In this document: positions 1 through 31,738 of the stretch, piece by piece
How positions within the stretch are numbered: the stretch's first letter is position 1
Layout: each line of letters opens with the position of its first letter
Virus record (IMG/VR): IMGVR_UViG_3300043409_000605
Location: 1-31,738 of that record
Direction: 5' to 3' (one strand)
Length of the DNA stretch: 31,738 bases
DNA from: a virus
The notes under the pieces: model-generated
Told to the model about the DNA's origin: nothing
The model's database searches: none
The model's input: only the letters and a program-made list of their open reading frames with translations
Translations under genes and position numbers: made by a program

Positions 1-127
1 AAAAAACAGAAAAGACTCTTCTTAATCTGGATAACGGTATTAATACTTTGGCTCGACAGCAAACCGCATTGCCCGGTCAATTAGAAAGGGTTGCGGAACG
101 TCGAGCAACAAAACTTGCTGCTGGCGG
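1..127. repeat. 127-bp terminal direct repeat (contig closes to a circle)
   Basis: Bases 1-127 are identical to bases 31612-31738. The two copies lie in the same reading frame of one long gene: the frame open from 29826 continues without interruption into the frame that ends at 614. The length of 127 equals a common maximum assembler k-mer, so this is best read as the overlap left when a circular assembly graph was cut open, not as a biological end repeat. The unit genome is then 31,611 bp. Circularity fits cohesive ends or circular permutation but does not tell them apart. Confidence 0.95.
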
Positions 128-614
128 TGAATTACAAGCGTCTGCTCTCCAAGAAGAAGCTAAAGTAGTAACTAAAGAAGCGGCAGATGCTGCAAATAAA
201 GTATTTAACAGTTCTGTTGGCCCATTAAAAAATGTAAGGGCGCTTATTGAAAATGGCGACATGAACACTTGGAGTATTGCTGCGCCAATTATTACTCGTT
301 CACCAGATGCAAAAGGCGCTGTTTTTGATGCTGTTAGGCAAATTGTTTCAGAGCTTCCTGTTGCTGGATCTCAAAGGAAATTTCAAGAAAGAATTTCTCC
401 TGCCTTGTTAAAATTTGACATGATTACAAAAGAACAATCAGATTTTATTACGGCTCAATTAGGAAAAATAGAAGCATCTAGGCTTCCATCTGATGAAAAG
501 TTGTCTTTAACCAAAAGATTGATTTTAGACGCTGCAATTTCTTATTCTAGTACCCTTGGCTCAAGGGGTGGCAGTGCCGCTGCGTTTAGTCTTGTTAACT
601 TAATACCTAAATAA
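1..614 (+). CDS. Large internal virion protein, C-terminal part (5' part at 29826-31738)
   Basis: This is the 3' end of the gene that starts at 29826 and crosses the circle junction. The frame is open from base 3 and stops at 612-614. Joined, the gene is 2,400 nt and encodes 799 residues. The visible C-terminal part is rich in Ala, Lys, Glu and Leu and looks helical, with no catalytic motif that I recognise. A TTG at 48 could look like a start, but the upstream frame is open through the junction, so it is internal. By position, after the tail hub and two other internal virion candidates and before the lysis genes, it is probably an ejected or internal virion protein. That role is inference from gene order in podoviruses. 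Confidence 0.8.
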   Translation, partial: KTEKTLLNLDNGINTLARQQTALPGQLERVAERRATKLAAGGELQASALQEEAKVVTKEAADAANKVFNSSVGPLKNVRALIENGDMNTWSIAAPIITRSPDAKGAVFDAVRQIVSELPVAGSQRKFQERISPALLKFDMITKEQSDFITAQLGKIEASRLPSDEKLSLTKRLILDAAISYSSTLGSRGGSAAAFSLVNLIPK

Positions 615-622
615 GAATGATT

Positions 623-661
623 ATGGCTGAAGCAATAACCGAAATAATTTTTGGCGATTAA
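623..661 (+). CDS. 12-codon mini-ORF before the secreted protein
   Basis: An ATG nine bases after the stop of the large virion gene opens a 12-residue reading frame that ends at 659-661, four bases before the ATG at 666. The predicted peptide starts MAEA and contains IIFG, echoing the MAES...GLFG start of the internal virion protein at 28606. It could be a leader peptide coupling translation into the next gene, a relic of a lost virion gene, or chance. There is no strong ribosome site. Confidence 0.25.
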   Translation: MAEAITEIIFGD

Positions 662-665
662 CAAA

Positions 666-1226
666 ATGACAAAATCCCTACTTTTTCTGGTTTCAATGCT
701 TGTCTCTACATTTAGTTTCGCGCAGGGACTCACTATCTGCAACGGAGAGTTTGCCTTGTGTGCGGCATCGACCTGCAAGCCGACTGGTAAAACGATCACC
801 GGTAATAACGGTGTGGCGTATCCAGAGGTCGTTTGCCGCTGCCCTATTCTGAAGGGCAATAACATTGCAGACACGGCCATGGGGAACATGAAGGGAACGT
901 GTGCACCTACGGACAGTGAACATGTTTGGTCAACTTTCTGGCCTAAAATGGTCTATCCGCAGGAGGCGAGTAACTTCAGTCACAAGCCGAAAGACATGAA
1001 GGTTGTCATCCAGTCATGCCCGGCCAGCATCCAGCAGGGTGCTAGGGCTAGTAACTGCTTTAGTTGGAACTGCAAGCGTGGGCCGGATGGTATTGCTACT
1101 TGTCACTGCCCGTCAGGTCAGGTTCCTGCTAACACGGCGTTTTTGACTGAAGCAGGGCAGGGAGATCCTAAAGCCTGCTATAAACATCCAGTTTCTTTGC
1201 CGTACAAACCAGAAGGCGCGAAGTAA
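666..1226 (+). CDS. Secreted or periplasmic Cys-rich protein, unknown function
   Basis: A 186-residue protein from ATG 666; an in-frame TTG at 651 would only add five residues before the signal peptide. The first 19 residues have a Lys followed by a long hydrophobic run ending SFA-Q, a good Sec signal peptide with cleavage after the Ala. The mature part holds 12 cysteines, several as C-x-C pairs, an even number that suggests disulfides in the periplasm. It is the first gene of the lysis region and precedes two membrane-protein genes and the lysozyme. Its place suggests a role in lysis or in altering the host envelope, but I do not recognise the family and assign no function. Base composition is somewhat more GC-rich than the virion gene before it. 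Confidence 0.75.
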   Translation: MTKSLLFLVSMLVSTFSFAQGLTICNGEFALCAASTCKPTGKTITGNNGVAYPEVVCRCPILKGNNIADTAMGNMKGTCAPTDSEHVWSTFWPKMVYPQEASNFSHKPKDMKVVIQSCPASIQQGARASNCFSWNCKRGPDGIATCHCPSGQVPANTAFLTEAGQGDPKACYKHPVSLPYKPEGAK

Positions 1227-1231
1227 TAATC

Positions 1232-1456
1232 ATGAACGAAATCAGCCATCGTGAGATATACGACCGTCTTGTCGCAGTAGAACAAAAAGTAGATCGCGTC
1301 GAAGAAAACACAGCAGGTATTGTTCAGGCTTTTAAAGCTGCCAGCGGTGCGTTTCTTGTTCTTGAATGGTTTGCTAAGTTTGCGAAACCTTTAATTATCA
1401 TCGGAACATTTATTGGTGGAGTTATTGTCGCAATTCAGTCTTTCAAAGTTAAATAA
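1232..1456 (+). CDS. Small membrane protein, holin or XhlA-like candidate
   Basis: A 74-residue protein starting five bases after the preceding stop. Residues about 8-35 form a charged amphipathic helix with heptad-like spacing. Residues about 52-71 are a single hydrophobic segment (PLIIIG...VIVAIQ), followed by a short basic tail. This layout, a cytoplasmic coiled coil with one C-terminal membrane span, is that of haemolysin XhlA-type phage lysis proteins and of some small holins. It sits directly before a second membrane protein and the lysozyme, which supports a lysis role. Family assignment is inference from layout and position. Confidence 0.7.
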   Translation: MNEISHREIYDRLVAVEQKVDRVEENTAGIVQAFKAASGAFLVLEWFAKFAKPLIIIGTFIGGVIVAIQSFKVK

Positions 1457-1467
1457 CGAGGAATTAA

Positions 1468-1953
1468 ATGATTACCTTGTTTTCTACTTTAGTTTCCTTC
1501 CTCGCTGGAGGTCTTCCTAAACTATTGGATTTCTTCCAGGATAAGTCCGATAAAAAGCATGAGTTAGCTTTAGCTCAAATGCAGCGGGAGCAAGAGATTG
1601 AGGTTATGAAACTTGGTTTCCTGTCTCAACAGAGGGTAGAGGAAATCCGCACAGACCAGATCTCAATGCAGACCGCCGTACAAGAGCGCGAATCCATCTA
1701 TAAGCACGACATTGAGATCGGACAAGGCGCAAGTCAGTGGGTTATTAACCTTCGCGCCTCGGTTCGTCCTTCCATCACCTACGGTCTTTTTATGTTGTTT
1801 TGTTTTGTTGAGATTGCTGGATTCTTCTATGCTTTAAAACATGGGGTAGATTTTGTCGTTGTCCTGGATCAGCTTTGGGATGACGAAACACAGATTATCT
1901 GGTCTTCCGTTGTAGCGTTTTGGTTTGGAACCCAGGCTTTCAATAAGAAATGA
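1468..1953 (+). CDS. Membrane protein, putative holin (GTA-holin-like layout)
   Basis: A 161-residue protein with a good ribosome site (GAGGA seven to eight bases before ATG). The N-terminus is hydrophobic and amphipathic. A long charged helix covers about residues 25-80. A clear membrane span follows at about 103-125 and a second hydrophobic stretch lies near the C-terminus (IIWSSVVAFWFG). Holins of the three-transmembrane type found next to phage and gene-transfer-agent endolysins have this arrangement. The gene overlaps the lysozyme start by four bases (ATGA), so the two are probably translated together. It may release the lysozyme through the inner membrane. A spanin is not evident. Confidence 0.65.
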   Translation: MITLFSTLVSFLAGGLPKLLDFFQDKSDKKHELALAQMQREQEIEVMKLGFLSQQRVEEIRTDQISMQTAVQERESIYKHDIEIGQGASQWVINLRASVRPSITYGLFMLFCFVEIAGFFYALKHGVDFVVVLDQLWDDETQIIWSSVVAFWFGTQAFNKK

Positions 1954-2429
1954 ACGTAAGCCCTGAAGCCATTAGGGTTATTAAGCACCACGAAGGCATA
2001 AAGTTTAAACCTTACCGCTGTCCCGCACTTTTATGGACGGTTGGGGTAGGTCACGTAATAGATCCATCTCATATATCCGTCAAATTCAACGATAGGAAGA
2101 CCCTGGCGATACCGGAAGGTTGGGATAGGGCACTGATACCAGATGAAGTGGATAAGCTCCTTAAAGACGATTTACAGCGGTTTGAGAGGGGTGTTCTACG
2201 ACTCTGCCCTAGTTATCTTACTCAGCCTCGCTTTGATGCGCTGGTTTCCTTCGGTTTTAACGTAGGACTTGGAAACCTTCAGAGGTCTAGTGTCAGGATG
2301 AAGCATAATAGAGGCGATTTTCAAGGGGCCGCAGACTCGCTTTTGATGTGGACTAAAGCCGGTGGTCGGGAGTTGCCTGGTTTACTCAAGAGACGTAAAG
2401 ACGAAAGAATTATATATTTAACGGGGTAA
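1950..2429 (+). CDS. Endolysin, GH24 lysozyme (T4/lambdoid R-type)
   Basis: A 159-residue muramidase that cuts the glycan backbone of peptidoglycan at lysis. The catalytic triad is visible with family spacing: Glu15 in HHEG, then Cys24 in YRCPA, then Thr30 in WTVGVGH. This is E-8aa-C-5aa-T, as in T4 lysozyme E-D-T but with Cys in place of Asp, as in several phage GH24 enzymes. The later block with FDALVSFGFNVG (about residues 90-101) is the family's second signature. There is no signal peptide, so it depends on a holin. The start overlaps the stop of the putative holin (ATGA at 1950-1953). Confidence 0.95.
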   Translation: MNVSPEAIRVIKHHEGIKFKPYRCPALLWTVGVGHVIDPSHISVKFNDRKTLAIPEGWDRALIPDEVDKLLKDDLQRFERGVLRLCPSYLTQPRFDALVSFGFNVGLGNLQRSSVRMKHNRGDFQGAADSLLMWTKAGGRELPGLLKRRKDERIIYLTG

Positions 2430-2430
2430 C

Positions 2431-2754
2431 ATGATTGTTACTGAACAGTCTATAAAAGCATCTTATAATCTTTTAAAAAAGATTGCTTTCAAAGACATAC
2501 GGCTTCCTGTTAAAGTAAGGTTTAAAGCCCTAAACATGAAAAAGTTTTGGGGGCTTTATTACTGGCCCGATCAGCTCCTCGTAGTAAATAAAAAAGCAAA
2601 AACAATAGATCTTGTATTAAAGATAGTCGCACATGAAATGATCCATGCTGCGTTAGAGCAAAACGCCGCCTGTGACCATCATTTACACGACGCAAACTTT
2701 GACGCTCTTGCCGAGATAGTTTGCAAAGAAATGGGATGGAACGGTGGAATATGA
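2431..2754 (+). CDS. SprT-like zinc metalloprotein
   Basis: A 107-residue protein starting one base after the lysozyme stop. It carries an HExxH zinc-metalloprotease signature, His68-Glu69-x-x-His72 (HEMIH), followed by a probable third ligand His86 in the D-H-H-L-H-D stretch, the order seen in SprT-like phage proteins. The domain is minimal and ends shortly after a helix with ALAEIV. Phage SprT-like proteins are common but their substrate is generally unknown. Its neighbours are lysozyme and a metallophosphoesterase. The ATGA overlap with the next gene (2751-2754) indicates coupling. Confidence 0.85.
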   Translation: MIVTEQSIKASYNLLKKIAFKDIRLPVKVRFKALNMKKFWGLYYWPDQLLVVNKKAKTIDLVLKIVAHEMIHAALEQNAACDHHLHDANFDALAEIVCKEMGWNGGI

Positions 2755-3728
2755 AATCAAATTTTACTGATAAACAATTTATAGATGCTTGGAACAAATT
2801 TAAATCAACAACTGAAGTTGCAAAAGATTTAAAAATTTCAGAATCAAATGTACGAGCAAGACGTAGGCGAGTAGAGAAAAAATATATGATTACCTTACCT
2901 ACTTTCGATAATCTCCATAGAAAAATATACGATCAAACAATGCTAATTACCGCAGATCGTGTTGAAGTCAAATTGCAAATAAAGGACGGTATTATTCTGG
3001 TTGCTGGAGATCAGCATTATTGGCCTGAAAGCATACCGGTAATGCACAAAGCATTTGTTTACCTAGCTAAGAAAATAAAGCCGTTTGCGATTATCTGGAA
3101 CGGCGACGCTTTTGACGGGAGTTCAATTAGCAGGTTTCCGTCTATTGGTTGGGAATCAAAGCCTTCAGTAGCAGAAGAAATTGAAGCGGTGCAAGACAGG
3201 TCTAGAGAGATTTTAAAAGCATCTCCAAACTCCAAAAGAGTATGGACAGCAGGTAATCACGATTTAAGGATGGAAAGTCGTATTGCTGCCAATCTGCCTG
3301 AGTTGCGAAACCTAAAAGGCGTTCATCTTAAAGACCATATTCCAGAATGGACTCCAGCTTGGTTTGTTACCGTAAATGAAGGCAAACAAAGTCACACTGA
3401 AATACGTCACAGGGAAAGCGGCGGTGTTCATGCTGGATATAACAACACTCTAAAGTCAGGTGTAAACATTGTCACAGGACACGACCATAGGGCCGATGTT
3501 GTGGCTTATGATGATAGGAGAGGCCGTAGATACGCAGTGCGTCATGGAATGACTGCGGACTCATCGCGTGATCCGCAGTTTGTAAATTATCTAGAAGGTA
3601 AGAAAACTAACTGGCAGTCAGCATTCGCTGTTTTAACTTATAAAAATGGAACCCTTCTTCAGCCAGAGTTAGCCCTCAAGTTTGATGAGGACTCTTTTGA
3701 GTTTCGGGGTGAAGTGATCCTGGTGTAA
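2751..3728 (+). CDS. Calcineurin-like metallophosphoesterase with N-terminal HTH
   Basis: A 325-residue protein from ATG 2751, chosen because it overlaps the preceding stop as ATGA; a TTG further upstream is less likely. Residues about 8-45 read as a small helix-turn-helix (TEVAKDLKIS followed by a very basic recognition-like helix RARRRRVEKK). Residues about 80-300 show the metallophosphoesterase order: G-D-Q-H at 86-89, G-D-x-x-D at 118-122, G-N-H-D at 168-171, then G-G-V-H and G-H-D-H. These bind two metal ions and hydrolyse phosphoesters; the phage substrate is unknown. The HTH suggests nucleic acid binding. It is the last gene of the rightward late block and its 3' end overlaps a leftward small gene. 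Confidence 0.88.
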   Translation: MKSNFTDKQFIDAWNKFKSTTEVAKDLKISESNVRARRRRVEKKYMITLPTFDNLHRKIYDQTMLITADRVEVKLQIKDGIILVAGDQHYWPESIPVMHKAFVYLAKKIKPFAIIWNGDAFDGSSISRFPSIGWESKPSVAEEIEAVQDRSREILKASPNSKRVWTAGNHDLRMESRIAANLPELRNLKGVHLKDHIPEWTPAWFVTVNEGKQSHTEIRHRESGGVHAGYNNTLKSGVNIVTGHDHRADVVAYDDRRGRRYAVRHGMTADSSRDPQFVNYLEGKKTNWQSAFAVLTYKNGTLLQPELALKFDEDSFEFRGEVILV

Positions 3729-3855
3729 ATTCATACTCCAAATCAATGCACCTAGAAGCCATGTCACACAAAGTATTGGCTTGTTCTGGATCTAAAAATC
3801 TGGATAAAACAATGGTGTCTCTGATTATTTCAATGTCTTCGTAGGTAAGTTTCAT
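3676..3855 (-). CDS. Small leftward protein, 59 residues, unknown
   Basis: Starts with ATG at 3855, overlapping the dCMP deaminase stop as ATGA, with an excellent ribosome site (GGAGG four bases upstream on the minus strand). It encodes 59 residues, acidic in the first half, with a Cys pair near residues 30 and 36. Its last 53 bases overlap the 3' end of the metallophosphoesterase gene in convergent orientation. It is the last gene of the leftward early block. No family recognised. Confidence 0.75.
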   Translation of the reverse strand: MKLTYEDIEIIRDTIVLSRFLDPEQANTLCDMASRCIDLEYEFTPGSLHPETQKSPHQT

Positions 3856-4280
3856 TTTTCCTCCAGTAGATTAACTATCACTCTTGCTTCATCAAACATC
3901 TCTAAGGCTAAATCAAAGGAATCCTTCCATCTCTCATTGTTTGTTTTGTAGGAAATATGCCTACAAATACCGGATTGAATAATCATTCCCGCACATTGAG
4001 AGCAAGACATAAATGGATAAGTGTATATTGTTGTTCCATTTAACGGCCTTTTTGCGGTGATTATTGCGTTAATCTCCGCATGGATAATTATCTTTAACTT
4101 AACATCTCTGTTAGTTAGCCTTTGGTCTGTATCTTGTATTCGTCTTGGAAGACCGTTAAATCCTACTGATATAACGGTATTGTCACTGTCAACAATTACA
4201 GCTCCTACTTTAGTTGACGGGTCTTTGCTCCAGGTCGATACTAACTTCGCCATCTCTAGATACCTCATCTCCCACTTCAT
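3852..4280 (-). CDS. dCMP/cytidine deaminase family (ComEB-like)
   Basis: A 142-residue zinc deaminase that would make dUMP from dCMP and so feed dTTP synthesis. The family N-terminus (MKW...LVSTWSKDPSTKVGAVIVD) supports the start at 4280. The zinc site is His67-Ala-Glu69 (HAE) plus Cys93 and Cys96 in the S-C-S-Q-C stretch. The usual Pro before the first Cys is replaced by Ser, a modest departure. The FNGLPR stretch (41-46) is typical of dCMP deaminases. It overlaps the end of the upstream small gene by 71 bases and the next gene by four. Confidence 0.92.
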   Translation of the reverse strand: MKWEMRYLEMAKLVSTWSKDPSTKVGAVIVDSDNTVISVGFNGLPRRIQDTDQRLTNRDVKLKIIIHAEINAIITAKRPLNGTTIYTYPFMSCSQCAGMIIQSGICRHISYKTNNERWKDSFDLALEMFDEARVIVNLLEEK

Positions 4281-4497
4281 AAGTAGTCCAGGCTTCCATT
4301 AGTAAGCATGTTTTACCTTTATAGTTTCGTTGGTCTTGTCTTGTGTAGTGTTCTTTTATAATGTCTACAACCGTTTTTTTTGGTAACATTTTCATGGTTT
4401 CGTTGCCCTCCCCTTTTGCCCCTCTTTGTGAGGGGATTTTTTTTGACTTTACCTCACGCGCTTCATTTTCGTAGTGCGACTTCATAAATAGTTTCAT
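4210..4497 (-). CDS. Small leftward protein, start uncertain (4497 or 4395)
   Basis: The frame gives 95 residues from ATG 4497, which overlaps the preceding stop as ATGA, the usual coupling in this phage. An alternative ATG at 4395 gives 61 residues and has a GGAGG about 11 bases upstream. Between the two starts lies a perfect rightward terminator (4419-4444), which is odd inside a coding region and favours the shorter form. The part after 4395 (MKMLPKKTVVDIIKEHY...) reads like real protein; the part before is Lys/Ser/Gly rich and less convincing. The 3' 71 bases overlap the deaminase. Function unknown. Confidence 0.55.
   Translation of the reverse strand: MKLFMKSHYENEAREVKSKKIPSQRGAKGEGNETMKMLPKKTVVDIIKEHYTRQDQRNYKGKTCLLMEAWTTYEVGDEVSRDGEVSIDLEQRPVN
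4419..4444 (+). terminator. Rho-independent terminator for rightward late transcription
   Basis: The stem CCCCTC / GAGGGG (4419-4424 and 4430-4435) has a five-base loop, TTTGT, and is followed by A and eight T on the plus strand. It lies about 690 bases beyond the last rightward late gene and antisense to leftward early genes, so it probably stops late transcripts running into the leftward block. On the minus strand there is no T tract, so leftward transcripts should pass. Confidence 0.85.
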
Positions 4498-4784
4498 TCG
4501 TTCTTCTCCTTCAACTTATCCTCAATCTTCTTAAACAAGTCCCGTGTGTACGGCGGCACAACCGCTGGGTAACCCGCCCCAGCACGGCCTACGATGTCGA
4601 GAACCTCATCATCCGTCAACCCGACCCACCGCCGTTCCGCATCCTTCCGTAACTCCGCGTTCTCGGCTAGCAGCCGTTCAAGCCGTTCAATTTCGTCCGC
4701 TGCCTTTTCAATGTAAATCTCTGCTTGCCCTCGGCATATAGGTGCCAGCTTCCTTAGCTGCTTTACAAGTGCTTCGTTACTCAT
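4494..4784 (-). CDS. Coiled-coil small protein, unknown
   Basis: A 96-residue protein from ATG 4784, set by the ATGA overlap with the upstream gene and by AAGGAG five bases before the start. Residues about 5-50 are helical and heptad-like (LVKQLRKL... IERLERLLAENAEL). A short segment RRWVGLTDDEV follows, a motif I associate with hypothetical proteins of beta-proteobacterial phages. No catalytic signature. It is more GC-rich than the genes downstream. Confidence 0.75.
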   Translation of the reverse strand: MSNEALVKQLRKLAPICRGQAEIYIEKAADEIERLERLLAENAELRKDAERRWVGLTDDEVLDIVGRAGAGYPAVVPPYTRDLFKKIEDKLKEKNE

Positions 4785-5182
4785 TTGCACTCCTTGATAA
4801 CCCGCAGAATGTTGTTTGATACGACCCCGATTGCATCCCACTGTTTTTGTGTCGGCGACACCGGATGTTTCAGCGCACCTAGAAGTGCTTTCAACAACTC
4901 CAGCAGCCGCTTGTTGCTGGCCTCGGCTTTCTCGGCACGTTCACGCCAGTATTCAGCGTTTACCGCGTATCGTTTAGCTTCGTTTTCCCAATAGTCCACC
5001 CGCATTTTCAGCAGCGTAACTTCATCAGGCTCCACCGGCTGGCTCTTGATGTTTTGGAGTTCCTTGAGGCTGTCGAGGATGGTCGAATTTATCAGTGTAA
5101 CTACGGGGTTCGGCGGATTGTCTTGTAACTTGCGTTGTTGATAATCAATCAGTTCCGGCAGAGTCGGCTTCGTGTCGGTCAT
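4781..5182 (-). CDS. Coiled-coil protein, unknown
   Basis: A 133-residue protein; AAAGG lies a few bases before ATG 5182. Residues about 55-100 form a strong coiled coil with many Glu, Arg, Lys and Leu (YWENEAKRYAVNAEYWRERA). The N-terminus is Pro-rich. It is the first gene after the tRNA in the leftward direction and overlaps the next gene by ATGA. No family recognised and no function inferred. Confidence 0.72.
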   Translation of the reverse strand: MTDTKPTLPELIDYQQRKLQDNPPNPVVTLINSTILDSLKELQNIKSQPVEPDEVTLLKMRVDYWENEAKRYAVNAEYWRERAEKAEASNKRLLELLKALLGALKHPVSPTQKQWDAIGVVSNNILRVIKECK

Positions 5183-5203
5183 TTTTTACCTTTTATATTG
5201 TCC

Positions 5204-5286
5204 TGGTAGGCGGGGCCGGACTCGAACCGGCAAGCCGAAGCGAAAGATTTTAAGTCTTTTGTGTTTACCATTTTCACCACCCGCCC
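5204..5286 (-). tRNA. tRNA-Leu (anticodon UAA), CCA encoded
   Basis: On the minus strand the 7-base acceptor GGGCGGG (5280-5286) pairs with CCCGCCT (one G-U), and A-CCA is encoded at the 3' end (5204-5206). The D arm has the tRNA-Leu look (GTG...GGTAAACAC). The anticodon stem AAAGA/TCTTT encloses the loop CTTAAAA, giving anticodon UAA, which reads UUA. The variable arm is long, as class II tRNAs require, and the T arm is GCCGG-TTCGAGT-CCGGC. It lies within the leftward early block and is probably co-transcribed. It may supplement the host for UUA, frequent in the AT-rich phage genes. Confidence 0.93.
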
Positions 5287-5291
5287 AATCC

Positions 5292-5468
5292 TTATTTACG
5301 CTTCCTGATTACCGCAGGAAACGGTTGAGCTAGGACTTCTCTACGATACCTTGCAAATGTAATAGAAACATCCGTACAAGATGAGTTTGTCGGCTTAAAT
5401 GAATTATCTAAAATGTAGAGATTCCTTTCCTTTAGATAAGACATAGACTTATCAAGTTTCTCATTCAT
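5292..5468 (-). CDS. Small leftward protein, 58 residues, unknown
   Basis: ATG 5468 lies inside the end of the upstream small gene, overlapping it by eight bases, and the frame stops just before the tRNA. The product has a basic C-terminus ending RKRK and one cysteine. No family recognised. The tight overlap and its place in an otherwise gap-free operon support that it is real. Confidence 0.6.
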   Translation of the reverse strand: MNEKLDKSMSYLKERNLYILDNSFKPTNSSCTDVSITFARYRREVLAQPFPAVIRKRK

Positions 5469-5601
5469 AAAGTTTGCCTTTATAAGTTTCGGAAAGTTTC
5501 TTTAGGTAATCAGAAACCGTTTTGTCTTCGATCATTGACGCTGCGGTTTCAATTTCCTGACACAAAAGTTTGAGATAGTCTCTCAACCTATCGGTTCGCA
5601 T
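5461..5601 (-). CDS. Small leftward protein, 46 residues, unknown
   Basis: ATG 5601 follows the stop of the upstream gene by eight bases and its own stop overlaps the next start. The predicted peptide is almost wholly helical and charged (LRDYLKLLCQEIETAASMI). The ribosome site is weak. Support comes mainly from tight packing between two other leftward genes. Confidence 0.55.
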   Translation of the reverse strand: MRTDRLRDYLKLLCQEIETAASMIEDKTVSDYLKKLSETYKGKLYE

Positions 5602-5609
5602 TTCAGGAG

Positions 5610-5864
5610 TTACCACGGAATGTCATCCTTCATCGTGTTTACAGATCCGGTAACTTGAGGCGCACTGTCAGTACGTGCAACAATTTCTTTACCGATCTTC
5701 ATACGCACGAACGGGTTTCCGTTACGGTCGGTCTTTTTATAAACATCCAGGTAACAAACCTTACCGTCTGGAAGAACCACCTTTCCTCGGAAGTCTGCGT
5801 GCCAGTCTTCCTTTTTCTCGTTGATAAATGCAGATCCTTCGCCGGGTTTCATTTCATATGCCAT
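5610..5864 (-). CDS. Small recombination-region protein with SSB-like tail
   Basis: An 84-residue protein with TAGGAG upstream of ATG 5864. It begins MAYEMKPGEGSAF and has alternating short strands with many charged residues, then a Ser/Thr-rich linker and the C-terminus MKDDIPW. Bacterial SSB ends in an acidic tail of the D-D-D-I-P-F type that recruits partner proteins; DDIPW closely resembles it. It lies next to the exonuclease and the annealing protein, so a role in single-strand DNA handling is plausible. I do not recognise a proven family; the SSB link is inference from the tail and neighbours. Confidence 0.72.
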   Translation of the reverse strand: MAYEMKPGEGSAFINEKKEDWHADFRGKVVLPDGKVCYLDVYKKTDRNGNPFVRMKIGKEIVARTDSAPQVTGSVNTMKDDIPW

Positions 5865-5875
5865 GTGAAAAACTC

Positions 5876-6514
5876 CTATCGATGCGTTAATTTGAAAAAC
5901 AACTCGTCTACTTCGTCTAAGAACTGGATCGCAGCTAACTCTACTTCCTTCAACTCCTCCACCGTTGGAGTGTAAATCTTGTGAAACAACTGCATGTCTT
6001 CGGGAAGTCTGTTGTCAAACGCTACAAAGTGAATGAAGTCTCGTTTAGTACAAATAGCCTGGACGCACATTTGTTTCTTGTGATTCTCTGGAATCTCATC
6101 CTTTAAGATATATTCCAGCATCGTTTTTTCAGTAGGGCATTTAACTTCAATCAACCCACCATCTGACGTTAAACCATCTGGCGAACATCCAAAGCTATCA
6201 ATTGAAGAATGATTCACGAAACCTACGTCTTCAATAAGAATACCCGTCTTTTGTTCAAAAGTCTCCTTCGCAATAGGCTCCGTCTCAATTCCATGTTGCA
6301 TCGCATCATTTACATACTTTGAGACGATGTTATTTGTAAGCCTTTCCAGCAGGATTTCTTTCTTCAGCTCATACCGCTTAGAAGACTCCTCTGGAGCCTT
6401 CCCTGCCTTCGCTTTGAGGAATGACATGGCATCGTTCATCCGTGACGCTGTGAGCTTTCCTGTGCGTTCTGAATGCCATTGTCCAGTCCCTTGAAGTTCG
6501 TTTCTTTCTCTCAC
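5876..6514 (-). CDS. YqaJ/lambda-Exo-type recombination exonuclease
   Basis: A 212-residue PD-(D/E)xK nuclease. Visible motifs are the early LTAS.MNDAM segment (21-30), GIETEP at 75-80, then S-P-D-G with Asp113 and E-V-K with Glu123 and Lys125, the metal-binding core of YqaJ and lambda-type exonucleases. These degrade one strand of double-stranded DNA from ends to give 3' single strands. The next upstream gene is an ERF annealing protein and the two overlap by ATGA (6511-6514), as in classic exonuclease-annealase pairs. They would act together in recombination or genome repair. Confidence 0.92.
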   Translation of the reverse strand: MRERNELQGTGQWHSERTGKLTASRMNDAMSFLKAKAGKAPEESSKRYELKKEILLERLTNNIVSKYVNDAMQHGIETEPIAKETFEQKTGILIEDVGFVNHSSIDSFGCSPDGLTSDGGLIEVKCPTEKTMLEYILKDEIPENHKKQMCVQAICTKRDFIHFVAFDNRLPEDMQLFHKIYTPTVEELKEVELAAIQFLDEVDELFFKLTHR

Positions 6515-7059
6515 TTGAGTGTTCCTTTGAGTTTGTCTTTAACGTCATTAACCAAAAGACGTTCATCAGGGGTCATTTTTGTCCACTCTGTTTGCATTGA
6601 ACTCAGGTCTTCGCAAGCCTCCAGGATGAACGTCAAAGTCTCTTTGTCTCGCGTACCAGCAGCAAGTTTCTTTGGTTCCGGTTTAGACTTAGAAGCGGCG
6701 TTACCGTCATCGTCCTCTGGAGCGATACCGCAGGCTGCTTGTAAAGAGTAACGACGAGCGTAAGTCAAAGCACTACCGTAACCCTGTGGATCTTGTTTAG
6801 AAGCTGGAACGTGCAAGCGACCACCGGACATATGCTCACCGGACTCATGTATAAACATTGTCTCTACGGTTACACCATCTTCACAGGGATGGGTGTATTG
6901 CATCAGGAAGATACCGTTGTTATTGAGAGCGTCGATCACAGCTTCGACGCAGGCATCTAGTGAAGCATACTTAGATTTAAAGTGCGGGTTAGTAGCAGTC
7001 TTTAGTGCTGGCCCGAACTCTTTTTGTGCTTTTACGAGAGCTGCTGCGATTGCTTGCAT
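6511..7059 (-). CDS. erf: ERF-family single-strand annealing protein
   Basis: A 182-residue protein with AAGGAAA before ATG 7059. Residues about 1-120 match the ERF domain: an N-terminal helix with ALVKAQKEFGPA, then NPHFKSKYASLDA, the strand GIFLMQY, and the G-YGSALTYARRYSL segment typical of the family. An acidic linker (APEDDDGN) and a charged helical tail follow, as in P22 Erf. It would anneal complementary single strands made by the exonuclease encoded downstream. Confidence 0.93.
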   Translation of the reverse strand: MQAIAAALVKAQKEFGPALKTATNPHFKSKYASLDACVEAVIDALNNNGIFLMQYTHPCEDGVTVETMFIHESGEHMSGGRLHVPASKQDPQGYGSALTYARRYSLQAACGIAPEDDDGNAASKSKPEPKKLAAGTRDKETLTFILEACEDLSSMQTEWTKMTPDERLLVNDVKDKLKGTLK

Positions 7060-7202
7060 GATGTTTCCTTGTATTCGTTAAAAATCTCAATCATTCGGTT
7101 TTGAATAAAGCCGTTTGTCCAGTAGATTGCGTTTGGGTTTTCTTTAATAAACTGAGCCAACCCGCAAAAGCTACCTAGCGCAGTTGCTTGTTTGTCAGTC
7201 AT
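7032..7202 (-). CDS. Small leftward protein, 56 residues, unknown
   Basis: ATG 7202 is chosen because it overlaps the upstream stop as ATGA and has a G-rich ribosome site; an in-frame ATG at 7220 is less likely. The protein starts MTDKQATALGSF and contains the segment FIKENPNAIYWTNGFI. Its 3' end overlaps the ERF start by 28 bases. No family recognised. Confidence 0.7.
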   Translation of the reverse strand: MTDKQATALGSFCGLAQFIKENPNAIYWTNGFIQNRMIEIFNEYKETSCKQSQQLS

Positions 7203-7378
7203 TCCTTCCCCCAGGGGCATTTCAGTGCAGTACAGTGGATTTCGGTGTATCGTTTATCGCCGGTTCCAAACGGGTCTTTTTCTACACGACCGTATTCACA
7301 ATCTGAACACTTGGGAACCTTGCATCCTCCGCTACCAGGACGGTGCGGGAACTTGTAAACATTGCATGTGCAATTCAT
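7199..7378 (-). CDS. Cys-rich 59-residue protein, probable zinc binder
   Basis: First gene of the leftward early block, ATG 7378 with AGGAGA a few bases upstream and ATGA overlap with the next gene. It has seven cysteines: C3 and C5, C19, C25 and C28 (C-x-x-C), C49 and C54. The spacing suggests one or two zinc knuckles. As the first product from the leftward promoter it could be an early regulator or host-takeover protein; that is speculation from position. Confidence 0.75.
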   Translation of the reverse strand: MNCTCNVYKFPHRPGSGGCKVPKCSDCEYGRVEKDPFGTGDKRYTEIHCTALKCPWGKE

Positions 7379-7425
7379 CTTGTCTCCTGTTTTTCATCCG
7401 GTCTTCAGGTTTCGACCGTGAGATA

Positions 7426-7454
7426 ATGTTAAACAGTTAAAACAGTCATGTCAA
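7426..7454 (-). promoter_or_regulatory. Leftward early promoter (sigma70-type)
   Basis: On the minus strand a perfect -35 TTGACA (7449-7454) is followed after 17 bases by TAACAT (7426-7431; four of six to TATAAT). It lies 47 bases upstream of the first leftward gene start. The sequence between and around the boxes carries repeated AACAGT units, a possible operator. No repressor gene was recognised. Confidence 0.7.
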
Positions 7455-7504
7455 CAACTATTTTCGCTTAATAATCAACGAACTATAAAAAAGTAGAAAA
7501 ATAC

Positions 7505-7533
7505 TTGCAAATAATTATTGGAAAGTAGAGAAT
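7505..7533 (+). promoter_or_regulatory. Possible rightward promoter for the structured RNA
   Basis: TTGCAA (7505-7510), a 17-base AT-rich spacer, then GAGAAT (7528-7533), each four of six to consensus. The expected start near 7540 falls at the first hairpin of the structured element. Moderate evidence only. Confidence 0.4.
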
Positions 7534-7540
7534 CGTTTTG

Positions 7541-7678
7541 CCTGTGAATACAGGTCGTTCTGTGGCGGAGCGTGAGTACAGTTAAACCCTTTACGCAGGG
7601 GTTTTGGTCAGGAAAGCGACTTTACTGTACTTGCGCTTCTCCTAGCCACGACCTGAACCCCGCCGTAAAGGGTTTTTT
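7541..7678 (+). ncRNA. Candidate structured non-coding RNA with pseudoknot and T-tract end
   Basis: The plus strand starts with a small hairpin, CCTGT-GAAT-ACAGG (7541-7554). A long arm follows: 12 perfect pairs between 7584-7595 and 7664-7675, then six pairs (GGGGTT 7598-7603 with AACCCC 7656-7661), four pairs (CAGG 7609-7612 with CCTG 7652-7655) and five pairs (AAGCG 7614-7618 with CGCTT 7634-7638). The apical loop contains ACTGTACT (7624-7631), exactly complementary to AGTACAGT (7575-7582) just 5' of the arm, so an eight-pair pseudoknot is possible. Six T (7673-7678) end the arm like an intrinsic terminator on the plus strand. No reading frame explains it. It could be a phage small RNA, a regulated terminator or a replication structure. 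I do not recognise a known RNA family. Confidence 0.6.
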
Positions 7679-7682
7679 CATT

Positions 7683-7886
7683 GGCCGCACGAAAAGCCAG
7701 TGCGTAAGTAAGAAGGCAACAGTCGGGGTAGAGGCCGCAGGATAAGTAGCTGCGGAGCCAGGGAAGACACCTGCCATACCCGAACCAACTGGTCAAGGCC
7801 AGCGTTCAGAGAGTGGTTACTTGATACGACACCTTGCATATCCGAAGTATGGATGAGTAACCGAAACGCGAGTTTCGTGGTTGGTC
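7683..7886 (+). ncRNA. Second structured stretch, multi-branched fold
   Basis: Nested pairings cover most of this stretch. CGCAC/GTGCG (7686-7690, 7700-7704). GGGTA/TACCC (7726-7730, 7777-7781) encloses CCGCAG/CTGCGG (7735-7740, 7750-7755) and a weaker AGG/CCT hairpin. ACCAA/TTGGT (7784-7788, 7881-7885) encloses three arms: CTGGT/GCCAG with loop CAAG (7789-7802), GGTTACT/AGTAACC (7815-7821, 7856-7862) and GAAAC/GTTTC with a GCGA tetraloop (7863-7876). This is a four-way junction with a GNRA-type loop. It is not a tRNA, as there is no T arm or CCA. It may be the 3' half of one larger RNA, a 5' leader of the rightward operon, or an origin structure. Confidence 0.45.
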
Positions 7887-7900
7887 TATTAAAAAAAAGA

Positions 7901-7930
7901 TTGACATTGTTAAAAAAGAAGGTTTACCCT
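7901..7930 (+). promoter_or_regulatory. Rightward early promoter (sigma70-type)
   Basis: A perfect -35 TTGACA (7901-7906), preceded by a run of eight A, then an 18-base spacer and TACCCT (7925-7930; three of six). Transcription would start just upstream of the ribosome site (GGAGG) of the gene at 7954 and serve the rightward early block. The poor -10 box suggests regulation or an activator. Confidence 0.5.
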
Positions 7931-7953
7931 GAAGACTCTTAAACGGAGGACAC

Positions 7954-8253
7954 ATGGAAGACTTTGATACGTTCTGGAAGGCTTACCCGCGAAAAGTAGC
8001 GAAGGGTGACGCAAGGAAGGCGTGGATTGCGACAGAAAAGATCCGCCCGTCTTTATCTAACATTCTAGAAGCAATTGAAAACCAAAAAAATACTCAGCAA
8101 TGGATGGAGAATGAGGGAATGTTTATTCCTTACCCTGCTACCTGGCTTCGAGGTGAGCGATGGGACGATGAAGTAAAAATTGATGTGCCTAAAGCACTAA
8201 GTAAAACGATGGGTGCTATTGTTGCCCTTGAACAGTGGAAGCGAGGATCATGA
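7954..8253 (+). CDS. Stand-alone O-like replication protein domain
   Basis: A 99-residue protein with GGAGG five to six bases before ATG 7954. It opens MEDFDTFWKAYPRKVAKGDARKAW and later has PYPATWLRGERWDDE. These two blocks are the signature of the C-terminal part of phage replication initiators and DnaT/O-like proteins, where the domain contacts a helicase loader or DNA. Here it stands alone, with no N-terminal DNA-binding domain in frame upstream. It is the first gene of the rightward early block and overlaps the methyltransferase start by ATGA. It may recruit host helicase to an origin in the adjacent structured region; that is inference. Confidence 0.8.
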   Translation: MEDFDTFWKAYPRKVAKGDARKAWIATEKIRPSLSNILEAIENQKNTQQWMENEGMFIPYPATWLRGERWDDEVKIDVPKALSKTMGAIVALEQWKRGS

Positions 8254-8256
8254 ATG
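8241..8256 (+). promoter_or_regulatory. Shared ribosome site feeding two overlapping starts
   Basis: GCGAGGA is followed by ATG 8250 (methyltransferase) and ATG 8254 (nested protein), packed as ATGAATGAG. The TGA of the upstream gene (8251-8253) sits between them. One ribosome site could start both frames. Confidence 0.6.
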
Positions 8257-9320
8257 AGCTGGCTCTTTTCGCGGGCGCTGGTGGAGGCATACTCGGTGGA
8301 AAGCTGCTTGGATGGAGAACCGTCTGCGCCGTTGAGTGGGAACCCTATCCCGCAAGCGTATTGTGCGCCCGACAGAATGACGAAATTCTCCCGCCTTTCC
8401 CGATTTGGGATGACGTTCAAACCTTTGACGGAAAGCCGTGGCGAGGAATTGTTGATGTCGTATCTGGCGGGTTTCCATGCCAAGACATCAGCAGCGCAGG
8501 AAAGGGGGCAGGAATTATCGGCAGCAGATCAGGACTCTGGTCTGAAATGGCAAGGATTATTGGCGAAGTACAACCACGCTACGCGTTCGTGGAAAACAGC
8601 CCAATTCTCACTTCTCGCGGACTTGGAACAGTGCTTGGAGATTTGGCCGCGCTGGGGTTTGATGCGAAATGGGGTGTCATATCAGCAGCAGACGTTGGTG
8701 CGCCACACCTCCGAGAGAGAATCTGGATTGTTGCTACCAACACCGGATACCAGCAACCGAGACAACAAGAAAATGGTTTTCGACAAGAGCGCGACGAGTC
8801 AATCCGGCCGAGCATTGGCTACTTTTGCGAGAACCTTTCCGACACCAACAGTGATGGATTCAACTCTATCCTGCAAAGGCAAAGCGGGCGCAAAAGGAAA
8901 ACACAGTGTGCAACTGTCTCACCTAGCAGCCAGTGGGGCTTTGATGACAGAAAATCATTGGGAAACTCAGGACAAATTGAGGGAAATGGGGATGCTGTCT
9001 GCGGCAGAGAAACGACAGAGATTTCCGACAGTAACAGCGACAGCCAATCAACTGGCGCCGTCAATGCAAAGTCGTTACAAAAACCCAATATGGCCCACAC
9101 CGACAGCACACAACGCGAAGGAAACAAATGCGCCAAGCGAGAGCAACCTGCACATGCCAACATTGGCAGCGCAGGCTGGTGGGCATCTGAACCCAACGTG
9201 GGTCGAGTGGCTAATGGGGTGGCCGCTAGGGTGGACAGACTTAAAGCCATTGGTAATGGACAAGTCCCATTGTGTGCAGCAACCGCATGGAGAATCTTAA
9301 ATGAACTGGCTACAAGCTGA
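8250..9320 (+). CDS. DNA cytosine-C5 methyltransferase (Dcm-type)
   Basis: A 356-residue enzyme that would transfer methyl from S-adenosylmethionine to C5 of cytosine in DNA. Motifs appear in family order: I FAGAGGG (7-13), IV with the catalytic Cys77 in GGFPCQD, VI with E-N-S (115-117, usually E-N-V), VIII GAPHLRERIWI (150-160), and IX/X near the C-terminus (RVDRLKAIGNGQVP). The target-recognition region between VIII and IX is long, Ser/Asn/Gln-rich and low in structure. The whole of the nested 8254-9300 frame lies inside this gene, which may explain that composition. No restriction enzyme lies next to it, so it probably protects phage DNA. The start overlaps the upstream stop by ATGA; the last 20 bases overlap the next gene. 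Confidence 0.93.
   Translation: MNELALFAGAGGGILGGKLLGWRTVCAVEWEPYPASVLCARQNDEILPPFPIWDDVQTFDGKPWRGIVDVVSGGFPCQDISSAGKGAGIIGSRSGLWSEMARIIGEVQPRYAFVENSPILTSRGLGTVLGDLAALGFDAKWGVISAADVGAPHLRERIWIVATNTGYQQPRQQENGFRQERDESIRPSIGYFCENLSDTNSDGFNSILQRQSGRKRKTQCATVSPSSQWGFDDRKSLGNSGQIEGNGDAVCGRETTEISDSNSDSQSTGAVNAKSLQKPNMAHTDSTQREGNKCAKREQPAHANIGSAGWWASEPNVGRVANGVAARVDRLKAIGNGQVPLCAATAWRILNELATS
8254..9300 (+). CDS. Overprinted protein inside the methyltransferase gene
   Basis: A 348-residue frame on the same strand, entirely inside the methyltransferase gene and shifted by one base. It starts four bases later (MSWLFSRALVEAYS) and ends with TAA directly before the next ATG at 9301. It reads like a real protein: an N-terminal block with FSRLSRFGMTFKPLTE and a Trp-rich middle, then three spaced repeats of the form (L/F/W)PTPT (LLPTPDTSN, TFPTPTVMD, IWPTPTAHN), and a C-terminal block WVEWLMGWPLGWTDLKPL. 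I recall this C-terminal block and the PTP repeats from uncharacterised phage proteins found beside or overlapping dcm genes. No catalytic motif is seen. It may assist or modulate the methyltransferase; that is speculation. Confidence 0.75.
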   Translation: MSWLFSRALVEAYSVESCLDGEPSAPLSGNPIPQAYCAPDRMTKFSRLSRFGMTFKPLTESRGEELLMSYLAGFHAKTSAAQERGQELSAADQDSGLKWQGLLAKYNHATRSWKTAQFSLLADLEQCLEIWPRWGLMRNGVSYQQQTLVRHTSERESGLLLPTPDTSNRDNKKMVFDKSATSQSGRALATFARTFPTPTVMDSTLSCKGKAGAKGKHSVQLSHLAASGALMTENHWETQDKLREMGMLSAAEKRQRFPTVTATANQLAPSMQSRYKNPIWPTPTAHNAKETNAPSESNLHMPTLAAQAGGHLNPTWVEWLMGWPLGWTDLKPLVMDKSHCVQQPHGES

Positions 9321-9678
9321 GATTATTGAAGGTATCCAAAAACTCATGGCTTTGAGACTCAGAAATACGCCATCTAGTGATACGTTAAAAGCTACCGCTG
9401 TAGTTTGGTTTGATGTATTTAACTCACGACCAATTACTTGGAATCAAGACTTAGATACAAAAAGAATCAAGAAAGGATTTACTGATCTTTGCGCCACTTC
9501 TGATTATTGGCCTTCACCTAGTGATTTTTTTAGAGTGTTACCTTCCAGGCCGCAAGCCTTAATGCTTCCAGACAACAGTAATAAGTCCTACAGTCTTGAA
9601 ACAAAAAAGATGGTCGATGATTTATTAAACAAAATGAGAAACAATGTTAAACAACATAGAAAAGAAGAAAACGACTGA
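9301..9678 (+). CDS. Replication-region protein, possible helicase-loader-like
   Basis: A 125-residue protein whose ATG directly follows the stop of the nested gene, with GGAG seven bases upstream. It contains EGIQKLMALRLRNTPSSDTLKATAVVWFDVF, then TWNQDLDTKRIKKGFTDLC and WPSPSDFFRVLPSRP. The pattern W..(D)..RI..(A/G)F..L...(W)P.P.(D)F...LP occurs in phage proteins encoded near O/P-type replication genes. Position after an O-like gene makes a lambda P-like loader role possible, but the sequence does not prove it. The C-terminus is strongly charged. Confidence 0.7.
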   Translation: MNWLQAEIIEGIQKLMALRLRNTPSSDTLKATAVVWFDVFNSRPITWNQDLDTKRIKKGFTDLCATSDYWPSPSDFFRVLPSRPQALMLPDNSNKSYSLETKKMVDDLLNKMRNNVKQHRKEEND

Positions 9679-9817
9679 AGCAGTCAATAAATTTACCGGC
9701 ACTAAATTCTGTTCAAACTGTAGATCCTTTCAGAGGAATGAAAAAGGCGGTTGGGTAGTTACCGCGAATCGTTCACAAAGGTGGAAATGTGCAAACTGCA
9801 TGGGTAAATCAAAATGA
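9644..9817 (+). CDS. Small zinc-finger protein, 57 residues
   Basis: ATG 9644 lies within the end of the previous gene (35-base overlap) and the stop overlaps the next start as ATGA (9814-9817). After a Lys-rich N-terminus the protein has C-S-N-C, a basic aromatic middle, then C-A-N-C: two C-x2-C pairs about 26 residues apart, a small zinc ribbon. It probably binds nucleic acid or protein; function unknown. Confidence 0.75.
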   Translation: MLNNIEKKKTTEAVNKFTGTKFCSNCRSFQRNEKGGWVVTANRSQRWKCANCMGKSK

Positions 9818-10086
9818 ACGCATTAGAAATAGCTAAAGATATTATTTATGGGGATAGAGAAAAAACTTATGGGCATCCCTCTAAAAACCTAGAAAGAATC
9901 TCTCAGTTGTGGACGCTTTACTTGCATCAAAAGTATGGGAGTCAAGTTAATCTAAACGCTGAAGATGTTTGTTGGATGATGAACCTGCTCAAGATGACTA
10001 GGCAGATGAACCAGGCCAAACAGGATAACGTAGTGGACGCTATTGGATACTTAGGTCTTATAGACCGCCTGGGAGAAAACAAATAG
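9814..10086 (+). CDS. DUF6378-type phage protein
   Basis: A 90-residue all-helical protein. It has the family pattern DREKTYGHPSKNLERISQLW at about 14-33, then AEDVCWMMNLLKMTRQMNQAKQDNVVDAIGYLGLIDRL. DUF6378 proteins are common in phage early regions; the conserved acidic residues recall all-alpha nucleotide pyrophosphohydrolases, but activity is unproven. The ATG overlaps the upstream stop (ATGA). The stop codon TAG is shared with a possible ATA start of the next gene. Confidence 0.85.
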   Translation: MNALEIAKDIIYGDREKTYGHPSKNLERISQLWTLYLHQKYGSQVNLNAEDVCWMMNLLKMTRQMNQAKQDNVVDAIGYLGLIDRLGENK

Positions 10087-10304
10087 AAAATTGCGAACAT
10101 AAAGGCCATGTGTTTGATTTTAACTGTCAGGTGTGTAAAGATAAATTTATCATCACAGAGCCTTGCAAGACTTACAGAAAGTCATTAGCTGAACATTTAT
10201 CTAAAAGATGGGGAGAGTTTAATTGGAAAAGGGAACCGTCGTGCGGGTGTCTAAGAAACTGCAAAAGGATCGAGACAAAAAACATGTACTTAAAACAGAA
10301 GTAA
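10083..10304 (+). CDS. Small zinc-ribbon protein, probable ATA start
   Basis: The first conventional start in this frame is GTG 10110, but the open frame upstream encodes ENCEHKGHVFDFNCQVCKDKF, which completes a C-x-H ... C-x2-C zinc ribbon. No ATG, GTG or TTG lies in frame upstream as far as checked (about 10040). ATA at 10083 overlaps the preceding stop as ATAG and has GGGAG exactly seven bases before it. It would give 73 residues; GTG 10110 gives 64 and loses half the metal site. ATA starts are rare, so this remains a proposal. Further cysteines (C-G-C...C) lie in the second half. Confidence 0.6.
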   Translation: MENCEHKGHVFDFNCQVCKDKFIITEPCKTYRKSLAEHLSKRWGEFNWKREPSCGCLRNCKRIETKNMYLKQK

Positions 10305-10480
10305 GTTACGAGGTGGCGGAAAAGATTTGCATCCTTCACTTGGAGTCCATCAAAAACGACTGGGAATATTATCTAAAAGGTAAAGTTTTGATATTTGGCG
10401 ACGATCTTAGCTCTGACAAAAAAATGTTAAAGAAAAAGATTGACGAAATCAATGGAATCATTGAATATTTAACCAAATGA
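10223..10480 (+). CDS. Small protein with TTG start, unknown
   Basis: An 85-residue protein from TTG 10223, supported by GGGGAG seven bases upstream and by the absence of an early ATG in frame. It overlaps the previous gene by 82 bases and the NinG start by ATGA. It is strongly basic at the N-terminus and helical, Lys/Asp/Glu-rich, with a short hydrophobic centre (ICILHLESI). No family recognised. Confidence 0.65.
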   Translation: MEKGTVVRVSKKLQKDRDKKHVLKTEVSYEVAEKICILHLESIKNDWEYYLKGKVLIFGDDLSSDKKMLKKKIDEINGIIEYLTK

Positions 10481-10875
10481 AGAAAAAGAAACTACCTACT
10501 CTCTCAGCTCTGGAGAAGAAACTAGATAAGATTTTCTCTGAATATATCCGTAGGAAAGACGCGGACTTTGGAGGGACTGTAGAGTGCTGCACCTGTAGCA
10601 AGCTGGAATACTGGAGGGATGTAGATGCTGGACACTTTATTAAAAGACAGCATAGGTCTGTAAGGTGGGATGAAAGGAATGTCCATCCACAATGTCGAAG
10701 GGATAATCATTTCATGGGTGGGAGACAGGACGATTACGCAAGGTTTATTATTAAAAAATACGGTCAAAATAATTTTGACGAGTTAATGCGACTTAAATAC
10801 ACTACTGTTAAACATACTCGATCAGATCTAGAGGAAATGATTGAAGTGTATAAAGAGAAACTGGAAAACTTGTGA
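10477..10875 (+). CDS. ninG: NinG/Rap-type recombination nuclease
   Basis: A 132-residue protein of the lambda NinG (Rap) family, structure-specific endonucleases that act on branched recombination intermediates. Visible family features are LDKIFSEYIRRKDAD (16-30), the Cys cluster C37-C38-T-C40, DAGHF with His53, the H-x-P-Q-C block with Cys73, and the downstream helix with DDYARFIIKKYG. These form an HNH-like metal site. Together with Erf and the exonuclease it makes a full recombination set. Confidence 0.92.
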   Translation: MKKKKLPTLSALEKKLDKIFSEYIRRKDADFGGTVECCTCSKLEYWRDVDAGHFIKRQHRSVRWDERNVHPQCRRDNHFMGGRQDDYARFIIKKYGQNNFDELMRLKYTTVKHTRSDLEEMIEVYKEKLENL

Positions 10876-11045
10876 GCGATGATGATATTGAAATTATTGA
10901 GTCTGCAATAATTTACGCCTGCATTTCAAATAAAGGCGAGTTTTTCGTAAAGTTTCCCGAAGATGTGCATTCTGGATCTTTGATGTACAGAGTGGAAGCT
11001 GACGGGATAATGTTTAAATACAAAGATGAGAGAGTATTAAATTGA
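10872..11045 (+). CDS. Small acidic protein with GTG start, 57 residues
   Basis: GTG 10872 overlaps the ninG stop as GTGA, and its own stop overlaps the next TTG as TTGA. The protein starts MSDDDIEIIESA and continues with short strands and one cysteine. No family recognised. The two coupled overlaps are the main evidence. Confidence 0.65.
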   Translation: MSDDDIEIIESAIIYACISNKGEFFVKFPEDVHSGSLMYRVEADGIMFKYKDERVLN

Positions 11046-11230
11046 GCGACGAAATTGACGCTGCGAACGACCACGCAGACAAGGTGCTGGACAATCAGAT
11101 CAAAGCCGTCAGGAGTAAAGCTGAACTAGTAAAGGGTGAGCCTGGTGACTGCGAACTTTGTGGTGAGCATTCTATGAGGCTTGTGCATGGTGTATGCGCT
11201 CCCTGTAGGGATCGGTATAAACTTAAATGA
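11042..11230 (+). CDS. DksA/TraR-type C4 zinc-finger protein
   Basis: A 62-residue protein from TTG 11042 (overlapping the previous stop as TTGA). The N-terminal half is an acidic helix (EIDAANDHADKVLDNQI) and the C-terminal half is the DksA/TraR finger C-E-L-C...V-C-A-P-C-R-D-R-Y. Short phage TraR-like proteins of this size can bind RNA polymerase in the secondary channel and mimic DksA with ppGpp. The Asp-bearing N-terminal helix is consistent with this. A role in host transcription control is plausible. Confidence 0.85.
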   Translation: MSDEIDAANDHADKVLDNQIKAVRSKAELVKGEPGDCELCGEHSMRLVHGVCAPCRDRYKLK

Positions 11231-11514
11231 AAGACCTTTTAAAACTTCATGTAAGACGACCGCCAAGGTGTACAGATCACGACGAGTTCAGCAAATGGGT
11301 GCATTCTGCGAAACAGTATCCACCGAGCTATAAAGTATGGTTTTGCACTGATTGTACGAACTCATACCAATTACAGATGAAAAAGGAAGGAAGGTGCGAC
11401 CATCCTTATATTAAGTTCAAGATGACAGAGAATGAGATAGAAGGTTATGTAGATCCTGAGCAGTGGCCGCTTCACTATCAAACAATCGAAAAACTAAATA
11501 GGGGTAAACGATGA
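11227..11514 (+). CDS. Cys/His-containing protein, unknown
   Basis: A 95-residue protein with ATGA overlaps at both ends. It contains RCTDHDEF, then WFCTDCTNSYQLQMKKEGRCDHPYIKF: a C-x2-C pair followed by C-D-H, a likely zinc knuckle. The end is WPLHYQTIEKLNRGKR. I do not recognise a family; the composition resembles small phage early proteins that bind nucleic acid. Confidence 0.7.
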   Translation: MKDLLKLHVRRPPRCTDHDEFSKWVHSAKQYPPSYKVWFCTDCTNSYQLQMKKEGRCDHPYIKFKMTENEIEGYVDPEQWPLHYQTIEKLNRGKR

Positions 11515-11714
11515 TTCAGAATGATATTGTTTTAAAGCATATTAAAAAGAAGCCTATTACAAGTCTTGAGGCTTTCAAACTTTACGGCATTACCAGGCTG
11601 GCGAGTAGGATTCACGACCTTAAAGAAGCTGGGGAAAAGATCGACGGGAATATGGTGGAAGTGCGAACCCGTTACGGTTGGACTAAAGTAAAACAATACA
11701 GGGCAAAAAAATGA
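11511..11714 (+). CDS. Small helix-turn-helix protein (HTH_39-like)
   Basis: A 67-residue DNA-binding-type protein. ITSLEAFKLYGITRLASRIHDLKEAGEKI is a compact winged helix-turn-helix core in which the R-L-A-S-R-I-H-D-L helix would be the recognition helix. Single-domain proteins of this sort are frequent in phage early operons. It overlaps its neighbours by ATGA. It could regulate the late or leftward block. Confidence 0.82.
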   Translation: MIQNDIVLKHIKKKPITSLEAFKLYGITRLASRIHDLKEAGEKIDGNMVEVRTRYGWTKVKQYRAKK

Positions 11715-11959
11715 AAATGGTCGATAAGATCGTAGACGTATTGAAGCAGATGGATATGACTGCTTTACAGATTCAGCAAGCAACAGGGATTACTAACATC
11801 AAACCTTTGCTGTGGCATTTAAGTAAAACTAACAGGGTTTTTAAATATAAAAAAATGAAAGAAAATTATATTAAAGGGCCTAAATCTATATACGTATATA
11901 GTTTGAACAAGCCTTTAATTTTAGATAATCCGGTAGAAGGTGCGAGCCTGAATGCCTAA
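11711..11959 (+). CDS. Small winged-helix-like protein
   Basis: An 82-residue protein that starts by ATGA overlap. The first half (KIVDVLKQMDMTALQIQQATGITNIKPLLWHLSKTNRVFKYKK) has the helix-turn-helix-wing pattern, with a Lys/Tyr-rich wing. It follows a second HTH gene, suggesting a pair of regulators. No named family recognised. Confidence 0.7.
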   Translation: MKMVDKIVDVLKQMDMTALQIQQATGITNIKPLLWHLSKTNRVFKYKKMKENYIKGPKSIYVYSLNKPLILDNPVEGASLNA

Positions 11960-12257
11960 AGGTAGACCAAGCAAGCCCGATTCTAAATGGTTAAAAAGGT
12001 ATATAACCGAGCCGGATCGGGCTATCTTATTGGCAGCAGGTCATGGAAACATAAGCAGGGGTTATCACGAGATTCTAAGTTTCTATGCCTACTTCTATAG
12101 ACTGGGATATAGACCCCATTTCCCCAGAGACTGTTTAAGTGTAAGTATTTGTTTAAACAATAATGATTCTCAATTACGTAAACTCTGGTGGAACGATAAA
12201 AGTTACAAAGAGCGAGACCATATAAACAATGCCGAGGAAGCTATAGAAAGGCCGTAG
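11952..12257 (+). CDS. Last rightward early protein, unknown
   Basis: A 101-residue protein overlapping the previous gene by eight bases. It starts MPKGRPSKPDSKWLKRYITEP, an AT-hook-like GRP in a basic segment, followed by AGHGNISRGYHEILSFYAYFYRLGY, a helix that resembles ribbon-helix-helix or repressor-type phage proteins. The C-terminus is hydrophilic. Possible DNA binding, not proven. Confidence 0.65.
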   Translation: MPKGRPSKPDSKWLKRYITEPDRAILLAAGHGNISRGYHEILSFYAYFYRLGYRPHFPRDCLSVSICLNNNDSQLRKLWWNDKSYKERDHINNAEEAIERP

Positions 12258-12495
12258 AGCGCATGAAATGGTGCGAACCTAGGATGGCACCACCCCGAAG
12301 GGAAGAATAGCTTGTAAGTGATCCTAAAGAAGAATAAACAAACAGAATGAAACCATAAGTAAAACTTATAGACAGAGACAAAGAAAGAAAGAGACAGGGA
12401 AAGTTACAGGATAGGATAGGCGAGAGGCACCTTGCCCAACTCATATATATGACTTACTGGCGATAGGGTTATTCGCTATTCTCGAAACGCGAACG
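12258..12495. other. Gene-poor purine-rich stretch between convergent blocks
   Basis: After the rightward early block comes a stretch in which the plus strand is strongly purine-rich (about 12320-12420) and has no convincing reading frame. A hairpin GGTGC/GCACC (12270-12274, 12286-12290) lies near its start. A 15-codon ATG frame at 12263-12310 has no other support. Nothing else is seen. It may be the 3' untranslated end of the rightward block. Confidence 0.5.
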
Positions 12496-12518
12496 AAAAA
12501 AAGGGGCCGAAGCCCCTT
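12496..12518 (-). terminator. Strong terminator for the leftward block at 13808-12547
   Basis: The stem AAGGGGC/GCCCCTT (12501-12507, 12512-12518) has a four-base loop; read leftward the loop is TTCG, and the stem is followed by a run of seven T (12496-12502). Rightward there is only a weak T-rich tail, so it may act weakly in both directions. It separates the rightward early block from the leftward GP88 block. Confidence 0.88.
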
Positions 12519-12546
12519 GTTGTTTCCTACTGTTTAACCTCTTAGG

Positions 12547-12603
12547 TTATCCCCTTAGGATTACTACTAGCAGCGCGATGATCGCGTATATAACTGCCAT
12601 CAT
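12547..12603 (-). CDS. 18-residue hydrophobic micropeptide
   Basis: ATG 12603 overlaps the stop of the preceding micropeptide gene (ATGA). The product is a single short hydrophobic helix (MMAVIYAIIALLVVILRG) with one Arg at the end. Such small membrane peptides occur in phage but are hard to prove; coupling and position before the terminator are the support. Confidence 0.45.
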   Translation of the reverse strand: MMAVIYAIIALLVVILRG

Positions 12604-12677
12604 ATGCTGACCCACAGCGCCAGCAGTATCCATGCACCCACTACAAAGCCGGTGAGTATCCATTTAAGATTATCCAT
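12600..12677 (-). CDS. 25-residue membrane micropeptide
   Basis: ATG 12677 lies just two bases beyond the stop of the larger leftward gene, with AGGG seven bases upstream. The product has a short charged start (MDNLKW) and one membrane helix (ILTGFVVGAWILLALWV). Its stop overlaps the next micropeptide start. Function unknown; it might be a membrane-acting toxin or lysis modulator. Confidence 0.55.
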   Translation of the reverse strand: MDNLKWILTGFVVGAWILLALWVSI

Positions 12678-12679
12678 TG

Positions 12680-12937
12680 TTATACCCTGTAATAATCATA
12701 GTTTCGGATTTTAGACTGTTTAAAACGTGCGACGTGCTCATTTAACTCAAAGTGAACGCCGGCTGCACGCAATGCCACCACTAGGGTAGACAAGTCGCAG
12801 TCTTCCTCTAAATAGGCATAATCCCCCCGCATGTAAGAGTAGGTTGTGATCTTATCTGCAATGCCAAGCTTGCACAGAGTAGACTTTTTAACCTTTGCCC
12901 ATGCGTGCCCAGGATCAGCGTATACGTTGATTTTCAT
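12680..12937 (-). CDS. Conserved-type phage protein, 85 residues
   Basis: The ATG shares a base with the previous stop (TAATG). It starts MKINVYADPGHAWAKVKK and continues with LCKLGIADKITTYSYMRGDYAYLEEDCDLSTL, ending QSKIRNYDYYRV. I recall this pattern from hypothetical proteins of many phages of environmental bacteria. The D-P-G-H and E-E-D motifs suggest an enzyme-like fold, but no activity is known to me. Confidence 0.8.
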   Translation of the reverse strand: MKINVYADPGHAWAKVKKSTLCKLGIADKITTYSYMRGDYAYLEEDCDLSTLVVALRAAGVHFELNEHVARFKQSKIRNYDYYRV

Positions 12938-13143
12938 TATTTAATCCCTTTGATAAGACCGTTTTCCATTGTGACATTGGCGAAAAATTCACGCCCCTTG
13001 CCTGTAATATGCGGCCTATTAGCGCCGGTCAGAATGCCGTCATCCTTGTATTCAGGGCCGAACATTGAAGTTTCAATGTAGCGCAACGGTTTACCAATCG
13101 AAGCTTTTAAGTCTTTTTTCGATGCATAGTTGAAAACAATCAT
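12937..13143 (-). CDS. Small protein, 68 residues, unknown
   Basis: The start at ATG 13143 is set by the ATGA overlap with the upstream gene and by AAGGGGTG six bases before it; a longer upstream frame is not needed. It has YASKKDLKASIGKPLRYIETSMFGPEY and a C-terminal GREFFANVTMENGLIKGIK. No family recognised. It is part of a tight leftward operon. Confidence 0.75.
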   Translation of the reverse strand: MIVFNYASKKDLKASIGKPLRYIETSMFGPEYKDDGILTGANRPHITGKGREFFANVTMENGLIKGIK

Positions 13144-13808
13144 TTTTTCACCCCTTGAAGTTTGATATTGATAATCTTTTGCATTGAGCGCCCGTGAGCT
13201 GGATACGCAATAACATTTACTTTTTTGTCGTAGCACGCACGGCAACCGTTACACTTCCCGCCATTGTCGTAAGCTTTGCAAAGTGTCATGCCGGATTGAA
13301 CGTTATCGGGTGACGGTATGATTACGCTGTCGTGCAATCCTTTGATATATTCACCGGTGACGCTATCCGAAGAGAATCGCACGCTAACATTATCAAGGGA
13401 GCGCATTGCATCGAATGCCATTCTAAACTTGGGGAACTTGTGCATTCTTGTGGGTAGCCAATGTTTCACCCATGGCGTGCGGGTCATTACTTCTAGAATC
13501 TTCTCAGCTAAACCTAGCGAGTAAACGTCGCCACTATCGAACCAACGGAAAAAGCGCTCATTCTGCAAAGCTTGTACCATGTCATCGCACCATTCTAGGC
13601 GCTGCCAGTCTTCCCTATTGTGCGCCCTTGGCGCTTTCACGTTGGGATAACGATAATTGCCTTGGGTTGCGTAGCATCCTTTGCATGCATCAACGAGTAC
13701 GCCTGGCGACGCTAAACTACCTGGGCAAGTATCAATGGCCTGCAATGACCAAGACTTGATGCCGTCCAATTTTGAAGTAACGCTAATTTTTACCATTATT
13801 TTTTCCAT
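13140..13808 (-). CDS. GP88-family phage protein
   Basis: A 222-residue protein from ATG 13808 (an ATG at 13796 is possible; frame upstream is open but lacks a ribosome site). It matches the phage gene product 88 pattern: WSLQAIDTCPGS, then D-A-C-K-G-C-Y-A, then RAHNREDW, RWFDSGDVYS and a C-terminal Cys-rich block K-C-N-G-C-R-A-C-Y. The Cys placement suggests a metal or iron-sulfur site, but the biochemical role of the family is unknown to me. It is the first gene of a short leftward block between the early and late rightward blocks. Confidence 0.85.
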   Translation of the reverse strand: MEKIMVKISVTSKLDGIKSWSLQAIDTCPGSLASPGVLVDACKGCYATQGNYRYPNVKAPRAHNREDWQRLEWCDDMVQALQNERFFRWFDSGDVYSLGLAEKILEVMTRTPWVKHWLPTRMHKFPKFRMAFDAMRSLDNVSVRFSSDSVTGEYIKGLHDSVIIPSPDNVQSGMTLCKAYDNGGKCNGCRACYDKKVNVIAYPAHGRSMQKIINIKLQGVKK

Positions 13809-14107
13809 GTCTGAAATGCCGGAAACCGTCCGGCGGCGTGTAAGTATTAGAACAGTATCCAATATATTATTCAATCTTTTTGTGATGAAACTTTTTTATG
13901 ATTGCATCAGTTTATTTTATGGATGGATGGTAGGTAGTCGGGCAGAACAATACGGCTCAGTGACTGGTGAGAGTGAGAACCATTCTCATGGTGCAGTGCA
14001 ATAGGGGGGGGTGGGTCGGCTGGCTAGACAAATATTTGCAGGTGCCCCCTACCCACAAAAAAAGCCAATTTCACTTTTTTGATGTATCCTCTTTCAAAGG
14101 AGAAAAA
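13809..14107. other. Divergent intergenic region before the terminase genes
   Basis: This region separates leftward GP88 from rightward small terminase. It holds a run of eight G (14004-14011), a GC-rich segment with separated G-rich and C-rich runs (14004-14055) and two overlapping inverted repeats at 13974-13992 (TGAGAA-CCA-TTCTCA and ACCAT-TCTC-ATGGT). An AAGGAG ribosome site precedes ATG 14108. No clear sigma70 promoter is seen for the late block. Position directly upstream of the small terminase is where cos or pac sites usually lie, so this is a candidate packaging region and late control region. Confidence 0.5.
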
Positions 14108-14521
14108 ATGCAAGAGGCGAACGATGCGATGGAAAGTATGAGTAGTACTAGCGGTCTTAATACAGAGACTATTACAGACACAGCTCCTAAAAAAAGAGGC
14201 CGTCCCAAGGGATCTGTAAAGATGACCCTTCAAAGGGTTGCAAAAAATCCTGGTCTTTTGAAGACTGACGGTGATAGGTTAAAAGAATTAAAAGGTCTTT
14301 TAATAAGCTCTAGGGGTAAGGATGTAGTAGAGAAGGCTTTAGAGATAGCGATGAACGACGACCATCCCGCACAAGCAGCAATGATTAAGTTATGTATGGA
14401 CAGGACTTTACCTGTTAGCTTCTTTGAGAGGGACAAACAGCAGCGTAGTGCTGTGACTATCAATATCACTGGGTTGGGTTCTGAGCCTACTGTAATTGAA
14501 GGGGATGTAACTGATGTCTGA
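14108..14521 (+). CDS. terS: Terminase small subunit
   Basis: A 137-residue protein with AAGGAG seven bases before ATG 14108. Residues 28-36 (KKRGRPKGS) are an AT-hook-like DNA-binding segment. The rest is helical, with VVEKALEIAMNDDHPAQAAMIKLCMDRTLP, typical of small terminases of environmental phages. The C-terminus VTINITGL with an acidic tail is likely the contact for the large subunit. It would recognise phage DNA for packaging. It overlaps the large terminase by eight bases. Confidence 0.82.
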   Translation: MQEANDAMESMSSTSGLNTETITDTAPKKRGRPKGSVKMTLQRVAKNPGLLKTDGDRLKELKGLLISSRGKDVVEKALEIAMNDDHPAQAAMIKLCMDRTLPVSFFERDKQQRSAVTINITGLGSEPTVIEGDVTDV

Positions 14522-15776
14522 TCTGAACTTCCAACTTCTCCCCTGGCAACAAACGGTATATCTCGATTCAACGAGGTTCAAGGTCATTGCTGCTGGCCGG
14601 CGGTGTGGCAAGTCTAGGTTGGCGGCAACGATTCTGCTGATTGAGGCGTTGCGTTGTCCTGCTGGTAGTGCTGTTTTGTATGTTAGTCCCACGATGGGAC
14701 AGTCTCGGCAGATCATTTGGGATTTGCTTCTTGAATTGGGCCGGGAGGTGATTCAGTCCAGTCATGTGAACAATCTCGACATTACGATGATTAACGGAGC
14801 GAGGATTTATGTTCGAGGGGCTGACAGACCGGATACCTTACGGGGCGTTAGTCTGACCTATGCTGTTCTCGACGAGGTGGCAGACATCAAGCCACAGGCT
14901 TGGGAGCAGGTTATTCGGGCATCTTTGTCCGATAAGAAGGGTGCCGCTATGTTTATCGGGACTCCTAAAGGCCGAAACTGGTTTTTTGACCTGTGGAATT
15001 TGGGTCAGGATGAGCAGGATAGCGATTGGAAGTCATGGCACTTTACGACTGCCGACAATCCCTTGATTGACCCTGCCGAGATTGAGTCTGCGAAAAAGAC
15101 GCTTTCGAGCTTTTCCTTCAAGCAAGAATACATGGCTTCGTTTAGTAATGCCGGGTCTGACATCTTTAAGGAAGAATGGATTACATACGGTGAAACACCG
15201 GAGCATGGGAGTTATTATGTCGCGGTGGACTTGGCTGGATTTGAGGAAGTAGCAAAGCAGGCGGCGAATGTTAAGAAACGGCTGGACGAGTCTGCTATTG
15301 CAGTAGTTAAAGTAACAGAGGATGGGAAGTGGTTTGTTGAGGAAATTGAGCATGGCCGGTGGGATATTAGAGAGACATCTGCCAAGATACTAATGAAGAT
15401 GCGGGATTATCAGCCGATTTGTGTAGGTATTGAGCGTGGGGCGCTGAAAAACGCTGTTCTGCCCTACTTGTCAGACTTGATGAGAAAGAATAACGTCTAC
15501 AGCCACATCATTGACTTGACGCATGGTAATCGAAAGAAAGCTGATAGAATCATATGGTCATTGCAGGGTCGGTTTGAGCATGGCAGGATTATTCTGAACA
15601 ATAAGAAGGATTGGTCTGATTTTGTAGACCAGCTTATTATGTTCCCGGCACAAGGGGTTCATGATGACTTACCGGATGCGTTGAGCTATATCGACCAGTT
15701 GGCGGTGACATCGTACTTTGAAGAAGAAAACGAAGATTATATCTGGCAGCCAATGGACATCGTTGCGGGGATTTGA
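14514..15776 (+). CDS. terL: Terminase large subunit (packaging ATPase-nuclease)
   Basis: A 420-residue motor protein. ATPase motifs: Q-motif-like LLPWQQ (8-13), Walker A GRRCGKS (28-34), Walker B YAVLDE (116-121, Asp120-Glu121), and the coupling segment GTPKGRN (149-155). The RNase H-like nuclease domain starts near 233 with Asp239 in YYVAVDLAG, Glu307 in GIERG, and a late acidic site DDLPDAL (384-390). It pumps DNA into the prohead through the portal encoded next. Length is slightly short for the family, but all key residues are present. Confidence 0.95.
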   Translation: MSDLNFQLLPWQQTVYLDSTRFKVIAAGRRCGKSRLAATILLIEALRCPAGSAVLYVSPTMGQSRQIIWDLLLELGREVIQSSHVNNLDITMINGARIYVRGADRPDTLRGVSLTYAVLDEVADIKPQAWEQVIRASLSDKKGAAMFIGTPKGRNWFFDLWNLGQDEQDSDWKSWHFTTADNPLIDPAEIESAKKTLSSFSFKQEYMASFSNAGSDIFKEEWITYGETPEHGSYYVAVDLAGFEEVAKQAANVKKRLDESAIAVVKVTEDGKWFVEEIEHGRWDIRETSAKILMKMRDYQPICVGIERGALKNAVLPYLSDLMRKNNVYSHIIDLTHGNRKKADRIIWSLQGRFEHGRIILNNKKDWSDFVDQLIMFPAQGVHDDLPDALSYIDQLAVTSYFEEENEDYIWQPMDIVAGI

Positions 15777-15778
15777 CT

Positions 15779-17815
15779 ATGGAACAAAACGAGTATCAGC
15801 AACCCACTGAAAACGACAAAGAACTAACAGCGTTTGTCGTTGACCACTGCGACCGGTGGCGCGACTATCGAAACACCAATTTCATGACCTCATACCTTGA
15901 GTACGAGCGTATTTTCCGTGGTGAATGGGCATCTGAAGACAAAACGCGAGAATCAGAGCGCAGCCGTATTGTGACTCCCGCTACTCAACAAGCGGTCGAG
16001 ACTCGACACGCTGAGATTATGGAAGCAATCTTTGGTCAGGGTGATTTTTTCGACATCAAAGACGATTTGCAGGATGTAAACGGCAATCCGCTGGACGTTG
16101 AGGCCTTGAAATTGCAGATGATGGAGGATTTCAAGATAGACAAGATTAGAAAGTCTATTGACCAAATTGAATTGATGGCGGAAATCTACGGAACTGGTAT
16201 TGGCGAGATCATAGTCAAGACGGAGCAGATATTTGAGCCAGCGACAAAGCCGATTCCCGGCGAGATGGGTCAAGCGGCTATTGGTGTAGTGGAAAAAAGC
16301 CGCATTGCAATCAAGATTGTGCCTGTAAACCCTAAGAATTTCCTGTATGACCCGAACGGCACGACGATTGATGACTGCATGGGCGTTGCAGTTGAGAAGT
16401 ATGTCGGCATTCACAAGATTGTTCAGGGCATGGAGTCGGGTATCTATCGAAAGGTAGATATTGGAACGGCTTCAGAGGATACAGATCTTGAGCCGACGCA
16501 GGAAGTGACGCAGTATCGTGACCAGAAGGTGCGTTTGTTGACCTATTACGGTCTAGTTCCAAAAGAATACCTTGAGAATCTTGAGGAAAACAAAGAAATT
16601 GTAGAGTTGTTTCCAGAAAGCAGCGTTGCAGATGACTATTCCAACATGGTCGAGGCCATTGTTGTTATTGCAAACGAAGGTGTGCTGCTGAAGGCTGAAG
16701 CTAATCCTTACATGATGAAAGACCGTCCGATTATTAGTTATCAGGACGACACTGTGCCGAATCGCCTGCTTGGGCGGGGGACGGTTGAGAAGTCTTACAA
16801 CATGCAGAAGGCGATTGACGCTCAAGTTCGCAGCCATCTGGATAGCTTGGCACTGACTACTAGCCCGATGATGGGCCTGGACGCAACCCGACTGCCGCGC
16901 GGTGCTAAGTTTGAGGTAAAGCCCGGCAAGGCGTTCATGGTCAACGGAAACCCGGCTGAGATTCTCTATCCGTTCAAGTTTGGCGAGACAAGCCTGAACA
17001 ACATGGCGACTGCTAAGGACTTCGAGAGGATGCTGCTGCAAGCCACTGGCACGATGGACAGTCAGGGAATGGTAAGTCAGGGCAGTCGAGATGGTGCGGG
17101 AATGAGCATGGCGGTAGCAACAATCATCAAGAAATACAAGCGCACACTGGTAAACTTTCAGGAAGATTTCCTGATTCCGTTCATCCAGAAAGCCGCGTTT
17201 CGGTTTATGCAGTTTGACCCTGAACGGTATCCAAGCGTGGATATGCGATTTATCCCTACTGCGACTTTGGGTATTATTGCGCGAGAATATGAGCAGCAGC
17301 AGTTCATCGGATTACTACAAACTCTCGGCCCTAACACGCCAGTTCTTCCGCTGATTCTCAAGGGCATTCTGAACAACAGCAGTCTGACTAACCGTTATGA
17401 GTTGATTGCGGCGCTTGACCAGATGAGCCAGCCCAATCCTGAAGCACAGCAACTACAGCAGGCGCAGCAACAACTAGCTATTCAAGCGGCGCAAGCTGCT
17501 ATTGCTGTAGATACTACGCAGGCCGAGCAGAATCGAGCAGAGGCAACCAAGCTAATGACCGAGACTCAACTGATGCCTGGTGAGACTCAGGCTAAGATAC
17601 TAGCTGCTACTACCAAGAATCTCCCCCAAGGCAACGAGTCTAATGAGTTTGATAAACGAGTTAAGATTGCCGAGTTAATGCTTAAAGAAGCGGACATGAA
17701 GAACAAGAGCAAGATTGTCGAACTTCAAATGGCTGAAAAGCGCAACAAAGTTGCTGGCATGGAAGAAGATTTCCTTGACCAGTTGACTAAGGAGTTGATA
17801 GATGGACGCAGATAA
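15779..17815 (+). CDS. Portal protein (podovirus head-tail connector)
   Basis: A 678-residue protein from ATG 15779, with GGGGA seven bases upstream; a TTG at 15773 overlapping the terminase stop is the alternative. The N-terminal half has segments typical of large podovirus portals ([50 protein letters not shown]). The centre has [34 protein letters not shown]. The C-terminal about 130 residues are a Gln/Ala-rich helix, as in barrel extensions of P22-like portals. It forms the ring at one capsid vertex for DNA passage. Order terL-portal fits. Confidence 0.92.
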
Positions 17816-19838
17816 ACTTGCTATTGATGTTCTTTTGAAGGGTGTCACTGAAGAACAGCAGGCATCTTTGCTTGAGTCTATAAAAGATTCCGTAAGCCAA
17901 GCAAAAACCATTCAGAAGCAACGCATAGGCGAGAACGTGCAGGTCGTGATTCAAGCCCTGCAAAAGATGGAGGCTGACTTACGTAGTGAGTATAGCGAAG
18001 TTGCCGATAAACTATCTGAACGCATTATCTCCATCAAAAACGGAAAAGATGGACGCGACGGTGTTGATGGTCGTGCCGGAAAAAATGGACGGGCGGGGCG
18101 CGACGGTGTTGGTAAAAAAGGTGAAGATGGATTGCCAGGCCGTGATGGGGTAGATGGTGTTGATGGCGTATCGGTCACGGATGCCAGCATTGACTTTGAT
18201 GGCTCTCTTGTTATTACTTTGTCGAATGGTCGCGTGATTAACGTGGGCGAAGTAGTGTCACAAGAATTAGCTGACAAAATTCAAGTAATTTCCACGATGT
18301 CCACAAACGGCGCGGTAGGCATTAAAGATGAAGGCACCACGATTTCAAGCGGTGTTAAGAACATCAACTTTGTTGGTGCATCAGTAACAGCAACGGCATC
18401 TGGTGATGATGTCACTGTAAACGTCAGTTCTGGAACTGGAACTGTGACAAGCGTTGCAGCTACGGCTGGAACTGGAATTAGTGTCACAGGTAGTCCAATT
18501 ACCACTACCGGCACTTTAAATATTACAAACACAGCCCCAGATCAAGTAGTAAGTTTGACTGGCGGGGGTCTTACTACAGTAACAGGCACTTATCCAAGTT
18601 TTACGATTTCTTCGACAGGTGGATCTGGAACGGTAACTTCAGTAGATGTCTCCGGCGGCACCACGGGGCTGACCACTAGCGGTGGCCCGGTTACCACATC
18701 AGGCACGATTACCCTGGCCGGAACGCTGGCGGTAGCCAATGGCGGGACTGGTGTAACGACCTCTACCGGAACGACAAACGCGGTGCTGTCGAACAGTCCG
18801 GTTCTAGTCACTCCTAATCTAGGAACACCATCTGCCGCTGTTTTAACTAACGCAACAGGCTTGCCCCTGACCACTGGTGTAACTGGCAATCTTCCCGTTA
18901 CCAATCTGAACGGCGGCACTCTAGCTTCTGCTACTACGTTCTGGCGGGGTGATGGAACTTGGGTCACACCTAGCGGTTCTGGCGATATGATTTTGGCTGG
19001 AGTTCAGACCGTTACGGGGGCCAAAACCTTTGGCAGTGCTGGTGCGGTAGGCAAACTAATTGTTGCAGGCGATACCTCTGGCACGACAATTATTGATGCT
19101 ACCGCTGTAGCGGGTTCTGGAACAGTTACCTTGCCGACGACAGGCACTCTGGCAACGCTGGACGGTAGCGAGACTCTAACCAACAAGACACTGACCGCGC
19201 CTGCATTTTCTGCTGGTACAACATCTCTTGCCCCCATTAACCTTAGTTCGGGGACAAATTTAACAACGGCTGTTGCTGGCGCGTCAGAATATGATGGAAC
19301 AAATCTATATTTTACGCAAAATACTACGCAGGGTCGTGGCGTAGTCCCGACTGCCCAACAATTTCATTTGTCTTCGGCTGGTAGTGCTATATCAACGGGG
19401 TTAGCTAATTTTTTCGGCGCTACAAGCTCAATTAGCTTAAACGCTTCGTCAACGTATGAAATTGAAGCATTTTGTTACTTTTTGAAAACAACCGCAGGCA
19501 CAGTTACTTGGCGACATACCATGTCCAGTGCTGCGACATTAGCGCACGCCATTATAGAATTTACCCCGATAACGGGTTTTACAACGGCGATTATAACTGG
19601 GGCGATGGTAACTACCGAGGCCACGCAGGAAGTAAGCACTGCGCTTGTCCACACTGTGACCGGATCGCTATCTAGTGCGGTGCGGCATATTGCAAAATTC
19701 AGAGTCAGAATAGTCACCAATCTTGCCTGCGATTACCGGTTACAGCTCGCGCAATCGGCTGGCACCGTAACCCCACAAGCGGGAAGCTACTACAAAGTCA
19801 CAAGAGTTGGCCTGTCAGCCGGTAATTTTGTAGCGTAA
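17802..19838 (+). CDS. Collagen-like tail fibre or head fibre protein
   Basis: A 678-residue structural protein overlapping the portal end by 14 bases, with GGAG before ATG 17802. Residues about 1-75 are a helical, coiled-coil-like anchor. Residues 81-123 are Gly-x-y collagen-like repeats ([19 protein letters not shown]). Residues about 200-480 are Thr/Ser/Gly-rich short repeats (GTVTSV, NGGTG, TTGTL) typical of phage fibre shafts, and the last about 150 residues look like a compact head domain that would bind a receptor. It sits unusually between portal and scaffold rather than with the tail genes. It shares a module with the fibre at 25833. Confidence 0.85.
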
Positions 19839-19845
19839 AAGCATA

Positions 19846-20085
19846 ATGGACAAAGAACTTCAAAAATACTACGAAGAACGATTTTCCATGATGGGAAGCC
19901 AGGGATGGCGGGATTTGACTATTGACATTGACAGTATGATAGATTCCCTAAATAATATTAGCTCAATTTCTGACGAAAAGACTTTGCATTTTAGACGAGG
20001 CGAGATGTCTATCTTGGTTTGGCTAAAAAACCTTAAAGGTGTCAGCGAACAGGCATACGAGGAGTTGAATGAGAAGAATGTATGA
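19846..20085 (+). CDS. Small head-region protein, unknown
   Basis: A 79-residue, mostly helical protein (MDKELQKYYEERFSMMGSQGWRDLTIDID...). The same kind of small protein, with SQGW and a late FRRGE..L..W segment, often lies between portal and scaffold genes in small podoviruses. The ribosome site is weak. No activity known. Confidence 0.72.
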   Translation: MDKELQKYYEERFSMMGSQGWRDLTIDIDSMIDSLNNISSISDEKTLHFRRGEMSILVWLKNLKGVSEQAYEELNEKNV

Positions 20086-20296
20086 ATTTGTCTGTGAAAA
20101 CGGACATTTAACAGAGAGTTTAGTGGCTTACGAAGTCACTGATTTGCCTTGCTGGTGCGGCGGGAAATCTCGGCGTATCATAAGTGCAGCAGCTATTAGC
20201 CTGGAAGGGTGGTCTGGTCATTTTCCCTCTGCTCATGGCAGATTTGACCGAATTCATCGTGAAAAGCTAAAAGCAGAACGTAAGGCTAACGCGTGA
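20069..20296 (+). CDS. FmdB-like zinc-ribbon protein
   Basis: A 75-residue protein from ATG 20069; ATG 20078 (MYEFVC) is equally possible and closer to the family start. It has the FmdB-type ribbon: M-Y-E-F-V-C-x3-G-H, then C-W-C-G-G, then a basic segment with RRIISAAAISLEGWSG. The C-terminus is Lys/Arg/Ala-rich. FmdB-like ribbons are often found in phage head modules; their role is not established. It overlaps the preceding gene by 17 bases. Confidence 0.8.
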   Translation: MRRMYEFVCENGHLTESLVAYEVTDLPCWCGGKSRRIISAAAISLEGWSGHFPSAHGRFDRIHREKLKAERKANA

Positions 20297-20386
20297 GCGT
20301 TATTTTGAAACCCGCAAGTCGGGATAAAGAATTTAACTCATAAGCAAATTTGCCGAGTTATTCTCCTACTAAAAAGGTAAAACAGT

Positions 20387-21133
20387 ATGTTGATTGATAA
20401 TGAACCAGAGGCGCTAAGTGAGCTTGAAGTCGAGGAGCAAAAACCTGAGATTTCCGAAAAACCTGAGCTTCCTGCGAAATATCAGGATAAAAGCCTAGAG
20501 GAAATTGTGAAAATGCACCAAGAAGCTGAAAAGCAGATTGGGAGGCAGGGTCAGGAATTTGATGAAGTCCGCAAATTGGCTGATGAGTTGCTCAAGCAAA
20601 ACCTCAGTTCTAAGCAACAACCTACAGAAGTAGAGCCGGAAGTAGACTTTTTTGAGAATCCGCAAAAGGCAGTTCAGGCAACAATCGACAAGCATCCAGA
20701 CGTTCTTGCTGCTAGGCAAGCCGGGCAAGATTTCAAAAAGATGCAGATTCAACAGAAGCTATCAAAAGAGCATCCTGATTTCAGTCAGATTGTGAATGAA
20801 ACAGGGTTCCAGGACTGGGTGAAATCCTCGCCCATTCGACTGGGACTGTATGCTAGGGCTGATGGGGAATTTGATTACGATTCGGCGCATGAATTGCTGT
20901 CCACTTACAAGGAATTGCGTGGCGTAAAGGTTCAACAGTCCGAAAAAGCGTCTGACGCTACTAGGGCCAAGAGCATGAAAGCCGCACAAGTCGATACGGG
21001 TGGAAGTGGCGAGAGTAGCAAAAGGGTTTACCGCAGGGCAGACCTGATTCGGCTCAAAATGAACGATCCTGCCAGATACGAGACGCTGAACGATGAAATA
21101 CTCGCAGCATACGCTGAAGGCAGGGTTAAATAA
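20387..21133 (+). CDS. Capsid scaffolding protein
   Basis: A 248-residue, highly charged, mostly helical protein directly before the major capsid gene. The N-terminal half is rich in Glu and Lys (ALSELEVEEQKPEISEKPELP) with coiled-coil stretches, the centre has HPDFSQIVNETGFQDWVKSSPIRLGLYARAD, and the C-terminus YRRADLIRLKMNDPARYETLNDEILAAYAEGRVK is a typical capsid-contacting end of scaffolds. It would guide prohead assembly and then leave. No protease motif is visible. Confidence 0.85.
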   Translation: MLIDNEPEALSELEVEEQKPEISEKPELPAKYQDKSLEEIVKMHQEAEKQIGRQGQEFDEVRKLADELLKQNLSSKQQPTEVEPEVDFFENPQKAVQATIDKHPDVLAARQAGQDFKKMQIQQKLSKEHPDFSQIVNETGFQDWVKSSPIRLGLYARADGEFDYDSAHELLSTYKELRGVKVQQSEKASDATRAKSMKAAQVDTGGSGESSKRVYRRADLIRLKMNDPARYETLNDEILAAYAEGRVK

Positions 21134-21157
21134 CCTACCCTTTTTTGGAGAATTAAA

Positions 21158-22099
21158 ATGGCTTATCCTACCCCGCAAGTAACCAATACCACCGCAGCAA
21201 CCTTTATCCCGGAGATTTGGTCTGACGAGATCATCGCCGCCTACAAGAAAAATCTTGTGATGGCGAATCTGGTTATGAAGATGAATTTCAAGGGCAAAAA
21301 AGGCGATGTGATCCACATCCCGGCACCGACCCGTGGTTCTGCTTCGCTTAAAGCCTCGTCTACCGCAGTCACCCTGATTGCTGATACCGAGTCAGAAGTG
21401 CAAGTTTCCATCAATCGCCACTTTGAATACAGCCGTTTCATTGAGGACATCACGGAAGCACAAGCACTGGCCTCTATGCGCCAGTTCTACACTGCTGACG
21501 CTGGTTACGCTCTGAGCCGCGCCGTAGATACCGACCTGATTCACCTGGGTCGTTCGTCCAACGGCGGCGCTGGCACCAACGCATATGCCACTGGCGCTTT
21601 CATCGGTGGTGATGGCACGACCGCTTACGTCGCCGGCAGTAACAACGAAAGCGCACTGACTGATGCGGCCATTCGTCGCACTATTCAGCGTCTTGACGAT
21701 AACGATACCGCAATGGATCAGCGTTTCTTTGTCATCCCCCCGTCCAGCCGTAACACGCTGATGGGTCTTGCCCGTTACACTGAGCAAGCGTTTGTTGGGA
21801 ATGGCAACGCGATCCGCAACGGCGAAATCGGCAACCTGTACGGCATTCCGGTCTTTACGACCAGCAACGCAGACACGACCTCTGGTTCGGCTGCTGCGCG
21901 GGTATGCTTGATGGGCCACCGTGATTCGATGGTGCTGGTTGAGCAAATCGGTATCCGGTCGCAGATCCAGTACAAGCAAGACTACCTCTCGACGCTGTTT
22001 ACCAGTGACACGCTGTACGGTGTTGCAGGCTTGCGTAATGCAGCCACCGTCGGCGCGGCTAAGTCTGCTTCGCTGTTTGCTCTGGTTGTTCCGGCCTAA
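21158..22099 (+). CDS. Major capsid protein
   Basis: A 313-residue protein with a strong GGAGA ribosome site, right after the scaffold. It starts TTAATFIPEIWSDEIIAAYKKNLVMANLV, then GDVIHIPAPTRGSAS and SINRHFEYSRFIEDITEAQA, the pattern of HK97-fold capsid proteins in small podoviruses. The codon use and GC content are higher than in the neighbours, as expected for a highly expressed gene. A hairpin (22111-22131) follows. Confidence 0.92.
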   Translation: MAYPTPQVTNTTAATFIPEIWSDEIIAAYKKNLVMANLVMKMNFKGKKGDVIHIPAPTRGSASLKASSTAVTLIADTESEVQVSINRHFEYSRFIEDITEAQALASMRQFYTADAGYALSRAVDTDLIHLGRSSNGGAGTNAYATGAFIGGDGTTAYVAGSNNESALTDAAIRRTIQRLDDNDTAMDQRFFVIPPSSRNTLMGLARYTEQAFVGNGNAIRNGEIGNLYGIPVFTTSNADTTSGSAAARVCLMGHRDSMVLVEQIGIRSQIQYKQDYLSTLFTSDTLYGVAGLRNAATVGAAKSASLFALVVPA

Positions 22100-22110
22100 T
22101 CCATAACCAA

Positions 22111-22131
22111 CCCCCCTCAGAAATGGGGGGG
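22111..22131 (+). terminator. Hairpin after the capsid gene, partial terminator
   Basis: Six C (22111-22116) pair with six of seven G (22125-22131) around an eight-base loop. The tail CATTCTTTC is only weakly T-rich, so termination may be partial and adjust expression after the capsid gene. Confidence 0.55.
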
Positions 22132-22153
22132 CATTCTTTCAAGGAGTTAAATT

Positions 22154-22477
22154 ATGGCTGCTGCAACTGCAATTACTGCTCGACAGGGCAACGACCAATT
22201 CCGCGGTGTCTTTAGCGACACGTGGGCTGTGACTTGTACCTTGAATTCTGCTTCAGTAGCAGATCAAGGCGCTGGAACTGACACCGTAGCCGTTCCTGGT
22301 GTTGTTTTGGGAGACGTGGTTATTGCCATGTCTGCTGGCGTTAGTGAGGCGGGGCTTGTTCGCCGCGCCTATGTTTCCGCTGCAAACACTGTCACTATCG
22401 CAACAACCAACACTACTGGCGGCCCGGTTGATTTAGCATCAACGACTGTAAAATTAGTTATTGCTCGCATCGTTTAA
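22154..22477 (+). CDS. Small structural protein, decoration or head-fibre type
   Basis: A 107-residue beta-rich protein with AAGGAG upstream. It has ATAITARQGNDQFRGVFSDTW, then PGVVLGDVVIAMSAGVSEAGLVRRAYVSAANTVTIATTN and ends VKLVIARIV. The alternating strands and low Lys/Glu content fit a capsid decoration or structural protein. It is flanked by hairpins on both sides, suggesting its own expression level. Function is inferred from position. Confidence 0.75.
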   Translation: MAAATAITARQGNDQFRGVFSDTWAVTCTLNSASVADQGAGTDTVAVPGVVLGDVVIAMSAGVSEAGLVRRAYVSAANTVTIATTNTTGGPVDLASTTVKLVIARIV

Positions 22478-22480
22478 ACA

Positions 22481-22501
22481 GGGGGCTTCGGCCCCCTTTT
22501 T
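22481..22501 (+). terminator. Rho-independent terminator with UUCG loop
   Basis: GGGGGC-TTCG-GCCCCC (22481-22496) followed by TTTTT (22497-22501). A textbook intrinsic terminator inside the late block; readthrough is needed for the downstream tail genes unless they have another promoter. Confidence 0.92.
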
Positions 22502-22510
22502 AGGTTAATT

Positions 22511-22708
22511 ATGGCAACATTTCGCTGTTTGCAATCAGGTAATACAGTAACTTTTACGCAACCGCATGATATTGATTCGATGCGCGGTCATGCTGGATAC
22601 GTAAGGGTTGATGTAGTCAATGAGAATCCAGAAGTTCCAGAAATAAAGCCTTTGCCAATGATTGCCCCTGCTAAACATAGGGGAAGACCGCGTAAATTCA
22701 AAATTTAG
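22511..22708 (+). CDS. Small protein with AT-hook-like tail
   Basis: A 65-residue protein just after the terminator. The first half is strand-rich (FRCLQSGNTVTFTQPHDIDSMRGHAGYVRVD). The C-terminus APAKHRGRPRKFKI is an AT-hook-like basic tail that may contact DNA. Proteins like this are common in head modules of environmental phages. Function unknown. Confidence 0.72.
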   Translation: MATFRCLQSGNTVTFTQPHDIDSMRGHAGYVRVDVVNENPEVPEIKPLPMIAPAKHRGRPRKFKI

Positions 22709-22719
22709 GAGTCAATGCT

Positions 22720-22863
22720 ATGTATGGTAAAGCACCGAAAATGTCGAAGAAAAAATCTATGCCATTGACTATTATGGTGGCTATTGGAAAACCAAAAGCT
22801 ATGCCGGTTCGTGGATCTCGGACAGCCAAAAACGTAGCAACTAAATCTAAGCGAGGCAAGTAA
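22720..22863 (+). CDS. Very basic 47-residue protein
   Basis: ATG 22720 with AGGAG nine bases upstream; the stop shares a base with the next start (TAATG). The peptide is Lys/Arg-rich (KAPKMSKKKSMPL ... RGSRTAKNVATKSKRGK). Its charge suggests DNA or RNA binding, maybe inside the capsid. No family recognised. Confidence 0.7.
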   Translation: MYGKAPKMSKKKSMPLTIMVAIGKPKAMPVRGSRTAKNVATKSKRGK

Positions 22864-23180
22864 TGTCAACCTTTCAACTTGATCCTAACCAAGTTGCGCT
22901 TGGCGTTCCGAGCTTGGGCGTAACGCAGGTATTTACTGTCACAACTTCTAGTGTTCAATCAACGGCATTTGGTGAGTCTACAACGATGGTTCGTTTATCT
23001 TGCTCATCGGGACATTGCCATTTTCAAATTGGCACTAATCCAACTGCAAGTATTACAACGTCGCCAATGATGCCAAGTAACTTTTCTGAGATTGTTCGGG
23101 TAAGTCCTGGTCAAAAGATTGCCGTTATCAAAGATGCTGCGGTGACTACCTCAACATTTTCTGTTACTGAGTTGGTATGA
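22863..23180 (+). CDS. Small beta-rich structural protein
   Basis: A 105-residue protein with TAATG overlap at its start and ATGA overlap at its end. Thr/Ser/Val-rich strands predominate (TQVFTVTTSSVQSTAFGESTTMVRLSCSSGHCHFQIGTNP), with a late VSPGQKIAVIKDAAVTTSTFSVTEL. It fits a head or neck decoration protein; that is inference from composition and position. Confidence 0.7.
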   Translation: MSTFQLDPNQVALGVPSLGVTQVFTVTTSSVQSTAFGESTTMVRLSCSSGHCHFQIGTNPTASITTSPMMPSNFSEIVRVSPGQKIAVIKDAAVTTSTFSVTELV

Positions 23181-23317
23181 AAAGCAAAGTCAACGAAGCC
23201 GGAAACTACACCAAGCCGACTATGCGGAAGGCTTTGTTTGAAAAGATTAAGGCAGGCACTAAAGGCGGCGATCCTGGTGAGTGGAGCGCAAGAAAAGCGC
23301 TAAAGGTTTACAGATGA
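23177..23317 (+). CDS. Small basic protein, DUF5872-like segment
   Basis: A 46-residue protein coupled by ATGA at both ends. It has MRKALFEKIKAGTKGGDPGEWSARKALKVYR, close to a G-x-P-G-x-W-S-A-R-K-A-x motif found in DUF5872-type virus proteins. It might be one half of a split pair with the next gene. No role known. Confidence 0.68.
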   Translation: MKSKVNEAGNYTKPTMRKALFEKIKAGTKGGDPGEWSARKALKVYR

Positions 23318-23604
23318 AAACCCCGGCATGGCAGCGCAAGGAAGGACAGAATCCTAAGGGTGGACTTAATGCTGCTGGCCGGGCAAGCCTGAAAGCTGCT
23401 GGTCAAGACATCAAAGCGCCGGTGAAATCTGGTGACAACCCACGCAGGGCATCATTTTTAGCTAGAATGGCTGGAAATCCAGGCCCAGAGTACAAGAATG
23501 GTGAACCAACCAGACTTCTGTTGAGTTTAAAGGCATGGGGGGCTAGTAGCAAAGCAGATGCAAAAGCCAAGGCCAAGGCAATTAGTGCAAGGAACAAGAA
23601 ATGA
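23314..23604 (+). CDS. Basic protein, 96 residues, unknown
   Basis: ATG 23314 overlaps the previous stop (ATGA). The protein is Lys/Ala/Gly/Pro-rich (MKTPAWQRKEGQNPKGGLNAAGRASLKAAGQDIKAPVKSGDNPRRASFLARMAGNPGPEY) and ends with an Ala/Lys helix. I recall P-A-W-Q-R-K-E-G-x-N-P-x-G-G-L-N-A-x-G-R from proteins of small podoviruses. It may bind DNA during packaging. Function unproven. Confidence 0.72.
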   Translation: MKTPAWQRKEGQNPKGGLNAAGRASLKAAGQDIKAPVKSGDNPRRASFLARMAGNPGPEYKNGEPTRLLLSLKAWGASSKADAKAKAKAISARNKK

Positions 23605-24248
23605 CCTATCTCCAGCTTATCAATAACGTCTTGATTCGATTGCGCGAAACGCAAGTATCTACTAACAACGAAACGACTTATTCGACCCTGATTGGCCTTT
23701 TCGTCAACGATGCAAAGCGCCAGATTGAGGACTCTTTTAGCTGGAACGCGTTAGGAACTACCGTCACTATTACTACAGTGGCTTCAACTTACGTCTATTC
23801 CTTGACGGGTGCAGGTCAGAAGTTTCAGGTTCAGGACGCAATCAATGTCACCTCGAATGTTGGGCTGCAAAACATCAGTTTTGTCGAGATGAACCGCTAT
23901 CAAAATCTTGTTCCCACAACAAACGGGATTCCTGCTTTTTACGCATTTGATGGCGTAGATGCTAACGGGGACACTAAAGTAGTGCTTTATCCTCGCCCTG
24001 ATGGTGTCTACAGCATCCCTTTTTCGCTTACTGTGCCGCAGGCAACGCTGGCTGCTGATTCTACTTCTGTCCTTGTTTCTGATTCTTTGGTTGTGCAGAA
24101 CGCTTACGCAAGGGCGCTGGTCGAGCGCGGTGAGGATGGCGGTCTTAACTCGTCCGAGGCGTATCAGCTTTACAGAGGTATGCTTGCCGACCAGATTGCG
24201 CTGGAAGGTACGCGCTACCCTGAAAATCAAGAATTCATAGCAATATGA
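23601..24248 (+). CDS. Tail adaptor (gp11/tail tubular A-like)
   Basis: A 215-residue protein that starts by ATGA overlap. The N-terminus TYLQLINNVLIRLRETQV... is the typical helix of podovirus adaptor proteins, followed by FVNDAKRQIEDSFSWNAL, then a strand-rich middle with VVLYPRPDGVYSIPFSLTV, and ends with a helix ending in NQEFIAI. These proteins form the ring below the portal that joins the tail. It is coupled to the tail hub gene (ATGA 24245-24248). Confidence 0.85.
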   Translation: MTYLQLINNVLIRLRETQVSTNNETTYSTLIGLFVNDAKRQIEDSFSWNALGTTVTITTVASTYVYSLTGAGQKFQVQDAINVTSNVGLQNISFVEMNRYQNLVPTTNGIPAFYAFDGVDANGDTKVVLYPRPDGVYSIPFSLTVPQATLAADSTSVLVSDSLVVQNAYARALVERGEDGGLNSSEAYQLYRGMLADQIALEGTRYPENQEFIAI

Positions 24249-25804
24249 GCGAGCCACTCCAAACCGCCAGCATTTCAGCCCCAGGATTTTTGGGTCTGAA
24301 CACGCAGGACTCGCCCCTAGATTTGGCGGCAGGATATGCTTTGATTGCAACAAATTGCGTTATTGACCAGTTTGGGCGCATTGGTTCACGTAATGGATGG
24401 TCTAGGGTGAACTCATCATCCGGTAATCTTGGAGCTAACAACCCTGGCGTAATCCATGAGCTAGTTGAAACCGATGGCACTCTGACCGTTCTGTTTTCCG
24501 GGAACAATAAACTATTTAAACTGGATAGTGTAAACGCCGTGGTCGAATTGACCTACGGAGGAGGCGGAACTGCCCCAACTATTACTGCAAACAATTGGGC
24601 CTGTGCATCGTTAAATGGCATCACTTACTTTTTTCAAGCCAATCATGACCCACTGATCTATGACCCCGCTGTTAGCACCACGACATTTCGCAGGGTAAGT
24701 GAGAAAACAGGTTATGCAGGAACCGTTCCTAGTGGGAACATTGTAATCAGTGCTTATGGTCGCTTATGGGTGGCAGATACTCTTACAGACAACACAACTG
24801 TCTTTTTCTCCGATCTGCTTTCCGGCCATGTTTGGACTGGCGGTACTTCAGGTTCATTGAACATCAATCAAGTTTGGCCGAACGGTGCAGATAACATTAC
24901 TGGTTTGGCGGCGCACAACAATTTCCTGGTTATCTTCGGACAGCGCCAGATTCTTATCTATTCAGGTGCGACTACACCATCAACGATAACGCTGGCAGAT
25001 ACCGTTTCAGGTATTGGTTGCATTTCAAGAGACTCCATCCAAAACACCGGAAAGGACGTTTTGTTTTTGTCCAATTCAGGTTTGAGGTCATTTGCTCGAA
25101 CTGTGATTGAAAAGTCTGTTCCGATTGGCGACTTGTCAAAGAACGTACGTAGTGACCTGATGAACAGCCTTTCCGGTGAAACGCTGGCAAACATCAGGTC
25201 GATTTATTCTGAAACCGAGGCGTTTTATCTTCTCGTTCTGCCGCTGGCAAAGCAGGTGTTTTGTTTTGACACTCGCCTCCAGTTACAAGATGGCTCTTTA
25301 AGGGTAACGATATGGAATTCAATTGAACCATCTGCGCTATTGTCTCGTCGAAATGGCGATTTGTTGCTTGGCAAAACTGGTTATATTGCAAAATACACAG
25401 GAACAAACGACGATACGCTGACATATCGTCTTCAGTATTACACCAATCATGCTGATTTAGGCGACGCAAATGTAACTTCACTGCTTAAGCGGCTTAAGGT
25501 AGTAGTAATCGGTGGCACCAATCAAACCTTGACGATGAAGTGGGCATTTGATTTCACATCAAACTATTTGTCAGCTAACGCTTTAATAAAAACGAATAAA
25601 ATAAGTCAATACAATATTGCGGAATACGGGTCAAATGCTACCGTAGTAGCTGAATACGCAAACGGTATTTCTATGCAGACTTTAAGCGTTCCAGCAAGCG
25701 GAAGCGGTAAAATCGTGCAGACAGGTTATGAGGCTGATATTAACGGCGCTGCAATATCTATTCAGCGCATTGAGATTCAATCAAAGAACGGGAAAACAGT
25801 ATGA
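24245..25804 (+). CDS. Tail hub / stabilisation protein
   Basis: A 519-residue protein. The start with SISAPGFLGLNTQDSPLDLAAGYALIATNC, then VIDQFGRIGSRNGW, is typical of podovirus tail hub or stabilisation proteins (tail tubular B-like). The middle consists of repeated short strands with aromatic blades (ACASLNGITYFFQANHDPLIYD, AAHNNFLVIFGQRQILIYSG), a beta-propeller-like region. It follows the adaptor gene, as expected. It forms the tail tip that closes the DNA channel. Confidence 0.85.
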   Translation: MSEPLQTASISAPGFLGLNTQDSPLDLAAGYALIATNCVIDQFGRIGSRNGWSRVNSSSGNLGANNPGVIHELVETDGTLTVLFSGNNKLFKLDSVNAVVELTYGGGGTAPTITANNWACASLNGITYFFQANHDPLIYDPAVSTTTFRRVSEKTGYAGTVPSGNIVISAYGRLWVADTLTDNTTVFFSDLLSGHVWTGGTSGSLNINQVWPNGADNITGLAAHNNFLVIFGQRQILIYSGATTPSTITLADTVSGIGCISRDSIQNTGKDVLFLSNSGLRSFARTVIEKSVPIGDLSKNVRSDLMNSLSGETLANIRSIYSETEAFYLLVLPLAKQVFCFDTRLQLQDGSLRVTIWNSIEPSALLSRRNGDLLLGKTGYIAKYTGTNDDTLTYRLQYYTNHADLGDANVTSLLKRLKVVVIGGTNQTLTMKWAFDFTSNYLSANALIKTNKISQYNIAEYGSNATVVAEYANGISMQTLSVPASGSGKIVQTGYEADINGAAISIQRIEIQSKNGKTV

Positions 25805-25832
25805 GTTTCCGCCAGAAACAAGGAGATTGATT

Positions 25833-26666
25833 TTGTCTAATTATGTACAAAGCACAAATTTCGCCACTAAAGACGCGCTTGTTTCTGGCGATCCGCTGAA
25901 GATTGTCAAAGGCACAGAGATCAACACCGAGTTTGTCAACATCGCGGTTGCGGTTGCGACTAAGGCTGACTTAGCTAGTCCTACGTTTACGGGAACAATT
26001 ACAATTCCTACCGCAAACATTACCGGCGCGGCTACGATTGGCACAACTCTGGGTGTAACGGGTGCGACGACGTTGTCAAGCACTCTAGGTGTAACGGGGG
26101 TAGCAACGCTAGGCACCGGCGCAATTCTAGGCACACCCGCAAGCGCCACACTTACCAACGCCACAGGCTTGCCCCTGACCACAGGTGTGACCGGCACCCT
26201 CCCTGTTGCGAACGGGGGGACAGGAACAACATTAACTACATTTGTTAATGCCGCTACCAATGTAACCGGAACATTACCTGTCGCAAATGGCGGCACTGGC
26301 GACACGACCTATACAAACGGTCAACTGTTAATCGGCAACACGACTGGCAATACTCTTACCAAAGCTACATTAACTGCCGGAACAGGTATCTCAGTTACTA
26401 ATAGCACTGGCTCAATTACGATTGCAAGCACTGTTACCGGCGGGGTTTCTACTGATGTTGGTAATTTAGGTGTCGGTTCGTTTGCATTGGGAGCGCCAGC
26501 TACAGGAACAACCGCAGCCGGGGCAACAACTGCGGCGCTTCAAGTTGTTACTGATACAGCCCTACCAACATTTTCATCTACCCTCGCAGGCACTTGGCGA
26601 AACGTGGGCGGTGTTACTGCTGACGTAAGTCCAATGTCTGTTTCTATGTTTCAAAGGATTTCATGA
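25833..26666 (+). CDS. Second tail fibre protein, TTG start
   Basis: A 277-residue protein. The start at TTG 25833 is chosen because AGGAG (25821-25825) lies exactly seven bases upstream and the N-terminus SNYVQSTNFATKDALVSGDPLKIVKGTEINTEFVNIAVAVATKADL is a typical phage fibre attachment segment. Thr/Gly repeats (GTLPVANGGTG, TTGVTGTLPVANGG) form the shaft and a short C-terminal domain ends with VTADVSPMSVSMFQRIS. It is followed by its likely chaperone. A nine-codon ATG frame at 25801-25830 lies between the hub stop and this gene. It shares a shaft module with the fibre at 17802. Confidence 0.85.
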   Translation: MSNYVQSTNFATKDALVSGDPLKIVKGTEINTEFVNIAVAVATKADLASPTFTGTITIPTANITGAATIGTTLGVTGATTLSSTLGVTGVATLGTGAILGTPASATLTNATGLPLTTGVTGTLPVANGGTGTTLTTFVNAATNVTGTLPVANGGTGDTTYTNGQLLIGNTTGNTLTKATLTAGTGISVTNSTGSITIASTVTGGVSTDVGNLGVGSFALGAPATGTTAAGATTAALQVVTDTALPTFSSTLAGTWRNVGGVTADVSPMSVSMFQRIS

Positions 26667-27109
26667 TGAGTATTAAACTTGTGGAAGCGAAAAATCCTGT
26701 ATGGGGTAACGCCGAAAATACTTCTGTCGTTGTGGAGTGCAATTTTGAACATCTGCCAGAAGAATTTGTGCCATTCCGCGCAATAGCAAACGATGTCGAA
26801 AAACACGGCAAAGAGATTTTTGCTTGCGCTATTGCAGGTGATTTTGGCCCGATTGCTCCATACGTTGCCCCGCCACCGGTGATTCCTAATGTTGTGACTA
26901 TGCGTCAGGCTAAACTTGCCTTGTTACAGCAAAATCTTTTGAATTCTATCAATACTGCAATTGACCAAGCAGGTGAAGCAGCAAAAATTGAATGGCAATA
27001 CGCAACAGAAGTAAAAAGAAATAATGCTTTAGTTCAAGCAATTTCTGCTCAACTTAATCTTACAGAACAGCAAATTGACGAATTATTCACACTGGCAGCA
27101 AGTTTATAA
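26663..27109 (+). CDS. Tail fibre assembly chaperone-like protein
   Basis: A 148-residue protein starting by ATGA overlap (ATG 26663 or 26666). The N-terminal half has VVVECNFEHLPEEFVPFRAIANDVEKHGKEIFA. A Pro-rich linker (VAPPPVIP) leads to a helical domain: RQAKLALLQQNLLNSINTAID, IEWQYATEVKRNNALVQAISAQLNLTEQQIDELFTLAA. This is the pattern of phage fibre assembly chaperones and tail-fibre-related proteins. It follows the fibre gene directly. Confidence 0.8.
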   Translation: MMSIKLVEAKNPVWGNAENTSVVVECNFEHLPEEFVPFRAIANDVEKHGKEIFACAIAGDFGPIAPYVAPPPVIPNVVTMRQAKLALLQQNLLNSINTAIDQAGEAAKIEWQYATEVKRNNALVQAISAQLNLTEQQIDELFTLAASL

Positions 27110-27110
27110 A

Positions 27111-27227
27111 CTTGAGCTCGGCGCAAGCACAGCAGCGATTGTTTCCGAAAAGCAGCGCCTTCGGGATATTACGAAGCAAGTAGACGCGCTAACCTCTCTT
27201 GATGAACTTAAAGCACTAGGACTCTAA
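27111..27227 (+). pseudogene. Orphan C-terminal coding fragment
   Basis: After the chaperone stop (27107-27109), in the frame shifted by +1, there is an uninterrupted, protein-like stretch: LELGASTAAIVSEKQRLRDI, then TKQVDALTSLDELKALGL and a stop at 27225-27227. It has no ATG and no ribosome site. It reads like the helical C-terminus of a fibre assembly or chaperone protein whose front was lost or replaced. A programmed +1 shift is possible but the bases at the junction (TTA-TAA) offer no good slippery site. Confidence 0.55.
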
Positions 27228-27246
27228 ATTATTGTTAATCACTGTG

Positions 27247-27549
27247 ATGATAAAAGCAGAAGGCTTGAAAATACCTGTAATTACAACTGATGATTACATT
27301 ATCTACACAGAAGACGTAAATGGTTTATTGTTTGTCCACATGGATGTATTTAAATGGACAAAAAGTATTAAGAAAGAGTTTGCTAAAGACTGGCTTCATT
27401 GGGCTAGAAAACAAAAACAAGATATATACGCAATGCCGTTTATAGATGATGAAAAGATGCACAAATGGTCTTTGATAACAGGTTTTAAGGTATTAGAGAA
27501 TCACAAATGTTTAGATGGAATAAATAGAAAGCTGTATCTCTGGAGATAA
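27247..27549 (+). CDS. Internal virion protein A-like (GNAT-like) protein
   Basis: A 100-residue protein from ATG 27247; TTG 27232 would add five residues, and neither start has a strong ribosome site. After strands at the N-terminus it has VFKWTKSIKKEFAKDWLHWARKQKQDIYAMPF, then KMHKWSLITGFKVLENHK and LYLW at the end. The order, helix then strand then helix with I-T-G-F and a final strand, resembles GNAT-fold proteins such as the T7 gp13 internal virion protein. It lies just before the internal virion genes. Role is inference. Confidence 0.65.
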   Translation: MIKAEGLKIPVITTDDYIIYTEDVNGLLFVHMDVFKWTKSIKKEFAKDWLHWARKQKQDIYAMPFIDDEKMHKWSLITGFKVLENHKCLDGINRKLYLWR

Positions 27550-27552
27550 ATT

Positions 27553-28596
27553 ATGGGAAGTCTTGTCAGCTCCGTATTAGGGTTTATTGGCGCAGAACAG
27601 CAGGGGGATGATGCTGTAGCGGCAGCTAATACTTCTGCTGCTGCTCAAATTGCAGCCGCAAAGATCGCCGCTGAAGAAGCGCGGTTCCGACCTATTGGGA
27701 TTACAACTAGGTTTGGTCAGTCTAATTTTGGGTATGATCCTAAAACTGGACGATTATCTTCTGCTGGATATACAGTCTCTCCAGAGCTTAAAGCCTATCA
27801 AGATAGGATTATGGCCCTTACTGGCATGGGTCTTAACTTTGCCGAACAAGCGCCAGGTCTTTACGATCCCTTAAAAGGAGCTGCTACCGGACTGTTTAAT
27901 TTGGGTCAGCAATATATGGCTCAAAGTCCAGAACAAGCTGCCGCTAGGTATATTGCACAGCAGCAAGAACTTCTCGCCCCTTCTAGAGAAAGACAGTTTT
28001 CTCAACTGCAAAACCAGTTATTCCAGACTGGTAGAGGTGGATTAGCTGTAGGGGCCACAGGAGCGCGTCCTAGTGGCGCAGCCGGGCTTGGTGCCGCCTC
28101 TCCAGAGATGGAGGCATACTACAACGCACTAGCTCAACAAGACGCTGCATTGGCGGCTCAAGGAATGCAAGCGGGTCAACAGCAGACAGCGTTTGGTGCC
28201 GGTCTGTTTGGCACTGGTGCCGGTCTGTTAGGTGGATACGGCGCGGGGCTTTCTAACGCTTATGCTCCGTTTACTTCGGGTCTTGGAGTCGCTGGACAGG
28301 TTGAAAACCTTGGCATGGAGCCGCTTACATTGGGTTCGGCATTAGGTGGTCGCATTGCAAATCCTACCGGCGCAAATGCACTGTTTCAAGGCGGCTCCAA
28401 TGCCGCAAAAGCATTGCAAGGGCCAATGAGCTACAGTCCTACCGGTACGTTACTTAGTTCTTTAGCGCAAAGTCCGTACGTTCAACAAGGTGCGAATCAA
28501 TTAGGTGATTATTTTGGTGGATTATTTGGTGGCGGCGGGACTATGACCGCGCCTTACATTCCCACATTTGATGAATACGGTGCCTCGAATTTCTAA
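27553..28596 (+). CDS. Internal virion / ejection protein
   Basis: A 347-residue protein with GGAGATAA before ATG. The N-terminus (MGSLVSSVLGFIGAEQQGDDAVAAANTSAAAQIAAAK) is a hydrophobic segment with an Ala-rich helix, followed by FRPIGITTRFGQSNFGYDP and Gln/Ala/Gly-rich helices (LFNLGQQYMAQSPEQAAARYIAQQQELLAPSRERQ). Gly-rich stretches follow. It resembles ejection proteins of small podoviruses that are delivered with DNA to form a trans-envelope channel. Position upstream of two other such genes supports this. Confidence 0.78.
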   Translation: MGSLVSSVLGFIGAEQQGDDAVAAANTSAAAQIAAAKIAAEEARFRPIGITTRFGQSNFGYDPKTGRLSSAGYTVSPELKAYQDRIMALTGMGLNFAEQAPGLYDPLKGAATGLFNLGQQYMAQSPEQAAARYIAQQQELLAPSRERQFSQLQNQLFQTGRGGLAVGATGARPSGAAGLGAASPEMEAYYNALAQQDAALAAQGMQAGQQQTAFGAGLFGTGAGLLGGYGAGLSNAYAPFTSGLGVAGQVENLGMEPLTLGSALGGRIANPTGANALFQGGSNAAKALQGPMSYSPTGTLLSSLAQSPYVQQGANQLGDYFGGLFGGGGTMTAPYIPTFDEYGASNF

Positions 28597-28605
28597 GGAA
28601 TAATC

Positions 28606-29814
28606 ATGGCAGAATCAATCGTAGGTGGTTTGTTTGGTTTAACTCCTGAGATGTATCAGCAGGATCAAAGGCAACGAGAGCGTGCTGAAGCATTGCGGTT
28701 TGCTCAACTAGAGCCTATTGATCGTGCCGCTTATGGGATGTATCAAGCCGGTCAGCAATTAGGTCGCGGAGTTGGGTCGTTGCTTGGTGTAGAAGATCCT
28801 CAGTTAAAGATGATTGCTCAACAGCAGCAGATTCTGCGAAATGTTGATTTTAGTAATCCTGAATCCATTGCCGAGGGCGCTAGGACTGCATCAGGCATGG
28901 GAAATGCTGCTTTTGCTGCAGCGTTAGCCAGAGAAGCGTCTACTCTTTCTGCTAAACAAGCTAGTACTTTAAAAGATATTGCAGCAGCCACAAGAGAAAA
29001 ACAAACTGCAATTCCAACGAATATTCAAGAAGCACAATATGTTGCTACTTTACGGAATAATCGTAATCAAATTGCAGCATTACCTGATTCTGAAGAAAAA
29101 ACTGCTGCATTATCTAATATTGATGCTCAACTTTCGCAGTTAGTAAAACCTGAAAAACCAGAGTCACGATCTGAATTACAAAAACTCTTGGATGAACTGG
29201 GTTCATTAGATCCTGTAAAAGACAAGCAAAGATACGATTCTCTGCAGGGAAGGATTACCATCCTTACTACTAGGGGACCGAAACAATCACTTAGCGTTAC
29301 TATGCCTGCTCAAGAAAAAGAATTTGAAAAAGAATTAGGTAAAGGTCAAGCTAAAGGAATTCTTGAAAGTAAGGAAATTGCCGAGACCTCATCAATTTCA
29401 TTGCAAACAATGTCTGAAGCAAAAAAAATACTTTCTCAGCCAATATTCACCGGCCCTACAGCCGACTTCCAGGCTCAATTCGGCTCTTTGTTGCAATCTG
29501 CTGGAGTTAAATTGGATACTGATTCTGTTGCCAATACTCAAGCATATGGCGCATTAATGGCAAAACAAACAGCAGCAATTATTAAATCATTTGGTGCTGG
29601 AACTGGATTATCTGATGGCGATCGAGAATATGCTTTAAAAGCTGCTGGCGGTAATGTAAGAATGGATAAAGATTCACTTAAAAGAATTATAGATATTAAT
29701 GAAAGAGCCGCAACAAATTCAATTATTTTGCATAACAAAAAAGTTAAGGGCATAAAAACAAATATTCCGCTAGAGGTTCAGCTTCCATCAACAGGCTGGC
29801 GTATAGTTAAATAG
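28606..29814 (+). CDS. Internal virion / ejection protein
   Basis: A 402-residue helical protein with AAGGA before ATG. It starts MAESIVGGLFGLTPEMYQQDQRQRERAEALRFAQLEPIDRAAYGMYQAGQQLGRGVGSLLG, a familiar N-terminus of podovirus internal virion proteins. The long middle is coiled-coil-like, and the C-terminal part has QTMSEAKKILSQPIFTGPTADFQAQFGSLLQ. The end contains a short ordered segment. It probably sits in the capsid and is ejected with DNA; no enzyme motif. Confidence 0.8.
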   Translation: MAESIVGGLFGLTPEMYQQDQRQRERAEALRFAQLEPIDRAAYGMYQAGQQLGRGVGSLLGVEDPQLKMIAQQQQILRNVDFSNPESIAEGARTASGMGNAAFAAALAREASTLSAKQASTLKDIAAATREKQTAIPTNIQEAQYVATLRNNRNQIAALPDSEEKTAALSNIDAQLSQLVKPEKPESRSELQKLLDELGSLDPVKDKQRYDSLQGRITILTTRGPKQSLSVTMPAQEKEFEKELGKGQAKGILESKEIAETSSISLQTMSEAKKILSQPIFTGPTADFQAQFGSLLQSAGVKLDTDSVANTQAYGALMAKQTAAIIKSFGAGTGLSDGDREYALKAAGGNVRMDKDSLKRIIDINERAATNSIILHNKKVKGIKTNIPLEVQLPSTGWRIVK

Positions 29815-29825
29815 GAATTAATAAA

Positions 29826-31738
29826 ATGGCAGAACAAGTTTATAGAGTACAAGATCCTCAAGGGAATGTTAGGGAAATTATTGGCCCTACTGGAGCTTCT
29901 GATGAAGAAATTATTTCAAATGCACGGGAATTATTTTCTTCTACAGAGGGCGGTGCCGTAACCGGCATTCAGAAACCACAAGCTCCTCAGCGTGAGGTTC
30001 CAATTGAAAAGTTTGGTGTTGATGTTGGTGGGGCAGGTGTTCTTGGCGCTGTTGGTGGAGTTGCTGCACCATATTTATTGAAAGGCGCTGGCGAGATATT
30101 GTCATCAATTCCATTTCCAGGAGCGCGTGTTACTGGCATGGGATTGAAATATGCAGGCGAGGCCGCCGGAAATGTACCCGCTAAAGCAAGAGCAAGTACT
30201 GGATTAATTGGCGGATTAATATCAGAGACTGCCGGTAAATTTGCAGAAGGATATGGCGCTGGCCCTGTAGCCGCCGAAGCAGTTAGATTTATTGCTGGCG
30301 GAGTTACCCCAGAGTTTGCAAGGCTTGCATATGTTGCATTAGGAAGAAGTGCAAGATTGCTTGTTGGCGCACAAGGACTTTCTGGTGGAATTCGCGCAGA
30401 TCAAATTGTTCCTGCTATTAATGCAGCGGCTTTAGAGCTTGAACAAAAAACCGGAAAGCCGTTAACAGATGAACAAAGGGCATATTTCTCATCTCTTTCT
30501 GCCGAGCTTACTGGAAGTAAAAAGCCCGGCGAAGCACTAGAGCAAATAGCTCCCGTTTTAACTAAAGGCGCTGAGAAAATAAAGGCTGATGCAAAATTAA
30601 GATCAGGCGATTTATATACGGAATCATTTAAGGCGTTAGATGGCGCAAACGAAGCTGCAAAAGCAGAGATAAATGATGCTATTAGTACAGCAAAAGGTGG
30701 CGTTAAAGGAAGATCTGATGCAATTTCATATTTGACATCATTAAAAAATAACATTGTTGATAAATCAAAAGAAGCATTAACTTCCATTGGTAATCCAAGA
30801 GATATTTCTGAAATTGGCTCTGATCTTCAAAATATATCTGTGGCAAGACAAACCGCAGAACGAACTGCCGCCGCAAATAAATACAATGAAACAAAAGTTC
30901 TTGTAGATAAATCTGTATCGGATAAAGAATCTGCTGGAGTATTTGTTAATTCTTTGCCTGAATATAAATCGTTGGTAAGTGATTTAAAGAAAAACACAAG
31001 GCCAGGGGTTAGGTCTAGTGATGTTTCTAATTCATTTCAACGGATTTTAGATAACATTAAAATTCCTACGGACAAAGATGGAAAGCCAACAGAAAAAGGT
31101 TCTTATGTATCGTTTCAGGCAATAGATGATGCTAGGCGTTTGTTAGGAGAAGTATTTAGAGGAAATCCGCCAGATGGTTATGCCGCTATAGACGCTGCTA
31201 CTGCTAGGGAATATTACGGAAAGCTCTCTAATATTCAAAAAATGTATGCAGGTGAAAAACAATCTGAGTTGCTCGATAACTATGCCTTATCAAAAGAGGG
31301 CTTAGAAGTTTTCAATTCACAATACGGCAGAAAGATTGCCGGTAGAGATCCTGGTGATTTAGATCAACTTAAATCTGATCCTGCATCTATACCATCATAT
31401 TTTTTTAAAAGTCCAAAGTCTTTTAATTCGTTAATTTCTTTGGTTGGTGAAAAAGAGTTTGCTTTATCTGCGGCCAAAGATTATGTGGCAAACGAAATTA
31501 GCTCTAAAACTACATCAAGACAAATAAATCTTTGGTTAACACAAAACAGAGATTTTATGTCTGCGGTTCCAGAAGTTAGAAACTCTGTAGTTCAATATCG
31601 TAATTCATTGGAAAAAACAGAAAAGACTCTTCTTAATCTGGATAACGGTATTAATACTTTGGCTCGACAGCAAACCGCATTGCCCGGTCAATTAGAAAGG
31701 GTTGCGGAACGTCGAGCAACAAAACTTGCTGCTGGCGG
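29826..31738 (+). CDS. Large internal virion protein, N-terminal part (continues at 1-614)
   Basis: Starts ATG 29826, 12 bases after the previous stop, with AGGAA upstream. The frame is open to the window end and continues at base 1 (see the 127-bp repeat), giving 799 residues in total. It starts MAEQVYRVQDPQGNVREIIGP, a short N-terminal segment common in large podovirus virion proteins. A hydrophobic, Gly/Ala-rich region follows at about 60-180 (GGAGVLGAVGGVAAPYLLKG and GLIGGLISETAGKFAEG), likely to insert into membranes. Helical coiled-coil regions follow (AKGGVKGRSDAISYLTSLKN, DDARRLLGEVF). This is the expected layout of a phage protein that helps DNA cross the host envelope. No lytic transglycosylase motif was noticed. 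Confidence 0.82.
   Translation, partial: MAEQVYRVQDPQGNVREIIGPTGASDEEIISNARELFSSTEGGAVTGIQKPQAPQREVPIEKFGVDVGGAGVLGAVGGVAAPYLLKGAGEILSSIPFPGARVTGMGLKYAGEAAGNVPAKARASTGLIGGLISETAGKFAEGYGAGPVAAEAVRFIAGGVTPEFARLAYVALGRSARLLVGAQGLSGGIRADQIVPAINAAALELEQKTGKPLTDEQRAYFSSLSAELTGSKKPGEALEQIAPVLTKGAEKIKADAKLRSGDLYTESFKALDGANEAAKAEINDAISTAKGGVKGRSDAISYLTSLKNNIVDKSKEALTSIGNPRDISEIGSDLQNISVARQTAERTAAANKYNETKVLVDKSVSDKESAGVFVNSLPEYKSLVSDLKKNTRPGVRSSDVSNSFQRILDNIKIPTDKDGKPTEKGSYVSFQAIDDARRLLGEVFRGNPPDGYAAIDAATAREYYGKLSNIQKMYAGEKQSELLDNYALSKEGLEVFNSQYGRKIAGRDPGDLDQLKSDPASIPSYFFKSPKSFNSLISLVGEKEFALSAAKDYVANEISSKTTSRQINLWLTQNRDFMSAVPEVRNSVVQYRNSLEKTEKTLLNLDNGINTLARQQTALPGQLERVAERRATKLAAG

Follow-up and report, generated by a model that had tools for sequence, protein, structure and literature searches.

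The locus and its gene neighbourhood

The window, meaning the whole stretch of DNA analysed here, is an IMG/VR virus record of 31,738 nucleotides (IMGVR_UViG_3300043409_000605). Its two ends, 1-127 and 31612-31738, form an identical terminal repeat of 127 bp, so that the map is probably circular and complete, at about 31.6 kb. The window carries phage genes for terminase, portal and capsid, a leftward recombination operon whose ERF and YqaJ proteins were identified by Pfam, and a rightward early unit. No integrase and no repressor appeared among the window proteins scanned, a scan that was not exhaustive. Between the leftward ERF/YqaJ operon and the rightward early unit lies a region without any plausible gene, as a previous sequence-only reading had stated, and it contains the 138-nt element, 7541-7678, that we named RNA1. 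The features around it are the following.

7426..7454, − strand: divergent promoter of the leftward ERF/YqaJ operon, TTGACA-17-TAACAT (sequence scan)
7505..7533, + strand: sigma70-like promoter, TTGCAA (7505-7510), 17 nt, GAGAAT (7528-7533), 8/12 matches
7541..7678, + strand: RNA1
7683..7886, + strand: RNA2 (type A), a second structured RNA with paired 5' and 3' ends, not in Rfam (11 relatives)
7901..7929, + strand: probable separate promoter of the downstream replication gene, TTGACA-17-TTACCC (sequence; stretch repeated in relatives)
7954..8253, + strand: 99-aa gene resembling the C-terminal domain of O-type replication initiation proteins (phrog_270, 2e-22)

The 99-aa protein covers only positions 177-253 of the 383 positions of the phrog_270 profile, so that the origin- or DNA-binding half of O-like initiators seems to be absent. 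Next come two overlapping long frames on the + strand, 8235-9320 and 8254-9300, one of which is by sequence a C5 cytosine methyltransferase and the other a match to phrog_1008; both are also open in one relative (L087, 5282-6055 and 5301-6035), and dual coding is possible. On the leftward side, the early region holds a tRNA-Leu (anticodon taa) at 5204-5286 on the − strand, and the leader of the leftward operon contains GGTCTTCAGGTTTCGACC (7399-7416), which is almost constant in all close relatives while the adjoining sequence is variable and which is able to fold into a small GGUC/GACC hairpin.

RNA1 belongs to a family found in viral metagenomes

The first relatives were obtained via neighbouring proteins, followed by a pattern search fixing GGGTTTYGGTY and CCRCGACC. 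With patterns taken from the conserved parts, at least 80 copies of RNA1, with at least 50 distinct sequences, were found in IMG/VR viral contigs, all relatives being metagenomic contigs. Since the first pattern itself fixed the two motifs, it matters that two unrelated patterns, based on the 5' hairpin, recovered the same family together with further copies. The idea that GGGUUU/AAACCC and CCRCGACC are biologically invariant was rejected as partly an artefact of the search pattern: three relatives found with an unrelated pattern (L424, L425 and L429) carry GGGCUU/AAGCCC in place of GGGUUU/AAACCC, both sides having changed in step.

Rfam 15 returned nothing for RNA1 or for the RNA2 of the window at gathering or permissive thresholds, in agreement with the earlier statement that RNA1 is not a known family. 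The same search gave a single tRNA on the whole window, and RF02932 and a tRNA only on 12 relatives. A permuted tmRNA (RF04321) was discarded as noise (11.1 bits against a cut-off of 47, E = 5), and ARAGORN found no tmRNA. By blastn with three consensus sequences, no RNA1 was detected in 50,697 annotated phage records, where the window region gave nothing beyond chance. The RNA1 model (R1) had no hit in 300 Burkholderiales genomes, a set that may not include the host, and none in 100 other phage loci with related ERF or TerL genes; a pattern scan of genome contigs gave chance matches only, and R1 one match at E = 0.1 (100 loci).

Two pseudoknots and their stems covary

The 138 nt of RNA1 fold with -56.3 kcal/mol (z = -4.2), and none of 200 shuffled sequences was as stable. 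The parts of the RNA are listed below.

7541..7554, + strand: P1, 5' hairpin CCUGU-GAAU-ACAGG (sequence; RNAalifold consensus with changes on both sides)
7556..7572, + strand: P2 hairpin, 7556-7560/7568-7572, its loop holding the PK2 5' strand (compensatory stems)
7562..7649, + strand: PK2, 7562-7566 (GUGGC)/7645-7649 (GCCAC), which crosses the terminator arm (covariation; absent from the sequence-only reading)
7573..7633, + strand: PK1, 7575-7582/7624-7631, extendable to 7573-7582/7624-7633 (covariation)
7584..7675, + strand: P3, terminator arm, 7584-7595/7664-7675 and 7598-7609/7650-7661 (inverted repeat, covariation)
7610..7643, + strand: P4, upper hairpin 7610-7618/7634-7643, its apical loop holding the PK1 3' strand (own versus swapped partners)
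7673..7678, + strand: T run, where RNA1 presumably ends by intrinsic termination (sequence)

The eight-base complementarity on which the sequence-only reading had built its pseudoknot is correct, 7575-7582 (AGTACAGT) and 7624-7631 (ACTGTACT) being exact complements, and the long arm, the 5' hairpin at 7541-7554 and the T run at 7673-7678 that it had described are all present. AGTACAGT occurs once more in the window, at 7229-7236, as chance alone would predict. Both strands of PK1 are replaced together in relatives, with 42 different 5' strands among 45 unique sequences. The mean uninterrupted run is 8.8 pairs between own partners and 4.8 between partners swapped among relatives, a run of 6.5 is reached by 43 of 45 own pairings but only 10% of swapped ones, and the duplex energies are -18.0 and -9.2 kcal/mol, respectively. 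Compensatory changes had been proposed as the test of both the arm and the 7575-7582/7624-7631 helix, and they were found: on a plain alignment (A1), all six pairs of the PK1 main block are changed on both sides, cells changed on both sides number 163 over the whole structure versus 59 in shuffles, and the observed covariation score was reached in 0 of 500 shuffles.

PK2 joins the P2 loop to 7645-7649 and pairs in all 44 unique sequences, with variants that change in step (GUGGC/GCCAC, GUAGAAG/CUUCUAC, GUGAUGGG/UCCAUCAC and GUAGCGGA/UCCGCUAC); its mean run is 6.4 for own versus 5.3 for swapped partners. The P2 stem occurs as CGCG/CGCG, CGCC/GGCG, GUCCG/CGGAC or GUCAG/CUGAC, with 87.6% of cells paired, and for P4, 87.5% of own but 45% of swapped pairings give a stem of 4.5 weighted pairs or more. 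The two strands of the P3 arm (7584-7609/7650-7675) form an inverted repeat of 26 nt with 85% complementarity. Its lower part, P3a, has both sides changed in 7 of 10 pairs and its upper part varies in pairs in L424, L425 and L429, while the outermost pairing of the long hairpin, GGUCG/CGACC, is not conserved in relatives. Across RNA1, G-U pairs outnumber A-C pairs by 121 to 8, an excess indicating that the + strand RNA is the functional, selected strand. Taken together, these data leave hardly any doubt that RNA1 is a real structured RNA.

The two sets of helices are arranged as crossing inverted repeats, I1 for PK1/PK2 and I2 for P3: PK1/PK2 connect the 5' part with the middle of the RNA, and P3 connects the apical part with the 3' tail. 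Computed separately for 49 sequences, both folds are stable, with means of about -48 kcal/mol for PK1/PK2 and about -58 kcal/mol for P3. The P3 strands AACCC, GGGUUU, AAACCC and GGGUU can also pair locally, in a 5' hairpin in 49 of 49 sequences and a 3' hairpin in 46 of 49; such local pairing would explain the near-constancy of these strands, part of which was fixed by the search pattern. On geometric grounds, we estimate that about 2 nt link PK1 to P3 and that P3 makes about two helical turns, so that with a fully stretched arm of 27 bp PK1 would be out of reach, and either the arm bends back or the pairings alternate. The loop-to-flank pseudoknot proposed earlier is thus upheld by complementarity and covariation, but not in its simplest form, in which it would coexist with the fully stretched arm, since the estimated linker is too short.

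Promoter and terminator of RNA1

The sequence-only reading had placed a candidate promoter at the 5' end, and the comparison bears this out: at least 8 of 12 promoter positions match at this place in 41 of 49 relatives, versus 5% at random positions and 12% in shuffled upstream sequence. The predicted start of RNA1 is at about 7540/7541. Four relatives (L086-L089) have their whole upstream DNA replaced and keep the start point of RNA1. The block that stands there in place of the usual promoter region contains many copies of ACCCTTGAAGCC(A).

At the other end, nearly all of the 49 aligned copies have 5-9 T behind the arm, one of them reading TTTT-C-TTTTT. A consensus terminator scanner did not call the RNA1 terminator, whose arm has a larger loop than the scanner's rule allows. 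From this form, transcription would end at the RNA1 T run.

A second structured RNA and accessory genes follow RNA1

The earlier description of RNA1 as a structured RNA that has a promoter, a pseudoknot and the form of a terminator holds, but RNA1 does not stand alone, for RNA2 lies directly behind it (7683-7886). Among the 62 predicted pairs of type A RNA2, 23 are changed on both sides, none of 500 shuffles matches its covariation score, and G-U pairs exceed A-C pairs by 78 to 3. Its model, R2, had no hit in 250 Burkholderiales genomes. Other relatives have unrelated structured RNA types in this place; homology of the RNA2 types with each other is not supported, as the type A model gives no full-length cross-match. 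Two relatives have the Betaproteobacteria-1 RNA (RF02932) directly behind RNA1 (L278, 5811-5928; L274, 1683-1803). RF02932, which presumably goes back to a survey of 224 candidates, thus takes the position of RNA2, and it matches neither RNA1 nor the RNA2 of the window. It also occurs without RNA1 in Burkholderiales genomes (e.g. L412), the loci noted besides L278 and L274 being L412-L415, L418 and L420 (3501-3572). In Acidovorax phage AP1, DNA similar to it stands between the primase gene and a small gene.

RNA2 is often followed by an accessory gene encoding an HNH, GIY-YIG or MUG113/T5orf172 nuclease-like protein, Mom, or an N6/N4 methylase (examples are L176, L084, L200, L243 and L234), and a gene lies directly behind RNA1 in L200, L427, L428, L430 and L431. 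Judging from these genes, the locus behind RNA1-RNA2 is an accessory-gene hot spot. No promoter was seen between the RNA1 terminator and the RNA2 or gene behind it; the window has its next one after RNA2, at 7901..7929.

RNA1 alleles appear to move between genomes

Between the window and one relative (L091), RNA1 differs at 1 of 109 positions outside PK1 and at 12 of 25 within it, the flanking genes having a divergence of 0.32 at four-fold sites. In comparisons with the window, the plain rate of change in PK1 nevertheless gave no support for positive selection: PK1 values of 0.17-0.48 are near those of four-fold sites (0.32-0.38). As the rate is not clearly above neutral, we argue from the uneven way in which PK1 is exchanged. 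L183 and L244, with 95% flank identity, differ at 8 of 23 PK1 columns and 2 of 118 columns in the rest of RNA1, PK1 having been replaced here as a unit. At the other extreme, L185/L206, L199/L243 and L219/L237 share PK1 at flank identities of 74-81%, with 0 of 23 differences in the first two pairs. L245 and L266 have 1 difference in 4030 positions outside the locus, versus 30 of 150 in RNA1 and 36 of 442 adjoining it; for L225 and L245 the figures are 20 of 1278 elsewhere versus 30 of 154 in RNA1.

Near-identical phages thus seem to swap RNA1 alleles while diverged ones can share one. Discrete alleles moving between genomes would be expected if the element served in recognition, as determinants of immunity or incompatibility do, and exchange together with the keeping of PK1 across diverged genomes fits a recognition tag rather than pure structural drift. 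The main technical alternative is that part of the swapping could be assembly chimerism, since the contigs come from similar metagenomes.

RNA1 as a putative attenuator with self-specific feedback

Our preferred reading, to which we give a probability of about 0.4, is that RNA1 works both as an attenuator close to the promoter and as a small RNA: PK1/PK2 would compete with the terminator arm, and the RNA would exert self-specific feedback in trans. RNA1 would be a + strand transcript from its own promoter, heading the rightward early unit and ending at the intrinsic terminator, so that most transcripts would stop at 7678 and yield the small RNA. When PK1/PK2 form, polymerase would continue into RNA2 and into the cassette gene of those loci that have one; when they are blocked, P3 would terminate transcription. 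PK1/PK2 should favour read-through because they are transcribed first and lie across P3: while polymerase still holds the 3' end, their early formation should hinder the winding of P3 and hence termination. Whatever occupies the PK1 5' strand would tip the balance towards the terminator. A finished RNA1 of the same allele could do so by pairing its P4 loop, which carries the PK1 3' strand, with the PK1 5' strand in newly made transcripts of that phage. Early expression would then be under a feedback specific for self, which would act against co-infecting kin as well.

Competition between the pseudoknots and the terminator arm fits the anatomy of the RNA. Against the mechanism, P3 is on average 10 kcal/mol more stable in the folding model, so the outcome would depend on kinetics. 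Besides, RNA2 is followed by its own promoter in the window, and read-through would not be needed for the 99-aa gene. Targets for PK1 in trans are not enriched elsewhere in the same contigs (7.04 versus 7.09). The lack of RNA1 in the 300 Burkholderiales genomes and of integrase or repressor among the proteins scanned makes lysogenic immunity in the style of P4 unlikely, and the control would therefore have to matter in lytic infection. Unlikely as it is on present data, RNA1 may even be an RNA-based self/non-self tag of phages without lysogeny. Discrete, exchangeable PK1 alleles would then let a finished RNA1 silence the early transcripts of those co-infecting phages alone that share its allele, and the constant scaffold would be a docking module before the interchangeable RNA2 and nuclease or DNA-modification genes.

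The strongest rival to the attenuator is a stable small RNA that stands alone as a compact double pseudoknot, with all helices formed together, and binds a host protein such as polymerase, a nuclease or a defence protein. PK1 would be a drifting clamp, and swapping an escape from recognition by the host. Promoter and terminator do bound an RNA of about 138 nt, the P2 and P4 stems can coexist with PK1/PK2 in their loops, and the DNA-modification enzymes behind it (Mom, N6/N4 methylase) may point to a counter-defence hot spot. However, PK1 is identical in some strongly diverged phages, unlike what drift would give, RNA2 and genes follow with no promoter between, and the estimated 2-nt linker makes simultaneous helices tight. 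We regard this reading as possible, though on the doubtful side.

Replication offers another explanation, which we hold improbable. ColE1 RNA I/RNA II is a structured RNA of a replication region with interchangeable recognition loops, and RNA1-RNA2 could likewise be a primer of the RNA II kind that stays on the origin DNA, its PK1 alleles defining incompatibility groups. The locus lies between the ERF/YqaJ recombination genes and replication genes, the adjoining protein matches the C-terminal part of O-like initiators only, an A-rich stretch (7890-7920) follows RNA2, and the allele swapping resembles incompatibility. On the other hand, the T run within RNA1 would stop a primer early, and the genes behind the RNA differ among relatives. 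The GC skew of the window shows no clean origin, Rfam gives no ColE1-type match, and, unlike in ColE1, no antisense promoter reading across RNA1 was seen within 7380-7960, nor has RNA1 homology to that system.

Equally poor are the prospects of RNA1 as an antitermination RNA acting in cis, which would bind the elongating polymerase and make it ignore later terminators. Its model would be put of phage HK022, a structured RNA at the head of both early operons without a terminator of its own. Like put, RNA1 is a compact structured RNA heading an early operon as the first element of the transcript, it precedes varied downstream genes, and it has this early location in many phages. Unlike put, RNA1 has, in the copies examined, an arm like a terminator at its own end, and no copy was seen at the leftward operon, whereas put occurs at both early promoters.

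It is very improbable that PK1 pairs between molecules to form rings or dimers as in the phi29 packaging RNA: the exposed loop is complementary to an upstream single strand, the strands are replaced in pairs and the origin is a phage, but the location is early or replicative instead of packaging, Rfam gives no match to pRNA or ornate oligomeric RNA, and intramolecular pairing is available. A plain strong terminator or a DNA palindrome (cruciform, origin) with incidental loop complementarity would agree with the long inverted repeats in the DNA and the final T run but is refuted by the paired changes in PK1/PK2 and the G-U to A-C ratio, the promoter positioned at the 5' end also speaking against it.

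Comparison with phage RNAs acting on their own transcripts

The attenuator reading has a partial precedent in IsrK of the Salmonella prophage Gifsy-1, a terminated short RNA beside an antirepressor gene, which works in trans on the read-through form of its own transcript and activates the translation of a small ORF (PMC4825925). RNA1 resembles it, as far as sequence can tell, in having a phage promoter, a short RNA at an intrinsic terminator and predicted partial read-through, and so in heading a phage transcript as a terminated short RNA. It differs in its hypervariable paired tag, none being described for IsrK in the part of PMC4825925 used here, and has no sequence or Rfam match to IsrK: the C4 antisense RNA/IsrK model (RF01695) gave no match in the window or in 7440-7960 even at E up to 10. 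According to PMC4825925, P4 CI is a leader RNA, cut out of the transcript and working in lysogeny, which controls early termination of its own replication operon by antisense pairing upstream and downstream. Unlike the P4 CI described there, RNA1 has its own terminator and no homology to it, and no lysogeny gene occurs among the proteins scanned.

What RNA1 may mean for phage biology

RNA1 represents an undescribed structured RNA family in the early control regions of many uncultured aquatic phages, and its pseudoknot is demonstrated through compensatory change. The loci also give the orphan Rfam family RF02932 a genomic context, and the combination of a constant RNA1, an interchangeable structured RNA and often a nuclease or DNA-modification gene marks a place for finding further phage RNAs. 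If the alleles are true tags, they would amount to RNA-based kin discrimination in phages seemingly without lysogeny, and to a control of superinfection that could be tested with a 138-nt element.

Follow-up and report, generated by a model that had tools for sequence, protein, structure and literature searches.

Does a stretch of phage DNA that reads as a DNA cytosine-C5 (C5) methyltransferase gene also encode, one base out of frame and over almost its whole length, a second protein, and would that protein work with the enzyme? Same-strand overlaps that are nearly complete and about 1 kb long have rarely been established in prokaryotes or phages. The locus lies in IMG/VR virus record IMGVR_UViG_3300043409_000605, of which positions 1 to 31,738 (31,738 nucleotides, the whole stretch analysed, here called the window) were examined. 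The gene layout of the window is that of a tailed phage, with an Erf-like annealing protein, an exonuclease, a replication protein, NinG, a terminase and a portal; a 678-codon ORF adjoining the portal gene (17802-19838) has no PHROG match at 1e-5. The features of the locus, with the evidence for each, are as follows.

8243..8256, + strand: shared start site, with GAGGA at 8243-8247, outer ATG at 8250, upstream TGA at 8251-8253 and inner ATG at 8254 (sequence)
8250..9320, + strand: outer gene, alpha (catalytic) chain of a C5-cytosine methyltransferase, 356 aa (PF00145, phrog_363, family profile against M.HhaI)
8254..9300, + strand: inner gene, proposed beta (specificity) chain, 348 aa, frame +1 (PHROG matches, open-frame test, 294 other loci)
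8250..8738, + strand: motifs I-VIII, outer residues 1-163 (selection dominated by the outer frame)
8434..8733, + strand: SWKT...TWP..G segment over outer motifs IV-VIII, inner residues 61-160 (inner profile, fixed outer sites)
8731..9177, + strand: array of PTP-type units, candidate target-recognition cassettes, inner residues 160-308 (pN/pS, shared units)
9178..9252, + strand: C5 motif IX (LNPTWVEWLMGWPLGWTDL), frame +1, inner residues 309-333 (profile match, outer fourfold p-distance)
9252..9308, + strand: motif X, outer residues 335-353, back in the outer frame (outer fourfold p-distance)

An open frame nested within a methyltransferase gene

The initial annotation placed two starts at 8250 and 8254, one base out of frame and behind one ribosome site, and both ORFs were found at these positions. 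The outer ORF runs from the ATG at 8250 to a stop at 9318-9320 (its start could be extended upstream to a GTG at 8235), and the inner ORF from the ATG at 8254 to a TAA at 9298-9300. GAGGA ends 2 nt upstream of the outer ATG and 6 nt upstream of the inner one. The TGA of the replication-type upstream gene occupies 8251-8253; therefore, ATGAATGA combines outer start, upstream stop and inner start, and the inner frame opens at the operon coupling point, as had been proposed. Its TAA abuts the ATG of the next gene (9301), again in agreement with that reading.

We compared the open inner frame with chance by permuting the outer gene synonymously 20,000 times, keeping its protein and codon use. None of the permutations left the inner frame open, each carrying 6.7 stops on average. 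The longest +1-frame stretch was also measured in ordinary C5 methyltransferase ORFs of bacterial genomes, where it spanned a mean of 0.21 of the ORF length (39 ORFs), and in split C5 methyltransferase ORFs, where the mean was 0.83 (10 ORFs); the corresponding +2-frame values were 0.20 and 0.18.

Selection was then compared by region in both frames, using naive Nei-Gojobori pN/pS. Over motifs I-VIII, pN/pS was 0.25 in the outer frame and 1.10 in the inner frame. The PTP region gave 0.49 for the inner and 0.83 for the outer frame, and motif IX gave 0.10 and 0.90, respectively. Constraint is shared out along the gene as the initial annotation had suspected, with the outer frame favoured over I-VIII and the inner frame over the PTP region and motif IX. 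Fourfold sites of the outer frame were informative at a finer scale. Over motif IX, which forms the final 25 conserved residues of the inner protein, all 11 were fixed at 95% or above, and outer fourfold p-distance was 0.020 there against 0.433 in motif X just beyond, indicating that inner constraint ends at that point. Outer fourfold sites over I-VIII differ in 32-38% of pairs. Those setting inner W113, P132 and G135 were fixed at 0.98-1.00, indicating that the SWKT...TWP..G segment of the inner protein is also selected. On the window, inner profiles scored 125, 153 and 75 bits, whereas the highest scores among 300 synonymous shuffles of the outer gene were 81, 104 and 29 (153 against 104 being the values for residues 61-160), although this test leaves shared ancestry in and the fourfold comparison controls it better. 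With an inner pN/pS of 1.1 over I-VIII, the case for selection is weakest for the first 60 inner residues. By these measures, both frames are under selection, as in an overprinted pair.

A shadow of methyltransferase codon bias does account for part of the similarity among inner N-termini, as shuffled outer genes still average 55-76 bits. However, an untranslated shadow should not have left the inner frame open where no permutation did, nor fixed the outer fourfold sites, nor been lacking from ordinary C5 genes, which have no comparable +1 frame; we give this explanation practically no weight. The frame is no plain shadow, and a real second gene of about 1 kb at 8254-9300, overlapping almost the entire methyltransferase gene at 8250-9320, is confirmed.

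Division of the C5 motifs between the two frames

Next, we asked what each frame encodes. The outer protein matched Pfam PF00145 over residues 4-255 (114.5 bits; cut-off 22) and phrog_363 (E 3e-69), and it contains C5 superfamily motifs I (FAGAGG), IV (GGFPCQ), VI (EN) and VIII (RxR), which are invariant columns in A2. A profile of the outer family matched M.HhaI over motifs I-VIII only (E 2.6e-28). No conserved recognition region or motif IX was found in the outer chain between VIII and X, and outer residues 164-310 share 16% identity between loci. The description of the outer frame as holding all main C5 motifs is correct only for I-VIII and X; motif IX and the conserved recognition region belong to the inner frame.

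The inner protein matched phrog_1008 (E 3.3e-24) and phrog_26627 (E 1.3e-12). It matched no Pfam family, and a search of the PDB with the inner alignment profile returned no match. AlphaFold2 modelled the inner protein alone with low confidence (pLDDT 50), and a Foldseek search with this low-confidence model found no match; such a pLDDT would be expected of a chain that needs its partner in order to fold, and proves nothing. The inner C-terminus, LNPTWVEWLMGWPLGW, resembles motif IX, which reads LTPRECARLMGFPDTF in ordinary C5 enzymes. This is the Trp-rich block that the initial annotation likened to separately encoded neighbours of dcm. It is indeed a conserved C-terminal block of the inner protein, but it corresponds to motif IX rather than to an unrelated neighbour, because motif IX and the recognition region are absent from the outer frame and present in the inner one. 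When profiles were compared directly with those of ordinary C5 enzymes, a match of 5 columns fell exactly at motif IX but was not significant, so that kinship to these enzymes goes via single-chain relatives.

Such relatives occur in actinophages and related viral contigs, where one frame carries I-VIII, a PTP array, [LN]xxFAEWMMGWP and X (L359, L363-L367, L369, L371, L374, L376-L378, L381 and L382). A motif IX profile built from these enzymes gave a match in each of 163 inner proteins, with a median of 21.6 bits and a minimum of 6.4 (21.2 for the window), against at most 7.5 among 3,260 shuffled sequences; in 159 of the 163 the match sits at the xMGxP position. Furthermore, 22 of 40 single-chain PTP units have a matching unit in nested inner proteins. 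These sequence comparisons show that the inner C-terminal half and the PTP-IX segment of the single-chain relatives are homologous. Whether homologues exist outside an overlapped gene had been named as a test of the nested gene, and here they are, as in-frame segments lying between VIII and X. An inner gene standing by itself, free of overlap and next to an intact dcm, was not found. The predicted structure of one single-chain enzyme, L376 (pTM 0.73; I-VIII and IX-X confident, array of low confidence), matched M.HhaI in Foldseek (E 1.2e-13, TM 0.64 by target). In half-split forms, the +1 chain comprises PTP units, IX and X; these are Firecracker gp6/gp5, L372, L373, L375 and the bacterial L243 and L262.

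Between the SWKT...TWP..G segment and motif IX lies the PTP array. In the window, the inner protein has PTP motifs at residues 162, 196 and 281 and a PTV at 258, and the regular spacing initially ascribed to the PTP motifs was not borne out. Across 278 inner proteins, 1-7 PTP-type units precede motif IX (none in one protein), with a median of 32 aa per unit. Unit families recur at varied positions and with varied neighbours in these proteins, as judged by a coarse clustering in which the largest cluster holds 454 of 684 units. The units of the window are common, one by one, to L012, L014, L044 and L059 in other combinations. Their position between VIII and IX, their size and their modularity suggest that PTP units are exchangeable target-recognition cassettes.

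We consider it very probable that this locus specifies a C5-cytosine methyltransferase of two chains, one read in frame 0 and the other in frame +1 of the same DNA. The enzyme is most likely an alpha/beta heterodimer comparable to M.EcoHK31I and M.AquI, in which the inner protein would act as specificity subunit. The outer alpha chain would supply the AdoMet/catalytic core (I-VIII) and motif X, and the inner beta chain would supply what this core lacks, namely the VIII-IX region with its variable PTP array, and motif IX. Array and motif IX together may be the counterpart of the small domain through which single-chain enzymes recognise DNA. As their starts lie four bases apart behind one ribosome site, both chains are probably made together from that site. 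They would then assemble into one enzyme whose target specificity would be determined by the unit array; this enzyme would probably serve to methylate the DNA of the phage and shield it from restriction by the host.

Alternatively, the inner protein may have a separate function (e.g. as a regulator or an inhibitor of host defence) and merely share DNA with the methyltransferase. Its N-terminal 60 residues are confined to one subgroup, so part of it may do something else. For the protein as a whole we regard a separate function as improbable, given that single-chain C5 enzymes have a PTP-IX part homologous to its C-terminal half, that the outer chain lacks motif IX and is unconserved from VIII to X, and that even motif X moves to the +1 chain in half-split forms. 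The proposal that the second protein works with the enzyme is, on the same grounds, probably right.

Distribution, translation and history of the nested genes

The inner frame was detected by tblastn in 68 phage records, and a scan of IMG/VR yielded relatives numbering at least 599; 49 of 50 inner proteins match phrog_1008. In a window-like group of 88 loci, both frames are open with ends within 60 nt in 83; in the remaining 5, one frame is disrupted or the locus extends past a contig end. The inner ATG lies at outer +4 in all 88; where the outer start codon is missing, an alternative start is present upstream or a few codons inward. Geometry was examined with profiles for I-VIII, X, the inner N-terminus, the inner middle and motif IX. 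Motif IX falls in the +1 frame in 294 loci other than the window, most of which also have motif X in the outer frame, and the inner ATG is accompanied by a ribosome-site-like motif in 173 of the 294. For viral, phage and plasmid loci, motif IX is at +1 relative to I-VIII in 216/226, with X also in frame 0 in 208/226. Phages with this I-VIII(0)/IX(+1)/X(0) arrangement have Paenibacillus, Mycobacterium, Synechococcus, Vibrio and other hosts. Scanning 84,980 prokaryote genomes yielded 327 further relatives; among the best 80 of the 327, motif IX is at +1 in 79 and motif X in the outer frame in 77. These genome loci come from Pseudomonadota, Verrucomicrobiota, Bacillota, Actinomycetota, Nitrospirota and more, and from the archaeal Thermoplasmatota. 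The spread amounts to some 13 named bacterial phyla and one archaeal phylum, together with phages of unrelated hosts.

This geometry also bears on how the two frames are translated. Ribosomal frameshifting, +1 after VIII and back after IX, would yield one chimeric chain with the order I-VIII, PTP array, IX and X, which is the order seen in the single-chain relatives. However, two opposite shifts would be required in one message. Moreover, window-like loci provide the inner frame with an ATG of its own, always at +4, and elsewhere there is often an ATG with a ribosome-site-like motif. The inner frame is also open and selected over IV-VIII, where a frameshift product would not need it. We therefore judge a frameshifted chimera to be very unlikely, and two separately initiated chains remain our preferred reading.

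Public annotations mostly give one frame of the pair, and the inner frame is sometimes called a 'hypothetical protein' or the methyltransferase itself. In the records of L004, L005, L358 and L011, the inner frame alone is annotated (as a hypothetical protein; as methyltransferase in L011) and the catalytic outer frame is omitted. Two E. coli prophages carry the pair in different states: in LP5-1 (L357:2497-3300) both frames are open, and in PCP07014 (L356:2497-3300) stops occur close together in both, the outer gene being a pseudogene in RefSeq.

A tree of motifs I-VIII placed all PTP-type forms (nested, half-split and single-chain) apart from 29 ordinary C5 enzymes with support of 93/99. Half-split forms occupy separate places in it, and single-chain forms make up one clade inside the nested ones. 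It requires 5 state changes among nested, half-split and single-chain forms, a number as low being reached in 0 of 200 shuffles. When the tree is rooted on the ordinary enzymes, nested comes out as the most probable ancestral state of the PTP-type group, but most loci had been retrieved by searching with the inner frame, which makes it less likely that single-chain forms elsewhere would be recovered. Two further arrangements were noticed. In a mosaic from Gordonia phage Gudmit (L221:1209-2639), early PTP units are at +1, and later PTP units, IX and X are in the outer frame, as if the frame switch had moved within the array. In L359, L361, L363 and L364, the in-frame PTP array is preceded by a stretch ADAARDGRDEGRPES... 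that resembles the outer-frame shadow of former +1 PTP units and is possibly a relic of a nested stage. A broader picture, which we hold tentatively and with somewhat less than even confidence, is that of a large, old prokaryotic C5 superfamily with an overprinted specificity subunit: its +1 cassette array would make for enzymes that act at several sites and acquire new targets by exchanging cassettes, and the superfamily would have switched repeatedly between nested, half-split and single-chain forms.

Implications and comparison with known systems

With hundreds of relatives, divided selection and single-chain and half-split kin, these loci offer a good system for studying how constraint is shared and how frames split and fuse. 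In addition, many genes annotated as 'DNA cytosine methyltransferase' probably encode half an enzyme. Such halves may appear inactive when expressed alone, and their recognition region has probably been read in the wrong frame.

No earlier publication describing an overlap of C5 genes in phages was found, in a search that had access to neither REBASE nor most subscription papers. Parts of the pattern are already on record. Three protein families (phrog_1008, phrog_26627 and phrog_35493) match the inner frame, but they are labelled 'DNA methyltransferase' or unknown, and their status as the second frame of dcm is unstated. Both overlapping frames are annotated in Paenibacillus phage Shelly (gp56, 'g55 internal gene') and mycobacteriophage Firecracker (gp5/gp6), although neither function nor general pattern is given; in Shelly the inner gene starts about 180 nt downstream, against 4 in the window. 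In multispecific C5 methyltransferases of Bacillus phages, several short tandem target-recognition units lie between VIII and IX. These resemble the PTP array in unit position, size and modularity and, unlike the nested pair, consist of a single chain in a single frame.

M.AquI is naturally made of two polypeptides, split after VIII, the second chain holding half of the variable region together with IX and X (PMC3404938). The window locus shares the natural split after motif VIII, but its motif X is in the outer frame. Closer to M.AquI are the half-split forms (Firecracker gp6/gp5, L243, L262, L372, L373 and L375), in which the ends overlap. A cyanobacterial plasmid gene suspected of being M.AquI proved to be a different methyltransferase and was rejected.

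M.EcoHK31I likewise consists of two polypeptides, with I-VIII and X on the larger and IX on the smaller chain (PMC3404938). The same division of motifs is found in the window locus. In M.EcoHK31I (YGGCCR), however, the recognition domain is assigned to the larger chain, whereas the constrained variable region of the window is in the inner chain and that of nested loci consists of 1-7 exchangeable units. The beta chain of M.EcoHK31I is also read in another frame within the alpha gene; it has 176 aa, and its overlap is hence shorter than that of the window. Because selection over the variable region acts on the inner frame, we describe the window enzyme as probably working like M.EcoHK31I and do not file it as a member. 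Split C5 enzymes are already known; what is new here is 1) the near-complete overlap; 2) the unit array; 3) the breadth of distribution; and 4) the switching between frames.
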